Positions 1-64,000 of a DNA stretch of 64,000 nucleotides are shown here, one piece after another. The first letter of the stretch is position 1; the number at the start of each line of letters is the position of its first letter. This stretch comes from Oscillospiraceae bacterium. Lineage in GTDB: Bacteria; Bacillota_A; Clostridia; Oscillospirales; Oscillospiraceae. Location of the stretch: NCBI GenBank assembly GCA_015067895.1, contig SVLP01000006.1, positions 1 through 64,000 of the forward strand, given 5' to 3'. A model generated the notes under the pieces. It had not been told where the DNA came from. It searched no databases and was given only the letters and a program-made list of their open reading frames with translations. A program made the position numbers and the translations under genes.

Positions 1-57
1 GCGTATCCAAGTCTATGATTACCGGCTCCCGCCGTGCGTTGTTTTTCCATGCTTCCA
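1..57 (-). CDS. Possible 5' end of a gene running off the left edge
   Basis: On the minus strand an ATG at 57-55 opens a frame that stays open to the window edge (19 codons, beginning MEAWKNNARREP). A GGGGGTG stretch lies just upstream and could serve as a ribosome binding site, but it is part of the hairpin at 66-98. Too little is present to identify a family, and it may be a chance frame. Confidence 0.2.
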
Positions 58-65
58 TAAAAACA

Positions 66-98
66 CCCCCGTTTCGTCTAGTATACACGAAACGGGGG
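66..98. terminator. Perfect 11-bp stem-loop, possible terminator
   Basis: CCCCCGTTTCG at 66-76 pairs with CGAAACGGGGG at 88-98. The minus-strand copy runs into a T-rich stretch, so it may be a leftward terminator or a structure just ahead of the partial frame at the left edge. Confidence 0.4.
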
Positions 99-125
99 CG
101 TTTGGATAGTTCTTTGACAAGCTGA

Positions 126-156
126 GATGCAGTTCCGATGGAACTGCATCTTTTTT
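126..156 (+). terminator. Rho-independent terminator
   Basis: GATGCAGTTCC (126-136) and GGAACTGCATC (140-150) form an 11-bp stem with a 3-nt loop, followed by six T residues. The T tract points rightward, so it does not fit the neighbouring leftward LRR gene; it may face readthrough from outside the window. Confidence 0.6.
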
Positions 157-169
157 GTTCAATTGGGCA

Positions 170-1891
170 TCAAGTCGGGTCGTAGTTGACGATGATGCTG
201 TGGTCGATGCACTTGTTGGCCTGGGAGGCGGGAACCTTGGTGCCGAAGACGTTGATCTGTACCATGTTGGGGTTGTTGGCCAGGAAGTCGATCTTACTGA
301 CCTCGGCGTTGTAGTCCATGTAGACATAGTTCAGGGCGTTCAGCTTGTCCAGAGGCTCCAGGGAGGTCAGCTGGTTGTAGGAGCCGTCGATGGTGACCAG
401 GGCGGCGTCGGCGGGCAGGGCGGGCAGGGCTGCGGCCTGGTTGTAGGAGAAGTCGAATTCGGTCATTTTGGACAGGCCGGAGAGCATGGTGATGTCCTGG
501 ATCAGGTTGTTGCTGATGTCCAGGGTGCGCAGCTGGGTGCATACCGCCAGGGGGGCGCAGTCCGCGATCTGGTTCTTCTCTGCCCGGAAGGAGGTCAGGG
601 CGGTCAGATTCTGGACGGCGGCGATATCGGTGAGCTTGTTCTCGGAGACATCCAGGGTACCCAGCTTCGTGCAGGAGGCCAGGGGGGAGATGGTGGTGAG
701 CACGTTCTCCGCCAGATCCAGCTCCGTCAGCTCCGTCAGACCGGACAGGGGAGCCGGGTCGGATACGGCGTTGTCCCGGAGATCCAGGCTCTGGAGGGTG
801 GGGACGGAGGAGAGCACAGACACATTGCCGATGGCGTTGGAGCTCAGATCCAGCTTCTTCAGGCTGGGGGCACCCTCCAGGAAGGCCAGGGAGCTGATGG
901 AGCAGCCCTGCATGGACAGGTTCTCCAGAGCGGGCAGGGTCTTGAGGATGGAGAGGTCTGCGCTGATGGCGCAGCCGGAAAGATCCAGACTTCTCAGGTG
1001 GGTCATGCTCTCCAGGAAGGACAGGTCGCTCAGCTGGCGGTTCGTCAGGGACAGCTCCTCCAGATACAGCAGGTGCCGCAGGTCGCTCAGCTCGATGGCC
1101 TCGGCGGGGACGGTGAGCTTGGTGATCTTCCACAGGTCGTTGGAGTAGATGGTGGTATATTCACCGAACATCAGCTGGGATTGCACCAGCTCCTCGATGT
1201 AGGCATCGGCAAATTCCACCTCTTCGATGACGCCGCCCACGGTGTAGCTCAGGATGGACAGGGGGCTGACCAGACCGTTGTCACCGACGGTGACGGCGTA
1301 GATCTTGGTCTCGCCGCCCTCCAGGGCCACGGGGGTGACACAGGGGGTGTCGGCGGTGGAGGGGTACTCGCCGTCGGTGGAGACGTAGAGGGTGCCGCCC
1401 TCGTGGGCGAAGTTCAGGCTGATGTACTGGCTGTAGAAGCCGGGGGCGAAGTCGGCCTGGGGGGCGGCGGGGCGCAGGGCGTCCAGCTCGGCCTTGATGG
1501 CGGGGTCGGCCACCTTGTCCAGCATGTTCACCGCGTCCAGAAGCTTGTCCTGCTCCACGTAGGTCTGGCAAAGGGCGATGTAGAGCTCGGAGGTCGCACC
1601 GTCGGCGATGGCGCCCGCCAGGGTGTACTCGGCCTTGGTGTAGTTGCCGGAATCCTTGTAGATCCGGGCCAGGTCGATGGCCACGTTTTCATCCTCACCG
1701 GCGAATTCATAGGAGATATCGTAGAACCAGGTGGCCGCCTCGAAATGGCCGTTCTGGGCGCAGTTCCGGGCCTGAGCCATCAGGAAATCCCGCACCGTCT
1801 CCCGGTCGTAGACGAAGATATACCAGCAGGCACTGGCGATCAGGGCCACGATCAGCAGCAACGGGATGATCCGTTTCATGATCTTTTTCAT
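170..1891 (-). CDS. Membrane-anchored TPR / CHB_HEX_C / leucine-rich repeat protein
   Basis: 573 aa. An N-terminal hydrophobic segment (about residues 8-28) after a basic start suggests a membrane anchor or uncleaved signal. Residues about 35-140 look like TPR-type helical pairs. Residues about 150-220 resemble the chitobiase C-terminal-like domain, with a YVSTDGEYPS-type segment. The rest is about a dozen 21-22-residue leucine-rich repeats of the internalin/SDS22 type (pattern LxxLxxLDLSxNxIxD). I infer an extracytoplasmic protein-binding role. Partner and function are unknown. It has its own consensus promoter (1928-1956) and a GGGAGC ribosome binding site. It is separate from the rightward SpoIID-type gene beside it. 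Confidence 0.85.
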   Translation of the reverse strand: MKKIMKRIIPLLLIVALIASACWYIFVYDRETVRDFLMAQARNCAQNGHFEAATWFYDISYEFAGEDENVAIDLARIYKDSGNYTKAEYTLAGAIADGATSELYIALCQTYVEQDKLLDAVNMLDKVADPAIKAELDALRPAAPQADFAPGFYSQYISLNFAHEGGTLYVSTDGEYPSTADTPCVTPVALEGGETKIYAVTVGDNGLVSPLSILSYTVGGVIEEVEFADAYIEELVQSQLMFGEYTTIYSNDLWKITKLTVPAEAIELSDLRHLLYLEELSLTNRQLSDLSFLESMTHLRSLDLSGCAISADLSILKTLPALENLSMQGCSISSLAFLEGAPSLKKLDLSSNAIGNVSVLSSVPTLQSLDLRDNAVSDPAPLSGLTELTELDLAENVLTTISPLASCTKLGTLDVSENKLTDIAAVQNLTALTSFRAEKNQIADCAPLAVCTQLRTLDISNNLIQDITMLSGLSKMTEFDFSYNQAAALPALPADAALVTIDGSYNQLTSLEPLDKLNALNYVYMDYNAEVSKIDFLANNPNMVQINVFGTKVPASQANKCIDHSIIVNYDPT

Positions 1892-1927
1892 AGAGATTTG
1901 CTCCCTTTCAGGGTATAGGATGAAAAC

Positions 1928-1956
1928 ATTGTACCATTTTTCAGGAAAAATGTCAA
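1928..1956 (-). promoter_or_regulatory. Sigma-A-type promoter of the LRR gene
   Basis: Read on the minus strand: TTGACA (1956-1951), 17-bp spacer, TACAAT (1933-1928). It lies just upstream of the LRR gene start at 1891. Confidence 0.75.
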
Positions 1957-2045
1957 GAAGTGCGGAGAAAAGCGGCGGCTAAGGTACATAAAACGCCCGT
2001 TTTCTCAGGAAAAAACCGGTAAAATGGGCTTTGGAGGTGGTACGT

Positions 2046-2990
2046 ATGAAGAAGGAATTGCTGCTGTCCTTCCTGGCGGGACTGGTGCTGCCGCTGGCTT
2101 TGGCGGCGGCCTTTCAGCATTCACCGGTGACACCGGATGTGGAGAGCGACGCCCTGAGCCCAACGGAGGCACGGATCGACGGCGCAGCGGTTTTGACGGT
2201 GAAAAACCGGGCGGGAAACTTACAGCAGATGGCCCTGGAGGAGTATCTGGTGGGGGTGGTGCTGGCGGAGATGCCGGCGGATTTTGAGGAGGAGGCACTG
2301 AAGGCCCAGGCGGTGGTGGCCCGGACTTACACCCGCAAGCGGATGGAGGGGGGCAAGCATGAGACCGCTGCTGTCTGCATGGACTCGGGCTGCTGTCAGG
2401 GGTTCCGGTCGCCGGAGGAGTATCTCCGTGAGGGCGGCAAGCCCAATGCGGTGGACAGGGTGCGCCGGGCTGTGGCGGAAACGGATGGAACGGTGCTGTG
2501 CTATGAGGGAAAGCTCATCGACGCCACCTATTTCTCCTGCTCCGGCGGCAGCACCGAGGACGCGGTGGCGGTATGGGGGCAGGATGTACCCTACCTCCAG
2601 GCGGTGGACAGTCCCGGCGAGGAGGATGCGCCGCGATATTCCGACAGCGTGGAATTCACGGCGGCGGAATTCGCGGACAAGCTTGGGATCCGCAATGAGG
2701 GCGATCCGGCGGCGTGGTTTGCGGATGTCCGCCATACCGACGGGGGCGGTGTGGAAACGCTGACCATCCGGGGTAAGACCTTCACCGGAACCCAGCTGCG
2801 GTCAAAGCTGGGGCTGCGCTCCACGGCCTTTGAGATCGAGACGGCGGGGACGGTCATCACCATCACCACGAAGGGCTTCGGCCACCGGGTGGGCATGAGC
2901 CAGTACGGGGCCCAGGCCATGGCGAAGGAGGGCAGCAGCTTTGAGGAAATCCTGCGCCACTACTACACCGGCGCGGAGCTGGTGCGGTGA
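2046..2990 (+). CDS. spoIID: SpoIID/LytB domain protein
   Basis: 314 aa, starting at ATG 2046 because GGAGG sits at 2033-2037; an upstream in-frame TTG would overlap that site. There is an N-terminal membrane segment, then the SpoIID/LytB domain. Visible family marks are LEEYLVGVVLAEMP, ALKAQAVVARTY, the ATYFSCSGG stretch and the C-terminal GFGHRVGMSQYGAQAMA. SpoIID is a membrane-anchored lytic transglycosylase that trims peptidoglycan during engulfment. SpoIID/LytB homologues also occur as amidase enhancers in vegetative cells, so the exact role is uncertain. The gene is single, with no spoIIQ or spoIIIA neighbour visible. Confidence 0.85.
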   Translation: MKKELLLSFLAGLVLPLALAAAFQHSPVTPDVESDALSPTEARIDGAAVLTVKNRAGNLQQMALEEYLVGVVLAEMPADFEEEALKAQAVVARTYTRKRMEGGKHETAAVCMDSGCCQGFRSPEEYLREGGKPNAVDRVRRAVAETDGTVLCYEGKLIDATYFSCSGGSTEDAVAVWGQDVPYLQAVDSPGEEDAPRYSDSVEFTAAEFADKLGIRNEGDPAAWFADVRHTDGGGVETLTIRGKTFTGTQLRSKLGLRSTAFEIETAGTVITITTKGFGHRVGMSQYGAQAMAKEGSSFEEILRHYYTGAELVR

Positions 2991-3031
2991 GGGGTTTGCA
3001 GAATGTTATGGAAACTAACGCGGTTTTGTGG

Positions 3032-3060
3032 TTGCGCCGGGGTGGGATTTTTTGTATAAT
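3032..3060 (+). promoter_or_regulatory. Sigma-A-type promoter of the SLH gene
   Basis: TTGCGC (3032-3037), a 17-bp spacer, and a perfect TATAAT (3055-3060), 33 bp before the SLH gene start. Confidence 0.7.
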
Positions 3061-3092
3061 ACCTCTTGAAAACGCAAAGAGGAGGCGTACAT

Positions 3093-4667
3093 ATGAAAAA
3101 GAAACTGTTGGCGCTGGCGCTGGTGCTGGTCATGCTCCCGGTGGTGGTGGCCTTCGCGGCGGAGGCGGGCTATGCCGATTCCGGGATGGAGGGCATCTAC
3201 GCCGTCATCGGCGGCGATGAGACCCTGACCATCCGCAGCCACGTGGAGCCCGGCGGCCAGGGCGGCTACAGCCATGCGCTGTACGCCGTGGAGCTCACCG
3301 GCAAGGAGACCAAGGCCGAGCTGGATGCCATTGCGGTGGAGCTTCTGAAGCGCGGTGCGGAGCCCGTCTGGGGCGGCAGCAAGCATTGCTACCACGGCGG
3401 CGCCTATACCGTCGATCCGGAGTACACCATCAAGGCCGCTGACCGGGAGCCGGGAAGCTATCTGTACGTGTGCTATGCCTTCGGCTGCATCGGCGGCAGC
3501 TACAACCACTATCTGATCCCCTATTATGAGCGGATCAGCACCATGTCCATCCGGGTCACCGAGGAGAGCCGGGGCATGGAGCTGAGCTACGCACTAATTA
3601 ATGAGGCAGGAAACCGGATCGCGGCCTTTGAAGCGGGGGTGGAGACCGGCATCAGTCTCGAAGGCGGCGCGGTGCGTCTGAAGCTGGAGAGCGATGTGCA
3701 ATATCCCAATGAGCGTGTTACAGCCATCGAGGCCCACTTCCCCGACGATCAGGCCGGGGAGCCCTTCCGCTTCGATCCCGAGACCCTGCGCATAGATCCG
3801 GTCTACTGCGGAAAGGGCAGCATCACCGTGACCATCGAGCCCTATCTGGGCGGAGAGCCCAGAACGGAGGAGCTCCTGTTCTCCCTTCCCTGCATGGGCC
3901 GGGAGGAACTGTCGGTGCTGGAGGAGAATACCTGCACCGAGGACGGCCTGGGGGCGCATCTGTGCTATGGCTATGGCGTCAACTGTGACATGTATTTCGG
4001 CCCCCGGGTGATCCCTGCCGCCGGTCACACCCTCTTCTCCGTCAGCCAGATCCTGGAGAAGCCTACGGCCACCCTGCCGGGTCTGGGTATGGGCACCTGC
4101 AAGGTCTGCGGCATCATCGGCGTGGAGCAGGAGCTGGAGCCCATCTTCTGCGATGTGGTGGCCGACGGCTTCTACAGCCGGGCTCTGGATCACTGCTATG
4201 ATGCGGGCTGGGTCACCGGCGTCACCGCCGATACCTTCGCCCCCGGGAATGCCTGCGTCCGGGCCCAGGTGGTCACCTTCCTGTGGCGGGCGGCGGGCTG
4301 CCCCGAGCCGGAAAGCCAAGTCAATCCCTTCGTGGATGTGACCGGGGACGCCTTCTACTATGATGCCGTCCTCTGGGCGGTGGAGGAGGGCATCACCACC
4401 GGCACCGATGCCACCCATTTCTCCCCCCTGGGCGTGTGCAACCGGGCTCAGGTGGTGACCTTCCTGTGGCGGGCCTTCGGCCAGCCTGAAAGCGGCGTGA
4501 CGGAGCATCCGTTCACGGACATTCAGGCGGAAAGCTGGTATGAGCTGCCCGTTCTGTGGGCGGTGGAGGAGGGGATCACCTCCGGCATGACCGCCACCAG
4601 CTTCGGCCCCAATGCCAACTGCAATCGGGCGCAGATCGTGACGTTCCTGTACAGAGCTTACGTGTGA
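3093..4667 (+). CDS. Secreted protein with three C-terminal SLH domains
   Basis: 524 aa from ATG 3093, chosen for the GAGGAGG site at 3079-3085. A signal peptide (MKKKLLALALVLVMLPVV, cleavage near AFAA-EA) leads into about 330 residues of unrecognised extracellular sequence containing a Cys/His-containing stretch. Three SLH repeats follow (about residues 350-524), each with the local style of an F-x-D-V start, AVLWAVEEGITTG, then CNRAQVVTFLWRA. SLH domains bind secondary cell wall polymers, so the protein should sit on the cell surface. The N-terminal function is unknown. A terminator follows, so it is monocistronic. Confidence 0.85.
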   Translation: MKKKLLALALVLVMLPVVVAFAAEAGYADSGMEGIYAVIGGDETLTIRSHVEPGGQGGYSHALYAVELTGKETKAELDAIAVELLKRGAEPVWGGSKHCYHGGAYTVDPEYTIKAADREPGSYLYVCYAFGCIGGSYNHYLIPYYERISTMSIRVTEESRGMELSYALINEAGNRIAAFEAGVETGISLEGGAVRLKLESDVQYPNERVTAIEAHFPDDQAGEPFRFDPETLRIDPVYCGKGSITVTIEPYLGGEPRTEELLFSLPCMGREELSVLEENTCTEDGLGAHLCYGYGVNCDMYFGPRVIPAAGHTLFSVSQILEKPTATLPGLGMGTCKVCGIIGVEQELEPIFCDVVADGFYSRALDHCYDAGWVTGVTADTFAPGNACVRAQVVTFLWRAAGCPEPESQVNPFVDVTGDAFYYDAVLWAVEEGITTGTDATHFSPLGVCNRAQVVTFLWRAFGQPESGVTEHPFTDIQAESWYELPVLWAVEEGITSGMTATSFGPNANCNRAQIVTFLYRAYV

Positions 4668-4684
4668 AGTGCTGAGTGAAATGA

Positions 4685-4717
4685 ATCGGGCATGCCGCTT
4701 GCGGTGTGCCCGATTTT
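4685..4717 (+). terminator. Terminator of the SLH gene
   Basis: ATCGGGCA pairs with TGTGCCCGAT around a GC-rich inner stem, followed by five T residues, 18 bp after the SLH stop codon. Confidence 0.8.
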
Positions 4718-4721
4718 TCTC

Positions 4722-4778
4722 TTGACAATTATATCGGGAGACGATATAATGATGTTACGATATATCGGACGACGATAT
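4722..4778 (+). promoter_or_regulatory. padR promoter with two palindromic operators
   Basis: Consensus promoter TTGACA (4722-4727), 17-bp spacer, TATAAT (4745-4750). Two 17-bp inverted repeats of the form ATATCG-N5-CGATAT lie at 4731-4747 (spacer and -10) and 4762-4778 (transcript start region). Their centres are 31 bp apart, about three helical turns. This suggests cooperative autorepression by the PadR protein encoded just downstream. Confidence 0.8.
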
Positions 4779-4795
4779 AAAAAGGAGGAAGGATC

Positions 4796-5122
4796 GTGCC
4801 GGATAATGCTGCGTTGACGGAGACCACCTACTATATTTTATTGTCATTGTACACGCCGCTCCACGGCTACGGCATCATGCAGCGGACGGCGGAGCTGTCC
4901 GGCGGGCGGATCCGTCTGGCGGCGGGTACCCTGTACGGCGCCCTGAACGCCATGGTGGACAAGGGCTGGATCCGGCTGCTGCCGGGGGACGGACGGAAGA
5001 AGGAATATGTGCTGACGCCCAGGGGTCTGGAAATTTTGCAGAAGGAGCTGGGGCGGCTGCGGGAGCTGGTCGCCAGCGGCGATCTGGTCATGAAGGAGGA
5101 ACGAAAATGTCTGAGCGAATGA
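4796..5122 (+). CDS. PadR family transcriptional regulator
   Basis: 108 aa with a GTG start at 4796, set by the AAGGAGG site at 4782-4788. The winged helix is typical of PadR: ETTYYILLSLYTPLHGYGI, then RIRLAAGTLYGALNAMVDKG, and the wing LLPGDGRKKEYVLTPRG. It is about the usual length for the short PadR subfamily. It overlaps the following DUF2812 gene by 16 bp, so the two are translationally coupled. Two palindromes in its own promoter indicate autoregulation. The inducing signal is unknown. The nearby ABC export operon is a plausible additional target, since PadR proteins often control exporters. Confidence 0.9.
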   Translation: MPDNAALTETTYYILLSLYTPLHGYGIMQRTAELSGGRIRLAAGTLYGALNAMVDKGWIRLLPGDGRKKEYVLTPRGLEILQKELGRLRELVASGDLVMKEERKCLSE

Positions 5123-5616
5123 CAGTGAAAAAATGGATCTGGGTATGGGAATTTGACAAGGAGGAGCAGTGGCTCAACACCATGGCCCAGCAGGGCTGGG
5201 TGCTGGATCGGGTGGGCTTCTGCCGGTATGAATTCGTCAAATGTGAGCCGGGCGAATACATCGTCCGTCTGGAGATGCGGGAGCATGATGAGGGGTACTT
5301 AAGCTTCATGGCCGACACCGGCGCGGAATATGTGGGCCGGATGGCCAAGTGGATCTACTTCCGCCGGAAGACGGAGCACGGCCCCTTCGACATCTTCTCA
5401 GATCTGGATTCCCGGCTGGAGCACCTGAAGAGGATCTCCTGGACGCTGCGGTTCGTGGGTATCGCCAATCTGGCCATCGGACTGGCAAATTCCCTGAATC
5501 CGGTGGTGGATTTCGGCTGGGTCAACCTGCTGTGTGCCACGCTGCTGATGTACGGCCTGGGCCGCATCGAGGGCAAGCAGGAGGCACTGGAGAAGGATCG
5601 GCTGCTGATGGAGTAA
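5107..5616 (+). CDS. DUF2812 domain membrane protein
   Basis: 169 aa. The N-terminal half matches the DUF2812 pattern: KKWIWVWEFDKEEQWLNTMAQQGW, then an RYEFxxxEPGEYIVRLE strand. Two hydrophobic segments follow (about residues 112-150), then a charged tail. DUF2812 proteins are commonly encoded directly behind PadR regulators. The 16-bp overlap here fits that, and suggests a membrane partner or target of the regulator. The biochemical function is not known. No terminator is obvious; a short palindromic repeat follows. Confidence 0.8.
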   Translation: MSERMTVKKWIWVWEFDKEEQWLNTMAQQGWVLDRVGFCRYEFVKCEPGEYIVRLEMREHDEGYLSFMADTGAEYVGRMAKWIYFRRKTEHGPFDIFSDLDSRLEHLKRISWTLRFVGIANLAIGLANSLNPVVDFGWVNLLCATLLMYGLGRIEGKQEALEKDRLLME

Positions 5617-5674
5617 GGAACTGTAATTCCGTAGGGGCGACCCTCGGTTCAATGTCAAAAACTTAAGGATGATT

Positions 5675-5704
5675 GTAGGGAACGGCCTCCGTGCCGTTCC
5701 CTAC
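5675..5704. repeat. REP-like palindrome, GTAGGGAACGG family
   Basis: GTAGGGAACGGC pairs with GCCGTTCCCTAC around a short loop. Relatives in this window are at 12608-12633, 12723-12748 and 22788-22814, all intergenic. Confidence 0.75.
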
Positions 5705-5725
5705 GATATTGTACATAAAATGAAG

Positions 5726-5757
5726 ACAGCCAGCAGTGGAAATTCACTGCTGGCTGT
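5726..5757 (-). terminator. Terminator of the ABC export operon
   Basis: A 13-bp near-perfect stem (ACAGCCAGCAGTG with CACTGCTGGCTGT) lies just downstream of the leftward permease gene, followed on that strand by a T-rich stretch. Confidence 0.65.
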
Positions 5758-5761
5758 TCGT

Positions 5762-7063
5762 TTACTCTCTGCGGAGTGCTTCGATGGGGTTGAGGTTTGC
5801 GGCCTTGACGGCGGGCAGCATGCCGAAGACGATGCCGATGACCATGGAGAAGACCACGCTGATGATGGTGGCGGGGATGTCGATGGCCACGGGGACACCG
5901 TTGGAGGCGGAGATCAGGTGGGCGAAGCCGATGCCCAGGGCCACGCCGATGAGACCGCCCATGCTGGTCAGGGTGGCGGCCTCCGTCAGGAACTGGCGGC
6001 GGATGCGCTTCTTCTTGGCGCCCAGGGCCTTCTTCAGGCCGATCTCGCTGGTACGCTCGGTGACGGAGACCAGCATGATGTTCATGACGCCGATGCCGCC
6101 CACCAGCAGGGAGATGCTGGCGATCCAGATCAGCTGCTGGTTGGTGGCGTTGGACATCTCCTGGAGCTGCTGGGCCTGCTGCAGCAGATCCTGGCTGCGG
6201 TAGGAGAAGGCACCGGTGTAGCTGCCGGAATTCGTGATGTCGTCGCCGATCTCCTCATCGGCGGTGCCGGAGGAGAGGAGCTGGGTCTCGTTCAGGGCGT
6301 CCGCCACCGCCTGGCCCGCCCGGGTCATGGTGTCGGTGGAGGTGGCCTTGACCGCCACGCTCTGGGGCTCGTCGAAGTAGAAGACCATGGGCCAGACAGA
6401 GCTGGGCAGGAAGATGGCACCGGCGGAGGTATCCGCGTACATATAGTAGTCGTTGTAGCTGGAGATGGCAGGCTCAAAGGTGGAGGTCTGCTCCGCCACA
6501 CCGACGACAGTGAAGGGCTCACCCTTGATCTCCAGCACCTTGCCGATGGGCAGCTCCAGGCCGAAGAGGGCCGCAGCGGCCTTCCTGTCCACGATGGCCA
6601 CCTTGCGGAAGCCGTCGTAGTCCTGCTGGTCAAAATCCCGGCCATAGGTGACGGTGTAGCCGTTGACCCGGAAGAAGGCGGAGTCGATGCCATAGGTCTC
6701 GCCGGAGAACCGGTTTTCCCCGGCACTGACGAAGTCCGACCAGTTGCGGCGGGTGAAGAGACTGACCTCCTCCACGCCGGAGAGCCGGTTCAGGGAGTCC
6801 CGGAGGCTGTCCTCGATGACGCGGACGCCGGAGGGCAGGGGAGAGTAGGTCATGTCGTACTCCCAGTCGTCCTGGAAGAGGGAGACGGTGACCACATTGC
6901 TGCCGGAGCCGATCAGGTTCTCCTTGATCTGCTCGTTGGTGCCCTTGATGGTGGAGACGATGGTGATGATGGAGGCGATGCCGATGATGATGCCCAGCAT
7001 CGTCAGGAAGGAGCGCAGCTTATGGCCCCAGATGCCCTGGAAGGCAAGTCTGATATTTTCCAT
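5762..7063 (-). CDS. MacB/YknZ-like ABC transporter permease
   Basis: 433 aa with MacB/FtsX architecture. There is one N-terminal membrane segment in LRSFLTMLGIIIGIASIITI, then an extracytoplasmic MacB-PCD-like domain (about residues 45-300), then three C-terminal membrane segments. The FtsX signature GGIGVMNIMLVSVTERTSEIG and the terminal NPIEALRRE are clear. It is the last gene of a leftward operon encoding adaptor, ATPase, adaptor and permease. The complex should export a peptide, antimicrobial or lipid-like molecule, or transmit force to the wall. The substrate is not evident. Confidence 0.9.
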   Translation of the reverse strand: MENIRLAFQGIWGHKLRSFLTMLGIIIGIASIITIVSTIKGTNEQIKENLIGSGSNVVTVSLFQDDWEYDMTYSPLPSGVRVIEDSLRDSLNRLSGVEEVSLFTRRNWSDFVSAGENRFSGETYGIDSAFFRVNGYTVTYGRDFDQQDYDGFRKVAIVDRKAAAALFGLELPIGKVLEIKGEPFTVVGVAEQTSTFEPAISSYNDYYMYADTSAGAIFLPSSVWPMVFYFDEPQSVAVKATSTDTMTRAGQAVADALNETQLLSSGTADEEIGDDITNSGSYTGAFSYRSQDLLQQAQQLQEMSNATNQQLIWIASISLLVGGIGVMNIMLVSVTERTSEIGLKKALGAKKKRIRRQFLTEAATLTSMGGLIGVALGIGFAHLISASNGVPVAIDIPATIISVVFSMVIGIVFGMLPAVKAANLNPIEALRRE

Positions 7064-7075
7064 GTGCAGCCCTCC

Positions 7076-8891
7076 TTAATAGCCGTAGAGATCCTGGTCG
7101 GTGCCCTCATAGGTGGGAGCACCCTCTGCGACCTCGCTGCCGTAGGGGAAGGCCAGGTAGTCTTCCTCGGTGATGCCGGAATAGATGGGGGTCATGTAGC
7201 CGTCGGAGGAGACGCCGCACTCTAAGTACCGCTTCTCCAGCAGGCCGTCGGCGTTTCGGACGAAGACATAGCTGCGGTTGCCCTCGGAGCGCAGGAACGC
7301 GTTCTGCAGGTACAGGATGCCCGCTGCCTGTTCGGCGGTCTGGTAGGTCATGCTGACGTAGAAGCCCTCCTGAAGGTCGGCGCTTTCGTCGATGAAGACC
7401 TTGTAGGGGTAGAAGGAGACATTGGCGGAGCCGTAGGAGTAGCCCTGCTCCTCCACGGGATAGCTGCCGATCTCCACCACCTCGCCGGTGTACACGGCGC
7501 CGGTGTCCCAGGAGTTGACGGTGACGCTCTGGCCGATCTGGAGGGTCTTCAGGGCCAGCTCGCTGACGGTGCCCTCCACATAGTAGCCGCCGCCGCCGGT
7601 GACCTTCATCAGCGGCTCGCCGGTCTCCAGCGCCGCGGCGGGCTCCAGGATCTCAGAGACCACGCCGTTGAAGTCTGCCGTGATCTTGCCGTCCTGGGCC
7701 TCCTTCTTCATGATGTTCAGCTCGGCCTTGCCCATTTTGATGTCAAACTGGAGCTGCTTGATCTCGGCCTGCTTCTCGTTTTTCATGGCGGTCAGCTCGG
7801 CGGAGGTGTAGCCGTCGTTCCACTGCAGCGTGCCGCTGTCCTCCTTGGGTGCGGAGGGGGGCGTGAAGAAGGACATGGTGTATTTGGTGACCGTCTGCTG
7901 GGCGGGAGCGGGGGTGTGCACAGGCTCCTCAGCGGTGACGGGGGCAGCCTCTTCGGTCTGTACGGACGCGATGGAGGCGGGCTCCGCAGCGCCGGAGGGC
8001 TCGGAAGGCTCCGAAGGCTCAGAGGGCTCGGAGGGCTCGGAGGGTTCAGAGGGGACAGAGGGCTCCGAAGGCTCAGAGGGTTCGGAGGGTTCCGAAGGCT
8101 CAGAGGGTTCGGAGGGTTCCGAAGGCTCGGAGGGTTCGGAGGGTACGGAGGGCTCAGAGGGTTCAGAAGGCTCCGTGGGCTGCGTGGGTGTAGGGGGGAG
8201 CAGCTCGGCGGTCTTGGTGAACTTGACGCCGGTATGGACGGTAAACTCGGTGTTTGCCCGATTTCCGCTGCTCATCTGGAAGACCACATAGATCGTATTC
8301 GGCGTATTCTGGGCCTTGGAGAACAGGTAATCGATCATGGCATCATCCACCTGAGTGCTGGTCTTGAGCCACATGTACAGGGGGGAGGTCTGAGACCTGC
8401 CGGTGGTCTTGGTGCTGTAGACGGTGTCGATGAGCTTGGGATCCGAGGGGGACTTGGTATAGTCGGTCTTGGCGGTGGAGGAGGAGCTGGAGCCGGGCTT
8501 GTAGACGATGGGCTTCATCTTCTTCAGGGCGGTCAGCTCCGCCTGGGCGGTTTTCAGCTCCACCTCCAGCTGCTGATTGGCCAGATCCTTGCGCTCGATG
8601 GCAAGGTCGGTGAGGGTGGTGTCATAGGTGAAGAGAACGTCGCCCTTCTTGACCACCTGGCCGGGATAGACCAGGATCTCGGTGACGGTCTGGGTGCCGG
8701 AGAGGTAGAGGGACTGCACCTTGTCGGTGGTGACCATGCCATAGCTCTCCGAGGAGCCGGAATAGTAGTCGGTGTAGCCCACCATGGTCACGGGGAACAC
8801 GGCGGCCTCCTCCTTGGGCAGCCGGGGCACCACGACGATGCCCACGATCACGGCGATGGCCAGCACCGCAGCGACGATGGGGATCCAGATA

Positions 8892-8905
<14 letters not shown>
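7076..8905 (-). CDS. HlyD/YknX-like adaptor with Ser-Glu-Pro repeat insert
   Basis: 609 aa. After an N-terminal membrane anchor (residues about 6-27) comes a biotinyl-lipoyl-like half-motif (VTEILVYPGQVVKKGDVLF), a coiled-coil arm, a long insert, the second coiled-coil arm and the C-terminal beta domains. The insert holds about 20 near-tandem EPS units (EPSEPSEPSVPSEPSEPSEP style; DNA about 7994-8190). That low-complexity spacer is unusual for the family and could span the wall. The gene overlaps the upstream ATPase by 14 bp and is 12 bp from the permease. It is the second adaptor in the operon. Confidence 0.85.
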
Positions 8906-9605
<700 letters not shown>

Positions 9606-9614
9606 GCTTCCTCC

Positions 9615-10964
9615 TTATGCGTCGGGCTTGTCGGGGTCGGGCTCGGGCATGACCAGGGAGCCGCCGTTGTTGACGGGATCCTCGATGGGGTCGCCGGGCT
9701 CACCGCCTGCAGGGGGGATGAACTCGGCGTCGCCGCCGGATTCGCCGGTCTCACCGGATTCGGCGGGAGCGGTGGACTCGGTGGGCTCGGTCTGGCCCAT
9801 GTACTCCAGCTCGCTGCGGAGCTGGACGGCTGCGCCCTCCTTGACGCCGGGGGCGGCGGGATCGGCCAGGTAATCCTCAGCAGTGATGCCCTCCAGGATC
9901 ACGTAGGTGTCGTAGGTGGGGTCGTACTCGCCCAGGGTGACGGTGACCTTCGTCAGCTTCAGGGTCTGAAGATCCACGCCCCAGACGGTGCCGGTGGTGA
10001 GATACGTCTCCTCGTCCATGGCCACATCCATGACGTAGCCTGCGGGGATGCGCAGCAGGTCGTCGGGGACGGCTGCGGCGGAGACCTGGATGTAGACATG
10101 CTGGCCCAGCAGCAGACCGTCGGTGTCCTCCAGGGTGATGTAGAAGGGATAGCTGGTGGAGGTGGACATGCCGTCACCGCCGCCGCCGTACATCTGGTCG
10201 TACTCATTGGAGGCTGCGTTGTTGTAGTCCACCATGCTGACCACGCCCGTCCAGTAAGCGGTGGCGTCGGTGCGGGAGAGGATGGTGACGCCCACGCCCT
10301 CCATGATGCCCGCGTTCAGGCTCAGCTCGTTGAGGATGCCCTTGACCTGGTAGGCGCCGGCCTGCTGGATGGTGATGTAGGGGGAGCCGTTCTCATTGAT
10401 GGAGCGCACCGTGCCCTTGATGGGGCTGCGGACGACGGCGTTCTTGAGCATGTTCTTGTTGTAGGTGATCTCGGCCTGAAGGGAGGTCTTGTCATAGGTG
10501 GCCTGGGTATGATCTGCCTTGACGGAGCGCAGCTGCAGATCCAGGGTGGCAAGGAGCTGCTTGTCCTGGTTCTTTTCCTTCTTGGCCTTTTCCGTCTTGA
10601 TCTGCTTTTCCAGATCCTTGATCTGGGTGTTCAGATCCTTGATCTGCTGCTCCAGCTTGTCCAGCTCCAGCTCCTGCTTGTCGACGGTCAGACTCAGGGT
10701 ATCGGTGTCATACTCGAAGAGCTTCTCATTGACGCGGACTTCATCACCGGCGGCCACGTAGAGCTCGTCGATCTGCTTTTCGGTGTCCCGCTCGATCTCG
10801 ATGACGTTCTCGCTGACCACGACACCGGCGAATTTATCGGAGCTGGTGACGGCGGTGGCCAGCATGCCCGCCTGCTCCACGTTGATCTGGGTCTGGCCGC
10901 CGCAGCCGGTCAGGCCGAGCATCAGGGCAGCACCCAGGGCGATCACAGTTTTCTTCATCTTCAT
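9615..10964 (-). CDS. Lipoprotein adaptor (membrane fusion protein) of the ABC exporter
   Basis: 449 aa from the ATG at 10964, which has AGGAGG nine bases upstream. A lipobox (LMLGLTGC) marks a lipoprotein. The HlyD-like fold is visible: a beta half-motif (IDELYVAAGDEVRVNEKLF), a coiled coil rich in K, E and Q (about residues 95-160), the partner motif (VVRSPIKGTVRSI), and beta domains. An acidic Pro/Glu/Gly tail ends the protein. First gene of the operon. Two distinct adaptors for one ATPase/permease pair is unusual; they might form a hetero-oligomeric conduit. Confidence 0.88.
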   Translation of the reverse strand: MKMKKTVIALGAALMLGLTGCGGQTQINVEQAGMLATAVTSSDKFAGVVVSENVIEIERDTEKQIDELYVAAGDEVRVNEKLFEYDTDTLSLTVDKQELELDKLEQQIKDLNTQIKDLEKQIKTEKAKKEKNQDKQLLATLDLQLRSVKADHTQATYDKTSLQAEITYNKNMLKNAVVRSPIKGTVRSINENGSPYITIQQAGAYQVKGILNELSLNAGIMEGVGVTILSRTDATAYWTGVVSMVDYNNAASNEYDQMYGGGGDGMSTSTSYPFYITLEDTDGLLLGQHVYIQVSAAAVPDDLLRIPAGYVMDVAMDEETYLTTGTVWGVDLQTLKLTKVTVTLGEYDPTYDTYVILEGITAEDYLADPAAPGVKEGAAVQLRSELEYMGQTEPTESTAPAESGETGESGGDAEFIPPAGGEPGDPIEDPVNNGGSLVMPEPDPDKPDA

Positions 10965-11005
10965 AGGGAGGATCCTCCTTCTTGTTCCCATACGATATCA
11001 TCATA

Positions 11006-11034
11006 ATGATACGATTTTTCGGTGCCCATGTCAA
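11006..11034 (-). promoter_or_regulatory. Promoter of the ABC export operon
   Basis: On the minus strand TTGACA (11034-11029), 17-bp spacer, TATCAT (11011-11006). The region 10992-11016 around the -10 holds ATCAT/ATGAT dyads and an ACGATAT sequence resembling the half-site of the padR operators, so PadR control is possible. Confidence 0.75.
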
Positions 11035-11083
11035 CAGATACAATTATAAAGAATTCTGAAATATCCATGAAACACAATACCGT

Positions 11084-11112
11084 TTGCAATCTTTTCCAGG
11101 TTGTTGTAGAAT
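11084..11112 (+). promoter_or_regulatory. Promoter of lrgA-lrgB
   Basis: TTGCAA (11084-11089), 17-bp spacer, TAGAAT (11107-11112), 34 bp before the lrgA start. Confidence 0.65.
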
Positions 11113-11145
11113 GGTGGCGATAAAAGGAAAACAATGGGAGGTATT

Positions 11146-11502
11146 ATGAAGTACGTCTTTCAATTTGCCCGGATCATGGGCTTTTGTCTTGCGGGCGAGG
11201 TGCTGCATGCGGCCCTGCCCCTGCCTGTCCCGGCGGGCATCTACGGGCTGGTGCTCTTGGCGGCGGCGCTGCTGACGGGCATCGTCAAGCTGGACTCGGT
11301 GAAGCAGACGGGAGATTTTCTGTCCTCGCTGTTCCCACTGCTGTTCATCCCCACGGTGGCGGGCGTCATGGAGGTCTGGGACAAGATCGCCGCCAATTGG
11401 CTGCCCATCCTCATCGCGCTGATCCCGGTGACCTGGGCCGTCATGGCCGCAGCAGGCCGGGTGACCCAGAGCATCATGGACAGGAGGAACGGTCATGAGT
11501 GA
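11146..11502 (+). CDS. lrgA: CidA/LrgA family holin-like protein
   Basis: 118 aa, start at ATG 11146 behind GGGAGG (11137-11142). An ATG 12 bp earlier would bury that site. Four hydrophobic segments and the family sequence PVPAGIYGLVLLAAALLTG followed by FLSSLFPLLFIPTVAGVM identify CidA/LrgA. These membrane proteins resemble phage holins and modulate murein hydrolase activity or metabolite export. It overlaps lrgB by 8 bp, the standard pair arrangement. No lytSR-type regulator is next to it. Confidence 0.9.
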   Translation: MKYVFQFARIMGFCLAGEVLHAALPLPVPAGIYGLVLLAAALLTGIVKLDSVKQTGDFLSSLFPLLFIPTVAGVMEVWDKIAANWLPILIALIPVTWAVMAAAGRVTQSIMDRRNGHE

Positions 11503-12190
11503 ATTTATTCAGAGCATCGGCGTCTGGGGCGTGGCCCTGACCCTGGGAGCCTTCGCTCTGGGCACCTGGATCAACAAGAAGACCGGCAAGGCGATTTTCA
11601 ATCCCCTGCTGCTGGGCAGCATTTTCGTCATCGTGTTTCTGTCGCTGGTGCAGATCCCCTTCGGGGAGTATAAGCAGAGTGTCAGCTTTTTGAACTACCT
11701 GCTGCTGCCGGCCACGGTTTCCCTTGCTGTGCCGCTGTATGAGCAGTGGCAGAAGCTGAAGCAGAATGCGGTGGCGGTGCTCTGCGGTATCGCGGCGGGC
11801 ACCTTCACCTCGGTGCTGTGCGTCATCGCCATGAGCTGGATCCTGAAGCTGGATCCCGTCATCTCCGCCAGTCTGATGCCCAAGAGCGTCACCAGTGCCA
11901 TCGGCGCGGAGGTGGCCCAGGAGCTGGGCGGCATCGGCTCCCTGGCGGGCGCGCTCATCATCCTGACGGGCATCGTGGGCAACCTGAGTGCGGTGACCCT
12001 GTGCCGGGTCTGCAGGCTCCGCGACCCCGTCGCCCGGGGCGTGGCCATCGGCACCGGCTCCCACGCGGTGGGAACCTCCCGGGCATTGCAGATGGGCCGG
12101 GTGGAGGGCGCGGTCAGCAGCCTGTCTATCGCCGTGGCGGGCGTTCTTACCGCTGTCGTTTGCCCCATCCTGGCGAATTTTCTACCATAA
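11495..12190 (+). CDS. lrgB: LrgB/CidB family membrane protein
   Basis: 231 aa, polytopic. Family stretches include FNPLLLGSIFVIVFL, the MPKSVTSAIGAEVAQELGGI segment and the C-terminal GIGTGSHAVGTSRALQMG. It is the partner of lrgA, with an 8-bp overlap. LrgB/CidB homologues take part in control of cell lysis, and plant relatives transport glycolate; which applies here is not visible. Confidence 0.92.
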   Translation: MSEFIQSIGVWGVALTLGAFALGTWINKKTGKAIFNPLLLGSIFVIVFLSLVQIPFGEYKQSVSFLNYLLLPATVSLAVPLYEQWQKLKQNAVAVLCGIAAGTFTSVLCVIAMSWILKLDPVISASLMPKSVTSAIGAEVAQELGGIGSLAGALIILTGIVGNLSAVTLCRVCRLRDPVARGVAIGTGSHAVGTSRALQMGRVEGAVSSLSIAVAGVLTAVVCPILANFLP

Positions 12191-12205
12191 ATTCAAAAAT
12201 CCCTC

Positions 12206-12234
12206 TTGCCAACCCCATTTTTCTGTGATAGAAT
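12206..12234 (+). promoter_or_regulatory. Promoter of secG
   Basis: TTGCCA (12206-12211), 17-bp spacer, TAGAAT (12229-12234). Between promoter and gene lies a small ATCCCG-CGGGAT hairpin (about 12254-12270). Confidence 0.65.
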
Positions 12235-12308
12235 AATCGGGCTTATGTAATAACATCCCGCAAAACGGGATCGAATTTTATCCCGTATAGCGGAGGGAGG
12301 TTAAGTCT

Positions 12309-12530
12309 ATGGAAATCGTTCTGTCTGTTCTGGTGGCTATCCTGAGCATTGCACTGATCGCCGTTGTCCTGCTGCAGGACGGCAAGGATCAGGGTCTGGG
12401 TGCTCTGGCCGGCAACGCTGACTCCTACATGAACAAGACCGGCAAGGACGGCAAGAGCTTCATCGCTTCTTCCACCAAGTGGCTGGCTGCCGCCTGGCTG
12501 ATCGTCGTGCTGTGCCTGAGCTTCATCTGA
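12309..12530 (+). CDS. secG: Preprotein translocase subunit SecG
   Basis: 73 aa with two membrane segments joined by the family loop: a first helix ending in IAVVLLQDGKDQGLGALAG, then SSTKWLAAAWLIVVLCLS. SecG associates with SecYE and stimulates protein translocation. Length and topology match the family. The start at ATG 12309 has GGAGGG upstream. It has its own promoter and a UUCG-loop terminator, so it is monocistronic. No rnr or smpB follows, unlike the common Bacillus-type arrangement. Confidence 0.92.
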   Translation: MEIVLSVLVAILSIALIAVVLLQDGKDQGLGALAGNADSYMNKTGKDGKSFIASSTKWLAAAWLIVVLCLSFI

Positions 12531-12550
12531 GTCGCAAAAAACGAAATCAT

Positions 12551-12580
12551 TCCCTTCCGGTTCGCCGGAGGGGATTTTTT
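12551..12580 (+). terminator. Terminator of secG with UUCG loop
   Basis: TCCCTTCCGG pairs with CCGGAGGGGA across a TTCG tetraloop, followed by six T residues. Confidence 0.85.
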
Positions 12581-12607
12581 CGTTCTCTCCATGCTCGCTG
12601 TGCCGCC

Positions 12608-12748
12608 GTAGGGAACGGCTATGGCCGTTCCGCAGTGAAGGCTGATAAATTTGGATGATGTCCGGCGAATTCGTAACATTCTGCCATTTCGCCCAACTGC
12701 GTACATGATTTAAGTGCATGCTGCGGAACGGTCATGACCGTTCCCTAC
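12608..12748. repeat. Two GTAGGGAACGG-family palindromes
   Basis: The gene-free stretch 12531-12859 holds the secG terminator, one palindrome at 12608-12633 and an inverted-orientation copy at 12723-12748 (GGAACGGTCATGACCGTTCC core), then the parE promoter. The two copies face each other across about 90 bp of unremarkable sequence. Confidence 0.7.
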
Positions 12749-12788
12749 GTTGGATCGCGGGGAGCTTCTGGAATGAACTCCCAAGAAT

Positions 12789-12816
12789 TGACTTTTGCAT
12801 TTATTTTTCGTATAAT
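12789..12816 (+). promoter_or_regulatory. Promoter of the topoisomerase operon
   Basis: TTGACT (12789-12794), 16-bp spacer, TATAAT (12811-12816), 44 bp before the topoisomerase B start. Confidence 0.7.
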
Positions 12817-12859
12817 GTTATACTGTTATTATAGGACTACTATCGGCAGGTTTTGAATT

Positions 12860-14839
12860 ATGGCAAAAAAGACGCAAAAATATGATAATTCCAGCATTTC
12901 CATGCTGAAGGGCGAGGAGCGTGTCCGGAAGCGTCCGGCGGTCATCTTCGGCTCCGACGACTTGGAGGGCTGCAAGCATGCAGTCTTCGAGATCCTCTCC
13001 AACGCCATCGACGAGGCTCGTGAGGGACACGGCGACACCGTCATCGTCACCCGGTACGAGGACAATTCCGTCGAAGTCGAGGACTTCGGCCGGGGCTGCC
13101 CCGTGGACTGGAACGAGAAGGAGAAGCGGTTCAACTGGGAGCTGGTCTTCTGCGAGATGTACGCAGGCGGCAAGTACGGTGAAAACGGCGAGAACTACGA
13201 GTACTCCCTGGGCCTGAACGGTCTGGGCTCCTGCGCCACCCAGTACGCCTCCCGGTTTTTTGACGCGGTGGTGCGCCGGGACGGCTTCAAGTACACCCTC
13301 CACTTCGAGCGGGGCCGGAACATCGGGGGCCTCCACAAGGAGCCCGCTGACCGCAAAAAGACCGGCTCCATCTTCCGCTGGCAGCCCGACGACGAGGTCT
13401 TCACCGACATCCGCATCCCCGCCGACTACTACCGGGATGTGCTGAAGCGGCAGGCGGTGGTGAATCCCGGCATCCGCTTCAAGTTCCGCAACCAGGTGGG
13501 CAAGTCCTTCGAGACCGAGGAATACTGCTACGAAAACGGCATCCGGCAGTACCTCGAAGAGATCGTGGGCGACGATGCCTTCACCATGCCTGTTTTCTGG
13601 GAGGCCGAGCGCCGGGGACGGGACGCGGCCAACCGTCCCGAGATGAAGCTGAAGATCACCGCATCCTTCTGCTTCAGCAAGAAATTCAGCAAGACCGAGT
13701 ATTACCACAACTCCTCCTGGCTGGAGTACGGCGGCAGTCCCGACAAGGCGGTGCGCTCCGCCTTCACCGCCGCCTTCGACAAGTTCCTCCGGGAGAACAA
13801 CAAATACACCAAGAACGAGAGCAAGATCACCATCCAGGATGTGCTGGACAGCCTGGTCATCATCACAAACTGCTTCTCCACCATCGGCTGCTTTGAGAAC
13901 CAGACCAAAAAGTCCGTCAACTCCAAGTTCACCCAGGATGCCATGACCGCCTTCTTCAAGGAGCAGCTGCAGGTCTGGTTCCTGGAGAACCGGCAGGAGG
14001 CCGACCGGGCGGCGGAGCAGATCCTGGTCAACAAGCGGGCCCGTGAGTCCGCCGAGAAGACCAAGTCCAATGTGAAGAAGAAGCTCTCCGGCTCCGTGGA
14101 CATCGCCAACCGGGTGCAGAAATTCGTGGACTGCCGCAGCAGGGACACCGCCCTTCGGGAGCTCTACATCGTCGAGGGTGATTCCGCTTTGGGCTCCGTC
14201 AAAATGTCCCGGGACGCGGAATTTCAGGGCATCATGCCCATCCGGGGCAAGATCCTCAACTGCCTGAAGGCGGACTACAACCGCATCTTCGCCAGCCCCA
14301 TCATCACGGATCTCATGAAGGTCTTGGGCTGCGGCGTGGAGATCACCGGCAAGAAAATGAAGGAGCTGAGCTCCTTTGATCTTGATAACCTGCGCTGGAG
14401 CAAGGTCATCATCTGTACCGATGCCGACTACGACGGCTTCCAGATCCGCACCCTGGTGCTGACCATGCTCTATAGGCTTTGCCCCACGCTGATCCAGGAG
14501 GGCTACGTCTACATCGCAGAATCCCCCCTTTTCGAGATCACCTGCAAGGACAAGACCTGGTTCGCCTACAACGAGGCGGAGAAGACCGAGATCCTGCGAA
14601 AGCTCGGCGACAAGAAGGTCAAGATCCAGCGATCCAAAGGTCTCGGTGAGAACGACCCGGAGATGATGTGGATGACCACCATGAACCCCGACACCCGCCG
14701 TCTCATCAAGGTCATGCCCGAGGACGCAGAGCGCACCGCCTGGTACTTCGACGTCCTGCTGGGCGACGAGCTGGCTCAGCGGAAGGACTTCATCGCGGAG
14801 AATGGCGCGAAGTACCTGGAGCTTGCGGATATTTCCTAA
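12860..14839 (+). CDS. Type IIA DNA topoisomerase subunit B (ParE-like)
   Basis: 659 aa. The GHKL ATPase has the catalytic Glu (E44 in AVFEILSNAIDEA), DFGRGCPVD and GLNGLG motifs. A transducer region follows, then the TOPRIM domain with VEGDSA (E439) and DADYDG (D521, D523, D525). The family more often has EGDSAGG and DADVDGSHI, so this is a diverged member. With the A subunit downstream it forms a second gyrase/topo IV-type enzyme that passes DNA duplexes using ATP. Pairing with a ParC-like subunit lacking a GyrA box favours decatenation. The ribosome binding site is weak. Confidence 0.88.
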   Translation: MAKKTQKYDNSSISMLKGEERVRKRPAVIFGSDDLEGCKHAVFEILSNAIDEAREGHGDTVIVTRYEDNSVEVEDFGRGCPVDWNEKEKRFNWELVFCEMYAGGKYGENGENYEYSLGLNGLGSCATQYASRFFDAVVRRDGFKYTLHFERGRNIGGLHKEPADRKKTGSIFRWQPDDEVFTDIRIPADYYRDVLKRQAVVNPGIRFKFRNQVGKSFETEEYCYENGIRQYLEEIVGDDAFTMPVFWEAERRGRDAANRPEMKLKITASFCFSKKFSKTEYYHNSSWLEYGGSPDKAVRSAFTAAFDKFLRENNKYTKNESKITIQDVLDSLVIITNCFSTIGCFENQTKKSVNSKFTQDAMTAFFKEQLQVWFLENRQEADRAAEQILVNKRARESAEKTKSNVKKKLSGSVDIANRVQKFVDCRSRDTALRELYIVEGDSALGSVKMSRDAEFQGIMPIRGKILNCLKADYNRIFASPIITDLMKVLGCGVEITGKKMKELSSFDLDNLRWSKVIICTDADYDGFQIRTLVLTMLYRLCPTLIQEGYVYIAESPLFEITCKDKTWFAYNEAEKTEILRKLGDKKVKIQRSKGLGENDPEMMWMTTMNPDTRRLIKVMPEDAERTAWYFDVLLGDELAQRKDFIAENGAKYLELADIS

Positions 14840-15002
14840 AAAGCCTTCCCCTTTGGGGAAGGTGCCCCAACGCGCAAAGCGTGGCAGGGGCGGATGAGGT
14901 TGGTACGTAGTACGAATTCGCCGGAATATGGCAGGAAACGAAACGCAGTGCCGCACCTCACCCGGCCCCTTCGGGGCCACCCTCCCCAAAGGGGAGGGCA
15001 TG
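14838..15002 (+). repeat. 165-bp palindrome-ended repeat, copy 1
   Basis: Begins with CCTTCCCCTTTGGGGAAGG and ends with CCCTCCCCAAAGGGGAGGG. Each end is itself a hairpin and the two ends are imperfect inverted repeats (outer CCTCCCC-type stems, inner GATGAGG with CCTCACC). It begins at the topoisomerase B stop codon. A direct copy with few differences lies at 15420-15583 on the other side of the DUF559 gene. Confidence 0.85.
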
Positions 15003-15043
15003 TGTGCGCACTTTCTTCGACAATAACGGCGAAAGGTGATACG

Positions 15044-15400
15044 ATGTATCATAATAAAAAGCTGACCGCACGAGCGCAGGAACTTCGTAAGAATATGACG
15101 AAGGAAGAACGAAGATTGTGGTATGAGTACCTCCGAAACTATCCTAAGCAATTCCGCAGACAGGTTGCGTTCGGAAACTATATATTGGATTTCTATTGTG
15201 CGTCCGCAAAACTGGCGATTGAATTGGATGGCTCGCAGCACTATGAACCGGAAGGACAACAGTATGACAATCAAAGAACGGCTTTTCTCAATAGCATTGG
15301 TATTGAAGTACTGCGTTTTTCCAATAAAGATGTGTTGCAAAACCTACGCGGAGTCTGTCAAATGATCGATATGGCAGTGGAGCGAAGAGTCCAGAAGTGA
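15044..15400 (+). CDS. DUF559 (Vsr-like) endonuclease-domain protein
   Basis: 118 aa from ATG 15044 with an AAAGGTG site upstream. The DUF559 pattern is clear: ARELRKNMTKEERRLW-type start (here AQELRKNMTKEERRLWYEYL), FRRQVAFGNYILDFYC, LAIELDGSQHYE, and GIEVLRFSNKDV. DUF559 is a small PD-(D/E)XK-like fold related to Vsr nucleases. The Asp of ILDFYC, the Glu-x-Asp-Gly and the Gln-His of the next strand are candidate catalytic residues. GC content is lower than in its neighbours. It lies between two 165-bp repeats that split a topoisomerase operon, so it looks like a mobile cargo gene. Confidence 0.85.
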   Translation: MYHNKKLTARAQELRKNMTKEERRLWYEYLRNYPKQFRRQVAFGNYILDFYCASAKLAIELDGSQHYEPEGQQYDNQRTAFLNSIGIEVLRFSNKDVLQNLRGVCQMIDMAVERRVQK

Positions 15401-15419
15401 TTCTTTTGCAGATAGACGG

Positions 15420-15583
15420 AAAAAGGCCTTCCCCCTTGGGGAAGGTGCCCCAACGCGCAAAGCGCGGCAGGGGCGGATGAGGCTGGTACGCGGTACGGAT
15501 TCGCCGGAACATGGCAGGAAACGAAACGCAGTACCGCCCTCACCCGGCCCCTTCGGGGCCACCCTCCCCAAAGGGGAGGGCAT
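15420..15583 (+). repeat. 164-bp palindrome-ended repeat, copy 2
   Basis: Direct repeat of 14838-15002 with scattered substitutions. It ends only about 5 bp before the ribosome binding site of the downstream topoisomerase A gene (AGAGGA at 15589-15594). Confidence 0.85.
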
Positions 15584-15600
15584 GAATGAGAGGAACCTTT

Positions 15601-17847
15601 ATGGCACGAAAAAAAGAACCTGAAAAGAAGAAAAAAGTGAACACCGACGGCGTGATGGGTCTTGTTGGCTCCACCACGGAGCAGCCCATCTCCGAGACCC
15701 TGGAGCTCAACTACATGCCCTACGCCATGTCGGTCATCGTATCCCGGGCCATCCCGGAGATCGACGGTTTCAAGCCGTCGCACCGGAAGCTCCTGTACAC
15801 CATGTATAAGATGGGGCTCCAGTCCGGCGGGCGGACGAAGTCTGCCAACATCGTGGGCCAGACCATGAAGCTCAACCCCCACGGCGACGCCGCCATCTAT
15901 GAGACCATGGTGCGTCTGGCCCGGGGCAACGAGACATTGCTCCACCCCTTTGTGGACTCCAAGGGCAACTTCGGCAAGGTCTACTCCCGGGACATGGCCT
16001 ACGCTGCGCCCCGATACACCGAGGCCAAGCTGGAGCCCATCTGCGCGGAGCTGTTCCGGGACATCGACTCGGACACCGTGGACATGGTGGACAACTACGA
16101 TGCCACCATGAAAGAGCCCACCCTGCTGCCCACCACCTATCCCAATGTGCTGGTGAATCCCAACCAGGGCATCGCCGTCGGTATGGCCTCCAACATCTGC
16201 TCCTTCAACCTCAAGGAGGTCTGCGAGACCACCATCGCGTTGATGCGCGATCCCGAGCACGACGTGCTCTCGACCCTGCCGGGCCCCGACTTTTCCACCG
16301 GTGCAGAGCTCCTCTTTGACGAGGTGCAGACCCGGGCCGTCTATGAGACCGGCCGGGGCAGCTTCCGTCTCCGGGCCAAGTGGCGGCATGTGAAGGAGGG
16401 AAATCTGATCGAGATCTATCAGATCCCCTACACCACCTCCACCGAGGTCATCATGGACAAGGTGGCCGACCTCATCAAGGCGGGCAAGATCAAGGAGATC
16501 GCGGACATGCGCGACGAGACCGACCTGGGCGGCCTGAAGCTGACCATCGACCTGAAGCGCGGCGTGGATCCCGAGAAGCTGATGCAAAAGATTTTCCGCA
16601 CCACCAGCTTGCAGGACAGCTTCGCCTGCAACTTCAACATCCTCATCGAGGGCATGCCCCGGGTCATGGGTGTGAAGGAGATTTTGCAGGAGTGGACGGC
16701 CTGGCGCACCCAGTGCGTCCGGCGGCGGATCTACTTCCAGAAGCAGCGCAAGGCCGAGCGGCTGCACCTTTTGAAGGGTCTGGAAAAGATTTTGCTGGAC
16801 ATCGACAAGGCCGTTGCCATCATCCGCCACACGGAGCTGGAGAGTGAGGTCGTGCCCAATCTGATGATCGGCTTCGGCATCGACGAGATCCAGGCCAACT
16901 TCGTGGCGGAGATCAAGCTGCGCAACCTGAACCGGGAGTACATCCTCAAGCACACCCGGGCCATCGCCGACCTGGAGAAGGACATCGCCGAGCTGGAGGC
17001 CACCCTGAAATCCGCCCGGAAGCTCCAGAAGGTGCTGATCGATGAACTGAACCAGGTGGTCAAGAAGTACGGCGAGCCCCGCCGCACCGAGATCCTCTAC
17101 GACGCCGCCGACGCGGTGGAGGAAGCCGAGGAGGAACAGCAGATTCCTGAGACCCCTGTCCACCTGTTCGTGTCGAAGCAGGGTTATCTGAAAAAGATCA
17201 CCCCCCAGTCCCTGCGCATGTCCGGCGAGCAGAAGTTCAAGGAGGGCGACAGCCTCAGCTTCACCGTGGAGACCACCTCCCGGGCGGAGCTGCTGGTCTT
17301 CACCGATAAATTCCAGTGCTACAAGAGCCGCCTGAGCGAGTTTGACGACTCCAAGGCGTCCCTGCTGGGCGATTACCTGCCCCAGAAATTGGGCATGGAG
17401 CCCGGCGAGAATGTGGTATCCGTGGTGCTGCCCGGCGATTATTCCGGTTTCGTCCTCTTCTTCTTCGAAAACGGCAAGGCGGCGAAGGTGCCGCTGAGTG
17501 CCTATGAGACCAAGACCAACCGCAGGAAGCTCACCGGCGCCTACTCTGACAAGAGCCCCCTGCGCACGGTGCTGGCCCTGAGCCAGGACGAGCAGCTGGT
17601 GGCCTACTCCACCGACGGCCGCGCCATGATCTTCTCCACCGCGCTGCTGCTGCCCAAGACCACCCGCAATACCCAGGGCGTGGCGGTGCTGACCCTGCGC
17701 AAGAAGGCGGCATTGGATTTTGCCGCGCCCCTGGCGGGCAGCAACATCAAAAATGAGTCCCGCTACCGGGCCAAGGCTATCCCCGCCGCAGGCGCGGTGC
17801 TGAAGCCCGAGGAGGCGCCCGAACAGCAGATCACCCTACAGATATAA
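15601..17847 (+). CDS. Type IIA DNA topoisomerase subunit A (ParC-like)
   Basis: 748 aa from ATG 15601, which has AGAGGA seven bases upstream. The N-terminal winged helix and tower hold the catalytic Tyr139 (AAPRYTEAKL). The quinolone-determining stretch reads HGDAAIYET, with Ala97 and Glu101 at the positions of E. coli GyrA Ser83 and Asp87. A long coiled coil (about 420-490) precedes a beta-pinwheel C-terminal domain. No QRRGGRG GyrA box is present, so it is topo IV-like rather than a gyrase. The gene was probably once directly behind the B subunit and is now separated by the DUF559 insertion. Confidence 0.9.
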   Translation: MARKKEPEKKKKVNTDGVMGLVGSTTEQPISETLELNYMPYAMSVIVSRAIPEIDGFKPSHRKLLYTMYKMGLQSGGRTKSANIVGQTMKLNPHGDAAIYETMVRLARGNETLLHPFVDSKGNFGKVYSRDMAYAAPRYTEAKLEPICAELFRDIDSDTVDMVDNYDATMKEPTLLPTTYPNVLVNPNQGIAVGMASNICSFNLKEVCETTIALMRDPEHDVLSTLPGPDFSTGAELLFDEVQTRAVYETGRGSFRLRAKWRHVKEGNLIEIYQIPYTTSTEVIMDKVADLIKAGKIKEIADMRDETDLGGLKLTIDLKRGVDPEKLMQKIFRTTSLQDSFACNFNILIEGMPRVMGVKEILQEWTAWRTQCVRRRIYFQKQRKAERLHLLKGLEKILLDIDKAVAIIRHTELESEVVPNLMIGFGIDEIQANFVAEIKLRNLNREYILKHTRAIADLEKDIAELEATLKSARKLQKVLIDELNQVVKKYGEPRRTEILYDAADAVEEAEEEQQIPETPVHLFVSKQGYLKKITPQSLRMSGEQKFKEGDSLSFTVETTSRAELLVFTDKFQCYKSRLSEFDDSKASLLGDYLPQKLGMEPGENVVSVVLPGDYSGFVLFFFENGKAAKVPLSAYETKTNRRKLTGAYSDKSPLRTVLALSQDEQLVAYSTDGRAMIFSTALLLPKTTRNTQGVAVLTLRKKAALDFAAPLAGSNIKNESRYRAKAIPAAGAVLKPEEAPEQQITLQI

Positions 17848-17862
17848 AGGAGGACACTCCCC

Positions 17863-18726
17863 ATGAAATCCTTTGCCCGTAATGCCCGATGGGTCTTCAT
17901 GATCGCCCTGGGCTGCGCCATTTTTGCCCTGGGCTTCGACCTGTTCCTGGAGCCCAACGGCCTGACCGCCGGCGGCATCTCCGGTATCGCCCTGATCCTG
18001 ATCCACATCGCGCCCATCACCACCGTGGGTGTGGCCACGGCGCTGATGAACTTCCCCCTGTTTTTCTTTGGCGGCAAGAAGATCGGCATGCGCTTCTTCA
18101 TCGGCTCCATCATCGGAACCGTCTTCTTCTCCGTGTTCATCGATCTCTTCGCGGGCATCCCTGCCCCGGAGACGGAGCCACTGCTGGCGGCCCTCTACGG
18201 CGGCGTCATCTGCGGCGCGGGTCTGGGCATCGTGTTCGTCAACCAGGCCTCCACCGGCGGCTCCGACATCGTCATCCGGCTGCTGAAGCTGAAGCACCGG
18301 AACATGCCCATCGGCCAGATCTCCCTGGCCTTTGACTTCTGCGTCTGTGCGGCCACGGGCATCGTCTTCGGCGACATCTCCAATATGCTCTACTCCCTCA
18401 TCACGGTCTATGCCACCAGCCAGCTCATCGACGCCATGGTCTACAAGTTCGACTTCTCCCGGGTGGCCTACATCATCTCCAAGGAGCACAAGCGCATCGC
18501 CGACTCCATCAATTACGACCTGCGCCGGGGCGTGACCTATCTCTACGCCCAGGGCTACTACTCCGGCGACGACACCAAGGTCATCCTCTGCGCGGTGAAG
18601 CAGGGCCAGCTGGCGGATCTGAAGGATCTGGTCGTCCGCATCGATCCCAATGCATTCATCATCGTCCAGGACGCCCACCAGGTGCTGGGTGACGGCTTCG
18701 CCCGTCACTCCGAGGACGCCCTGTGA
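17863..18726 (+). CDS. YitT family membrane protein
   Basis: 287 aa with five or six membrane segments (LGCAIFALGFDLFLEPNGLTAGGISG at the start is diagnostic), then a C-terminal DUF2179 cytoplasmic domain (about residues 215-285, ending DAHQVLGDGFARH). YitT proteins are widespread in Firmicutes with no settled function. An AAAGGAGG site precedes the ATG. It lies 15 bp after the topoisomerase A gene and its stop overlaps the next gene's GTG, so it is part of the same transcript unless an internal promoter exists. Confidence 0.88.
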   Translation: MKSFARNARWVFMIALGCAIFALGFDLFLEPNGLTAGGISGIALILIHIAPITTVGVATALMNFPLFFFGGKKIGMRFFIGSIIGTVFFSVFIDLFAGIPAPETEPLLAALYGGVICGAGLGIVFVNQASTGGSDIVIRLLKLKHRNMPIGQISLAFDFCVCAATGIVFGDISNMLYSLITVYATSQLIDAMVYKFDFSRVAYIISKEHKRIADSINYDLRRGVTYLYAQGYYSGDDTKVILCAVKQGQLADLKDLVVRIDPNAFIIVQDAHQVLGDGFARHSEDAL

Positions 18727-19799
18727 GGCGGCGGATCGGGGCACTGGTGCTCTGTGCCGCGCTGGTGCTCAGCGGCTGCGGCTGGATGGACGGCAGCTAT
18801 GTGTCTGTGCAGCCCCATCAGGTGGGTCTGGATCAGACCGCCGAGGGCAGCGCCCGGGCGGTGAGCAGCTACACGGAGCTCCGGGGCGCGCTGATCGGCA
18901 TGATCGACAGCGGCACCGAGGAGGGGCTTTTCTCCCTGGCGGAGTACCCCAGGGACGAGGCCCTGCGGGATATGGATCGGGCGGTGGAGTATGCCCTGGG
19001 GACGTACCCCGTGGGTGCCTACGCCGTGGAGAGCATCGACTATGACTTCGGTACGGGTCTTGGTGCCAGTGCCCTGTCTGTCCGCATCACCTACCGCCGC
19101 AGCCGGGAGCAGATCGAGGGCATCCGCACGGTGCGCTGGGTCTCCGGTGCACGGAAAGAGGTGGAGGACGCCCTGGACGAGTGCACCGACAGTCTGGTGC
19201 TCCAGATCGCAGGCTATCAGGAGGCGGACTACAACGGCATCATCCGGGACTATGCCGAGCGCAATCCCGACCGGGTCATGGAGGTTCCCGGTGTCACCGT
19301 CCGGGTCTTCCCCGAACAGGGCGACACCCGGGTGGTGGAGCTGAGCTTCCACTACCGCACCGACCGGCAGGAGCTTCGCGCCATGCGGGAGCAGGTGCAG
19401 CCGGTGTTTTCCTCGGCGGCGCTGTATGTCAGCGGACAGGCCGAGGATCGGACGAAATTCCATCAGCTCCATACCTTCCTGACGGAGCGGTTCGAGCACT
19501 ATACCATCGAAAGCACCGTCACCCCGGCCTGGTCACTGCTGTGCCAGGGCATCGGCGACAGCCGGGCCTTCGCCCAGGTCTACGCCGCCATGTGCAGCCG
19601 CATCGATTTGGAGGCCAGAGTCGTCAGCGGTACCCTGAACGGGGAGAGCCGGTGGTGGAATCTGGTGAAGACGGGCGACGTGTGGTACCATTTGGATCTG
19701 CTGGCTTCCCGGAGCTTCGAGCCCCTGACCGACGACATGATGGTCGGCTACGAGTGGGATCGGGCAGCATATCCCGCCGCGGATGGGGCCGCAGAATAA
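18723..19799 (+). CDS. Lipoprotein with degenerate transglutaminase-like domain
   Basis: 358 aa, GTG start at 18723 overlapping the YitT stop (GTGA). The lipobox is LVLSGC. The C-terminal third has the transglutaminase-like layout: WSLLCQGIGDSRAFAQVYAAM, then RVVSGTLNGESRWWNLVKTG and VWYHLDLLAS. In active enzymes the first block carries a catalytic Cys and the second a His before the WN pair. Here those positions are Ser (GDSRAFA) and Trp (RWWN), so activity is unlikely. I infer a cell-surface binding or structural role. It is the last gene before the tRNA promoter. Confidence 0.75.
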   Translation: MRRRIGALVLCAALVLSGCGWMDGSYVSVQPHQVGLDQTAEGSARAVSSYTELRGALIGMIDSGTEEGLFSLAEYPRDEALRDMDRAVEYALGTYPVGAYAVESIDYDFGTGLGASALSVRITYRRSREQIEGIRTVRWVSGARKEVEDALDECTDSLVLQIAGYQEADYNGIIRDYAERNPDRVMEVPGVTVRVFPEQGDTRVVELSFHYRTDRQELRAMREQVQPVFSSAALYVSGQAEDRTKFHQLHTFLTERFEHYTIESTVTPAWSLLCQGIGDSRAFAQVYAAMCSRIDLEARVVSGTLNGESRWWNLVKTGDVWYHLDLLASRSFEPLTDDMMVGYEWDRAAYPAADGAAE

Positions 19800-19824
19800 A
19801 TTTGAAAAAAGATGAAAAAAGGGG

Positions 19825-19853
19825 TTGACAAATCGGAACACCTGCGCTATAAT
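19825..19853 (+). promoter_or_regulatory. Consensus promoter of tRNA-Gly
   Basis: Perfect TTGACA (19825-19830), 17-bp spacer, perfect TATAAT (19848-19853), 31 bp before the tRNA. Confidence 0.9.
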
Positions 19854-19884
19854 GCATCATGTTCCGAGGGAACAAACCCCAAAT

Positions 19885-19960
19885 GCGGGTGTAGCTCATC
19901 CGGTAGAGCGCCACCTTGCCAAGGTGGAGGTAGCGAGTTCGAGCCTCGTCACCCGCTCCA
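19885..19960 (+). tRNA. tRNA-Gly (anticodon GCC)
   Basis: 76 nt with the acceptor stem GCGGGTG/CACCCGC, anticodon arm CCACC-TTGCCAA-GGTGG giving anticodon GCC, a GTTCGAG T-loop, discriminator T and an encoded CCA. It has its own consensus promoter and a strong terminator, so it is a single-gene unit. Confidence 0.96.
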
Positions 19961-20000
19961 GAAAAAAGAAGGACATCCAAACGGATGTCCTTCTTTTTTC
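19961..20000 (+). terminator. Terminator of tRNA-Gly
   Basis: An 18-bp perfect inverted repeat with AAAAAA on the 5' side and TTTTTT on the 3' side (GAAGGACATCC core), so it could work in both directions. Confidence 0.9.
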
Positions 20001-20005
20001 TGGAA

Positions 20006-20172
20006 GTGAAGTGTGCCTGGCGGCACGTGAAGTTGCTGATGCAGTGAAGTGATGCTTCGCATCGTGAAGTGTCTGCGGACGTGAGTGGCACACTTCGCTT
20101 CACATTTGCGCAAGCAAATACTTCACGGCGGCGCAGCCGTTGCTTCACTTGCCGCATGGCGGCATACTTCAC
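20006..20172. repeat. Hairpin array A: seven mini-hairpins with GTGAAGTG spacers, 4+3 mirrored
   Basis: Four short hairpins (20013-20026, 20034-20043, 20051-20063, 20071-20080) are each preceded by GTGAAGT(G). After a turn at about 20081-20095 come three hairpins (20104-20119, 20125-20140, 20150-20164), each bounded by the reverse complement (A)CTTCAC. Hairpin sequences differ from each other. Only the spacer is conserved. The first reverse-side hairpin has a GCAA loop. No coding frame fits. The same plan with another spacer is at 60142-60314. Confidence 0.85.
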
Positions 20173-20176
20173 GAAC

Positions 20177-20207
20177 AACGCCCCTTTGCCTTGGCAAAAG
20201 GGGCGTT
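20177..20207. terminator. Strong stem-loop at the end of the pseudouridine synthase gene
   Basis: AACGCCCCTTTGCC (20177-20190) pairs with GGCAAAAGGGGCGTT (20193-20207), 8 bp from the stop codon of the leftward gene. No clear T tract follows, so the terminator role is uncertain. Confidence 0.5.
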
Positions 20208-20214
20208 CAACATT

Positions 20215-21066
20215 TCAGGGCTCCAGCTTTGATTCAATCACGACTTTCTCGCTCGTCAGCGGATGCACAAATTCCACCCGCTTGGCGCACAGCCGCTGGT
20301 ATGTATATCCAAACTGCTCCGAATAGGCTGCGCTCTCCTCCGAGCCGTACTGGGGATCGCCCAGGATGGGGCAGCCCAGGTGGGCACAGTGGAGGCGGAG
20401 CTGGTGGGTGCGGCCGGTCAGGGGCTCCAGCTCTGCGAGGGAATAGCCGTCGAACCGGGTCAGAATGCGGTAGCGTGTCCGGGAGGGCTTGCCGGTGGGG
20501 GAGATGCAGCGCAGAAGGCTGGGCAGGGGACGGCGGTCGATGGGGGCATCGATGATGCCGCTGGTTTCCGGAAGACAGCCGAAAATTCGGGCCTGGTAGG
20601 TCTTTTGCAGGGGCGTCTGCTGCAATAGGGCGTGGATGTGGGAATTTTTCGCGATGAGCACCACGCCGAAGGTGTCCCGATCCAGCCGGGTCAGGGGATG
20701 GAAGGCGCCTTTCTGCCCGGTTCGGTGATAGTAGCCCACCACCGCGTTGGCCAGGGTGCCGGTGTCCCGGCTCCGGGAGGGGTGGATGAGGACTCCGGGA
20801 GCCTTGTCCACGGCCAGGATGTGGTCATCCTCGTAGAGGATGGTCAGAGGCGTGTCCTCGCCGGGGTATTCCGGCTCCGGCTCGTCCAGCAGCAGCGTCA
20901 CGGTATCGCCGCCCTTCACGGCGAAATTCGTCCGCTGGGATACGCCGTTCACCAGGATCCGGTCGCAGACCTTCAGCCGGTTCATCAGCCCCGTGGACAC
21001 GTGCATTTCGTTTTTTAAGATATCAGATAAACGACCATCTTTCAGAGCGGTATGGTTCAGTTTCAT
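20215..21066 (-). CDS. RluA/RluD-family pseudouridine synthase
   Basis: 283 aa from the ATG at 21066, which has AGGTGA upstream. An S4 RNA-binding domain (about residues 10-65, with LMNRLKVCDRILVNG) is followed by the RluA catalytic domain: ILYEDDHILAVDKAPGVLIHPS, then HPLTRLDRDTFGV with the catalytic Asp, and the GRTHQLRLHCAHLGCPILGD motif. It isomerises uridine in ribosomal RNA or tRNA; the target site cannot be told from sequence. The upstream 21067-21130 region contains a short tandem of ATATCTCATATCTAAC-like sequence. Confidence 0.9.
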   Translation of the reverse strand: MKLNHTALKDGRLSDILKNEMHVSTGLMNRLKVCDRILVNGVSQRTNFAVKGGDTVTLLLDEPEPEYPGEDTPLTILYEDDHILAVDKAPGVLIHPSRSRDTGTLANAVVGYYHRTGQKGAFHPLTRLDRDTFGVVLIAKNSHIHALLQQTPLQKTYQARIFGCLPETSGIIDAPIDRRPLPSLLRCISPTGKPSRTRYRILTRFDGYSLAELEPLTGRTHQLRLHCAHLGCPILGDPQYGSEESAAYSEQFGYTYQRLCAKRVEFVHPLTSEKVVIESKLEP

Positions 21067-21171
21067 AGGTTCACCTGAGATATGAGATGTTAGATATGAG
21101 ATATTAGATAAAGCTTGTATCTTATGTCTCTTATCCTCGAACATATATTTTAGCAGATTTTCGGAGATTTT

Positions 21172-22209
21172 TCAATCACTCCGGCACAGCTCCCGGGCTG
21201 TGACCGTCAAAATCGGAGCCAGGATCATGCCGCCGAAGCCCCAGAACCGGTAGCCGGCGTACAGGGCCATCAGGGCGGCCAGGGGATTCAGCCCCAACTG
21301 ACGGCCCACCAGCCTGGGCTCCAGGGAGGAGCGGGTCACCAACGCCGTCACATAGACCCCCATAAGTCCCACGGCCCGCACCGGCTCGCCGTTGAGAACG
21401 CTGACCAGCGCCCAGGGCAGCAGCACCGTTCCCGAGCCCAGCAGGGGGACTGCGTCCACCAGGGCCGTGAAGGCCGCCAGAGCCAGCTTGTTTTGGATGC
21501 CCAGCAGGAACAGTCCGCCCAGCACGATGCCGAAGGTCACGGCGGACAGCTTCAGCTGAGCCTTCAGCCAGCCGCCTGTGACCGTTTTCAGCCGAAGCAG
21601 GGTGGGCTTCCACCGGTTCTGCCAGGCGGGCAGGGCGGTGATCCGGGCCGTCAGGGCCGGGAGCTGGGCGGCGATCATGTAGGACGCCAGCACCGCCGTG
21701 CCCAGAGTCACCAGTGTGCCCGGCAGGTGCTGGGCCGCGTGGCCCGCCAGGTCGAAGGCCGCCTCCGCACCCCGGTCGAGGAGTCCGCCGCCGTCGGTGA
21801 ACAGGTCGTTGACGGATCGGCTCAGGGGCTGGGCAAGTCCCGCCGGGGCCCGCTCCGCCATGCCCACGGCCCAGCTGCGCAGGGTCTCCAGACCCGCCGT
21901 CACCTGCTCCGCCGCACCGCCGAAGGAGCGGGCCAGGGAGGCTGTGCGCTGCACGAGAATGGTCACCGCCAGCGCGATGCTCCCCGCAAGTGTCCCCAGT
22001 GCGGCGGTCACGGCGGCAAAGGCGGCAATCGTTCGCCGCCAATGCAGGTTTTTCTGCAAAATCTTTGCCGCCGGCTCGGATGCCAATGCTACAGCAAGTC
22101 CCAACAAAAAGGGGAGAAAAAGCGGGAATAAATACCGCAAAGCCAGCCAAACTCCTACAAAGACGGCGATGACAGCAGCACTCCGCTTCCATCCGTGATT
22201 CAAAGACAC
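21172..22209 (-). CDS. AI-2E family / YtvI-like membrane protein
   Basis: 345 aa, GTG start at 22209 with GGAGGAAACAA directly upstream. Seven or eight hydrophobic segments and the family motifs (LFPLFLPFLLGLAVALASEP at the start, LVDAVPLLGSGTVLLPWAL, RSSLEPRLVGRQLGLNPLAAL near the end) place it in the AI-2E exporter/PerM family. In sporulating Clostridia this form is usually called YtvI, a sporulation membrane protein of unknown function. It is transcribed away from the ACT-domain gene across a 114-bp shared promoter region. Confidence 0.82.
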   Translation of the reverse strand: MSLNHGWKRSAAVIAVFVGVWLALRYLFPLFLPFLLGLAVALASEPAAKILQKNLHWRRTIAAFAAVTAALGTLAGSIALAVTILVQRTASLARSFGGAAEQVTAGLETLRSWAVGMAERAPAGLAQPLSRSVNDLFTDGGGLLDRGAEAAFDLAGHAAQHLPGTLVTLGTAVLASYMIAAQLPALTARITALPAWQNRWKPTLLRLKTVTGGWLKAQLKLSAVTFGIVLGGLFLLGIQNKLALAAFTALVDAVPLLGSGTVLLPWALVSVLNGEPVRAVGLMGVYVTALVTRSSLEPRLVGRQLGLNPLAALMALYAGYRFWGFGGMILAPILTVTARELCRSD

Positions 22210-22231
22210 TTGTTTCCTCCTAACTTACTAC

Positions 22232-22259
22232 TTGCATTTTTGGGAATATGTGTTACAAT
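22232..22259 (+). promoter_or_regulatory. Promoter of the ACT-domain gene
   Basis: TTGCAT (22232-22237), 16-bp spacer, TACAAT (22254-22259). Confidence 0.6.
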
Positions 22260-22323
22260 ATGTTGGGTCGAATCCCGCTATTTTTCGTTCAAACTGACAA
22301 AGGTTTCAGGAGGATTTCCAAAC

Positions 22324-22764
22324 ATGCCCAGTAATCCGAAGTATTATATTATCGAAGCGTCTGCTCTGCCCGATGTGTTTCTGAAGGTTGCCGAGGCCAA
22401 GCGCCTCCTGGACACCGGCGAGGTCGCCACCGTCAATGAGGCCACCCGCCGCACCGGCATCAGCCGCAGCGCCTTCTACAAGTACCGCGATGCCATCCTG
22501 CCCTTCCACAACATGATGATCGGCCGGATCATCACCTTCCACCTGATGCTCCACGACGAGCCCGGCGTCCTGTCCGCCATCCTGGGCTGCTTCGCCCGGC
22601 ATAACGCCAACATACTGACCATCAACCAGACCATCCCCACCAACGCCTGCGCCCTGGTCACCGTCAGCGCGGAGACCGCGGAGATGACCACCTCCCTGGA
22701 GGAGTTCCTGTCCGACCTGGGCCAGACCAAGGGCGTCATCAAGGCCGACGTTCTGGCGGGCTGA
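22324..22764 (+). CDS. ACT domain protein, PheB/UPF0735 type
   Basis: 146 aa from ATG 22324, set by CAGGAGG. The N-terminal half is a helix-turn-helix-like segment (TVNEATRRTGISRSAFYKYRDAI), the C-terminal half an ACT domain (MLHDEPGVLSAILGCFARHNANILTINQ). This matches the PheB/UPF0735 family often found near hom-thrB or obg in Firmicutes. ACT domains bind amino acids, so a regulatory role in amino-acid metabolism is likely, but no partner gene is adjacent here. Confidence 0.88.
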   Translation: MPSNPKYYIIEASALPDVFLKVAEAKRLLDTGEVATVNEATRRTGISRSAFYKYRDAILPFHNMMIGRIITFHLMLHDEPGVLSAILGCFARHNANILTINQTIPTNACALVTVSAETAEMTTSLEEFLSDLGQTKGVIKADVLAG

Positions 22765-22787
22765 CGAACCAATATATGCGGATCCGG

Positions 22788-22814
22788 GGGAACGGCACAC
22801 AGGCCGTTCCCTAC
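22788..22814. repeat. GTAGGGAACGG-family palindrome
   Basis: GGGAACGGC pairs with GCCGTTCCC, 23 bp after the ACT-domain gene. Fourth member of the family in this window. Confidence 0.7.
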
Positions 22815-22887
22815 TGCATGATTCTGCCCATCCGGGAATAGAATATTCATCGGAAGGAAAATCATGTAAAAAGTTTGAAAAAAGCTC

Positions 22888-22916
22888 TTGACAAAGGGGA
22901 TACCCTGTGGTATGAT
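22888..22916 (+). promoter_or_regulatory. Promoter of infC-rpmI-rplT
   Basis: TTGACA (22888-22893), 17-bp spacer, TATGAT (22911-22916), 150 bp before infC. Confidence 0.85.
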
Positions 22917-23065
22917 TCACGGGTAACAAAGAAGGCTGAACATCCGCCTCACCTCAAGCTGACGCAAAGAGGTCAACATTCCCCATCTTTCCCCCCCTGC
23001 GGGAGAAGTACGGAGTTTGTGCGGATGCTTGGCATCCGCTTTTTTCATTATTGGAGGTGCTTACC
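22917..23065 (+). promoter_or_regulatory. infC operon leader with attenuator
   Basis: A long untranslated leader ends in an intrinsic terminator: GCGGATGC (23021-23028), 3-nt loop, GCATCCGC (23032-23039), six T residues. It lies 20 bp before infC, inside the operon, so it should act as an attenuator. In Bacillus-type Firmicutes, ribosomal protein L20 binds such a leader to repress infC-rpmI-rplT. Which ligand acts here is inferred by analogy; alternative pairing in 22930-23020 has not been folded. Confidence 0.65.
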
Positions 23066-23584
23066 ATAGCCAAGTTTGACCATCAGCTCAACGAAGAGAT
23101 TCGTGACAAGGAACTGCGCATCATCGGTGCCGACGGCGCTCAGCTGGGCATCATGTCCGCTGCACAGGCCAACCAGCTCGCCGAAGAGCAGGGCATGGAC
23201 CTGGTGAAGATCTCTCCCAATGCTACTCCCCCTGTCTGCAAGATCATGGACTATTCCAAGTTCTGCTACGATCAGAAGAAGCGGGAAAAGGATGCAAAGA
23301 AGAATCAGAAGGTCGTGGAAATCAAGGAGATCCGCATGTCTCCCAGCATCGACACCAACGATCTGAACACCAAGATCAAGGCCGCACAGAAGTTCCTGAT
23401 GGACGGCAACCGGGTCAAGGTAAGCGTCCGCTTCCGCGGCCGTGAGATGGCCCACACCAACATCGGCGAAAAGCTGCTGCTGACCTTCGCGGAGGAATGC
23501 TCCGAAGTGGCCAACATGGAGAAGAATCCCAAGCTCGATGGCCGCTTCATGGCGATGTTCCTGTCCCCCAAGAATACCAAGTAA
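23066..23584 (+). CDS. infC: Translation initiation factor IF-3, apparent ATA start
   Basis: 172 aa if started at ATA 23066. GGAGG is at 23053-23057, so the ATA (eight bases on) is the only codon at a normal distance. The in-frame TTG (23051) and GTG (23057) overlap the ribosome binding site. IF-3 family sequence begins right after it: AKFDHQLNEEIRDKELRIIG, then LAEEQGMDLVKISPNATPPVCKIMDY, and the C-terminal VKVSVRFRGREMAH. IF-3 rejects non-canonical start codons, and infC in many bacteria starts with AUU for autoregulation; AUA would act the same way. First gene of infC-rpmI-rplT. Confidence 0.93.
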   Translation: MAKFDHQLNEEIRDKELRIIGADGAQLGIMSAAQANQLAEEQGMDLVKISPNATPPVCKIMDYSKFCYDQKKREKDAKKNQKVVEIKEIRMSPSIDTNDLNTKIKAAQKFLMDGNRVKVSVRFRGREMAHTNIGEKLLLTFAEECSEVANMEKNPKLDGRFMAMFLSPKNTK

Positions 23585-23611
23585 CCAAAGAAATCGGAAG
23601 GAGAACCTACT

Positions 23612-23809
23612 ATGCCCAAGCTGAAGACCCATAGCGGTGCAAAGAAGAGATTCAACCTGACCAAGACCGGTAAGGTTAAGAGAGCCCGCGCTTACAAGAG
23701 CCATATCCTCACCAAGAAGGACACCAAGCGTACCCGCCGTCTGCGCACCACCGCTTACGCTGACGTGACCAACGTTTCCGCCATCAAGGAAATGATTCCC
23801 TACAAGTAA
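23612..23809 (+). CDS. rpmI: 50S ribosomal protein L35
   Basis: 65 aa, typical length. [20 protein letters not shown] and [17 protein letters not shown] are hallmark stretches. It lies 27 bp after infC with an AGGAGAA ribosome binding site, and binds the large subunit rRNA. Co-transcribed with infC and rplT under the shared leader. Confidence 0.97.
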
Positions 23810-23837
23810 GAAGAAGGCCAAAGGAGGATATTAAGAA

Positions 23838-24191
23838 ATGGCAAGAGTTAAAGGCGCGATGATGACGCGCAAGAGAAGAAATGCTACCCTGAAGCTGGCC
23901 AAGGGCTACTGGGGTTCCAAGTCCCGCCACTTTAAGATGGCCAAGCAGCAGGTCATGAAGTCCGGCAACTATGCTTTCGCTGGCCGTAAGCAGAAGAAGC
24001 GTGACTTCCGCCGCATGTGGATCGTTCGTATCAGTGCCGCTGTCGCTCCCTACGGTCTGAACTACTCCAAGTTCATGAACGGCGTCAAGAAGGCCGGTAT
24101 CGAGATGAACCGCAAGAGCCTGTCCGAGATGGCTATCCAGGATCCCGCCGCTTTCAAGGCTCTGGTCGAGAAGGCTCAGGCTGCCCTGTAA
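23838..24191 (+). CDS. rplT: 50S ribosomal protein L20
   Basis: 117 aa, typical length. Marks are [29 protein letters not shown] N-terminus, then [26 protein letters not shown] and [16 protein letters not shown]20 is needed for early 50S assembly and in several Firmicutes represses its own operon by binding the mRNA leader. It is the last gene, followed by a strong terminator. Confidence 0.97.
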
Positions 24192-24212
24192 TTTCGGGTT
24201 AACAAGCAAATC

Positions 24213-24246
24213 GAAGCCCGCAACCGTCATGGTTGCGGGCTTTTTG
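24213..24246 (+). terminator. Terminator of infC-rpmI-rplT
   Basis: GCCCGCAACC and GGTTGCGGGC form a 10-bp stem (24216-24240), followed by five T residues. Confidence 0.88.
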
Positions 24247-24336
24247 TATATGATGATTCTTTAAGTGTTGGTATAGAGCATTGGCTCTTGGTCTTTCAGA
24301 TCCAATATGCTTAACTTACACGTATCAAAATGAATA

Positions 24337-24891
24337 TTATACTTTGTAGTAGATATATTGGGCTGTTGCATTTTCCTTATGTATGATTCTGCACGGGTTT
24401 CCAATCACGATACTGTGACTTGGAATACTTTGATTTACAAATGCGTTTGGCGCAATCATGACATCATCACCAATTTCGATGCCGCCTAAAACAGTGGCAT
24501 TAAGACCAATGTAAACGCAGTTACCAATTCGGGGTGCGCCTGGCTGTTTTCCGGCACTGAGCCCTATTGTAGCACCTTTCATGATATTGATGTTGCGACC
24601 CAACACGGCAAATGGTGAAATAGTGATATTGTACGGATGCGTCATAACAAATCCCGGCCCAATTTGGGTGGTTGTCTTGATTTCGATTCCATACTTCCGG
24701 CACAGCTTATACAGCTTATATTCGCACATGAGCTTTACAATTTTGCTGCGTGTATTTTGTGCGGTCCGAAAATAAACCATATAGCGAAGTCTATGCTGAA
24801 ACAGAAAGTCTCGCAAAAAATGCATCATGATAAAGGACGTATCATCTGTTGCTCGAATATAGTCCTTGTACCAATGTGACTGTTCAATCAT
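24337..24891 (-). CDS. Hexapeptide-repeat acetyltransferase (serine acetyltransferase-like)
   Basis: 184 aa from ATG 24891, which has GAGGTGG upstream; a further upstream in-frame ATG (24948) lacks a good site. The C-terminal half is a left-handed beta helix with hexapeptide repeats (PYNITISPFAVLGRNINIMKG, then GNCVYIGLNATVLGGIEIGDDVMIAPNAFV and the terminal VIGNPCRII). It is like CysE-type O-acetyltransferases, but short N-terminally, so the acceptor may be a sugar. The gene is markedly AT-rich (about 40% GC) against its roughly 60% GC surroundings, suggesting horizontal acquisition. It stands alone with a promoter at 25016-25043. Confidence 0.8.
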   Translation of the reverse strand: MIEQSHWYKDYIRATDDTSFIMMHFLRDFLFQHRLRYMVYFRTAQNTRSKIVKLMCEYKLYKLCRKYGIEIKTTTQIGPGFVMTHPYNITISPFAVLGRNINIMKGATIGLSAGKQPGAPRIGNCVYIGLNATVLGGIEIGDDVMIAPNAFVNQSIPSHSIVIGNPCRIIHKENATAQYIYYKV

Positions 24892-25015
24892 AATTATACG
24901 CCACCTCAAGTAGATGTATTCTTCGCTGTTTAGCTGATTCCTGTTCATGCAGTACGATGAAACTTGGTTTCACAGTAAGATTCTGGTATTATTCTGTCTG
25001 TAAGTTGATAATTCA

Positions 25016-25043
25016 ATTATAGCTACGAAAAATAAATTGTCAA
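25016..25043 (-). promoter_or_regulatory. Promoter of the acetyltransferase gene
   Basis: On the minus strand TTGACA (25043-25038), 16-bp spacer, TATAAT (25021-25016). Confidence 0.75.
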
Positions 25044-25113
25044 GCGGAAATACGACTTTACGGTTGTTTTCATTTCTCCTGGAATCGGTACTATAAGCTC
25101 AGGAGGGGATTGT

Positions 25114-25440
25114 ATGGAACTGGATTATTCTGAGATCGGAAAGCGAATCGCACGGCGGCGGAAGGAACTGGGACTGCGTCAGGTTCAGGTTTGTGAACGG
25201 GCTGGCATCAATGACAAGTATCTTTCCTGCATCGAGCGGGCGACATCGATCCCGTCACTGGAAGTGGTGATGAAGCTTGCGCTTGCATTGGATACAACCC
25301 CGGATGAATTCCTGACCGGGACTGTCCGCTATGAGGACGATGCATGGCGGGATGTGGCAGAGATGCTCCACAACATGAGTCCTGGACAGCTGAGTCTTGC
25401 AAAGAGCTTTCTGCAATGGCTGTCTACGCAAAAAATGTGA
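25114..25440 (+). CDS. XRE-family HTH regulator
   Basis: 108 aa with a Cro/CI-type HTH at residues about 8-62 (IGKRIARRRKELGLRQVQVCERAGINDKYLSCIERA). The C-terminal 40 residues contain a short helical tail (LHNMSPGQLSLAKSFLQWL) that may dimerise. GGAGGGG precedes the ATG. A terminator with a GAAA loop follows immediately, so it is monocistronic. It could regulate the adjacent acetyltransferase or the membrane-protein/two-component module; the sequence does not decide. Confidence 0.88.
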   Translation: MELDYSEIGKRIARRRKELGLRQVQVCERAGINDKYLSCIERATSIPSLEVVMKLALALDTTPDEFLTGTVRYEDDAWRDVAEMLHNMSPGQLSLAKSFLQWLSTQKM

Positions 25441-25448
25441 TATTCAGG

Positions 25449-25474
25449 CCGCGATCGAAAGATCGCGGTTTTTT
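25449..25474 (+). terminator. Terminator of the XRE gene, GAAA tetraloop
   Basis: CCGCGATC and GATCGCGG pair around GAAA, followed by six T residues. Confidence 0.88.
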
Positions 25475-25492
25475 GTTGTTTGCGGAGAAATT

Positions 25493-25544
25493 AACATTTC
25501 TCAAACATTTCTCCATCATTTCGAACACAACCTGCCTGTATGAT
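25493..25544 (+). promoter_or_regulatory. Candidate response-regulator box and promoter
   Basis: Direct repeats AACATTTCTC at 25493-25502 and 25504-25513, offset 11 bp, end just before a weak -35 region. TATGAT (25539-25544) is the -10. Tandem 11-bp repeats abutting a poor -35 are typical of OmpR/PhoB-type activation. A related direct repeat lies upstream of the response regulator gene. Confidence 0.5.
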
Positions 25545-25580
25545 ATGTCTGTAAACCAAAACAAACGGAGGAAACCCGAA

Positions 25581-25943
25581 ATGAAGAAAAAAGATTTTGT
25601 CCGGCTGGTGCTGGGGATTGTGGGTGGGCTGCTGTTCGGCGTGGGTCTGTGCATGTGCCTGCTCCCTGAGTGGAATGCGTTCCGGGAGGGCGTGGCTGTG
25701 ACCGCCGTTGGCGGCTTCGTGCTGCTGATCCTGGCAGGCCTGATGCTGAAGGGCCGCAAGACTGCAAAGATCAACTGGAGACTTGCAGGAAAGGCGCTCT
25801 ATGGAATCGTAAGCACCCTGGTGCTGGGCGTGGGCATGTGTCTGGTGCTGGTGTGGGAGCAGCTGCTGCTGGGTATCGCCATCGGCGTTGCGGGCATCGT
25901 CATGCTGCTGATGCTGATCCCCTTGTTCGTGGGACTGAAATAA
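25581..25943 (+). CDS. Small four-helix membrane protein
   Basis: 120 aa from ATG 25581 (GGAGGAAAC upstream). It has two similar halves, each a pair of membrane helices with the shared motif LLFGVGLCMCLLPEW / LVLGVGMCLVLVWEQ, pointing to an internal duplication. The second half resembles the C-terminal hydrophobic region of the protein at 28858-29229, so these proteins of one locus are probably related. No known family recognised. It is first in a group leading to the two-component genes; I infer it is a regulated membrane component, perhaps in envelope stress. Confidence 0.72.
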   Translation: MKKKDFVRLVLGIVGGLLFGVGLCMCLLPEWNAFREGVAVTAVGGFVLLILAGLMLKGRKTAKINWRLAGKALYGIVSTLVLGVGMCLVLVWEQLLLGIAIGVAGIVMLLMLIPLFVGLK

Positions 25944-25959
25944 AAAGGAGGAAGGATCT

Positions 25960-26157
25960 ATGAGCAGGAAGATCGAGGAAACTGTTGTGGATACCTACAA
26001 GGCCATCGAGGAGGGTGTCGTCGGCGCCTACAAGGCTGTGGAGGATACTGTGGTCGGTACTTATCAGAAGGTGGAGGACGCCTTTGTGGAGAAGTTCCTC
26101 ACCAAGCCCGGCGAGACGGTCGACGATGCAAAGGCCCGCCTGAAGGGCGAAGAATAA
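25960..26157 (+). CDS. 65-aa repeat protein of unknown function
   Basis: Starts at ATG 25960 with AAGGAGG upstream, 16 bp after the small membrane protein gene. The sequence is built from near-repeats of 11-12 residues: VVDTYKAIEEG, VVGAYKAVEDT, VVGTYQKVEDA, then FVEKFLTKPGETVDDAKARL. The spacing of V, Y and I/V predicts an amphipathic helix. Similar short proteins occur in other gut Clostridia as far as I recall, with no function known. A terminator follows directly. Confidence 0.7.
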   Translation: MSRKIEETVVDTYKAIEEGVVGAYKAVEDTVVGTYQKVEDAFVEKFLTKPGETVDDAKARLKGEE

Positions 26158-26162
26158 CGAGG

Positions 26163-26191
26163 ATCCCGGAAGCACCGCTTCCGGGATTTTT
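26163..26191 (+). terminator. Terminator after the 65-aa repeat gene
   Basis: ATCCCGGAAGC pairs with GCTTCCGGGAT across a 3-nt loop, followed by a T run. Confidence 0.85.
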
Positions 26192-26222
26192 GAAACAATT
26201 CGGAAACATTCTGTGTTATAAT
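26191..26222 (+). promoter_or_regulatory. Promoter of the two-component operon with direct repeats
   Basis: TATAAT at 26217-26222. No good -35 is seen, but TGAAACAATTC and GGAAACATTC form an 11-bp-phased direct repeat (26191-26211) at that position, similar to the box at 25493-25513 read on the other strand. This suggests autoactivation by the encoded OmpR-type regulator. Confidence 0.5.
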
Positions 26223-26249
26223 AGTGAAAACGACCCAGGAGGGATTGCT

Positions 26250-26921
26250 ATGTTCCAAATTTTAGTGGTTGAAGATGATCCGGATCTGAACCGGACGGTC
26301 TGCGACTTCCTGAACCGCAGCGGCTATGCTGCCACCGGCTGCCATGGCGCCGAAGCGGCCTATGATGCCATGTATGAAACGATTTTCGATCTGATCGTCA
26401 CGGATGTGATGATGCCCGGCATTGACGGCTACGAGTTTGCTGCCACAGTGCGCAGCTTGAATGAGAATATCCCCATCCTCTTTATGACCGCGCGGGAGGA
26501 TTTTGCTTCCCGGCAGCGGGGCTATCGTGTGGGGGCTGACGACTATATGGTCAAGCCTGTGGATCTGGATGAGATGTTTCTGCGGATCGGCGCCTTGCTG
26601 CGCCGGGCGAAGATCGCGTCGAGCCGTCGGCTGACTGTGGGGCAGTTCATAATGGATGCCGACGAGCGATCTGCATCCCTCAATGGGGAGGAGATCCCCC
26701 TGACCAACCGGGAGTTCAGCCTGCTGTTCAAGCTGCTGTCGTATCCCAGGAAGACCTTCACCCGCACCCAGCTCATGGACGAGTTCTGGAGCGTGGACAC
26801 GGCATCGGGGCCCAGGGCGGTGGATGTGTACATGACCAAGCTGCGCAGCAAGCTTGACCGCTGTGATGATTTTGAGATCGTCACCGTACACGGCCTGGGC
26901 TACAAGGCGGTGATCAAATGA
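26250..26921 (+). CDS. OmpR/PhoB-family response regulator
   Basis: 223 aa from ATG 26250 (CAGGAGGG upstream). Receiver domain (1-115) with acidic pair EDD, phospho-acceptor Asp52 (DLIVTDVMMPG), Thr in FMTAR and Lys in VKPVDLDE. Winged-helix domain (about 130-223) with LTNREFSLLFKLLSYPRKTFTR and VDVYMTKLRSKLDR, ending GLGYKAVIK. Its stop overlaps the histidine kinase start (ATGA), so the two are a coupled pair. Flanking unknown membrane proteins are the likely regulon. Confidence 0.95.
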   Translation: MFQILVVEDDPDLNRTVCDFLNRSGYAATGCHGAEAAYDAMYETIFDLIVTDVMMPGIDGYEFAATVRSLNENIPILFMTAREDFASRQRGYRVGADDYMVKPVDLDEMFLRIGALLRRAKIASSRRLTVGQFIMDADERSASLNGEEIPLTNREFSLLFKLLSYPRKTFTRTQLMDEFWSVDTASGPRAVDVYMTKLRSKLDRCDDFEIVTVHGLGYKAVIK

Positions 26922-27988
26922 AGCACCGGGAGCTGGGCGAGCGGCTGATCTTCAATGTCAGTCGGTTTTTCTCTTTCTATCTGGTCATCGGCCTGGTGAC
27001 CTCCACCACCATCATGCGATTCAATGAAGGAATGCTCCTGGACGAGACACTGGTGCGGCGCAATGCCCCCCAGACCTTCGTCTGGACGGTGCTTATGGCG
27101 CTGATCGGCTGTTTCATTGACGCCCTTCGGCGGCACATGACCGTGGAACGTCCGCTGCTGCGGATCATCGGCGCTCTGGAGCGGATCGGTCGGGGGGATT
27201 TTGACTACCGGCTGGACATCGAGCATCGGGATTTCTCACAGGTCGGTTTCCGGGAGATCTGTGAGGGGATCAACCATCTGGCCCTGGAGCTGGGCGGTGT
27301 GGAGACTCTGAGAACAGATTTCATCTCCAATGTCAGCCATGAGCTGAAAACGCCCCTGGCGGTGATAAAGAATTACGCGGTTCTGCTTCGGGACGATACG
27401 CTGCCCTCCGAACAGCGGCAGGCTTACACCCAGGCCATCATGGATACCTCCTCCCGGTTGGCGGAGCTGGTGAGCAACATCCTGAAGCTGAACAAGCTGG
27501 AAAACCAGCAGATATTCCCGGAGGTGCGGATCTTCGACCTGGGAGAGCAAATTGCGGGGTCGATGCTTCAGTTCGAGTCCGCCTGGGAGGAAAAGTCCCT
27601 GGAGCTGGAGTGTGATCTGGCTGAGGGAGTGAGCGTGGAGGCGGATCCGGAGCTGCTGCGGCTGGTCTGGGACAACCTGCTCTCCAACGCAGTGAAGTTT
27701 ACCCCAACAGGGGGGAAGCTGACCGTGCGGCTGACAGTGGACGGCAGCTGGGCGGTGGTCAGCGTGGCGGATACCGGCTGCGGCATGACCCCGGAGACCG
27801 GGCGGCACATTTTTGAAAAATTCTATCAGGGGGATACCGCCCACGCCACCCGGGGCAACGGTCTGGGACTGGCACTGGTGAAACGGGTGGTAGACATCAC
27901 CGGCGGTGCCATTACGGTGTCCAGCACCCTGGGCAAAGGCAGCACCTTCACCGTGCGGCTGGGGAGGGTAAGCGATGGAAAAGGCTAG
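26918..27988 (+). CDS. Sensor histidine kinase
   Basis: 356 aa. Two N-terminal membrane helices (about 12-34 and 48-68) enclose only a short external loop of about 15 residues. That points to sensing within the membrane or through a partner. A HAMP-like linker follows, then the H-box SNVSHELKTPLAVIKNY (His141), N-box WDNLLSNAVKF, G1 DTGCGM, F-box and G2 GNGLGLALV. It overlaps the response regulator by 4 bp and the next membrane protein gene by 14 bp. Small-loop kinases of this kind in Firmicutes often detect cell-envelope stress together with a membrane partner. Confidence 0.95.
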   Translation: MKHRELGERLIFNVSRFFSFYLVIGLVTSTTIMRFNEGMLLDETLVRRNAPQTFVWTVLMALIGCFIDALRRHMTVERPLLRIIGALERIGRGDFDYRLDIEHRDFSQVGFREICEGINHLALELGGVETLRTDFISNVSHELKTPLAVIKNYAVLLRDDTLPSEQRQAYTQAIMDTSSRLAELVSNILKLNKLENQQIFPEVRIFDLGEQIAGSMLQFESAWEEKSLELECDLAEGVSVEADPELLRLVWDNLLSNAVKFTPTGGKLTVRLTVDGSWAVVSVADTGCGMTPETGRHIFEKFYQGDTAHATRGNGLGLALVKRVVDITGGAITVSSTLGKGSTFTVRLGRVSDGKG

Positions 27989-28871
27989 AGCGATCGCAAA
28001 ACGGCTGCTGTTCCTGCCGGGGGCCCTGGCGGGGCTCGTGGGAGCGGCCGCGTTCTGCGCCCTGGGATGGGTATTCCTCAAGGGCTATGAAGCTGCCTGG
28101 TTTGCCTATCCTGTCTATGTGCTGTCCTTCTATGCGCTGACAGTGGTGTGCATCCATGTGGTGCCCAAGGTCATCGCCTGGGGGAAAAAGCCGCGGGAGG
28201 AACGGCGATTCCGATTCCCACCGGAGAAGAAGAAGGATCTCGTCCTGTCACTGAGAATGACCCTGTGGATCAATATCGGCTACGCGCTGTTCCACTTCCT
28301 CGCAGGCGTTTGGATGCGCTCCAACTGGATGGCCTGCAACGGCGGGTACTATCTGGTCAATGCGGTTATCATGGGGGTGCTGGTGGGCTATGAACGGAAG
28401 ATCGCCGTCATCGACAATGACTACCGGCGGCTGCGCACAGGCTGGCGGGTCTATGAGCTCTGCGGGGGTCTGCTGCTGAGCTTGAATCTGTGTATGTCAG
28501 TGATGGTCTTTCAGATCATCTGGCAGGGCCAGGGGGAGGAGTACCCCGGTCTGCTGATCTTCGCAGTGGCGGCGTATACCTTTTACAAGCTGACCATTGC
28601 CGTCATCCGTGTCGTCCAGTGCCGGAAAAACCGGTCGCCCATCCTGGGGATCGCCCGGAATATGGATCTGATCGAAGCCATGATGAGCTTGTTCAGCCTA
28701 CAGACGGGCCTTTTCGCCGCCTTCGGACAGGATTTTGCGCACCAGACATTGATGAATTGTCTCACCGGCGGTGGAGTCTGTGCGCTCGTGCTGCTGGGTG
28801 CCCTGGGCATGATGCTCCACGGGAGAAAGAGAAGAAACGAGATCGGGAGGGATGCGTATGCAGCCGAATGA
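27975..28871 (+). CDS. Polytopic membrane protein of the two-component operon
   Basis: 298 aa with about six hydrophobic helices separated by basic loops (GKKPREERRFRFPPEKKK; YERKIAVIDNDYRRLRTGWR). No family recognised. The gene overlaps the kinase by 14 bp and the next gene by about 14 bp, so it is made together with them. Such tight coupling suggests a partner in sensing or a main target. The start at ATG 27975 has GGGGAGGG upstream. The loop after the third helix is rich in Arg and may face the cytoplasm. Confidence 0.78.
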   Translation: MEKARAIAKRLLFLPGALAGLVGAAAFCALGWVFLKGYEAAWFAYPVYVLSFYALTVVCIHVVPKVIAWGKKPREERRFRFPPEKKKDLVLSLRMTLWINIGYALFHFLAGVWMRSNWMACNGGYYLVNAVIMGVLVGYERKIAVIDNDYRRLRTGWRVYELCGGLLLSLNLCMSVMVFQIIWQGQGEEYPGLLIFAVAAYTFYKLTIAVIRVVQCRKNRSPILGIARNMDLIEAMMSLFSLQTGLFAAFGQDFAHQTLMNCLTGGGVCALVLLGALGMMLHGRKRRNEIGRDAYAAE

Positions 28872-29229
28872 TTCCTTTGAATTCACCTATTCCGCTCCGG
28901 AGCAGGAGGAGATCCGCCGGATCCGGGAGAAATACCAACGCCCTGCGCAGCGCAAGACGAAGCTGGAGCAGCTCCGGGAGCTGGATGAAAGTGTGACCCG
29001 GAAGGGAACCATGGTTTCGCTGCTGCTGGGTATTCTGGGTTCCCTGATCCTGGGGACAGGCATGAGCCTGTGCCTGGTATGGGAGCAGTATCTGCCGGGG
29101 ATCCCGGTGGGGATCGCGGGTATCGCCATGGTAGCCGCCGCCTATCCCGTATACAGGCGGATCACCGAACGGGAAAAGAAGCGTATCGCGCCGGAGATCC
29201 TGAAGCTGACCGAGGAGCTGCTTCGGTAG
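28858..29229 (+). CDS. Small two-helix membrane protein
   Basis: 123 aa from ATG 28858; GGGAGG at 28845-28850 is 7 bases away, whereas the in-frame ATG 6 bp earlier is too close. An acidic/basic soluble N-terminal half (predicted helix, REKYQRPAQRKTKLEQLREL) is followed by two membrane helices with LLLGILGSLILGTGMSLCLVWEQ and GIPVGIAGIAMV. This matches the second half of the protein at 25581-25943. The charged C-terminus is cytoplasmic by the positive-inside rule. Function unknown; last gene of the operon. Confidence 0.75.
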   Translation: MQPNDSFEFTYSAPEQEEIRRIREKYQRPAQRKTKLEQLRELDESVTRKGTMVSLLLGILGSLILGTGMSLCLVWEQYLPGIPVGIAGIAMVAAAYPVYRRITEREKKRIAPEILKLTEELLR

Positions 29230-29269
29230 GGACACCCGTCCCCGGCGTCCATTGCTGCCGGGTCGTATG

Positions 29270-29307
29270 AAAGCGGAGAACGCCTGCGTTCTCCGCTTTT
29301 GGCTTTT
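29270..29307 (+). terminator. Terminator of the two-component operon
   Basis: AAAGCGGAGAACG pairs with CGTTCTCCGCTTT, followed by TTGGCTTTTT. Confidence 0.75.
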
Positions 29308-29320
29308 TCGATAAATTCCC

Positions 29321-29349
29321 TTGATTATTGCCCGCCTTCGTTGTACAAT
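29321..29349 (+). promoter_or_regulatory. Promoter of the CNNM pair
   Basis: TTGATT (29321-29326), 17-bp spacer, TACAAT (29344-29349). Confidence 0.65.
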
Positions 29350-29402
29350 GTCGTTATATGTCCGGCTGTGTGCCGGAACGATTGTTAAGGAGTTGGTTTT
29401 CT

Positions 29403-30404
29403 TTGGACCCGGCGAGTTTATTCCTGTATGTGTTTTTTCTGATGAGTTCGGCCTATTTTGCCTGTTCGGAGACGGCCTATACCGCCGTGAGCAAGGTGCG
29501 GCTGCGCACCATGGCGGATAAGGGCAACAAGCGTGCCCAGAAGGCCCTGTGGGTCTGTGACCGATTCGACAAGACCCTGACCACGATTCTGGTGGGCAAC
29601 AATGTCTTCCACGCGGCCTGTGCGTCCCTGTCGGCGCTGCTGGTGCTGCGGCAGTTTGGCGAACAGTATGTGGCGGCGGGCACGGTGGTCACCACCGTCA
29701 TCGTCTATCTCTTCGCGGAGATGCTGCCCAAGAGTCTGGCCCGGGCCAGGGCCGAGGAGATCGCCCTGCTGTTTGCGGGCAGTATGCAGACGCTGGTTCG
29801 GGTGCTGACGCCCATCTCCGCCGTGTTCTCCGGCATCTCCAATATGCTGTCGAAATTCCTCAGCGATGACGGCAGCGGCACGGTCACCGAGGAGGATCTG
29901 ATCTCTATCATCGAGACCATCGAGGACGAGGGCGTCCTGGAGCCGGAGCAGATGGAGCTGGTCAACTCCGCCATGGAGTTCCGGGACAAGCGGGCCAAGG
30001 ATATCATGATCCCCATCGAATTCGTCGAGGCCGTCTCCAGCTCCATCCCCACTGCCGAGCTGGTGAAGATGGCAACGACGTTGTCCTACTCCCGTCTCCC
30101 TGTCTACGAGGGCAGCCGGGACAACATCGTGGGCATTTTGCCGGTGAACCTGTTTTTAAGCTATTATGTGTCGGGCAAGCCCGTGCCCCTGCGCAAGCTG
30201 CTGATGAAGCCCTACGTCTTCGACAGCAACACAGAAATTTCCACGCTGCTCCAGCGGATGCGCTTAAACAAGCTGCACATGGTCTTCGTGGTGGATGAGA
30301 ACCGGAAGAAGCTGGGCATCATCACCATGGAAGACCTGCTGGAGGAGCTGGTGGGCGAGATCCAGGACGAGTCCGATCTGGGCGAAGGCCTGGAGCTGCT
30401 GTAA
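29403..30404 (+). CDS. CNNM / HlyC-CorC family membrane protein 1
   Basis: 333 aa with a TTG start at 29403, chosen because AAGGAG lies 10 bases upstream and the membrane domain begins directly (MDPASLFLYVFFLMSSAYFACSETAYTAVSK). The DUF21 domain has four helices (about 5-170). Two CBS domains follow (about 190-330), the first with AMEFRDKRAKDIMIPIEFV. The CorC-HlyC C-terminal domain is missing or very short; the protein stops at LGEGLELL. The family transports or senses Mg2+ and other divalent metals. The next gene is a longer paralogue 13 bp away. Confidence 0.87.
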   Translation: MDPASLFLYVFFLMSSAYFACSETAYTAVSKVRLRTMADKGNKRAQKALWVCDRFDKTLTTILVGNNVFHAACASLSALLVLRQFGEQYVAAGTVVTTVIVYLFAEMLPKSLARARAEEIALLFAGSMQTLVRVLTPISAVFSGISNMLSKFLSDDGSGTVTEEDLISIIETIEDEGVLEPEQMELVNSAMEFRDKRAKDIMIPIEFVEAVSSSIPTAELVKMATTLSYSRLPVYEGSRDNIVGILPVNLFLSYYVSGKPVPLRKLLMKPYVFDSNTEISTLLQRMRLNKLHMVFVVDENRKKLGIITMEDLLEELVGEIQDESDLGEGLELL

Positions 30405-30417
30405 GGAGGGCGAAGCG

Positions 30418-31692
30418 ATGGAATATCTGTTCATTGCCCTGCTGCTGATGGGCTCCGCCTTCTTCTCCGGCACGGAGATTGCCTATACATCCCTGAGCAA
30501 GCTCAAGATCAAAAAAGAGCGGGAGAATCCCAGGGGCATCCAACGGCTGGTGCTCTTCATCTATGACCATTTCGACAATGCCCTGAGCACCCTGCTCATC
30601 GGCAACAATCTGGTGAACATCGGTGCCACCTCCCTGGCAACTGTCCTGGCGGTGAAGCTGGCGGACAGCTTGGGCGGCAAGATCACCGATGACACCGCCT
30701 CCACCATCGTCACCGTGGTGATGACGGTGCTGATCCTCATCATCGGCGAGATCACCCCCAAGATGATCGCCAGAAGGTGCTGCGACACCATCTCCAAATG
30801 GGCCGCCTGGCCCCTGCTGGTGCTGATGATCCTGCTGTTCCCGGCGGTGCTGGTGACCAGCTGGGTGGTGAAGGCCTTCAGTCTGCTCTGGCGGAAGAAG
30901 GACGGGGTGGATGTGACCATCACCGAGGAGGAGTTCGAGAACATCCTTGACACCGCCGAGGATGAGGGCATCATCGATGAGCGCGAGACGGAGCTGCTGC
31001 AGTCCGCCCTGGAGTTCACCGATCTGGACGCCGGCGACATCCTGACCCCCCGGATCGATGTGGTGGGCTTCGAGCTGAACGATGATCTCAGCGAGATCCT
31101 GAACATCATCAGCGAGACCCAGTTCAGCCGGTATCCTGTCTATGAGCGCACCGTGGATCACGTGGTGGGCATCCTCTACGTCAAGCACCTGCTCCAGGAG
31201 CTGGCCGAGGGCAATGCCGTGGATCTGAAGGAGCTGCTGCTGGAGCCGGTGTTCATCCCGAAATCCATGAAGCTCCATGCCATCATGGACGAGTTCCGCC
31301 GCCGCCGCACCCATATGGCCGTTGTCGCCGACGAATACGGCGGCATCACCGGCATCGTCACCATGGAGGACGTGCTGGAGCAGCTGGTGGGCGAGATCTG
31401 GGACGAGAACGACGACATCGTCAACGACTGGCAGGAGCTGGGCAAGGATCGGTATGAATGCGCCGGTGACCTGAACCTCAGCGACTTCTTCGACCATCTG
31501 GATCTGGATGACGAGGAGGTGGACACCGACTGCGCCACCGTCGGCGGCTGGGCCACCGAGAACATCGGTGCCATGCCGGTGCCCTTCGATGCCTTCGATT
31601 ATAAGAATTTCACCATTCTGGTGAAGGAGGTCGATGACAACCGCATCGAGCGGCTCATCGTGCTGGAGCACCATTTTGTGACAGAAGAATAA
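30418..31692 (+). CDS. CNNM / HlyC-CorC family membrane protein 2
   Basis: 424 aa from ATG 30418 with AAGGAGG upstream. Full three-part architecture: DUF21 membrane domain (FSGTEIAYTSLSKLK at the start), CBS pair (ALEFTDLDAGDILTPRIDVVGFE; RRRTHMAVVADEYGGITGIVTMEDVLE) and a CorC-HlyC domain (about 350-424). Paralogous to the previous gene, probably from tandem duplication, and co-transcribed with it. The two could form a heterodimer, with this subunit carrying the only full CorC domain. Confidence 0.9.
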   Translation: MEYLFIALLLMGSAFFSGTEIAYTSLSKLKIKKERENPRGIQRLVLFIYDHFDNALSTLLIGNNLVNIGATSLATVLAVKLADSLGGKITDDTASTIVTVVMTVLILIIGEITPKMIARRCCDTISKWAAWPLLVLMILLFPAVLVTSWVVKAFSLLWRKKDGVDVTITEEEFENILDTAEDEGIIDERETELLQSALEFTDLDAGDILTPRIDVVGFELNDDLSEILNIISETQFSRYPVYERTVDHVVGILYVKHLLQELAEGNAVDLKELLLEPVFIPKSMKLHAIMDEFRRRRTHMAVVADEYGGITGIVTMEDVLEQLVGEIWDENDDIVNDWQELGKDRYECAGDLNLSDFFDHLDLDDEEVDTDCATVGGWATENIGAMPVPFDAFDYKNFTILVKEVDDNRIERLIVLEHHFVTEE

Positions 31693-31695
31693 AGC

Positions 31696-31723
31696 AAGGC
31701 CCGCTGCGGACGCAGCGGGCCTT
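31696..31723. terminator. 13-bp stem after the CNNM pair
   Basis: AAGGCCCGCTGCG and CGCAGCGGGCCTT form a perfect stem 4 bp after the stop codon. The T tract is weak. Confidence 0.6.
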
Positions 31724-31739
31724 AAGTGTGTTCAAATGC

Positions 31740-31859
31740 CTTGCCTCCTCCATTTATGGGGGAGGTGGCCGAGCGAAGCGAGGTCGGAGGGGGTCTGCCC
31801 GCTTTTTACAGAAAAGCGGGCAGTTTCGCATATTTGCAAAGCAAATATGCGGACTCCTC
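31740..31859. repeat. Left half of a host palindromic repeat interrupted by the Mu-like element
   Basis: Starts CTTGCCTCCTCCATTTATGG; contains the GTGGCCGAGCGAAGCGAGG motif, then two hairpins (GCCCGCTTTT with AAAAGCGGGC; GCATATTTGC with GCAAATATGC). Its right half is 39145-39191, ending ATGCGGGGGGCAAG. Joining the halves through one TCCTC copy gives a repeat of about 160 bp with imperfect inverted ends. A short relative is at 43862-43921. Confidence 0.8.
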
Positions 31860-31976
31860 TGTAATGCACCGCGCAAATCGTGAAAACGCAAAATACGAAA
31901 AATGCCTGTAAAATCAAGCCTTTTTCGCTCTAGGACTAAAGGCACAAAGCGTTAAAAATGCCACCCTAAAGGACAT

Positions 31977-32039
31977 AAAAGAGCCCCTTCTAAATGCAAC
32001 TGCCATGCAGCTTCAGGCATTTAGAAAGGGCTCTTTTTT
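31977..32039. terminator. Long bidirectional terminator at the element's left side
   Basis: AAGAGCCCCTTCTAAATGC pairs with GCATTTAGAAAGGGCTCTT, followed by T residues rightward. It ends the leftward repressor transcript 16 bp after its stop and shields the element from host transcription. Confidence 0.75.
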
Positions 32040-32054
32040 GAAAAGATGTTGTTC

Positions 32055-32405
32055 TTATTCGCTGGAACCGTTGGGGTACTTTCCAAGTTTGAAATCAAGA
32101 ATGCACTGTATCTCCACTTTGTCAGACAGATTAAGTCTCCTGAATTTGCGGACGAGCAAGCGTTCTTCCTCTGCCAAAGATATTTCGTCAGCATCTTCTA
32201 CAATCCTAAACGGCTGCACCAAAGAATCAATCAGTTCGCCGTAGTAGTCAGAAAGAGCCTGTAAAGTTGATAAGGATGGGTCATTTTTCCCATTTTCAAG
32301 ACCGCTATAATTACCTTGTGATATTCCAAGTTCCTGTGCAATTTGCTTTTGGGTTAGGGCGTTTTTTAGCCTTAGCTCCTTGATTTTCTCACTAAAATAT
32401 GACAT
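32055..32405 (-). CDS. XRE-family repressor of the Mu-like element
   Basis: 116 aa from ATG 32405 (GGAGGTAACC upstream). An HTH of the Cro/CI type at residues about 6-60 (IKELRLKNALTQKQIAQELGISQGNYSGLENGKNDPS) is followed by a helical tail that probably dimerises. It is transcribed away from the transposase operon across a shared operator region, the usual place for a Mu c-type repressor. It probably keeps transposition off. It is not related in sequence style to Mu c itself (which is a winged helix), so it is an analogous replacement. Confidence 0.85.
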   Translation of the reverse strand: MSYFSEKIKELRLKNALTQKQIAQELGISQGNYSGLENGKNDPSLSTLQALSDYYGELIDSLVQPFRIVEDADEISLAEEERLLVRKFRRLNLSDKVEIQCILDFKLGKYPNGSSE

Positions 32406-32428
32406 TTGGTTACCTCCGTGCCCCTGTT

Positions 32429-32540
32429 GATTTAGTTCTAAATCAAAATTGCGACAAAAAAATATCTGAATAATGATTGACAATATCGAAAAATAGATAT
32501 ATACTAATACATATCAGATATATAATATATTATATCAGAT
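32429..32540. promoter_or_regulatory. Early promoter and operator region of the Mu-like element
   Basis: Rightward promoter TTGACA (32477-32482), 17-bp spacer, TATACT (32500-32505). A perfect palindrome GATTTAG-TT-CTAAATC (32429-32444) lies near the repressor start. ATATCAGAT occurs at 32511-32519 and 32532-32540, with a related inverted copy ATATCTGA near 32462. These are the likely binding sites of the repressor and the Ner-like HTH. Confidence 0.65.
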
Positions 32541-32567
32541 TTTGAATTCCGTCAAGGAGGTAATCAC

Positions 32568-32792
32568 ATGAAATACTGTGTCAATGTTAAGAAAATCAAA
32601 ATTGCTAGGCTAAACATGGGATTATCTCAGACCGATTTAGCGCAGCGTTCAGGGGTTTCTTACCTTGCGATAAACCGTCTTGAGAACCAAAAGACGACCA
32701 GCCCGCATCCTCAAACAATTAAGAAAATCTGCGATGTTCTCAATCTGCAAGTCGCCGATGTTTGCGCATTCCGAGGAGGCGGTGAAACATGA
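32568..32792 (+). CDS. Small XRE HTH protein (Ner/Cro-like)
   Basis: 74 aa, essentially one helix-turn-helix domain (VKKIKIARLNMGLSQTDLAQRSGVSYLAINRLENQKT). It lies first in the early operon, directly before the transposase, which it overlaps by 4 bp (ATGA). In Mu the Ner protein in this place turns down both early and repressor transcription; I infer the same here. AAGGAGG precedes the ATG. Confidence 0.85.
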   Translation: MKYCVNVKKIKIARLNMGLSQTDLAQRSGVSYLAINRLENQKTTSPHPQTIKKICDVLNLQVADVCAFRGGGET

Positions 32793-34759
32793 CATGGATA
32801 ACCCCACAGGATGCAGCAAAACTGTGCTCCTGTGACGCTAGTACAATCCGCAGAAAAGCAAATCGTGGTGCTTTCGGTGAAGAAGGTTTCCGTTACATAA
32901 ACGGTTCAACAGGCAGGGGCGGCAAGCGGCTCGAAATCCTCCTTGAAGCACTCCCACCTGAGGCGCAGACGGCCTATCACAACCAGCACGGTGAAGCCTC
33001 CAAGCCGATCATCAACCGGGAACAGTACACCCTTTCTCAAAGGGAGAAGGGAGAGCAGCGAGCCCAGGCAGTTAGCCAGTACAGCAAATATCGCCGGGAG
33101 CAGCACAGGGCAGGCCAGACGAAAGAAACGGAAATCATGCAGTCTTTCGTTGAGCAATGGAACGCCCTGCATCCCGACTTCACGTTCACCACGAAGACCC
33201 TGTATGAATGGCGGCGCAAGAGTAAAGCGGGCGATCCTGAGAAGCTGGTTGACAAGCGCGGCGGCTACAATCGTGGCAAGAGCTCCATCCCGGAGGAGAT
33301 GTTGACTTACTTCAAACATCTGTACTTGCAGGAGAGCAAACCCTCTGTTGCAAACTGCTTCCGGCTCACACAATATGAAGCGAACCGGCGTGGGGTCGTA
33401 ATCCCAGGTATCCGAGCATTTGAGCTTGCAGCGGCAAACATCCCCGCCCCCATCGTTGCGCTGTATCGCGAAGGTGGGAAGTATTTCTCAGACCGTTATA
33501 TGCCCTACTCCGAACGGGACTATGAGGAACTGGCTCCCAACGACCGTTGGGTATCGGATCACCATTTATGGGATGTATTCGTTCGTGTGCCGGATAGCGA
33601 CGGCGGGTGGCGAGCAATCAGGCCGTGGGGAACCTACTGGATGGATATGCGGACACGCAAAGTGGTTGCAAGTATCGTCCGAAATGACGACCCTGATGCT
33701 GATGTAGTGGTGTGCAGCTTCGGAATCGGCGTGGAGGACTACGGCGTTCCCCGCTCCGTGTTGCTGGATAACGGCAGAGATTACAAGGCCAAAGACGTAT
33801 TCAATAAGCAATGTGAGGAAGTAATTGACTCCCTGGCGAACAATTTGCAGATTGATACAGTCTACGCTATTCCTTATAATGCCAAAGCAAAGCCCATCGA
33901 GAGAACCTTTGACACCTTTGAACAGCAATTCGGCAAGCTACAACCCACTTACGCCGGAAGCAATGCAAAGGTCAGACCCGAAAGCCTGCATGATCTGGAT
34001 ATCATGGAATATCCCACGCTGGATGAATTCATTGCAATGCATGACCAGTATGTCTATGAGATATACAACGAAAGTCCACATAGCGGTTCTTACATGCACG
34101 GGAAGTCCCCGAATCAGATGTACGCAGCCTTACCTTTCGCAGTGCGTCGGGTTACAAAGAAAGTGTTGTATTTCAGTCTGATGCGGGTAAAGGGACACCG
34201 TGTTGTGCAGAGAAACGGCATTACATTTAACCATGTTCATTTTTATAACGATTGCGTTATCAATTACATTGGTAAGACCGTATATGCCCGTTATAGTCCC
34301 AAAGAGCCGGATATTCTCTACATTTTCGATGAAAATCAAAACTATCTATTCAGCGCGTCCAAAGTCCAGAAAATGACCTTTAATCCCACCGCTAAAAACT
34401 ACGAGTATGAGAACGGTCGGCGCAAGAGGGCACGCCACGAAGCCCTTGGCGGCTACAAGCCCAATAAGGGTATTAGGACAGTTCAGGGTGCGCAAGAACT
34501 CGTTGCAGGGGCGGCAGCGGCTCACCAGAAGGCACCTAAGGCAGCTCCCAACGTAACCGAGATTATCCGCAACCCGCAGCTCGAAGAAACCGCCCGGCGC
34601 GCTGATACGACTGATGCAGAGCGGCAGTATCGGGACGCTGTTGAGAAGCAGCTCGCAGCAAAGCAAGCGAAGGATTCGCAGAAGAAGCGATATGCGGATG
34701 TATTCAAGCAAATCTGCGCCGAACGATCTCAGCAATCCCGCAAAGCGGCAAATGGTTAA
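32789..34759 (+). CDS. MuA-like DDE transposase
   Basis: 656 aa (Mu A is 663). The N-terminal part has an HTH-like segment (WITPQDAAKLCSCDASTIRRKANR) resembling the Mu DNA-binding domain. The core has a DDE triad: Asp257 (WVSDHHLWDVFV, aligned with the Mu GDGYLHNVFV stretch), Asp327 (VLLDNGRDY) and Glu371 (KPIERTF). A beta-barrel region follows, then a charged helical tail (about 580-656) of the kind that contacts MuB. All catalytic residues are present, so it is probably active, consistent with the intact ends and target duplication. Confidence 0.95.
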   Translation: MTWITPQDAAKLCSCDASTIRRKANRGAFGEEGFRYINGSTGRGGKRLEILLEALPPEAQTAYHNQHGEASKPIINREQYTLSQREKGEQRAQAVSQYSKYRREQHRAGQTKETEIMQSFVEQWNALHPDFTFTTKTLYEWRRKSKAGDPEKLVDKRGGYNRGKSSIPEEMLTYFKHLYLQESKPSVANCFRLTQYEANRRGVVIPGIRAFELAAANIPAPIVALYREGGKYFSDRYMPYSERDYEELAPNDRWVSDHHLWDVFVRVPDSDGGWRAIRPWGTYWMDMRTRKVVASIVRNDDPDADVVVCSFGIGVEDYGVPRSVLLDNGRDYKAKDVFNKQCEEVIDSLANNLQIDTVYAIPYNAKAKPIERTFDTFEQQFGKLQPTYAGSNAKVRPESLHDLDIMEYPTLDEFIAMHDQYVYEIYNESPHSGSYMHGKSPNQMYAALPFAVRRVTKKVLYFSLMRVKGHRVVQRNGITFNHVHFYNDCVINYIGKTVYARYSPKEPDILYIFDENQNYLFSASKVQKMTFNPTAKNYEYENGRRKRARHEALGGYKPNKGIRTVQGAQELVAGAAAAHQKAPKAAPNVTEIIRNPQLEETARRADTTDAERQYRDAVEKQLAAKQAKDSQKKRYADVFKQICAERSQQSRKAANG

Positions 34760-34774
34760 CAAGGAGGAGATATC

Positions 34775-35476
34775 ATGTTGAAACCACCGGCTGCACAAAC
34801 GACCTGCTTAAACGAGGTCTACTTTGCGGCCCATTATGCACAATCTTATGGGGACATTTCGTTGATCTACGGCGAGGCGGGGGTTGGTAAAACCTTCGCC
34901 CTCCGGCAATACGCAGCAGAGAATGATACAATCTATATCGAACTCCGGGACTGCGATAAGTCCACCAAAGGCGTCTGTGAACGCATCCTGTCGGTGATCG
35001 GCAAGAGCCGCCGGGGAAATGACCGGGCACTTGTTAACGCCATCATCGATTATCTCAAAGAGCATCCTAAGCTAATCATCATCGACGAAGCACAGCACCT
35101 TCTCTTGAAAGCAATCGAAAACCTCCGTGCAATCAACGACGCAACGGAAACCGGGATGGTGCTGTGCGGAAACCCCACAGTTTACGACCAAATGCACGGC
35201 AGAGGACAAGCACATTTCGCCCAGCTCTACAGCCGCATCGGGATAAGGAGGTGTATTGACAATCCCGATATGGACGATATCAAAGCCATCTTCGCCCCCT
35301 ACGATCTTGACAGCGAAAGCCTCCGTTTCCTTCATAAACTGGGGCTGCAATGGGGCGGAATCCGTAACTGTATCAAGATATTCAACATGGCGCAGGAAAT
35401 GGCGCAAGGGTCAAAGGAGCCCCTCTCCGTTGGGCACCTTGAATCCGCATACGACCTCAGAAACGGCAACCAATGA
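34775..35476 (+). CDS. MuB-like AAA+ target-selection ATPase
   Basis: 233 aa. Walker A GEAGVGKT (about residues 33-40), Walker B LIIIDEAQHL, a sensor Asn in VLCGNPTVYD, and a C-terminal helical bundle. It is shorter than Mu B (312 aa) because the N-terminal HTH is absent. MuB polymerises on DNA, delivers target to the transposase and gives immunity to self-insertion. It is 15 bp after the transposase with AAGGAGGAG, so the two are coexpressed. Confidence 0.92.
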   Translation: MLKPPAAQTTCLNEVYFAAHYAQSYGDISLIYGEAGVGKTFALRQYAAENDTIYIELRDCDKSTKGVCERILSVIGKSRRGNDRALVNAIIDYLKEHPKLIIIDEAQHLLLKAIENLRAINDATETGMVLCGNPTVYDQMHGRGQAHFAQLYSRIGIRRCIDNPDMDDIKAIFAPYDLDSESLRFLHKLGLQWGGIRNCIKIFNMAQEMAQGSKEPLSVGHLESAYDLRNGNQ

Positions 35477-35558
35477 AAAGGGGCTTGGCAGTCTGGCCAC
35501 TGCCATCCCCATTATAGCACGGTTCACCCTAATTTGCAAACAGAAAGGAACGGTGATT

Positions 35559-35975
35559 ATGGGAACAACATCAACACAGCCCGTCACGCAAGCGCAGCTT
35601 CGCAAGATATATGCAGAGGCGCGTGACGCAGGGCTCGACAACGATTATCTCCATGAGCTAATACGCAGCATTCACGGCAAGGAGAGCTTGAAAGAATTAG
35701 AGAAATGGGAAGCTGCCATGCTCATAGATGCGCTGGTTGAAATGAACGGCGGCGCGGATCGGCCTGGAATGATTACCGAGCGGCAAGCCTGGATGCTGGC
35801 AGAATACCAACTCAAGCTCGGTTGGACGGATGAACGGATGCGCCGCTTTGTCAAGAAGTATGGTCATGTGGAGTTTGTCCACTGGCTCACCAAACAGGGA
35901 GCCTCAAAGATTATCGAAGCCTTGAAGAACATCCACGCAAAACAGCCTAAGGAGGAAATTAGCAATGCTCAATAA
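35559..35975 (+). CDS. GemA-like phage regulatory protein
   Basis: 138 aa from ATG 35559 (AGAAAGGAA upstream). Matches the GemA/DUF1018 pattern: TQAQLRKIYAEARDAGLDNDYLHELIRSIHGKESL, then LSxxEA-like ALIDAL and a helical tail. In Mu-like phages GemA modulates host gene expression and replication state. The early operon order transposase-ATPase-GemA follows other Mu-like phages. It overlaps the next gene by 11 bp. Confidence 0.85.
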   Translation: MGTTSTQPVTQAQLRKIYAEARDAGLDNDYLHELIRSIHGKESLKELEKWEAAMLIDALVEMNGGADRPGMITERQAWMLAEYQLKLGWTDERMRRFVKKYGHVEFVHWLTKQGASKIIEALKNIHAKQPKEEISNAQ

Positions 35976-36285
35976 ACTGGTTATCGATTCGATGCGCGAC
36001 AACTTTAATGAGACTTTTGGTCGGCTCAGCATGCGCAGTACTTACCTAAAAGAGGCCATGGAGAACGTTCGGAAGAATCCGGGTATCATGAGCCTGACCC
36101 AGGCGCAGAGAGATGATATCGAAGATGAACTCTATGTTGTGATGTCTGCGTCCAGCGTTCTCGGCTACTACATCGGCTTGCACGAAGGTGCGGACATGAT
36201 CCAATCCCTCTGCTCCGGCGATCTCCCGGAGAAGCTGCTTGATGCATTTGGCGAACTGAGCCCCTACTGCGGACAGCCCCTGTAA
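35965..36285 (+). CDS. Unknown protein of the Mu-like early operon
   Basis: 106 aa, overlapping the GemA gene by 11 bp with AAGGAGGAA upstream. Predicted helical and acidic (DDIEDELYVVMSASSVLGYYIGLHEGADM). No family recognised. It is the last early gene before a perfect 17-bp-stem terminator. By position it may be an accessory to replication or host takeover. Confidence 0.75.
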   Translation: MLNKLVIDSMRDNFNETFGRLSMRSTYLKEAMENVRKNPGIMSLTQAQRDDIEDELYVVMSASSVLGYYIGLHEGADMIQSLCSGDLPEKLLDAFGELSPYCGQPL

Positions 36286-36293
36286 GATGCGTT

Positions 36294-36330
36294 ATCCCCC
36301 CGTTATCACGCGTGATAACGGGGGGATTTT
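36294..36330 (+). terminator. Terminator of the early operon
   Basis: ATCCCCCCGTTATCACG and CGTGATAACGGGGGGAT form a perfect 17-bp inverted repeat, followed by TTTT. It separates the rightward early genes from the leftward capsid cassette. Confidence 0.88.
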
Positions 36331-36389
36331 AGTGTTCATGAGGCAAGAGCCGCTGCCCTCTAAAACGGCTCACAGTGGCTCAGAGCGGC

Positions 36390-37340
36390 TTACAGGGAGC
36401 CACCGCCATATCGTTTCACATCGTCAGTGGTCAAACCCAAAAGCTCATGCGCACGGGAACAGGTTTTCCCATCCTTGAGCGTCAGCGGCTCAAAAGCAAT
36501 CTCCCCCATAGGAACCACCTGAGGTGCAGATTTAACCCAGCTCTTGAAGCTCTCCAGATTCGTCATAGCGGAGCTGAACGCCCAATCCTTCTGGAAAGGC
36601 ATAATCTTTCCTGCTTTCAATGCAGTGAGCACGGCTTCATCAGCCTTATCCTTATGCGCCTCAAACCGCAGGGAGTTGACTTCCAGTGACAGAGCATTGC
36701 GAGCCTGGATCAGCTCTGCAATCTGGCTTGCGATATCTGCAACAGGCGCATCGTTAGGCAGTTTCAACATTTCGCGCAGCGTGTTGATGAATGCATCTAC
36801 ATCTACCTTCTCATCGTTGCCGGAGCTGGAATGCTGCTTGCTATCATCTTCGCCCATGCCGGTGCTCGGTACTTCATCACGGTTTGAAGGTTTCGCAGAG
36901 TTGACAATGGCTGTCATACCATCAATTGCGGGAGTGTTTGTCAGAGCAACAGAATGGAGCTTCAACGCCTTTCTATCATTCTCTCTGACAGAAACCACCG
37001 GTGACAGGTATCTGTATTCCTTCTTAGCAAGGTATTGTGCTGCTCGTGCCGTCCATTCAACAGACCCGTAAATGCCATCGGGTCTCATGGATAAGGCTTT
37101 AATCCATCCTGCGGCAGGGGCTTCGACATTATGCAAGGTCTGATGCTCGTAATCAATGGGAATATCAACACCATGAGACTTGAAATGTCCCAGGATGCTC
37201 AGGAACGATTCATCATCAACCAGAAAGTTCCCTTTTTGGCTTTTCACCAGTCCCAGAGGAAAGAGCTTGATCTCCTTGGGAAGGTTTCCCCGATCCGATT
37301 CCAGAGCATTGACAACGGGAATCAATACGGTACGATTCAT
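36390..37340 (-). CDS. Mu gpI-like prohead protease with scaffold region
   Basis: 316 aa. The N-terminal half matches Mu-like I proteins: KLFPLGLVKSQKGNFLVDDES, DIPIDYEHQTLHN, APAAGWIKAL, then YLSPVVSV and KLHSVALTNTPAIDGM. Asp-Tyr-Glu-His and the Ser-Val-Ala-Leu-Thr-Asn stretch hold the likely catalytic residues. The C-terminal half (about 150-316) is helical and polar, as in the fused scaffold (Mu Z). It starts 3 bp after gpT. In Mu, I comes before T; here the order is reversed. Confidence 0.88.
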   Translation of the reverse strand: MNRTVLIPVVNALESDRGNLPKEIKLFPLGLVKSQKGNFLVDDESFLSILGHFKSHGVDIPIDYEHQTLHNVEAPAAGWIKALSMRPDGIYGSVEWTARAAQYLAKKEYRYLSPVVSVRENDRKALKLHSVALTNTPAIDGMTAIVNSAKPSNRDEVPSTGMGEDDSKQHSSSGNDEKVDVDAFINTLREMLKLPNDAPVADIASQIAELIQARNALSLEVNSLRFEAHKDKADEAVLTALKAGKIMPFQKDWAFSSAMTNLESFKSWVKSAPQVVPMGEIAFEPLTLKDGKTCSRAHELLGLTTDDVKRYGGGSL

Positions 37341-37343
37341 TGA

Positions 37344-38249
37344 TTAGCCCTCCCCAGTCGAGCCGTCAGAACCATAGGCAAGCTGCCACAGGCCGAAGCC
37401 TGCATTGCAGCGCATATCTGCGCCATAGATGTATTCGTTGTTGAAGAATACATTGTCGTCGCTGGGACTGGTCTTTGCGACCAAAGCAGGCTTGCGCCGA
37501 TTCTGGAAGATGAAAGGCTTGATTACCTTCGCCGTACAGAGAAGGAACCACATATCAGGATTCCGCACCAACTCCGGCGCAACCAGAACCTCGGCAGTGC
37601 CTTTGTAGATGTTCGTTTCATGGTTGATTTCCTCGGCATACACGATACGCCGTGCAGCAGCCTCATTCTGCGGAGACACAACCAGCAGATCCGGGACAAT
37701 GTAGAGCGGCTCACCCGCATCATCAACCAGAGACATCATGGACGCACGGGCAGCACCATAGCTTGCGGGCGTGAGTTTGTCAGTACCCTTGTTGCTCTGT
37801 TTCTCCTCTTTCTGGGCGTACAGATAGGGGTGTGCGTCGGAAATGAAGGGAACACCATCATAACCATGCTCAACAAAGCTCCTGGGCAGCAGGCCAAAAA
37901 CCAGCTTATCAGGATGCTTGCGGGAACTTTCCGCGAGATCCTGAATCATGGGCTTGTAGACACCGATTCGGTCATCCTCAATATCATTGCGGCTAACCGA
38001 AACAGTTTTCTCAAACAATTTGTTCTTGATGGTGTAAGTGTGTGCCTTGAGATTGCGGATTACTCTGGAGCCGACCCACTCTCTCATGCTGGGCATCGCA
38101 CCCAACCATGCGTAGTTTTCGTCGTTTGCTTCGGAGGGAACCTCCATAGCGATTTTGGGATAAAGAACAGTCGTTTCTTCATAGGTCTTGTTAAAAACCG
38201 TGTTGAAGCTGCTGTAAATCTCCCGAAGCGAGCTTGTATTTACGATCAT
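37344..38249 (-). CDS. Mu gpT-like major head protein
   Basis: 301 aa from ATG 38249 with AAGGAGGATC upstream (Mu T is about 305 aa), so full length. Typical marks are MIVNTSSLREIYSSFNTVFN, MPSMREWVGSRVIRNL, KLFEKTVSVSRNDIEDD, and near the end a GADMRCNAGFGLWQLAYGS stretch. It should form the HK97-fold capsid shell. Its start overlaps the Mor stop (ATGA), which couples capsid translation to the activator. No portal or terminase is encoded anywhere in the element. Confidence 0.92.
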   Translation of the reverse strand: MIVNTSSLREIYSSFNTVFNKTYEETTVLYPKIAMEVPSEANDENYAWLGAMPSMREWVGSRVIRNLKAHTYTIKNKLFEKTVSVSRNDIEDDRIGVYKPMIQDLAESSRKHPDKLVFGLLPRSFVEHGYDGVPFISDAHPYLYAQKEEKQSNKGTDKLTPASYGAARASMMSLVDDAGEPLYIVPDLLVVSPQNEAAARRIVYAEEINHETNIYKGTAEVLVAPELVRNPDMWFLLCTAKVIKPFIFQNRRKPALVAKTSPSDDNVFFNNEYIYGADMRCNAGFGLWQLAYGSDGSTGEG

Positions 38250-38560
38250 ACTTGATCCTCCTTTGCTTTTCGACCAGCAGCGGAGCTCGTCGCTTTCTGG
38301 CCTATGATTTGAACCCATCTCTGACTAACGTTGTACTTCCGAGCAAGTTCGTCCACATTGTATCCGTTGAATTCCTCGCGGATTTTCTGGTCACGCAGCG
38401 GACGCAGCATCGATGCTTTCTGCGGAAGATAAAACGTGGAACCTCCAACCAATGAAGCCAGTCTCAAAAGATTGTCCGTCCCGATTTCTTCTGCAATTGC
38501 CCGACACATTCCCTCCGGCAGCATATCAAGGGTGAGCTCTGTTTCCCATTCTTCCAGCAT
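38246..38560 (-). CDS. Mor/C-family transcription activator
   Basis: 104 aa from ATG 38560. A Mor-like dimerisation region (MLPEGMCRAIAEEIGTDNLLRLASLVGGSTFYLP) leads into an HTH (IREEFNGYNVDELARKYNVSQRWVQIIG). In Mu, Mor switches on the middle promoter and C the late ones. Here it is the first gene of the gpT-gpI cassette, so it probably activates that cassette in a self-reinforcing way. Its upstream region has TGTAATTCT repeated at 38600-38608 and 38614-38622, a candidate binding site. Confidence 0.88.
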   Translation of the reverse strand: MLEEWETELTLDMLPEGMCRAIAEEIGTDNLLRLASLVGGSTFYLPQKASMLRPLRDQKIREEFNGYNVDELARKYNVSQRWVQIIGQKATSSAAGRKAKEDQV

Positions 38561-38705
38561 GGTATCAACCACCTTCCTGCAATGCACTTGCGCTTTTATT
38601 GTAATTCTGCTTCTGTAATTCTTACATACGAAGCACTTCACAGAAGTAATTCATAGTACAAAGCGGCGTAAATGCGACACAATATGGACGAAAGGGGGAA
38701 AACAT

Positions 38706-38987
38706 ATGAGAATGTTTCAAGTTGACAGGCTTAAGTGCAAGCCAGAGCTTGTGGCGATGTTGATTCAAGGCTATACACTTCATGAAATAGCTGAGTTTGT
38801 CAACCAGCGCGGTGAGGTATGCTCCCAATCTTCGATTGACCGATATCTGAAACGTAAATTGATCGAAGGGCGCATTTACACCGACGGCAGTATTGAGATA
38901 AAAGAAAGAGAAGGGCATCAGACCAGAGCGATCCGATACTCTTCTCAGGGTGGTGCTTACATAGTAAGCTCGATTGAGTTGTCATAA
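38706..38987 (+). CDS. Small unknown protein next to the right end
   Basis: 93 aa, with AGGGGGAAAA before the ATG at 38706. Residues about 8-55 look like a DNA-binding helix-turn-helix (LVAMLIQGYTLHEIAEFVNQRGEVCSQSSIDRYLKRKL). The remainder is a short beta-rich tail. Divergent from mor. I infer a regulator of the capsid cassette or of late functions; no family recognised. Confidence 0.7.
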   Translation: MRMFQVDRLKCKPELVAMLIQGYTLHEIAEFVNQRGEVCSQSSIDRYLKRKLIEGRIYTDGSIEIKEREGHQTRAIRYSSQGGAYIVSSIELS

Positions 38988-39097
38988 ATATGTGTTGGCT
39001 GAGTAGGTAAAAAACTTTCCCAGTTTACCCCAGACCAGTCCCACGCATTACCAAAGTATCCCAACGTATCCCAACGTATCTAGCCGTATCCCAGTAT

Positions 39098-39144
39098 TTC
39101 ACGGTTTGTATGTCGCATATTCACGGTTTACAGAGAGTATTACA
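39098..39144. other. Right-end transposase binding sites
   Basis: TTCACGGTTT occurs at 39098-39107 and 39120-39129, exactly 22 bp apart, the spacing of adjacent MuA sites R1 and R2. Just inside (39052-39093) lies a run of GTATCCCA-type direct repeats, which may be further sites. The gene-free stretch 38988-39224 otherwise holds the element end, the target duplicate and the host repeat half. Confidence 0.8.
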
Positions 39145-39191
39145 TCCTCCCTGGCCTGCGGCCATCCCCCCTCATAAATGCGGGGGGCAAG
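39145..39191. repeat. Right half of the interrupted host palindromic repeat
   Basis: Begins with the target duplicate TCCTC and continues CCTGGCCTGCGGCC, then the CCCCCCTCATAAATGCGGGGGG hairpin and CAAG. Its reverse complement matches the start of the left half at 31740 (CTTGCC, ATTTATG, GGCCG blocks). Confidence 0.75.
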
Positions 39192-39224
39192 AAAAGCACC
39201 TTTTTCGACAGTATGGGAAGCGCG

Positions 39225-40388
39225 TCAATAATCCGGATGGGCGGAGGGGTAGAGGGCGCGCTCCAGGTCGTCCAGCCAGTCTGCCTGACCCATGTGGGAA
39301 AGACTGACGATCCGCACTTTGCCGTCCTGAACACCGATGCCCAGAGTGGTGTCCAGGGATTCTCCCTGATAAGTGAGGGTAACACCGAACTGGACGTGCC
39401 AGCCGTCATTCTCCCAGAGCCGGTAGGCTCCCTGATAGCCGGTGTAATCGAAGCAGACCACGTCTTCCAGTTCCTTCAGGTCGGCAGCATAGCTTTTTGC
39501 CATGAGGTCTAGGAACTCCTCCTCGGTCATGTCGGCCACATAGTCATAGGCGGTATGGGTCGAGGTGTAGAGGTACTGGGCTTCGGCCTCCAGATCCAGC
39601 TTTGCCTCTTCGTAGACAAAGGCGGGAACCAGGTCGAAATGGCTGCAGTATTCAGCGGCGGTGTCATAGCGGCGGCCTTCACCGGTGACGAAATCCCCCC
39701 AGGGAGTGGTAGTTTTTTCATAGCGGTCGCCATCCAACCAGTACTGTCCCCCCTCCTGCTGGACGGCGGAGGGATCCACGGCGATGACCTGCTCCCACAG
39801 TTCCACCGGGAGCATGGCGCTGCCCTGGCGGTTGTAGAGGAAGGGGAACAGGTCTTCCGCCGTTTCCGGGATGCCGTGCTCCTGTGCCACATAGCTTTTC
39901 AGCATCCACTGTTCGCCCTCCAGGGTAATTGGGGTATAGTGGATATCCCAGTCAGAGACAGACTGCCCAAGGGCGTCCATGATGTTTTCGTAGTCCCCGG
40001 AATAGTCATGCATGGCTGCGGCGGTTTCCCAATCTTCCCGCTCCAGGGCGGTCAGGAACCGGCGGGCGATGAAAATATCATCCAGATTGGTAAAGCAGAT
40101 GTCCCGTCCCCAGTACTGGTTCAGAGACATCAGCACCAGCGGTACGATTAGCAGCGCGGCCACCAGGGAGCTGAGGCAGCGGCGTTTGACCTTCCGCATG
40201 CTCTTCGCCACGACCCGGTCGGCGGCGGGGGGCTCCTCGGCTTCGACGACGGGAAGGGGCTTTGTCAGGCGGCGGCAGGCTTCACATTCGCTCAGGTGCT
40301 CCTCCACCGCCTGACGGGAGGGCGGGGAGCAGAGCCCCTCCTCGTAAAGGGGGAGCAGATCCTGGATCAGTTCACAGTTCCATTTCAT
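39225..40388 (-). CDS. Anti-sigma factor with zinc-finger N-terminus
   Basis: 387 aa. The N-terminal zf-HC2 motif is HLSECEACRRL (His-x3-Cys-x2-Cys) with an upstream Cys (CELIQDLLPLYEEGLC). One membrane helix at about 72-95 separates it from a large extracytoplasmic domain without a recognised family. It overlaps the sigma factor gene by 17 bp. It should hold the sigma factor at the membrane and release it on a signal. The outer domain contains many Tyr, Trp and acidic residues and could bind a wall component. Confidence 0.85.
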   Translation of the reverse strand: MKWNCELIQDLLPLYEEGLCSPPSRQAVEEHLSECEACRRLTKPLPVVEAEEPPAADRVVAKSMRKVKRRCLSSLVAALLIVPLVLMSLNQYWGRDICFTNLDDIFIARRFLTALEREDWETAAAMHDYSGDYENIMDALGQSVSDWDIHYTPITLEGEQWMLKSYVAQEHGIPETAEDLFPFLYNRQGSAMLPVELWEQVIAVDPSAVQQEGGQYWLDGDRYEKTTTPWGDFVTGEGRRYDTAAEYCSHFDLVPAFVYEEAKLDLEAEAQYLYTSTHTAYDYVADMTEEEFLDLMAKSYAADLKELEDVVCFDYTGYQGAYRLWENDGWHVQFGVTLTYQGESLDTTLGIGVQDGKVRIVSLSHMGQADWLDDLERALYPSAHPDY

Positions 40389-40869
40389 TGGAAAGTACCT
40401 CCATGATGGTTTTTCGTGCCCGGAAGTAGGTGACCCGGGCCCAGCTTTCGCTTTTTTGGTGGGCTGCGGCGATCTCCTTGAGCTTCAATCCGCCGAAACA
40501 GTGGAGGATGAAGACCTCCCGCTGGGGATCCTCCAGCTGAAGGACTGCCCGGCGGAGCCGGCGGCTTTGCTCCTGGCGCAGAAGATCTGCCTCCGGCGTG
40601 GGAGCGGGATCGGGCAGGGTCAGCTCCTCGTAGGGGGTGTCGGCGTAGCGGCTGCGGCGTTTGCATTCCCGGAGCCAGGCGTTCTTGCCGATGCAGCACA
40701 GCCAGGTGAAGAGGCTGCTGCGTCCCTCGAAGCGGTCGATGTGCAGAAACGCCTGGTAGAAGGTCTCCTGCAGCAATTCCTCCGCCCAGGATTCGTCCCC
40801 CGTCAGGGACAGGAGGAATCGGTAGACCGGCTTGCCCTGGGTCTTGTATAGGTCTTCGAAACCGGCCAT
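40372..40869 (-). CDS. ECF-type RNA polymerase sigma factor
   Basis: 165 aa from ATG 40869 (AAAGGAGGAATGTCC upstream). Region 2 reads FLLSLTGDESWAEELLQETFYQAFLHIDRFEGRSSLFTWLC. Region 4 reads LQLEDPQREVFILHCFGGLKLKEIAAAHQKSESWARVTYFRARK. This is the standard two-domain ECF layout. Its stop overlaps the anti-sigma gene. The acyltransferase gene runs 67 bp into it, so the three genes form one leftward transcript. Confidence 0.9.
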   Translation of the reverse strand: MAGFEDLYKTQGKPVYRFLLSLTGDESWAEELLQETFYQAFLHIDRFEGRSSLFTWLCCIGKNAWLRECKRRSRYADTPYEELTLPDPAPTPEADLLRQEQSRRLRRAVLQLEDPQREVFILHCFGGLKLKEIAAAHQKSESWARVTYFRARKTIMEVLSNEMEL

Positions 40870-41714
40870 GGACATTCCTCCTTTCCGATGATGCCGTAGG
40901 TGCTGTGCCACTGGGTGGCCTTGTGGATGATGCAGAGAAAAACGGTGGTGGCCAGCGCGGGGTGGGGGACGGGCCGCAGCAGAGCAACCAGGGGTGCGTG
41001 GAGCAGGTAGGCGGGCAGGGTATCCGCCCCCGCCCGGCTCCAGGGGAACCGCCGCCGGGGACACCAGCTCAGAACGAAGAGCGACAGGGCGAAGGCATAG
41101 CCATAGCATTCCAGCCGCACCGCCGGGTCACAGGGCCCGGCCTGGTAGAGGGTGACGGCGGATATCTCCGGACGGAGCAAAAGGATGAGCAGGGCGGGGA
41201 TGCGGAGACGGTGCCAGGGGATATCCGGCTTCAGAAGCACCCCCAGCCAGAAGTATGGGAAAAAGACCAGGGTGCGGCTCAGGGAGAAGGGCCGCCCGAT
41301 CCAGTCGATGGTGCCCGCCAGGCATCCGACGGCTATGGACAGCACGAAAATCGACCATTTTCCCCACCGCAGGAGCAGTGCCGAGGCCAGCAGCCAGAAG
41401 GACAGGCTCAGCAGATACCACAGTGTCCACCAGGGGGTGTGCCAGGGGGTCAGCCCCAGGAGAACGGCGGCACCCTGACAGACAAGATACACCGGCGCGA
41501 TCCGCTTCAGCTGGCGGAGGCACCCGGCGGAATCCTTCAGGAACAGCCCCGACAGGAAGGCGAACAGGGGCATGTGGAAGAGGTAGATCAGCCGGTAGAT
41601 GCGGTAGAGCCCCGGGTCTGACCAGATCTCCGGCTCGATCCAGTGGCCGAAGATCACCAGCCAGATGAGTAGGAGCTTGAGATTGCAGTAATAGGCGTTT
41701 CGCAGCTTGACCAT
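40803..41714 (-). CDS. Acyltransferase 3 family membrane protein
   Basis: 303 aa from ATG 41714 (CAGGAGG upstream). About eight membrane helices. It opens with LLIWLVIFGHWIEP, carrying the His of the family's catalytic region, then LIYLFHMPLFAFLSGLFLKD. Related proteins O-acetylate sugars or peptidoglycan at the cell surface. The last 22 codons overlap the start of the sigma gene in another frame, so the true C-terminus may be accidental readthrough into that region. It is upstream of an ECF sigma pair, which suggests a cell-envelope role. Confidence 0.8.
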   Translation of the reverse strand: MVKLRNAYYCNLKLLLIWLVIFGHWIEPEIWSDPGLYRIYRLIYLFHMPLFAFLSGLFLKDSAGCLRQLKRIAPVYLVCQGAAVLLGLTPWHTPWWTLWYLLSLSFWLLASALLLRWGKWSIFVLSIAVGCLAGTIDWIGRPFSLSRTLVFFPYFWLGVLLKPDIPWHRLRIPALLILLLRPEISAVTLYQAGPCDPAVRLECYGYAFALSLFVLSWCPRRRFPWSRAGADTLPAYLLHAPLVALLRPVPHPALATTVFLCIIHKATQWHSTYGIIGKEECPWPVSKTYTRPRASRSTDSSCP

Positions 41715-41763
41715 GTTCGTGTCCTCCTGTACGTTGGAGCGGGTCGAAGGGGAAACGTTACAG

Positions 41764-41792
41764 TTGCAATGGCGGATTTTCCGATATATAAT
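41764..41792 (+). promoter_or_regulatory. Promoter of the esterase gene
   Basis: TTGCAA (41764-41769), 17-bp spacer, TATAAT (41787-41792). Confidence 0.75.
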
Positions 41793-41822
41793 GGAGTCAA
41801 ATCAAATTTGGGAGGTATCCTT

Positions 41823-42617
41823 ATGGCTCTGATCCAATTTACCTATGTCTCCAATGTGCTGCTGCGCTCTGTGCCCGTGCAGGTGATCCTGCCTGCGGAC
41901 AAGCTGACCCCCGAGGGGGAATATATGCCCATCAAGAAGTACAAGACCCTGTATCTGCTCAACGGCCTCTGGGGCAGCCATGTGGACTGGGTCAGCGGTA
42001 CCCGGATCCAGCGGTGGGCCGAGGAGCGGGATCTGGCGGTGGTGATGCCCGCCGGTGAGAACAGCTTCTATGTGGATCGCCCGGGCTTCCACACGGAGTA
42101 CGGCAAGTGGATCGGCGAGGAGCTCGTCGAGATCACCCGGCGGATGTTCCCTCTGTCCGACAAGCGCGAGGATACCTTCATCGGGGGCCTGAGCATGGGC
42201 GGCTTCGGTGCCATGCGCAACGGTCTGAAGTATGCGGACACCTTTTCTCAGATCATCTCCCTGTCCCCGGCACTCCACCTGTTCGAGGGCGAAGGGGAAC
42301 AGGTCTGCGGTCTGCTGGGCAAGCCTCTGGAGCAGTGGGAGGAGATCAAAAACTCCGATGTCAACCCCCGGTGGCTGGCGGAGCATCTCGTCGGAGAAAA
42401 GCCCGGCATCTATCTGGCCTGCGGCATGCAGGACGACCTGTTCCCCAGCAGCGAATCCTTCCATGAGCTGCTGAACGGGGCGGAGTTCGACCACCATTAC
42501 GTGGCCGACGAGGGCAAGCATGACTGGGACTACTGGGATCGCCACATCCGGCTCGCCCTGGACTGGCTGCCCCTGGATGATGCGAAGGCCGGGCTGAACA
42601 GCGGTAACATCAAGTGA
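41823..42617 (+). CDS. Alpha/beta-hydrolase esterase (EstA/FrmB-like)
   Basis: 264 aa from ATG 41823 (GGGAGG at 41809-41814). Family sequence MALIQFTYVSNVLLRSVPVQV is followed by the nucleophile elbow GGLSMGGFGA with Ser124. The later acid is in GMQDDLF and the catalytic His is H233 in DEGKHDWDYW. This fits the tributyrin esterase / S-formylglutathione hydrolase-like group, cytoplasmic since no signal is present. The natural substrate may be a short-chain acyl ester or acetylated sugar. It diverges from the acyltransferase operon and ends at a terminator. Confidence 0.88.
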   Translation: MALIQFTYVSNVLLRSVPVQVILPADKLTPEGEYMPIKKYKTLYLLNGLWGSHVDWVSGTRIQRWAEERDLAVVMPAGENSFYVDRPGFHTEYGKWIGEELVEITRRMFPLSDKREDTFIGGLSMGGFGAMRNGLKYADTFSQIISLSPALHLFEGEGEQVCGLLGKPLEQWEEIKNSDVNPRWLAEHLVGEKPGIYLACGMQDDLFPSSESFHELLNGAEFDHHYVADEGKHDWDYWDRHIRLALDWLPLDDAKAGLNSGNIK

Positions 42618-42666
42618 GGATAAGGCGAGGGACTGTAAAGAAACGCATAGGTATCCAATCAACATA

Positions 42667-42710
42667 CAGCAGCAGTGACACACGATCAAGTGGGACACTG
42701 CTGCTGTTTT
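42667..42710 (+). terminator. Terminator of the esterase gene
   Basis: CAGCAGCAGTG pairs with CACTGCTGCTG across an 18-nt loop, followed by TTTT. Confidence 0.75.
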
Positions 42711-42747
42711 CTATGTTGGATCAATCGGATCAGGTGACCACATCCAT

Positions 42748-42852
42748 GTCATCGCGAGCCCGTAAGGGCGCGGCGACCTCCTGGTACGATGTGCAGATTT
42801 GTGACGCAGTACCAGGAGATTGCCGCGTCGCCTGTCGGCTCCTCGCAATGAC
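42748..42852. repeat. 105-bp MITE-like palindromic element
   Basis: Ends GTCATCGCGAG and CTCGCAATGAC are inverted repeats with one mismatch. Inner blocks CCTCCTGGTAC and GTACCAGGAG, and the GCGGCGAC/GTCGCC pair, continue the dyad. No coding capacity. It fills most of the gene-free stretch 42618-42934, whose remainder holds the esterase terminator and plain sequence. Confidence 0.75.
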
Positions 42853-42934
42853 AGCGGTAGACGGCAGATGGTTCTTCTGATTGACTCATGTATAACCCGA
42901 ATCTTTATTCAGGTTTCTTTACAGCCCCTTTTGC

Positions 42935-43792
42935 TCATTTCGGTTCCCTGCCCTCGCCGAAAACCCGGATCATCTCCCGGGTCAGGCTGATGCCGTCGTC
43001 CTGAATGGGCAGGGCATCCCGGTGGTGCCACTGAGCCAGAGCCAGCTCGGTTTCGTCTAAGTGGATGGTGCTTTCACCGTCTAAGTCACAGTAGAAGCCC
43101 ATGAGCACATTGCCGTCCACGCCCCAGGGCTGGCTTTTGTAGTAGCGCAGGTTCTTCACATGAAGGCCCACCTCCTCGTACACCTCCCGGTGGACGGTCT
43201 GCTCGATGGTCTCGCCGATCTCCGTGTAGCCCGCCAGCAGGGCATAATTCGTGTAGCCCCGGCCCGCGTATTTGCTCAGGAGGAGCTTGTCGCCGTCGGT
43301 CACCGCCACGATCACCGCCGGGGAGATCCGGGGGAAGATCATATTGCCGCAGGCGGGGCAGCGGAGCATCCGCTCTTTTTCGTCGTGCACCGTTTCTGCG
43401 CCGCAGCAGCCGCAGAAGCGGTTATTTTTATACCAGTTGTACAGGTGCCAGCCGGTCATGGCACTGTAGCAGACCTCCCTGGAGACGCTCTGGCGCAGAC
43501 TTCGGGCGGGCTCATAGCGGAAGGGCTCCTCCGCATCGCCGCCGGGGCCCATCCAGAGGTAGTAGCCCACACCGTGGAGCCGGAAGACATAGCGAAGGGG
43601 CTCCGCGCCCCAGGCCGTCCAATCCTCAGACCAGTGGCGCACCCGGGATACGGTGGGGAACTCCAGGGTGTCGTCGGAGCTTCTGTGCAGCAGGATGTCC
43701 CGGCCCCGGACGCAGATCACATAGTCCGTGTCCGCCGGGGGGACGGGGCGATATTCGTTTTCCAGTCGGCCATAGGTCAGGTCTTGCAGCAT
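42935..43792 (-). CDS. nudC: NAD(+) diphosphatase (NudC)
   Basis: 285 aa from ATG 43792 (GGAGGTGTCC upstream). The middle zinc ribbon is FCGCCGAETV...RCPACG with four Cys. The Nudix box GxxExGExxExxxxREVxEExGL is intact (GYTEIGETIEQTVHREVYEE), and the NudC-specific SQPW motif follows (KSQPWGVDGNVLMGF). It hydrolyses NAD(H) to NMN and AMP and in other bacteria removes NAD caps from RNA. Single gene. Confidence 0.93.
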   Translation of the reverse strand: MLQDLTYGRLENEYRPVPPADTDYVICVRGRDILLHRSSDDTLEFPTVSRVRHWSEDWTAWGAEPLRYVFRLHGVGYYLWMGPGGDAEEPFRYEPARSLRQSVSREVCYSAMTGWHLYNWYKNNRFCGCCGAETVHDEKERMLRCPACGNMIFPRISPAVIVAVTDGDKLLLSKYAGRGYTNYALLAGYTEIGETIEQTVHREVYEEVGLHVKNLRYYKSQPWGVDGNVLMGFYCDLDGESTIHLDETELALAQWHHRDALPIQDDGISLTREMIRVFGEGREPK

Positions 43793-43861
43793 GGGGGACA
43801 CCTCCAAAAATCATGGAACCATCATACCCCAATCCAAGCATGATTGCAACCACAAATGATC

Positions 43862-43921
43862 CTTGCCTCCCCCATTTATGGGGGCGGTGGCCGAGCGAAG
43901 CGAGGTCGGAGGGGGGGCAAG
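43862..43921. repeat. 60-bp palindromic repeat, CTTGCC family
   Basis: CTTGCCTCCCCCATTTATGG at the start and GGGGGGGCAAG at the end, with the GTGGCCGAGCGAAGCGAGG motif between. A short version of the repeat split by the Mu-like element at 31740/39191. Confidence 0.75.
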
Positions 43922-43942
43922 AGTACGATGCTTTCGATGGCG

Positions 43943-43971
43943 AAAAAACGGCCGCCCGTGAGGGCGGCCGT
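43943..43971 (-). terminator. Terminator of the leftward protease operon
   Basis: ACGGCCGCCC and GGGCGGCCGT form a 10-bp stem; on the minus strand six T residues follow. Confidence 0.85.
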
Positions 43972-44007
43972 CGCTGGGGTCAGGGGATGTGCGTTTCTCG
44001 CTGATTT

Positions 44008-47000
44008 TTACTCAGCGGCGGGGAAGATGGCCAGGCCGTTGATGTCCAGACCGCTGCCCAGAATGTCCACAGCCTCGACGTTGCCGTCCATATCCATGGT
44101 GTAGATATTGTGGCCGGCATCGGTCAGGTAGAAGAGCTCGCTGGAGGCGTCGTAGCTGACATCGGTGGCACCATCGACCAGGCTGACCTCGAAGCCCTCC
44201 AGCATGACCTGGCGGTCATCGAGGTACTTGTCGGAATACTTCATCATCTTCGGCGCGGAGGAGTAGTAGTCGTTGCCGAAGGTGTAGACGGCACCGTCGA
44301 TGCAGGTGACGCCGGTCAGGGTGCAGTAGTCGCTGTCCATCATGTAGTTGGTGTAGTAGTTGAAGTCGTTGGGGTTCAGCTTGTCCATCTGGAACTGGAA
44401 GATGTAGAAGCCGGAGGTGGCGTAGATCATGTTGTTCACAGGATCATAGGCCAGACCGCTGGGGGGGCTGAACAGGTACAGCTGACCCATGGAGGTGGTC
44501 TGCTGGGTGGTCAGGTCGAAGCGGTACAGGTAGTAGGCGAAGTTGGAATCCGTGATGAAGTAGATGCAGCCATCGCCGGCAGTCATGGCCTTGATGGTGC
44601 TGCCGCCGCTCATGGAAGTCACGACCTCGGCGGTCTGTGCGGGCAGGGCGGGGTTGAACTGAATCAGGGAGTCCATCTTGGCGGAGATGGTGTAGGCGGT
44701 GCTCTGGGGGCCGGTCAGCTCCAGAACGGTGATGACACACTGGTTGGTGACACCGGTCTGGTTGCTCTTGACGGTGATGGTGGCCTTGCCGGGGGCAACG
44801 CCGGTGACCAGACCGGTCTCGTCCACGGTGGCGATGGTCTCGTCGGAGGAGCTCCAGGACAGGCTGGTATCCAGCGCATTGGAGGGACGGGCAGCACCGA
44901 TCAGCTGGGCGGTATCACCCACAGCCACGCGGCCTGCGGTCTTGTTGAGGATGATGCCGTTGACGGGAGCAGCGGGGATCTCCTCGGCCTCGGGGATGAA
45001 GGCCAGCAGACCCAGGTAGACATCGCCGTACTTGATGGGGGAACCGGCGCGCAGGTCCAGGCTGATGCCGTCCAGGTAGGAGGCAGCAGGCTCGTCACCC
45101 AGCTGAACCATGTACATACCGTAGGAGCGATAGACGTACTGGTCATCGGAGGTGGCATAGAGGTACAGACGGTCGGTGCCGAAGTCGTAGGTCATCTGGG
45201 TGTTGTACTGGGCATTGCCGTAGTAGGTCTCGCCGGTATGGACGCCGCCATTGATGGTGGTGTACTCGGTCAGTGCGCCGGAGGTCTTGTCCAGAGTGTA
45301 GATGGTGGCGGTACCTGCGTAGACATCGTGGCTGCCGCCGGCGGCATACAGGGTGCCCTCGTCGTCACAGGCCAGGGCATAGACGGGGGTGCTGAAGTCC
45401 AGGGTGGCCACGGTGGTCAGCTGACCGTTGTCCAGGTTGATGGTGACCAGCTCGCCGGGATGCTGCTCGCTGACGGAATTGGCGTGGTCATAGTTGCTGG
45501 GCAGGGTCAGACCGTACATGGTGCCGGTGGTGTAGTCCATGGCCATGCCGGTGACCTGATACTTGGTGTAGTCCAGATTGGCCTCGCCCAGGAGCTTGTA
45601 ATCGCTGGGAACGTCGGCGTTGATGCGCATGAACTGGCCCTTGTCGTTGAAGGCGTAGAAGTAGCCGTCGTAGTAGGTGCCGGTGCGCAGGGAGTAGACG
45701 GCGATCATGCTCTCACCGACGGTGGTGTGACGCAGATCGTAGTCGTTGCCGTGGAGCCAGAAGTCGTAGTACTGGGAGCCGCCCTCGTCGGAGTTCAGGA
45801 AGGCCACGAACGCACCGGCGGACTCCTTGACGGTGACCTCGATGGAGTCGGTGAAGGGGCCGCCGTAGGTGGCCTCGTCCTTGTTGGTGATGGAGACAGT
45901 GACGGTGGCGGTGCCGACGCCATTGTAGGTCATGGTGCCGTTGCGATCCACGGAGACGACGCTCTCATCGGAGGAAGTCCAGGTTCTGGTTCGGACGGTG
46001 GGACGGGCGGGGACGGTGACGGTGCTCAGGGTGAAGGAGCCGCCCTTCAGGCCGGTGATGGCATCGCCATTGGTGATGTCGATGGACTCGACGGGCAGAA
46101 CCTTGGTCTCAGGCTCGCTGTCGGGGATGGCGAACATGACGGTCTGCTGGGCACCCTGCTTGCTGCATACATCGCCCATGTCGACCACATTGGCCATCTC
46201 CCACTCGTACTGGGGCATCTGCACCATGCACAGGGGAGAATTGCCTGCGCCGTCACAGGGGTTCCAGTAGATGACATCGGTGTTGTAGTCGTAGAACATG
46301 GCCTCGTAGAAGGCGGAGTAGGGATCACCGCTGCCGATGTGGATCTTTTTGGTGGTCAGGGTGTCGGGATCGATGGTGTACAGGCTGGCCACGGCGTCGG
46401 AGATGACGATGGTGCCGTCACGGGTGACACACAGGGCGGGGATGTAGACGCCGCCGGACAGGTCGCCGTTGGGCTGGCCCAGCATATCCACCTCGCCGGT
46501 CTCCAGGTCGATGATGCCCAGACCGCCGACGTACTTGTTCTCGACACAGTACATGCGGCCGGTGTTGTAGTCGAAGCCCAGAGCGGTGATCTCCAGATCC
46601 TCGGCGAAGCCGATCCGCTCGGGCTCGCCGATGATGGTCTCGGCGGGAGTTGCACCCTGGGTGACCTTGCTGCGGTACAGCTCGGTGCCCTGGTGGATGG
46701 TGTTGTTCTCCTCAAAGGCGGCGGACAGGGTGGTATAGACGTAGCCGTTGTAGTAGGTGCCGCCGCTCCAGAAGGAGCCGAAGCTGCCGATGGTGGTGGT
46801 GTCGTGGGGGTTCTTGTCGGAGTAGGTGACCCAGATGGAGCTGTTGGTGGGGTTGCCCTGGTTGGCAGCCACGAAGCCGTACAGCTCATCCTCAGAGGGC
46901 ACGATCTGCACCTGACAGGTGACGGTCTTAGTGCCGGGAGCGGGATCGACCCAGATCCAGTTGCCGTCGATGACATCCCAGTAGCCGTCGAGCATCATGT

Positions 47001-50000
47001 CAGCGGAGGCGGTGATGGTGGCAGTGCCCTCAGCCAGAGCGGTGACGAAGCCGTACTCATCGACGATGGCCAGCTCCTCGTTCTCGGAGGCCCAGGTCAC
47101 GTCAGCGGGCTCGGCGTTCCAGGGAGTCCACTTGATGGTCAGACGCTTGGTCTGGCCCTCCACCAGCTGCAGCAGCTGGGGCTGGATCTCCATGTTGGTG
47201 GGCTCGACGCCCATGGTGAACAGGTCGGACTCCAGCTCGTTGGGAACGAACAGGGCGGTCTGACCGCCGGGGCCGTAGGTACCGACCTCGGTGCACTTGG
47301 CGGTCTCCAGGTCAACGGTGTAGGTCACATTGACATTGTCGTAGTAGATGCCGTTGGGAACCTGGGAGTGGGCGTACCAGTACATGGTGTCAGTGTTGTG
47401 GTCGTAGCCCATGGACTGGATGACGTTGGTGCCGCCGTAATTGGGATAGTAGACGAAGTCGGTGGTGCCGATCTCGGTGACCCGGACGACATTGGTGCCG
47501 AGCTCATCGTCCCATTCCACGGTCTTGCCGATGGAGTAGAGGATGCCGTTGGTGTCGATGCCGTAGGCGTCGCCCTCGGTGGTGATGCCCAGGGTCAGCA
47601 GGTCGCTGGCCTTGCCGGTACCGGCGATGCGGGCGATGGGCTGGACGGTGACAGCACCGTAGTTGGTGAACTTGATGTTGAACAGGGCGTTGTAGCCGTC
47701 GTCATGGCCGTCGTTGTTCTGGTCGCCCTGATACAGCCAGCCCACAGCCAGCAGGGAGTCGGTGGCGTCGGTCTCGGAGGTGATGCCATAAGCTTCGGAC
47801 AGGGTGCCGGAGTGATCCAGAGCCATGTCGTAGAGCACCCAGACGCCGTAGTCGCCGATCTGACCACGGTTCTCGCACAGAACCTGGCTGGACCAGTAGG
47901 AGCCGCCGGGAGTCACCAGCTCGATGTGACCGGTGGCAGTGCTCTGGGCGATGATGTAGCCGTTGACGAACTCGGCAGAGTAGTAGCGGTTGGCGGAATC
48001 GAAGGTCTCGTTGCGGGGGTCGGAGAAGTCGGCCTTGTTGACGGAGAACCAGCCGCCCTCGACCAGCGCGGCGTCGAAGGTCTCGCAGCCGTACAGACGG
48101 CTGTCATCCAGCTTCTGGGGCTTGGGACGGGCGTTGTTCTGCTCGCCCAGGTTCAGGAAGGCGTCGATCTCGGTCTCGTTGACGGCGTAGTCGGCGGCAA
48201 CAATGGAGAAGGAATTGCCGAAGCCGGTGATGTCGAAGGTGTAGCTCAGAGTCTCACCGGGGACGTTCTCCAGCTCGTACTTGCCCATGATGCGGCCGTC
48301 GTTGCTCAGGAAGATGACGGCAGCCAGCTTCTCGTTCTCCAGGATGTCCAGCTTCAGATAGGTGCGCTCGCCCTCGAAGACCAGGCTCTCCTGCAGCTGA
48401 GAGGCGTTCAGGATCTGGGGAGCGGTGTTATCCATGGTCAGCTGGAAGGACAGGGTGTCGTCGATGATGTCGTCGCCGTCGTCCAGCCAGGCCTCGGCCT
48501 TGTAGGTGACGGTGGTGCCGTCGGGCAGAGCCTGACCGGAAGCAGTCTTGCCGTCCCACAGCTCGCCGTAGGCGGCCTGGAGGAAGGTGGGGATAATCAT
48601 GCCGTAGGAGGCGTTGTAGTGGGTCTTTGCCAGGTAGACACCCTCCAGGGTATGGTAGACCTCACCGGTCTCGTTGTCGGTGACGGTGAAGTTCATCTGC
48701 TTGGTGTTGCGCAGCTGACCGAAGTCGATCTCGAACAGGGGGTTGGCGTAGCTGAGGTAGTTGTACTCCTCGCCGGAGCGGCCGTTGCGGAAGTAGGGAT
48801 TGAAGCCAATGTCGGAGTAGTTGGCGAAGATGTTGGTGGGATACAGGCTGTAGGAGCCCAGATCGTCACGGTCGAAGACGTCGGCGTCAGACCAGTCGCC
48901 GTAGAAGCCCACGATGGGCATGGTCAGGCGGATGGGCTCGGCGTTCTCGGCATCCAGACCGACCTCGGTGGCGTACAGGTAGCCCTCGACGTAGATGCCG
49001 TTGGGGAACTGCTCCAGGTAAGCCTTATCGGTCTCGGTCAGGACGATCTCGCCGGACAGCTTGACGGTCTCACCGGCGGGGACGGTGACCTGGTCGGCGG
49101 GAGCGGTGATCTTGGCCAGCAGGTCAACATTGACGCTCAGCTCGGCGCAGTAGTCGGTGATGACCTTGGCGTCGGCAGCGTCCACAGTGCCGTCGGAGTT
49201 GACGTCCAGGTAGGCATAGTGGGCATTCTGCTCGTCGATCAGCAGGCCGCCGCTGACATGGCGCAGGATGACACGGGCGTCGGCGGTGGTGATGGCACCG
49301 TCGTCGTTGAAGTCGTAGCACAGGACATCTGCGTCGGTCGCGGTGCCGACGGTGACCTCAGCCTCCAGAGCATAGGGCGCGTTGCCGATGAACATCTCGG
49401 AGACGATGGTCTCGGTCAGCAGGGAGCTGGAGAAGGCGTAGGTCTTGGGGGCGTCAGACAGGTTGGTGATCTCGAAGGAGAACCGGTAGACGCCGTTGCG
49501 GGCGGGATCGTCGCCGAACTCGACCTTGGGACGGGATTCGGAGGCGGCGGGGTTGGAAAGGTAGCTCTGGGCAGTGGTGGCTCTGACCAGATCCACAAGA
49601 CCCGCACCCTGGTTTCTGGGGGAATACTCCAGACCGTTGGGGTGGATGATGGGGTCGGCGGTGGACATCATGATCTGGGCGGCGACCCTGCGCTGCTCGG
49701 CGCCGGTCAGCTCAGGCATAGTCTCCTCCAGATACTGCAGCAGGACGGCCATGGCACCGGTGACCTGGGGGGTAGCCATGGAGGTGCCGCTCATGTAGCC
49801 GTAGTAGGAGCCGGAGATGGCGGGATCGGTGGCGGAGAAGATGTTGCCGCCGACACCGGTGATCTCGGGCTTCAGCTTCAGGTCGGGGGTGACGCCCCAG
49901 CTGGAGAAGTCGGACATCATGGTGTCGGAGATGAACTGCTTGGAATCTGCATCGCAGACGGTCAGTTCCTTGACCTCTGCGGCAGCCATGGCCTGACCGG

Positions 50001-51720
50001 CAGCTCTGGAGACGGAGACACAGGGGATATGGCCCGCGCCGTCGTTGATCTGCATCAGGAAGTTGCCTGCGGTGTTGTTGTAGATGACACAGCCGATGGC
50101 ACCCTTGGCCTGGGCCAGAGCCTGCTTCTCAGGGAAGGAGGTGGTGCCGCGGGAGATGACGGCGATCTTGCCGGTGACATCGATGTTCTCGTAATCCTCG
50201 GGTGCGCCGATGCCGGGAACCATCACGTACTCCAGAGTCTCGTTGCGGAACTTCTGGATGAACATGGTGTCGGCGGAGGTGGCGGTGTCCTGGAAGCCGT
50301 AGTCAACGCCGTCAACGGTGAAGTAGAGCATCACGTCGCCGTTGTTGTTGGCGGAGGCCACGGTCAGGGAGGAGGAATAGGTGGAGGGGGTGCCCACCAG
50401 ACCGATGTCGGGGTTGCGGATCAGGGACATGTCACCGCCCCACAGGTTCATGAAGGCGTTGTTGGTGTCATTGCCTGCGGCGATGATGACCTGAACCTCG
50501 GAATTCAGGAACAGATTCATGGCCTCCAGCATGGCATCATCGGGATCGGTGAAGCCTGCGGCTGCGCCCAGGGACAGGTTGGCAGCGTCCACATCCAGAC
50601 GGATGCAGTCCTCCAGGGCGGCCATGATGGTGGCCCAGTCGGCACCGCCGCCGCTCTGGAACACCTGCATGACGACCAGCTGGGCATCGGGAGCCATGCC
50701 CTTGACGGTGCTGCCCTCCACGGCGTTGGCGGCGGAGATACCGGCAACGTGGGTGCCGTGGTCGGAGCCTGCGTAGGTGTTGCTGACATCAAAGTCGCCG
50801 CGGGCGTAGTTGAAGGCGAAGGGGATCTTGTTGCTCTTGTAGCTGACGTTGAGCATGTGGGTCATCTGGGAAGCATTCAGGGTGTCCCAGATCTCCTCAA
50901 CGCCCTCGCGGGTCATGGGATCGTCCAGCTTGTCCTCGGACATGGGCTGGAAGGAGGGGTGGGACTCCAGGATGCCGGTGTCCAGGATGGCGATGCGCAT
51001 ACCCTTGCCGGTGAAGCCGGACTCGTTGAGGATGTCAGCACCGATCATGGTGGAGGAGTTGCCGGTCAGGGGGCTCAGCTCCTGCTCGCCCATGTCCTCG
51101 GGCAGAGCGAAGGTGGGAGCCACATAGACGGACTTGACGCCCTCCATGGCCTCCAGACGGGCCTTGTTGGCATACTTGGTCTCCACGGAGAAGCCGGTGG
51201 TACCGATGGTGTAGGTGTAGCCCATGACCATGTCCTTGCCCAGGACGCGCTTGACCTGAGCCTTGACGGCATTCAGAGTGGTCTCCTGGGTGCTCTTGTG
51301 GGCATTGACGGAGGCAGTCTGGGCAGCGATCTCACCGGCAGAGAACTTGGACAGCAGGGGAGCGTCCTCGGTGACCACGATGAAGGTCACGGTCTCATCG
51401 GCGGCGTAGAGCTCATACTCCTCAGTCTTGCTGAAGGCGGTATCGCCCTGGGACTCGTACTTGGTCAGCTCGCCCTCGGTGGCGGACTGGATCAGAGCGG
51501 AGCCTGCGATGCCGGTCTGGGTGGGCTCCACGGGAGCGGAGGCACCGCCCAGGGTCATGGGGCCGGTCAGGGACAGAGACTCGGCAGGGTTGGCGGCGAT
51601 CAGGGAGCCGGACTCGCTGGGAGCGGCGGTGAAGCCGGACTGGAGGGCCATGGCATTGGCGGGGATCAGACCAAAGACCATCACGACGGCCAGGATCAGG
51701 GAAAGAAATCTTTTGTTCAT
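44008..51720 (-). CDS. Giant secreted S8 subtilisin with dockerin-like module (2,570 aa)
   Basis: Signal peptide (1-26), then a prodomain-like region. The catalytic triad is Asp247 (RIAILDTGI), His321 (SDHGTHVAG) and Ser647 (GTSMATPQ). A PA domain is inserted at about 507-553. Residues about 795-862 hold two EF-type calcium loops of dockerin style (DFNDDGAITTADA and DVNSDGTVDAADA). An Fn3-like segment as in C5a peptidases comes next, then beta-propeller-like repeats (FDYNTGRMYCVE, MDYTTGTMYGLT, YDPVNNMIYAT). Three Big2-type Ig domains lie near 1507-1573, 1880-1960 and 2252-2335. There is no SLH or sortase signal, so anchoring probably depends on the cohesin-SLH protein encoded 16 bp upstream. 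Confidence 0.9.
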   Translation of the reverse strand: MNKRFLSLILAVVMVFGLIPANAMALQSGFTAAPSESGSLIAANPAESLSLTGPMTLGGASAPVEPTQTGIAGSALIQSATEGELTKYESQGDTAFSKTEEYELYAADETVTFIVVTEDAPLLSKFSAGEIAAQTASVNAHKSTQETTLNAVKAQVKRVLGKDMVMGYTYTIGTTGFSVETKYANKARLEAMEGVKSVYVAPTFALPEDMGEQELSPLTGNSSTMIGADILNESGFTGKGMRIAILDTGILESHPSFQPMSEDKLDDPMTREGVEEIWDTLNASQMTHMLNVSYKSNKIPFAFNYARGDFDVSNTYAGSDHGTHVAGISAANAVEGSTVKGMAPDAQLVVMQVFQSGGGADWATIMAALEDCIRLDVDAANLSLGAAAGFTDPDDAMLEAMNLFLNSEVQVIIAAGNDTNNAFMNLWGGDMSLIRNPDIGLVGTPSTYSSSLTVASANNNGDVMLYFTVDGVDYGFQDTATSADTMFIQKFRNETLEYVMVPGIGAPEDYENIDVTGKIAVISRGTTSFPEKQALAQAKGAIGCVIYNNTAGNFLMQINDGAGHIPCVSVSRAAGQAMAAAEVKELTVCDADSKQFISDTMMSDFSSWGVTPDLKLKPEITGVGGNIFSATDPAISGSYYGYMSGTSMATPQVTGAMAVLLQYLEETMPELTGAEQRRVAAQIMMSTADPIIHPNGLEYSPRNQGAGLVDLVRATTAQSYLSNPAASESRPKVEFGDDPARNGVYRFSFEITNLSDAPKTYAFSSSLLTETIVSEMFIGNAPYALEAEVTVGTATDADVLCYDFNDDGAITTADARVILRHVSGGLLIDEQNAHYAYLDVNSDGTVDAADAKVITDYCAELSVNVDLLAKITAPADQVTVPAGETVKLSGEIVLTETDKAYLEQFPNGIYVEGYLYATEVGLDAENAEPIRLTMPIVGFYGDWSDADVFDRDDLGSYSLYPTNIFANYSDIGFNPYFRNGRSGEEYNYLSYANPLFEIDFGQLRNTKQMNFTVTDNETGEVYHTLEGVYLAKTHYNASYGMIIPTFLQAAYGELWDGKTASGQALPDGTTVTYKAEAWLDDGDDIIDDTLSFQLTMDNTAPQILNASQLQESLVFEGERTYLKLDILENEKLAAVIFLSNDGRIMGKYELENVPGETLSYTFDITGFGNSFSIVAADYAVNETEIDAFLNLGEQNNARPKPQKLDDSRLYGCETFDAALVEGGWFSVNKADFSDPRNETFDSANRYYSAEFVNGYIIAQSTATGHIELVTPGGSYWSSQVLCENRGQIGDYGVWVLYDMALDHSGTLSEAYGITSETDATDSLLAVGWLYQGDQNNDGHDDGYNALFNIKFTNYGAVTVQPIARIAGTGKASDLLTLGITTEGDAYGIDTNGILYSIGKTVEWDDELGTNVVRVTEIGTTDFVYYPNYGGTNVIQSMGYDHNTDTMYWYAHSQVPNGIYYDNVNVTYTVDLETAKCTEVGTYGPGGQTALFVPNELESDLFTMGVEPTNMEIQPQLLQLVEGQTKRLTIKWTPWNAEPADVTWASENEELAIVDEYGFVTALAEGTATITASADMMLDGYWDVIDGNWIWVDPAPGTKTVTCQVQIVPSEDELYGFVAANQGNPTNSSIWVTYSDKNPHDTTTIGSFGSFWSGGTYYNGYVYTTLSAAFEENNTIHQGTELYRSKVTQGATPAETIIGEPERIGFAEDLEITALGFDYNTGRMYCVENKYVGGLGIIDLETGEVDMLGQPNGDLSGGVYIPALCVTRDGTIVISDAVASLYTIDPDTLTTKKIHIGSGDPYSAFYEAMFYDYNTDVIYWNPCDGAGNSPLCMVQMPQYEWEMANVVDMGDVCSKQGAQQTVMFAIPDSEPETKVLPVESIDITNGDAITGLKGGSFTLSTVTVPARPTVRTRTWTSSDESVVSVDRNGTMTYNGVGTATVTVSITNKDEATYGGPFTDSIEVTVKESAGAFVAFLNSDEGGSQYYDFWLHGNDYDLRHTTVGESMIAVYSLRTGTYYDGYFYAFNDKGQFMRINADVPSDYKLLGEANLDYTKYQVTGMAMDYTTGTMYGLTLPSNYDHANSVSEQHPGELVTINLDNGQLTTVATLDFSTPVYALACDDEGTLYAAGGSHDVYAGTATIYTLDKTSGALTEYTTINGGVHTGETYYGNAQYNTQMTYDFGTDRLYLYATSDDQYVYRSYGMYMVQLGDEPAASYLDGISLDLRAGSPIKYGDVYLGLLAFIPEAEEIPAAPVNGIILNKTAGRVAVGDTAQLIGAARPSNALDTSLSWSSSDETIATVDETGLVTGVAPGKATITVKSNQTGVTNQCVITVLELTGPQSTAYTISAKMDSLIQFNPALPAQTAEVVTSMSGGSTIKAMTAGDGCIYFITDSNFAYYLYRFDLTTQQTTSMGQLYLFSPPSGLAYDPVNNMIYATSGFYIFQFQMDKLNPNDFNYYTNYMMDSDYCTLTGVTCIDGAVYTFGNDYYSSAPKMMKYSDKYLDDRQVMLEGFEVSLVDGATDVSYDASSELFYLTDAGHNIYTMDMDGNVEAVDILGSGLDINGLAIFPAAE

Positions 51721-51736
51721 AGCGTTACCTCCCTCA

Positions 51737-52747
51737 TTAATCCTGTGCGGTCAGCAGACGCTGAACCATGATGCAGATCTGAGCACGGGTGGTGGTGTTC
51801 TCAGGGGACAGAGTGGTCGCGCTGGTGCCGTTGACGACGCCGGAGGCGACGGCCCACTTGAATGCATCGACAGCGTAGGGCTGAACCTTGTTCAAGTCGG
51901 TGTAGGCGGACAGGTCGGTGGTCTTGGTCACATCGTAACCCATGTACTTGGCGAAGCGGTACAGGAAGGTGACCAGCTCCTGACGGGTCAGAGACTTGCC
52001 GGGGGCGAACAGATGCTCGCTGACACCGTTGGTGATGCCATTGGCAACGGCCCAGACCACGGGGGCGGTGTAGAACTCGCCTGCGGGGACATCGTTGAAG
52101 GCGGGGGCACCCTCCACGGCGGGGGAGCCTGCGATGCGATACAGGATGGTGACCATCATGGCCCGGTTCAGCTCAGTGTTGGGGCCGAACATGGTCTGGG
52201 ACATGCCGTTCATGTAGCCCTTTGCCACCATGTAGTCCACAGCCTCGTGGATCTCGGGCAGCATGTTCTGCATATCCACGAACTGGGCGCTGGGGCAGGT
52301 GCTGGTTTCCTGGCTCAGGTCGGCCTCGACGCCGGTGATGTAGCTGCTGCCGTCGATGGCGACGACGGAGTCACCGCTGCCGGTGAAGGTCAGGGTGAAC
52401 AGCACACCCTCGCTGGCGGCGTCGGCGTTGGCGAAGGCCAGGATGACCTTGCCGCTCACGGGGTTGACGGACAGGGTGACCTGGTCGGGGTCTGCCCATG
52501 CGGCGCCGATCTCGGCGCCCGCATAGGTCAGCTTTGCGGCGTCGTAGGTCACGACCAGCTTGCCGTCGGCAACGGTCTGGGATTCCGTCGCAAGGATCTG
52601 AACCTGCAGGGAACCCGGCTCGGCTGCGTAGGAGACGCGCAGCGCGATCGGGGACTCATTTTCCGCGGCCATGGCGGTGACGCTCAGGTTACTCACGAGC
52701 ATCACGAGGGCCAGCAGGAGAACGAGCCATTTTCTGGTGTTTCTCAT
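51737..52747 (-). CDS. Cohesin-like domain + three SLH domains (surface anchor 1)
   Basis: 336 aa from ATG 52747 (GGGAGGTAAACC upstream). Signal peptide to about residue 28 (SVTAMAA-EN). Residues about 30-140 have cohesin-like strands: LQVQILATESQTVADGKLVVTYDAAKLTYAGAE, then VTLSVNPVSGKVILAFANADA and GVLFTLTFTG. Three SLH repeats follow (ELNRAMMVTILYRIAG; SLTRQELVTFLYRFAK; TTTRAQICIMVQRLL). I infer a mini-scaffoldin that tethers the dockerin-bearing protease of the same operon to the cell wall. The cohesin call rests on pattern and context, not on a database match. Confidence 0.8.
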   Translation of the reverse strand: MRNTRKWLVLLLALVMLVSNLSVTAMAAENESPIALRVSYAAEPGSLQVQILATESQTVADGKLVVTYDAAKLTYAGAEIGAAWADPDQVTLSVNPVSGKVILAFANADAASEGVLFTLTFTGSGDSVVAIDGSSYITGVEADLSQETSTCPSAQFVDMQNMLPEIHEAVDYMVAKGYMNGMSQTMFGPNTELNRAMMVTILYRIAGSPAVEGAPAFNDVPAGEFYTAPVVWAVANGITNGVSEHLFAPGKSLTRQELVTFLYRFAKYMGYDVTKTTDLSAYTDLNKVQPYAVDAFKWAVASGVVNGTSATTLSPENTTTRAQICIMVQRLLTAQD

Positions 52748-53130
52748 AGGTTTACCTCCCTTGAGTGATTTTCCGGGATTTGAAGGAAATCCTGCTTTTG
52801 TGAAAGCGGAAATCGCAGATTTGCAACAGAAACCACCATATTCTGAAACAAACCTTAACATTTCCCGGAATTGCTTCTATTATATGGTATTGCAGGGGAT
52901 TGTCAAGAGATTTTCAGGTTCAATCTGTATAAATTTGAATAAGAATTATTTGCAAATAGATAAGTACCATAATCAACCTTGGAAGGTGGGAAATATCGGA
53001 AATTTTCAGGGATTTTCAGGAAGAATTTTAGGAGATATATGCATTGTATCAAAGATATTATTTCGCTATAATAAAACGGTTGGGCGGGTTCTGGAAATCC
53101 GCTCTCAAAAATTACCAAGGAGGTAAACAA
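52748..53130. promoter_or_regulatory. Divergent promoter region of the two protease operons
   Basis: Leftward promoter: TTGACA (52906-52901), 16-bp spacer, TATAAT (52884-52879). Rightward: TTGTAT (53044-53049), 17-bp spacer, TATAAT (53067-53072). ATTTTCAGG occurs three times, at 52910-52918, 53002-53010 and 53012-53020, the last two 10 bp apart. These are candidate sites for a shared regulator. The region is AT-rich and has no gene. Confidence 0.7.
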
Positions 53131-54096
53131 ATGAAGAGATTCACATCATTGCTTCTTTGCATGGTGCTGGTGCTGTCGCTGTTCTGCGTGAACGCGGCGG
53201 CTGCAGAGACCACCTGCATCGAAGCCCGTGCCACGGTCGTCGATGACGGCACCGTGACGGTGGTGGTCACCGCCAAGGAGCCCACCGCCAACGCCCGGCT
53301 GACCGTGGGCTTCGACTCCGACTACCTGACCTATACCGGTTATGAGACGGCCTTTGCCGTCCACTCCGTCAAGGCCGAGGAGGAGCAGCTGACCATCGGT
53401 CTGGCCAACGCCACCGCCAACGCCGTTCCCGCAGGCGGCGAGCTGGTCAAGGTCAGCTTTGACATGACCGGCCACTGGGACGAGACTGCCATCGAGATCA
53501 CCAGCGGCAGCGAGAAGCTGACCGTCGTGGCAGAGGGCCCCGGCTACCGCTTCGAGGATGTGACCGCTGACCAGTGGTTCTACGAGGCTGTGGAGTACAT
53601 GGCGTCCGAGGGCTACATCGTCGGGATCTCCCAGACCCACTTCGGCCCCGCGCTGGACATGAACCGCGCTTCCTTCGTGACCCTGCTGGGCCGCCTGGAG
53701 GGCATCGAGAAGGTCAATGCCGAGACCCGCTTCACCGACGTGCCCGCCGACAGCTTCTACAGCGGCTATGTCAAGTGGGCCGATGAGAAGGACATCGTCA
53801 ACGGTGTCAGTGAGACCCTGTTCGCTCCCGCCAACTCCGTGACCCGGGAGCAGATGGTCACCTTCCTGTACCGCTACGTGTTGTCCGAGGGCGTCGACGT
53901 CACCGTCACCGATGCCGAGGCCGTGCTGAACCGGTTCCCCGATGCCGCATCCGTCAGCGATTGGGCTGTCGATGCATTCGCCTGGGCCATCGACCGGGGC
54001 GTCATCAACGGCATGGACGGCGTTCTGGCTCCCCAGCGCTGCAGCAACCGCGCCCAGGTGGCCGTGATGCTGTACCGGTTCTTCTTTGAGCAGTAA
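53131..54096 (+). CDS. Cohesin-like domain + three SLH domains (surface anchor 2)
   Basis: 321 aa from ATG 53131 (AAGGAGGTAAACAA). Signal peptide to about 22. The cohesin-like part (about 25-130) reads TVTVVVTAKEPTANARLTVGFDSDYLTYTGYE, then EEQLTIGLANATANAVPAGGELVKVSFDM. SLH repeats are VTADQWFYEAVEYMASEGYIVGI..., DVPADSFYSGYVKWADEKDIVNGV..., and a third ending SNRAQVAVMLYRFFF. It mirrors surface anchor 1 in architecture and gene order with low identity, suggesting an old duplication. It sits 14 bp before the second dockerin-bearing protease. Confidence 0.8.
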   Translation: MKRFTSLLLCMVLVLSLFCVNAAAAETTCIEARATVVDDGTVTVVVTAKEPTANARLTVGFDSDYLTYTGYETAFAVHSVKAEEEQLTIGLANATANAVPAGGELVKVSFDMTGHWDETAIEITSGSEKLTVVAEGPGYRFEDVTADQWFYEAVEYMASEGYIVGISQTHFGPALDMNRASFVTLLGRLEGIEKVNAETRFTDVPADSFYSGYVKWADEKDIVNGVSETLFAPANSVTREQMVTFLYRYVLSEGVDVTVTDAEAVLNRFPDAASVSDWAVDAFAWAIDRGVINGMDGVLAPQRCSNRAQVAVMLYRFFFEQ

Positions 54097-54110
54097 GGAG
54101 GGGCGAGAAC

Positions 54111-57100
54111 ATGAGACATAACGTTATGAGACGCGCTCTGGCAGCGCTGCTGGCTGTGGTCATGGTCTTCGGCCTGGCCGTCACCGGCGTTCAGGCAGCC
54201 CCCGCCCGCACCAATGTCAGCTTTGAGAAGCTGGATTCCATCAACGCCGACCTCATTCAGAATGAGGCCGTCATCGAGCAGAAGGAGCCCCTCCACGCCG
54301 ACACCGATGTGGTGCGCGTGATGATCGTCCTGGAGGACGAGCCCGCCGTCAGCGAGCTCAAGGGCACCGAGAACTTCGTCACCGACATCAAGGCGGTGCA
54401 GTATCGTGCCGAGCTCCAGGCCAAGCAGGAGCAGGTGGCTTCCGCCATCTCCACCCAGGCTCTGAAGGGCCAGAAGCTGGATGTGGTCTGGAACCTGACC
54501 CTGATGGCCAACGCCATCTCCGCCAACGTCACCTACGGCTCCATCGACGAGATCGCCAGGGTCGAGGGCGTTGAGCGGGTCTACCTGGAGACCGTCTATT
54601 ATCCCCAGACTGCCGAGACCAACAACATCGTGGCCCAGGAAATGACCGGTGCCAATGTGGCCCAGAACACCTACGGCTACCATGGTGCGGGCACCTCCGT
54701 CGCTGTTGTGGACACCGGCATCGATCCCGACCACCAGTCCTTCTCTGCCGAGGGCTTTGAGTACGCCCTGGCCCAGAACGCTGCCGAGGCCGGCATGGAG
54801 CTGGATGCCTACATCGAGTCCCTGGATCTGATCGATGTGGAGCACATCGAAGGCGTCCTGTCCCAGCTGAACGTTGGCAAGCGGTTCCCCGAGCTGAAGG
54901 CTGAGGATCTGTACGTCAATGCCAAGATGCCCTTCAACTTCAACTACGTGGACGGCGACTTCAATGTCAGCCATGACTTCGACGACATGGGCTCCCACGG
55001 CTCCCACGTCGCCGGTATCGCCGCCGCCAATCGCTTCATCCCCACCGCCAAGCTCTGCGACATGGACGGCGACGGCGACTGCGATCAGGACGATGCCCAG
55101 AAGCTGATGGATCACGTGATCCTGGGCACCGAGGCTGAGAACCTGTACTCCGCCGACCTGAACACCGACGGCTGCATCGATGAAAAGGATGTCACTGCCC
55201 TGCTCGATGCCGTGAACGGCGACTTCTTCGCCGACGCCGCCGAGCTGGTGGGCGTCTCCGGCGTGGCTCCCGATGCCCAGATCGTCACCATGAAGGTCTT
55301 CGGCGCCACCGGCGGTGCCTACTCCTCCGACTACATGGCCGCCACCGAGGACGCCATGATCCTGGGCTGCGCCAGCGTCAACCTGTCCCTGGGCGGCGCC
55401 AACCCCGGCTTTGCCTCCGCCCATGAGATCGAGCCCTACGACACCGCCTACATCGACAATCTGATGGAGGCCCTGGCTGACTCCGGCATCGTCATGTGCA
55501 CCTCCGCCGGCAACTCCGGCAACTGGGCCGACCACGATCTGGCCTACAACATGATGTACGCCGACGAGGGCGGCACCTACACCACCTCCGAGCCTGCCAC
55601 CTACGCCAACGCCTTCAGCGTGGCCTCCGCCGACAATGTGGGTCTGGTCACCGACCTGAAGACCTCCTTCGGCACTAAGGAATTCCGCATGGAGGGCGTC
55701 TCCGGCGGCTTCAACAACACCTGGATCTCCCTGGATCCCCAGAGCCAGGGCGTGACCTTCGAGGCCGTGTTCATCGGCGATCCCTCCGCCCTGCTGAGCG
55801 GCGGTGAGCAGACCGACATGACCATCTACGGCGGCAGTGTGGAGGACTATGCCGATGTCACCGGCAAGGTCGTTCTGGTTGCCCGCGGCAACCAGGTCTC
55901 CTTCGCCGACAAGCACGCAAACGGCGCTCTGGCCGGTGCTGCCGCCGTCGTCATCTACAACAACGTCTCCGATCCCATCTATGCCTCCATCGAGGGCAGC
56001 ACCGCCACCATCCCCTGCGCCACCATCACCCTGGAGCAGGCGAAGGAGGTTTACGAGCTGTTCGGCGGCAAGAATGGCACCTTCACCGTGGAGTACAACC
56101 TGAATGTCAACCACGGCTCCGAGGATGCCAGGATCACCATGTCCGACTTCTCCAGCTGGGGCACCACCGGCGATCTGCAGCTGAAGCCCGAGATCACCGC
56201 CCCCGGCGGCAACATCTACTCCGTCAACGGCGTGGATCCCTCCGGCACCGCCTACGAGCAGATGTCCGGCACCTCCATGTCCTCCCCCCACGCCGCCGGT
56301 CTGGTGGCGCTGGCCAGCGAGTTCCTGGCAGACAAGGGCCTGACCGAGCTGACCGGCCTGAGCCAGCGCGTCCTGGCCCAGTCCCTGATGATGTCCACCG
56401 CTGAGGTGCTCCTGGAGAACGAGCTGCCCTACTCCGTCCGGAACCAGGGCGCAGGTCTGGCCAGCATCGAGAACATGATCCTGGCCGACACCTACATCCT
56501 GGTCGACGGCCAGCCCGACGGCAAGGTCAAGGCCGAGCTGGGCGATGGCACTGAGACCCGTTCCTTCACCTTCACCCTGAACAACCTGACCGACAAGGCC
56601 CAGGCTTACAAGCTGTCCGCCCAGATGATGACCACCGGTTCTACCCAGATCGACGGCCATGCCCTGGCCACCGACGAGATGGTCAATCTGCCCGCCGATG
56701 TGACCTTCTCCACTGGCGATACCGTCACCGTCCCTGCCAGCGGCTCCGCGTCTGTCACCGTGACCATCGCAATTTCCGACGAGACTGCCGCTTCCATGGA
56801 GGCCAAGGGCTTCGTCAATGGCTTCTACATCGAGGGCTTCGTCTATGCCGACGCCGTGGCCGATGCCGAGGGCCGTGTGGGTGCCTCCCACTCCATCCCC
56901 CTGCTGGGCTGGTACGGCGGCTGGACGGACGTCAGCATGTACGAGCAGGCTGACCATATTGACTACGCCTACAACACGCTGGAGCGTCCCAGCCACAACG
57001 CCGACTTCTCCACCAACATCCTGAGCTGGGCTCCCATCGGCTACGGCTCCGGCATGTACTACTCCGGCAACATCTACGGCTCCATCAACACCGAGACTGG

Positions 57101-60100
57101 CGAGGCCATCGGCGACAGCCGCTACATCGAGGCCAGAAACGCCGTCAACAGCACCGGCGAGAGCATCTGGGAGCTGTTCGCCGTGTATCCCACCCTGAAC
57201 CGCAATGCTGCGGACTATAAGCTGACCGTCTACGACTCCGAGACCGGCGAGGTCTACTACCTCAACGACTACGAGGAGACCGATGACTACATGCTTGCCT
57301 CCTTCTACTACACGAACTACGGCCAGTGGTACAACACCACCACCGAGTCCCCCGTGGATCTGACTCAGTGGGAGTTCACCGACCTTCAGGGCAACCCCCT
57401 GCCCGAGGACACCAAGTTCACCATTGAGCTGGCCTGCGCTCCCGACTACTATGTGGGCGAGGATCGGACTGTGGACTGGAGCCAGGTGGGTGAGGGTGCT
57501 TACCTGCGCTGGAACTTCAACGTCGACAACACCAACCCCGAGCTGGTGCCCGGCTCCCTGACCCTTCAGGGCGATACCCTGCATTATGAGGTCAAGGACA
57601 ACAACTACATCGCCTCCGTCATCCTGCTGACCGGCGATGCCTCCGGTGCCATCAGCTACGCCTTCCCCGACATGGACGAGGATCAGCGGGGCCAGGCCGT
57701 GTCCGGCACCCTGGATCTGACCGGCTACCGGGAGTACTTCGGCCAGAAGGCCGCCATCGCCGTCTGCGACTACGCAGGCAACGAGAGCTACTACGCCATC
57801 AACCTGGGCGGCGAGGGTGCCAGCTACGGCGACCTGGTTGCCTTCCGCTATGACTCCGCCGGTTACACCGGCAGCTGGGTGGCCTTCTCCGAGGGCGTGG
57901 CCCGGAATGAGTCCGGCCTGTTCCCCGCCGGTGTGGACATGGTCGCCGCAGAATACGTCAATGGCCTGGTCTTCGCCCAGGACAACGGCGGCAACCTGTA
58001 CGGCATCAAGTACAGCGATATGCTGGCCAATTCCGTGGATCTGGAGCAGACCTTCATCACCAAGCTGAACAACGTCTATCAGGACTTCGCCTACAGCTAT
58101 TCCGACGGCAAGCTCTACGGTCTGAGCACCTATGAGGACGGCGGCTATCCCAACTCCGAGATCTATTCCATCAACATCCGTGGCTCCTACTACGACCAGG
58201 ATCTGTGGATGGAGGTCGCGGCTTACCAGGAGGACTGGGTCGCCCAGCGCGGCGGCGTCTATGCCCTGGGTCTGGCGGTGGATGACTCCGGCTCCGTCTA
58301 CATCCTGGGCCCCAACTACAACGCCGAGACCGAGGAGGTCGAGGGCACTGCCCACCTGTGGAAGGCCTCCATGGAGACCATGTGGGGCAGCACCTATCTG
58401 GGTGCCTTCCAGGATCTTGGCGACACCGACATGGGCATGGATTACCTCCAGTCCATGACCTGGGATCACAACACCGAGACCCTGTACTGGGCCCAGTTCT
58501 ATCCCAAGAGCTTCCTGAGCATGGAGACCAATCTGGTCAAGATCGATCCCGAGACTGCCCAGGCGGAGATCGTGGGCGAGCTGAGCTATGAGACCGCCGC
58601 CATGTTCGCACCCCTGTCCGCCGAGACTGCCGCCAAGGCCGAGCACGCCAACGTGCCCGACTTCGACAAGACCGTCCTGCCCACTCCCATGCTGTCTCTG
58701 CACAACCTGACCATGGGCGTCGGCAACACCCAGAGCCTGAGCTATGTCTGCGATCCCTGGTACGCCGAGAACCGGGAGATGGTCTGGACTTCCAGCGACG
58801 AGTCCGTCGCCACCGTTGACAGCAGTGGTAACGTCACCGCCATCGGCGACGGCGCCTGTGAGATCACCGTGGCTTCCGCCGGTGACGAGACCAAATTCGA
58901 CACCTGTGCTGTCACCGTCGCTTCCCTGACCCTGAACATGAACGGCATCATCTCCCGCACCGAGGGCGGCATCAACAGCGTCTGGGGCTCCAAGCTCTAT
59001 ACCTACAACATGCTGCTGGGCGAGGCTTCCTACACGCCCGGCGAGTTCATCACTGCTCCCGCTGAGTTCCAGGGCTTCGGCCTGAACATCGCCTCCGCCA
59101 TCGAGGCCCGCGGCTCCCTGTGGGCCTGCGAGTTCGGCAATGCGGGCATGATCTATGAGATCGACAAGGACACCGGCGTGGTCAAGGAGCTGCACTATCC
59201 CATCGACGGCGACATGATGTTCGGCTTCGACTACTCCGAGGCCACCGACCAGTTCAGTGCCATCATGAACTTCTACTTCTATGCCGACCTGAGCATGGAC
59301 GAGAAGATGTACGAGGATATGGGCAAGAGCTATGATGAGTCCATCTATCAGTACACCTACCACAAGTTCGACATGTCTGAGCATCTGCGGGCCTCCGACG
59401 AGGGCTTCCTGACCGGCGAGACCAACCAGGGCTCCATCGTGGATGTGGTCTTCTGCGGCATCACCGCCATCGACAACACCGAGGGCACCAGCTACTACAG
59501 CTCCAATGATTACCAGGGCAATTTCTGCGGCGAGTCCAACTACACCCCCGTCACCACCCATGTGATCCTGGACAATGTTGGCCGCCTGTGGTACATCGAT
59601 GAGACCCAGCGGATGAGCCATGTCTCCGACGAGTACGGCAACAGCTTCTACGTCAGTGCCGACGGCAGCTCTATGATCTCCGGCGACAATGCCGGTGTCT
59701 TCAGTCTGGAGGTGTCCAGCGGTGTCCACAGCGTCTTCGTGATCCGCAAGATCCAGGAGACCCCCCTGACCGACCTGTACCGCAATGGCACCATGCCCCG
59801 GATCACCTACCACTTCTCCGACATCTACTATGCAGGTCTGAGTGAGCACGGCGAGCCCATGTTCTTCCTGTCCCTGTACGATTACTGGCACGAGGGCACC
59901 ACCAACGAGATGTACCTGTACGTTCAGGGCATCCCCACCGGTGAGTTCGGCTGGGACGAGAACTGGAACCGCGTGGAGATCACCACCCCCGATTCCCTGT
60001 ACGACCTGGGCGATACCGGCTTCGGCAACATCATCGCCACCATCACCAATGCCGAGGTCATTGACGGCCTGCCCGCTCCCGAGCTGCCCGAAACCTACGG

Positions 60101-60137
60101 CAACCTGGGCACTGGCATCTACAAGGCTGACCGGTAA
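54111..60137 (+). CDS. Giant secreted S8 subtilisin with dockerin inserted in the catalytic domain (2,008 aa)
   Basis: Signal peptide to about residue 30. The triad is Asp201 (AVVDTGIDP), His296 (SHGSHVAG) and Ser722 (GTSMSSPH). A PA domain lies near 580-617. Two dockerin-style calcium loops (DMDGDGDCDQDDA and DLNTDGCIDEKDV, residues about 315-370) fall between the catalytic His and Ser, directly after the His helix. The Fn3-like and propeller-like stretches resemble those of the 2,570-aa protease. One Big2 domain lies at about 1527-1605. No cell-wall anchor of its own. Translation is probably coupled to the preceding surface anchor (AAGGAGGGG upstream). Confidence 0.9.
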   Translation: MRHNVMRRALAALLAVVMVFGLAVTGVQAAPARTNVSFEKLDSINADLIQNEAVIEQKEPLHADTDVVRVMIVLEDEPAVSELKGTENFVTDIKAVQYRAELQAKQEQVASAISTQALKGQKLDVVWNLTLMANAISANVTYGSIDEIARVEGVERVYLETVYYPQTAETNNIVAQEMTGANVAQNTYGYHGAGTSVAVVDTGIDPDHQSFSAEGFEYALAQNAAEAGMELDAYIESLDLIDVEHIEGVLSQLNVGKRFPELKAEDLYVNAKMPFNFNYVDGDFNVSHDFDDMGSHGSHVAGIAAANRFIPTAKLCDMDGDGDCDQDDAQKLMDHVILGTEAENLYSADLNTDGCIDEKDVTALLDAVNGDFFADAAELVGVSGVAPDAQIVTMKVFGATGGAYSSDYMAATEDAMILGCASVNLSLGGANPGFASAHEIEPYDTAYIDNLMEALADSGIVMCTSAGNSGNWADHDLAYNMMYADEGGTYTTSEPATYANAFSVASADNVGLVTDLKTSFGTKEFRMEGVSGGFNNTWISLDPQSQGVTFEAVFIGDPSALLSGGEQTDMTIYGGSVEDYADVTGKVVLVARGNQVSFADKHANGALAGAAAVVIYNNVSDPIYASIEGSTATIPCATITLEQAKEVYELFGGKNGTFTVEYNLNVNHGSEDARITMSDFSSWGTTGDLQLKPEITAPGGNIYSVNGVDPSGTAYEQMSGTSMSSPHAAGLVALASEFLADKGLTELTGLSQRVLAQSLMMSTAEVLLENELPYSVRNQGAGLASIENMILADTYILVDGQPDGKVKAELGDGTETRSFTFTLNNLTDKAQAYKLSAQMMTTGSTQIDGHALATDEMVNLPADVTFSTGDTVTVPASGSASVTVTIAISDETAASMEAKGFVNGFYIEGFVYADAVADAEGRVGASHSIPLLGWYGGWTDVSMYEQADHIDYAYNTLERPSHNADFSTNILSWAPIGYGSGMYYSGNIYGSINTETGEAIGDSRYIEARNAVNSTGESIWELFAVYPTLNRNAADYKLTVYDSETGEVYYLNDYEETDDYMLASFYYTNYGQWYNTTTESPVDLTQWEFTDLQGNPLPEDTKFTIELACAPDYYVGEDRTVDWSQVGEGAYLRWNFNVDNTNPELVPGSLTLQGDTLHYEVKDNNYIASVILLTGDASGAISYAFPDMDEDQRGQAVSGTLDLTGYREYFGQKAAIAVCDYAGNESYYAINLGGEGASYGDLVAFRYDSAGYTGSWVAFSEGVARNESGLFPAGVDMVAAEYVNGLVFAQDNGGNLYGIKYSDMLANSVDLEQTFITKLNNVYQDFAYSYSDGKLYGLSTYEDGGYPNSEIYSINIRGSYYDQDLWMEVAAYQEDWVAQRGGVYALGLAVDDSGSVYILGPNYNAETEEVEGTAHLWKASMETMWGSTYLGAFQDLGDTDMGMDYLQSMTWDHNTETLYWAQFYPKSFLSMETNLVKIDPETAQAEIVGELSYETAAMFAPLSAETAAKAEHANVPDFDKTVLPTPMLSLHNLTMGVGNTQSLSYVCDPWYAENREMVWTSSDESVATVDSSGNVTAIGDGACEITVASAGDETKFDTCAVTVASLTLNMNGIISRTEGGINSVWGSKLYTYNMLLGEASYTPGEFITAPAEFQGFGLNIASAIEARGSLWACEFGNAGMIYEIDKDTGVVKELHYPIDGDMMFGFDYSEATDQFSAIMNFYFYADLSMDEKMYEDMGKSYDESIYQYTYHKFDMSEHLRASDEGFLTGETNQGSIVDVVFCGITAIDNTEGTSYYSSNDYQGNFCGESNYTPVTTHVILDNVGRLWYIDETQRMSHVSDEYGNSFYVSADGSSMISGDNAGVFSLEVSSGVHSVFVIRKIQETPLTDLYRNGTMPRITYHFSDIYYAGLSEHGEPMFFLSLYDYWHEGTTNEMYLYVQGIPTGEFGWDENWNRVEITTPDSLYDLGDTGFGNIIATITNAEVIDGLPAPELPETYGNLGTGIYKADR

Positions 60138-60141
60138 GAAA

Positions 60142-60314
60142 TCGATATAAATCCCCCGGGGATTTTCGATATGCGCCGATGCGCTCGATATGGGCTGTGC
60201 CCTCGATATGCCCTGCGGGGCGAGAGGGGATTTAGATCATATCGAATCTGCGTAAGCAGATATATCGAATCCGTGTAAACGGATATATCGATTTTGCGCC
60301 AGCAAAAATATCGA
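60142..60314. repeat. Hairpin array B: seven mini-hairpins with TCGATAT spacers, 4+3 mirrored
   Basis: Forward units TCGATAT at 60142, 60166, 60185 and 60203 each precede a different hairpin (60149-60165, 60173-60184, 60192-60202, 60210-60221). After a 17-bp centre, reverse spacers ATATCGA at 60239, 60262, 60285 and 60308 bound three 6-bp-stem hairpins with loops GTAA, GTAA and GCCA (60246-60261, 60269-60284, 60292-60307). The plan is the same as array A at 20006-20172, with unrelated sequence. It begins 5 bp after the protease stop. Confidence 0.88.
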
Positions 60315-60316
60315 CA

Positions 60317-60348
60317 GCCCCCGGTCCGAAGGATTTCGGATCGGGGGC
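60317..60348 (+). terminator. Terminator-like stem after array B
   Basis: GCCCCCG and CGGGGGC outer stem with an inner GTCCGAA/TTTCGGAT stem. T tract is weak (AATTCTTC). Probably the end of the protease transcript, including array B. Confidence 0.6.
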
Positions 60349-60458
60349 AATTCTTCATAAAACAATCTTAAGGATTCTTCAGGAATGCGCTCATAATTTG
60401 TTCAAAACCTTCTGTTATGCTGATGCCAACCCAAAAAACAGAAAGGAAGGTAAAAGGT

Positions 60459-60782
60459 ATGACATTTTTGGATCTGCTGGTCATCGTGAGCGGAGGGATC
60501 GCGGCGGCGGGGGTGCTGGCCATGGCGGCCATGTTTCTGCTGAAGCGTGAAAAGGCCCGGCGGGCGGGGCTATACGCCTGCGCGGCTCTGGGCATCTACC
60601 TGGGCTATGTGGGCTTCCGGGTCAATGCCATGAGCTATGGCTCCGGCAGTGTGCTGGCCCTGGTGCTGGCTCTGGGCAGCGTGGGGGCACTGGTTCTGGA
60701 TCGCTTCCTGGATCGGAAGTACATCCCCCAGGCAGTCGCAGCCGTTTCCCTGGTGGGCGGCATGATGAATGCGTTTCTGTAA
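60459..60782 (+). CDS. Small membrane protein of unknown function
   Basis: 107 aa from ATG 60459 (GAAAGGAAGG upstream). Three or four hydrophobic helices (LLVIVSGGIAAAGVLAMAAMFLL; GLYACAALGIYLGYVGF; SVLALVLALGSVGALVL; AVAAVSLVGGMM). No family recognised. It stands between array B and a convergent zinc-ribbon gene, with a shared stem-loop after it. No regulatory sign beyond the ribosome binding site. Confidence 0.7.
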   Translation: MTFLDLLVIVSGGIAAAGVLAMAAMFLLKREKARRAGLYACAALGIYLGYVGFRVNAMSYGSGSVLALVLALGSVGALVLDRFLDRKYIPQAVAAVSLVGGMMNAFL

Positions 60783-60790
60783 AGGAAAAG

Positions 60791-60816
60791 ACCGCCGCTC
60801 CGTTTGGAGCGGCGGT
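60791..60816. terminator. Shared terminator between convergent genes
   Basis: ACCGCCGCTCC and GGAGCGGCGGT form an 11-bp stem around GTTT, between the membrane protein and the zinc-ribbon protein. Confidence 0.7.
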
Positions 60817-60829
60817 TTGCTGTATTTTG

Positions 60830-61273
60830 TCAAAAGCTGGTGGAATCCTTCTCAATCAGGTAGGCCAGGAAGGGATCCTTTCGGACGATCTTGGGGTTGT
60901 AGAATTCGTAGCGGCCGCAGCCGTAGCAGCAGGCGGGGATCACATCGAAGGTGGAGGAGAGCAGACCGTCCCGGTATGGGCTGTTGTCTAATCTTTGCTC
61001 GGGCCGGAAGCGGAGCTTGCCGCCGCAGGCGGTACAGGTGGGACGGCGCTCCTCGGCTTCCTCGATGGCCTGAAGCCGGAATCGAAGCTGATCGGGCTGA
61101 ACGGCCAGCCCCCGCGCCAGAGCCCGGCGGCACCGCTCGGTGTCGTTCAGCGGCTCCAGCTCCAGGGCGCAGCTGCGGCAGGATGGCTGATCGACTCCGC
61201 CGCACTGTACATTGGTGCTCCGGAAGGTTCCAATCTTCCGTCCGCAGAAGACGCAGAGGTTGTCATTTGCCAT
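60830..61273 (-). CDS. Zinc-ribbon protein with four CxxC motifs
   Basis: 147 aa from ATG 61273 (AAAGGAGTG upstream). Cys pairs occur at CVFCG, CRSC, CTACG and CYGCG, enough for two zinc ribbons, one at each end. The middle is helical and charged (LAVQPDQLRFRLQAIEEAEERR). The end reads YEFYNPKIVRKDPFLAYLIEKD. No named family is recognised. I infer a nucleic-acid or protein-binding role in the cytoplasm. Confidence 0.75.
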   Translation of the reverse strand: MANDNLCVFCGRKIGTFRSTNVQCGGVDQPSCRSCALELEPLNDTERCRRALARGLAVQPDQLRFRLQAIEEAEERRPTCTACGGKLRFRPEQRLDNSPYRDGLLSSTFDVIPACCYGCGRYEFYNPKIVRKDPFLAYLIEKDSTSF

Positions 61274-61351
61274 GGGGAACACTCCTTTTTTCTTTATCAT
61301 ACCATGTTTCCCGGGCAGGAGCAACTGTCAGAGGATTTTTTAAGATATAAA

Positions 61352-61376
61352 GGCCCCCGGCTTCAAGCCGGGGGCC
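61352..61376 (-). terminator. Terminator of the SLH repeat protein
   Basis: GGCCCCCGGCTT and AAGCCGGGGGCC pair perfectly around one base; on the minus strand TTTATATC follows. Confidence 0.75.
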
Positions 61377-61390
61377 AAATTGCTTAGGGA

Positions 61391-64000
61391 TTACTTGTTG
61401 TAGGTGCGATACAGGAAGGTCACGACCTGGGCCCGGTTGCAGGCGGCGGTGGGGCCGAAGGTGGTCTCGGTCAGACCGTTGGTGATGCCGTTCTCCACGG
61501 CCCACAGCATGGGCACGAAGTAGAACTGATCCTCGGCAACATCCGTGAAGGGATGCTCGGCGGCGGTGGGCTCGGGCTTCTCCATGGCTCTCCACAGGAA
61601 GGTCACGACCTGAGCACGGTTGCACTCGGCGTAGGGGCCGAAGGTGGTGGTGGTCAGACCGTTGGTGATCTCATTCTCCACGGCCCACAGGACGGCCTTG
61701 TAGAAGAAGTCGGTCTCCTTCACGTCGGTGAAGGGATTGTTGGTGGAGGTGGGCTCGGGAGAACCGGCAGCTCTCCACAGGAAGGTGACCACGGCGGCAC
61801 GCTGGCAGACGCCGTTGGGGTTGAAGGTGGTCTCCGTTGCACCGGTGGTGATGCCCTTCTCCACAGCCCACAGGACAGGATCGATGTAGAAGGAATCCTC
61901 GGGAACGTCCACGAAGGGATTCTCACGGGTGGCGTCACAGCGGGTACAGCCGGTGCCCTTCCAGTCGTGACCCAGGGCGGGAATCTCCTCCTGGGCAACC
62001 AGGATCTCGCCGCAGACAGCGCACTTCTTGCCCTCGGTCAGGCCGGTCTCGGTGCAGGTGGCATCCTTGCCGGGGATGACTTCCTCGGTGTGGCCGACAG
62101 CGGGAACGGTGACAGTCTCGCGGGAGATCTCCTCGTTGCAGACAGAGCAGTAGACCACGGAGTCGTAGGAGCCGTCCTCGGTGCAGGTGGCGGCCTTTTC
62201 GTTCTCGATCACGGGCTCAGCAGCAGTGTGGCCCAGAGCGGGGATCTCCTCCTGGGCGACCAGGATCTCGTCACAGACAGCGCACTTCTTGCCCTCGGTC
62301 AGGCCGGGCTCGGTGCAGGTGGCATCCTTGCCGGGGATGACTTCCTCGGTGTGGCCGACAGCGGGAACGGTGACGGTCTCGCGGGAGATCTCCTCGTTGC
62401 AGACAGAGCAGTAGACCACGGAGTCGTAGGAGCCGTCCTCGGTGCAGGTGGCGGCCTTTTCGTTCTCGATCACGGGCTCAGCAGCAGTGTGGCCCAGAGC
62501 GGGGATCTCCTCCTGAGCGACCAGAATTTCGCCGCAGACAGCGCACTTCTTGCCCTCAGTCAGACCGGTCTCGGTGCAGGTGGCATCCTTACCGGGAATG
62601 ACCTCCTCGGTATGGCCCAGAGCGGGAGTCTCGTCGGCAATATAGCTGTCGCCGCAGGAGCAGGTGTAGGTGGTGTAGCCGCCCTCGGTACAGGTGGGAG
62701 CGGTCACGACAGCTTCATAGCTGTGCTCATGGGGAGGTGCATCGGTCTTCACGCCGGTCAGACGGATCTCGGAGGCGGAAGCGAAGACATACTGGTTGTC
62801 GGTGATGGCATCCACAGCCACCAGACGGACATACTTGACGGTCTCGCCGGGGAACTTGGCGATCTTCCAGTTCCGGTTATTCTCCCATTCGCCGGAGGCA
62901 ACGGTGCGGAAGTTCTCGCCGTCGTCGGAGACCTGGATCTCATACTCGGTGATGGTGCCGTTGGTGTTGCCAGCCTGGCGGGGCCAGTAGCGCAGACCGT
63001 CAACGGCGTAGGTATCGGTCAGCTCGAACTGGAACCAGTGGTTCTCGCGGCTGGTGCCGTACCAGTCGGTGTGCCACAGGGTGTTGGGATCATTGTCCAC
63101 AGCCAGGTAGGCGGGGCCTTCGCTGGCACCGCCGTCGGTCTCGTAGTCGCCGGTGGAGACCTCCAGGACATTCAGAGGAATGTCGCGGCTGTCGTCGGCG
63201 GGATCGACATAGGGCTCGGAAACGGTGATCTCATAGAGCTCATCACCGATCTGGACGGAGGTCACACCCTCGCCAACGCCGGTGAAGGTGATGGTGGTGG
63301 TGCCCAGGGCAACCTGGGAAACCTCGTAGATCTCCCACTGGGAGTTGGTGTCGTTGATGTCGCTCCAGCCTGCAACGGCAGTGTGGGCACCGCCGAAGTC
63401 GTTGGCGTACTCGCCGTTCTCACCAATCGTCCAGTCGGAGCCGTCGAAATCAAGGTCGATGACAACAGGCTCGTCCTTGACCAGGCCCTTGCCACGGGCG
63501 ATGGACAGGTACTTGCCATTCTGATCCTGGACATACCAGCCGCCCTCGGTGGCGGTGACAGTCCACAGATCGTTCTCGTCGAAATTGTTGAGGGTGGAAT
63601 CCAGGGACAGGCCGTCGGAGCCGCCGCCGCCAACGGAGGCATCGGCCCACTCGTTGCCCATGAGCTTGCGGGCGGCCTTGTTGTACAGGACATAGGTGCT
63701 GCCGCTGGTGATCTCAGTGACATTCTCGGACAGAACCTTCTCATAGCCGGTGATCTCGCCGGTCAGCTCCACGGTGGCGACGGAGGTGTCCAGGGCGGAG
63801 AGGTCGGCATCCACATAGTAGCCGGTGTCGTCGGTGACGGTGACGGACTCGCCCACATCCAGATAGATGTCGTTGGCACCGTGGACGGTCAGCTTGTAGA
63901 TGGTGGAGCCGACGACGACCTCGGTGTAGCCCTTGCCGGTGCCGGTGAAGGTCAGCTCGGTATAGCCAACAGTGGTGCTGCCCGCGATCTGGGCAACGTG
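61391..64000 (-). CDS. SLH surface protein with F5/8-type domain and tandem repeats (5' end outside window)
   Basis: At least 869 codons; the frame is open to the right edge, so the N-terminus is missing. From N to C as seen: beta-rich repeats (TVGYTELTFTGTGKGYTEV; ITFTGVGEGVTSVQIG), then an F5/8 type C-like carbohydrate-binding domain (YLAVDNDPNTLWHTDWY; NHWFQFELTDTYAVDGLRYWP; VKYVRLVAVDAITDNQYVFASASEI). Cys-rich 87-aa repeats follow (GKDATCTETGLTEGKKCAVCG), and three SLH domains end the protein. It is probably a surface protein that binds glycans. Any enzymatic part would be upstream of the window. Confidence 0.88.
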   Translation of the reverse strand, partial: HVAQIAGSTTVGYTELTFTGTGKGYTEVVVGSTIYKLTVHGANDIYLDVGESVTVTDDTGYYVDADLSALDTSVATVELTGEITGYEKVLSENVTEITSGSTYVLYNKAARKLMGNEWADASVGGGGSDGLSLDSTLNNFDENDLWTVTATEGGWYVQDQNGKYLSIARGKGLVKDEPVVIDLDFDGSDWTIGENGEYANDFGGAHTAVAGWSDINDTNSQWEIYEVSQVALGTTTITFTGVGEGVTSVQIGDELYEITVSEPYVDPADDSRDIPLNVLEVSTGDYETDGGASEGPAYLAVDNDPNTLWHTDWYGTSRENHWFQFELTDTYAVDGLRYWPRQAGNTNGTITEYEIQVSDDGENFRTVASGEWENNRNWKIAKFPGETVKYVRLVAVDAITDNQYVFASASEIRLTGVKTDAPPHEHSYEAVVTAPTCTEGGYTTYTCSCGDSYIADETPALGHTEEVIPGKDATCTETGLTEGKKCAVCGEILVAQEEIPALGHTAAEPVIENEKAATCTEDGSYDSVVYCSVCNEEISRETVTVPAVGHTEEVIPGKDATCTEPGLTEGKKCAVCDEILVAQEEIPALGHTAAEPVIENEKAATCTEDGSYDSVVYCSVCNEEISRETVTVPAVGHTEEVIPGKDATCTETGLTEGKKCAVCGEILVAQEEIPALGHDWKGTGCTRCDATRENPFVDVPEDSFYIDPVLWAVEKGITTGATETTFNPNGVCQRAAVVTFLWRAAGSPEPTSTNNPFTDVKETDFFYKAVLWAVENEITNGLTTTTFGPYAECNRAQVVTFLWRAMEKPEPTAAEHPFTDVAEDQFYFVPMLWAVENGITNGLTETTFGPTAACNRAQVVTFLYRTYNK
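61976..62620. repeat. 261-bp tandem repeat inside the SLH protein
   Basis: Two full and one partial unit with an exact 261-bp (87-codon) period, checked at the GCATCC block (62061, 62322, 62583) and the CAGCAG block (62221, 62482). Units are nearly identical at DNA level, which points to recent expansion or ongoing homogenisation. Confidence 0.9.

Follow-up and report, generated by a model that had tools for sequence, protein, structure and literature searches.

The locus described here raises the question of why a transposon of 7.3 kb should carry a capsid gene and a head protease gene. The element occupies positions 31860 to 39144 (7,285 bp) of the window, i.e., the whole 64,000-nucleotide stretch of DNA that was analyzed. 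It begins with TGTAATGCACC... at 31860 and ends with TGTAATACTCTC... (inverted) at 39144, and TCCTC flanks each end. The 40-bp termini are identical at 28 of 40 positions; among the 16 TGT...ACA pairs with a perfect 5-bp duplicate that are spaced 5.5 to 9.5 kb apart in the surrounding 21 kb, the runner-up scores 17. In a matrix built with these ends included, the left terminus scored 33.4 versus 9.4 for the next nonterminal site. The G+C content is 0.492 within the element and 0.592 and 0.613 outside. The TG...CA ends, the 5-bp target duplication, the MuA-type DDE transposase, and the MuB-type ATPase of a Mu-type transposon are all present (Table 1), and the ends and flanks thus bear out the first-pass annotation, which had described a complete Mu-like transposon with a TCCTC target duplication. 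A larger prophage surrounding the element was considered and rejected, as the gene panel gave no other match in the 64 kb.

Table 1. Features of the element and its immediate flanks (window coordinates)
Feature	Position	Strand	Basis
Target duplication, left copy TCCTC	31855..31859	.	5 bp
Left terminus (repressor/MuA side), TGTAATGCACCGCGCAAATCGTGAA...	31860..31899	+	28/40 match to inverted right end
Repressor-like HTH protein, 116 aa	32055..32405	-	PF01381 3.3e-15
Small Cro/Ner-like HTH protein, 74 aa	32568..32792	+	PF01381 5.2e-13
MuA-type transposase, 656 aa, D257/D327/E371	32789..34759	+	phrog_310 1e-101; PF09039, PF09299, PF02914
MuB-type ATPase, 233 aa	34775..35476	+	phrog_296 7.6e-50; PF09077 1.8e-8
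GemA, 138 aa	35559..35975	+	PF06252 1.5e-10
orf106, without Pfam domain	35965..36285	+	family accompanies small elements
34-bp perfect inverted repeat between convergent units	36294..36327	.	both-strand self match
gpI, head maturation protease, 316 aa	36390..37340	-	PF10123 2.1e-61; phrog_328 1.9e-60
gpT, major capsid protein, 301 aa	37344..38249	-	PF10124 1.2e-95; phrog_371 7.9e-97
Mor-type late transcription activator, 104 aa	38246..38560	-	PF08765 3.2e-18
orf93, HTH protein, 93 aa	38706..38987	+	phrog_426 6e-4; PF11985 (Gp27) 0.028
Right terminus (Mor side), inverted TGTAATACTCTCTGTAAACCGTGAA...	39105..39144	-	end comparison
Target duplication, right copy TCCTC	39145..39149	.	5 bp

Between its matching ends, the element encodes its own repressor, MuA, and MuB, and a Mor-type activator gene adjoins those of the capsid protein and the maturation protease, both of which are full length. 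The DDE triad, reported as intact from the first inspection, is invariant in all four aligned MuA sequences (window, L004, L005, and L006). The 34-bp inverted repeat is probably a terminator. A predicted structure of orf106 featured a helical hairpin (pLDDT, 76.5) without a PDB match at an E value of ≤0.001. All open reading frames (ORFs) of at least 170 aa inside the element are either named genes or antisense to them. Queries with TerL, portal, gpF, and tail proteins of the Faecalibacterium phage FP_Mushu matched nothing in the 64-kb window at an E value of ≤1e-4, and neither a separate scaffold (Z) nor a clear TerS gene was found there. No fold claim is based on the structure prediction for gpT (pLDDT, 36.6). 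A tentative candidate for a small-terminase-like protein is orf93, judged by its domain matches; its homologues, three among those listed with the window's own included, have so far come from close relatives alone. The initial description of a capsid and a protease therefore stands, whereas its addition that other virion genes are lacking may not be strictly true, since orf93 is weakly TerS-like.

A search of IMG/VR yielded 11 further loci with gpT proteins 58 to 77% identical to that of the window. Together with these, the window element belongs to a family of 7.3- to 8.3-kb units that keep a capsid module and have no detected portal, TerL, or tail genes; for the eight gpT elements, among them that of the window, in which both ends were located, the length is 7,285 to 8,281 bp. 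The gene order is gpT-gpI in all 11 loci, and gpI-gpT in FP_Mushu and six phage-type loci (L015 to L020). TerS is encoded in seven of the 11 (PF11985 at 1.6e-20 and 3.6e-21; none found in L004) and a neck protein in four; gp26-like proteins are present as well. The orf106 family (157 homologues) occurs in 7/11 small gpT loci versus 0/67 other gpT loci. In the gene-panel search, portal, TerL, gpF, Z, sheath, tube, and tape-measure genes were found in none of the 11; because the TerL query detects Mu-phage TerL poorly (7 of 67 control loci), the absence of TerL rests on the ORF inventory. The gpT frame is open in all 10 uncut relatives (L014 is a cut locus) and the gpI frame in all 11, with gpI of L009 (234 aa) and TerS of L007 being shorter than their relatives. 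Hence, the first-pass annotation withstood the findings it had named against itself, namely, a full structural module near related insertions, frameshifted gpT or gpI, or ends that do not match other copies: the window ends match those of other copies. Both ends could be located in 10 elements. Four of them (window, L011, L012, and L092) have perfect target duplicates; the copies differ in L007 and L010, three bases on the left side deviate in L004, and in L091 there is an offset of four bases. The other two, L005 and L008, fall outside this comparison. The end of L008 at the contig start is weak (17.4, under an internal site of 19.5), as are those of L010 (17.6 and 19.5), and the L092 ends rank first among 38 pairs with a duplicate (21/40 versus 18). 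A single-sequence gpT scan of genome contigs gave one confirmed locus, in Helicobacter suis (36%).

With FP_Mushu (MG711460; 36.6 kb) and other Mu-like transposable phages, the element has MuA, MuB, GemA, Mor, gpI, and gpT in common, and its relatives additionally gp26, TerS, and the neck protein. The closest gpT in the phage collection is 54% identical to that of the window, and TerS of FP_Mushu is 38% identical to that of L012. FP_Mushu, however, also encodes TerL, portal, gpF, Z, tail, baseplate, and lysis proteins and has gpI before gpT, whereas the window element is one-fifth its length. The portal, TerL, tail, and lysis genes of a Mu-like phage were found neither in the window element nor in any of the 11 relatives, and the phage order, in which gpI precedes gpT and Z lies between them or close by, is not that of the window element.

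Close pairs revealed purifying selection on gpT (dN/dS of 0.031 and 0.066), gpI (0.072), and TerS (0.011 and 0.103), with values comparable to those of MuA (0.068 and 0.069); L008 gpI was left out, and saturation at synonymous sites precluded a ratio for three pairs of window with L004 and one of window with L012. The gpT tree (LG+G4, quick search, long-branch warnings) comprised the window, 10 of the 11 small loci (all but L014), 31 of 68 other loci (L015 to L044 and L085), and 78 of 120 listed homologues (P0001 to P0070 plus every fifth one of P0075 to P0120; 270 to 360 aa). It set the small-element gpT apart from 31 phage-type gpT (SH-aLRT, 98), "phage" here denoting low-identity gpT loci of which some were checked for a full virion module, and required one change between the two types versus a shuffled mean of 9.8. 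In the transposase tree, the small elements are unlike the compared phages, although the branch joining them has a support of 39; the "other" loci were L097 to L136 plus L085, among which the gene panel covered L097, L098, L110, L111, L114, and L121 and gave a TerL match in L114. Since L010 carries gpT, yet its transposase falls in the other-capsid clade, modules move, and the two trees together indicate that virion modules have been swapped between transposon lineages. Matches listed in a plasmid search with the L012 transposase were all at most 29% identical.

Sister small transposons bear other virion parts, i.e., another capsid with a scaffold, a tape-measure protein, or a portal. TerL was not found in them; L091, L092, and L094 encode TerS. 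MT838167 (L165), with the order gpI-Z-gpT, was set aside as a phage fragment rather than a small element.

Judged from gene content, the window element is probably a replicatively transposing phage satellite that makes its own capsid and would borrow motor, portal, tail, and lysis functions from a helper. A satellite with its own capsids had been suggested at the outset, and this reading is strengthened by TerS in seven of 11 relatives and by the sisters with virion parts, in which TerL was not found; particle formation, particle size, and the helper are what we infer. Upon derepression, the element would copy itself via Mu-type transposition, and Mor would activate late transcription. gpT and gpI might then assemble a procapsid round a helper portal, to be filled by the helper TerL, which would be directed to element DNA by an element TerS, a role for which the window offers at most orf93. 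Tail and lysis proteins of the helper would complete the particle and set it free. The sizes fall in a narrow range, which suggests a small head that may take the place of the full-size helper head; a published genome-length model would put it close to T=3. As given in PMC7762592, this model assigns 8.1 kb to T~2.33 and 11.8 kb (lower bound, 8.1) to T=3. The same paper lists nine gut contigs of 7.3 to 8.5 kb with capsid genes and predicted T~2.33 heads (PMC7762592), which have size and a major capsid protein in common with the present elements.

An unlikely alternative, though one to be weighed, is interference: the carried capsid, tape measure, or portal would co-assemble with a phage virion and spoil it, to the benefit of the cell or the element and at the expense of an invading or resident phage, and the unit would move inside cells by transposition only. 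A single carried virion part suits a decoy, and some units encode Lar-like restriction alleviation proteins. A decoy, however, needs neither the maturation protease found in every gpT locus nor the TerS of seven, and packaging would ease spread across what may be distant hosts. It is very unlikely that the units are recurrent deletion remnants, i.e., internally deleted Mu-like prophages with retained ends, capable of transposition, whose gpT and gpI are functionless. Phage counterparts do exist for most genes, and L009 gpI and L007 TerS are shortened, but against this stand the fixed gene order, reverse to that of FP_Mushu and L015 to L020, the separate gpT branch, the virion-gene dN/dS values of 0.03 to 0.10, the narrow size range, and the dissimilar transposases. 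Decay of a larger prophage, already denied in the first-pass annotation, is disfavored by ends, gene order, selection, and the gpT branch; instead of relaxed selection and disrupted genes, open genes and dN/dS values of 0.01 to 0.10 in relatives were found. We give scant credence to a satellite without a small head, in which gpT would be incorporated into the heads of the helper and the element would be carried, joined to a long piece of host DNA, in a head of full size. Headful packaging by transposable phages does take in host DNA past the right end, according to PMC12135933, but the element's own constrained capsid and protease and the clustering of sizes better fit a dedicated head. Use of the shell for another purpose than packaging element DNA, e.g., as an encapsulin-like compartment, agrees with the undetected portal and TerL of the gpT type but is exceedingly improbable, as TerS, gp26-like, and neck proteins of relatives indicate virion assembly and packaging and no cargo enzyme was recognized among the ORFs. 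An encapsulin compartment consists of a shell protein and a cargo enzyme, without protease or packaging genes, whereas gpT belongs to PF10124 and is accompanied by gpI.

The proposed transposing satellite resembles capsid-forming phage-inducible chromosomal islands (cf-PICIs) to some extent. As described in PMC10690885, these are chromosomal satellites with their own major capsid protein and head protease, both also present in the window element, that use helper tails. The likeness drawn in the first-pass annotation holds in idea only, because cf-PICIs encode portal, connectors, and both terminase subunits (PMC10690885); the window element does not have this set, portal and TerL were not found in the gpT type, and some of the 11 relatives have TerS or the neck protein. 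Moreover, the window element moves by a Mu-type transposase, unlike cf-PICIs. SaPI-type PICIs combine their own TerS with the helper TerL, the strategy proposed for the present family, and remodel helper capsids via scaffold proteins (PMC10690885), whereas the window element brings the capsid itself, without a clear TerS. The Streptomyces phage satellites MulchRoom and MiniFlayer, like the window element, carry capsid genes, and their heads are small (43.7 and 42.5 nm), as the head proposed here would be; by the same account (PMC10690885), they encode TerL, portal, and scaffold without replication genes, whereas the window element has replication genes without a motor.

Chances appear even that these units form an unrecorded satellite class, so far seen mainly in Clostridia-like sequences, whose members replicate by Mu-type transposition and exploit tailed phages: each contributes one exchangeable virion module (a capsid with its protease, a scaffold with a different capsid, a tape-measure protein, or a portal), in many cases along with a TerS, and relies on the helper for TerL, the head of the capsid type being about T=3; no such family was found in open PubMed Central papers. 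Through capsid-encoding units of 7.3 to 8.3 kb, the question of the "missing" very small heads of tailed phages would become open to direct test. To our knowledge, mobility by replicative transposition and mobility by satellite packaging into a self-made shell are known only apart; the satellite reading, if true, would unite them.

The window element is bounded by matching termini (the inverted right end agrees with the left end at 28 of 40 positions, versus a score of 17 for the runner-up end pair within 21 kb) and is flanked by TCCTC on either side; with the gene content in the table, these features bear out the first-pass annotation of a complete small Mu-like transposon carrying capsid (gpT) and protease (gpI) genes. 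Its G+C content is 0.49 versus 0.59 to 0.61 in the surrounding DNA. The same unit occurs at the identical site in IMG/VR contigs L002, which covers both junctions (10 of 10 proteins identical), and L003, which covers the right junction (all seven covered proteins identical). Judged by these shared junctions, the window element is an inherited insertion of a single lineage. A 63-bp host stretch next to the left end recurs 12 kb away with 94% identity. Inverted repeats with the common core CACGCGTG follow the gene for the 106-residue protein orf106 in both the window and the small transposon L091, and perhaps mark a conserved early/late boundary; the L091 genes downstream of the repeat keep the same direction, unlike those of the window.

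Features of the window element and related loci
Feature	Locus and place	Position	Strand	Match or remark
Element	Window	31860-39144		7,285 bp
Repressor	Window, left part		minus	
Small HTH regulator, MuA, MuB, GemA, orf106	Window, in this order after repressor		plus	
Perfect inverted repeat, 34 bp	Window, between orf106 and gpI	36294-36327		
gpI, gpT, Mor	Window, in this order right of inverted repeat		minus	
orf93 (93-aa HTH protein)	Window, right end		plus	
Host repeat	Window	31733-31793; 43853-43915		
Inverted repeat	L091	5786-5816		
gpI protease domain	L091			phrog_328, 4.7e-47
Tape measure protein, 772 aa	L091			56% identity to counterpart in FP_Mushu, a full Mu-like Faecalibacterium phage
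gp26-like protein, TerS	L091			
Unit, 9,364 bp	L092			CAATC duplicate
Mor, TerS, portal	L092			Portal: phrog_533, 1.7e-48
Lar-like protein	L092	13738-14091		phrog_599, 4.4e-8
Lar-like protein	L007	5999-6349		PF14354, 2.7e-7
Coat-like protein ahead of Mor	L093 (cut)			PF11651, 3.4e-5
Mor, scaffold	L094			Scaffold: phrog_172, 1.4e-25
Major head protein	L094			phrog_422, 2.9e-64; 53% to Streptococcus phage Javan246, its top phage hit
TerS	L094			phrog_426, 3.6e-26
Tape measure protein, C-terminal part	L094			phrog_1068, 9.9e-32
Scaffold, head protein	L095 (contig cut inside head protein)			Same as L094
Element and small terminase	L096	525-1256 (minus); 5452-8932		Terminase: phrog_509, 6.6e-87
DraIII-type restriction enzyme and weak STAND-NTPase-like protein adjoining element	L012	597-4713		Enzyme: PF21586, 2e-83
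After gpI, neck/gpG gene absent	L005	3386-3484		
After gpI, neck/gpG gene present	L006	3308-3934		

A position matrix built on six ends (window, L011, and L012) also located the ends of the small gpT loci L004, L005, L007, L008, and L010, those of L008 and L010 with weak scores. The lengths of the eight gpT elements are 7,285, 8,205, 8,016, 8,042, 8,281, 7,974, 7,738, and 8,253 bp. Perfect 5-bp target duplicates flank the window element, L011, L012, and the portal-type L092. The flanking bases differ between the two sides in L007 and L010, just three bases remain on one side of L004 and mismatch the other, and L091 has TATGC at both flanks with the left copy separated by four extra bases, while L005 and L008 run to the contig end. 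Intramolecular replicative transposition or contigs mixing copies could explain the mismatches.

In the gpT tree (120 rows), a branch with SH-aLRT 98 split 11 small-element rows from 31 phage-type rows, i.e., low-identity loci of which some were checked for a full virion module; the small-element label required one change, versus a mean of 9.8 over 500 shuffles. The transposases of 16 small elements formed three clades (support 100 each) containing none of 41 others, and the branch joining all 16 had a support of only 39. In L010, gpT belongs to the small-element branch but the transposase to the L094 clade; the gpT module has thus moved between transposon lineages. For the pairs L005/L006 and L008/L012, dN/dS was 0.031 and 0.066 for gpT, 0.011 and 0.103 for the small terminase (TerS), and 0.068 and 0.069 for MuA, with 0.072 for gpI (L005/L006 only); the virion genes of these close relatives are under about the same constraint as the transposase. 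L005 and L006, whose gpT proteins are 98% identical, differ in the neck/gpG gene after gpI.

A scan with a second transposase group yielded small elements with other cargo, among them L091, in which gpT is absent. Each small element examined consists of a Mu-type transposon plus one or two virion modules, often including TerS; the large terminase (TerL) was found in none, the cut contigs L093 to L096 being less informative here. Phage contig L164, whose record is marked "unverified", has a two-piece TerL between its TerS and a portal that shares 48% identity with the L092 portal. In L092, the portal follows TerS after 60 bp. L007 and L092 encode Lar-like restriction alleviation proteins within the element. 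The element at locus L012, from an isolate, adjoins a restriction enzyme and a STAND-NTPase-like protein (weak match), perhaps a defence region. L096 carries a window-type element, seen as its left end, repressor, MuA, and the beginning of MuB; some 4 kb away is a phage small terminase that belongs to a different family, so the element may have inserted within or close to a prophage.

Of the 11 small gpT loci, 7 contain the orf106 gene, as does L091; none of 67 other gpT loci has it. None of the best 120 of its 157 homologues contained a Pfam domain; for six of these 120, the longest contig equaled in size that of a gpT homologue ranked 32 or higher (roughly 0.04 such cases would be expected by chance), which suggests that the two genes are linked in these sources. 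The predicted structure is a helical hairpin; that the protein acts in packaging or in setting the size of the head is conjecture. Within the small-element branch, the source names given for gpT homologues include Desulfitobacterium, Tepidibacter, Ruminiclostridium, and Faecalicatena, and those for orf106 homologues at large include Dysosmobacter and Desulfosporosinus; all these genera are Clostridia.

The gpT-type elements thus far described possess a transposition module, a late activator, and capsid and protease genes (under selection in relatives); packaging motor, portal, and tail genes were searched for in them and none was detected. The best available reading, already raised as a possibility in the first-pass annotation, is that these elements are probably helper-dependent transposable phage satellites; the existence of a family, the selection on its genes, and the members that carry TerS or variant cargo now support it. 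No description of such satellites was found among open PubMed Central papers judged by title and abstract start. The satellite would copy its own DNA by transposition, Mor would turn on late expression, the capsid would assemble on a helper-supplied portal and be filled by the helper TerL, and tail and lysis functions would come from the helper. According to PMC12135933, headful packaging in a Bacteroides transposable phage takes in host DNA from both flanks, 29 to 31 bp at the left end and 1 to 2.3 kb at the right. The head model of PMC7762592 gives a mean of 11.8 kb and a lower bound of 8.1 kb for T=3, and 8.1 kb for T~2.33; nine gut contigs of 7.3 to 8.5 kb with capsid genes listed there resemble the present family in size and in having a capsid gene. 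A full-size head would need some 30 kb of host DNA as filler for an 8-kb element, whereas a head near T=3 would have room for the element plus flank.
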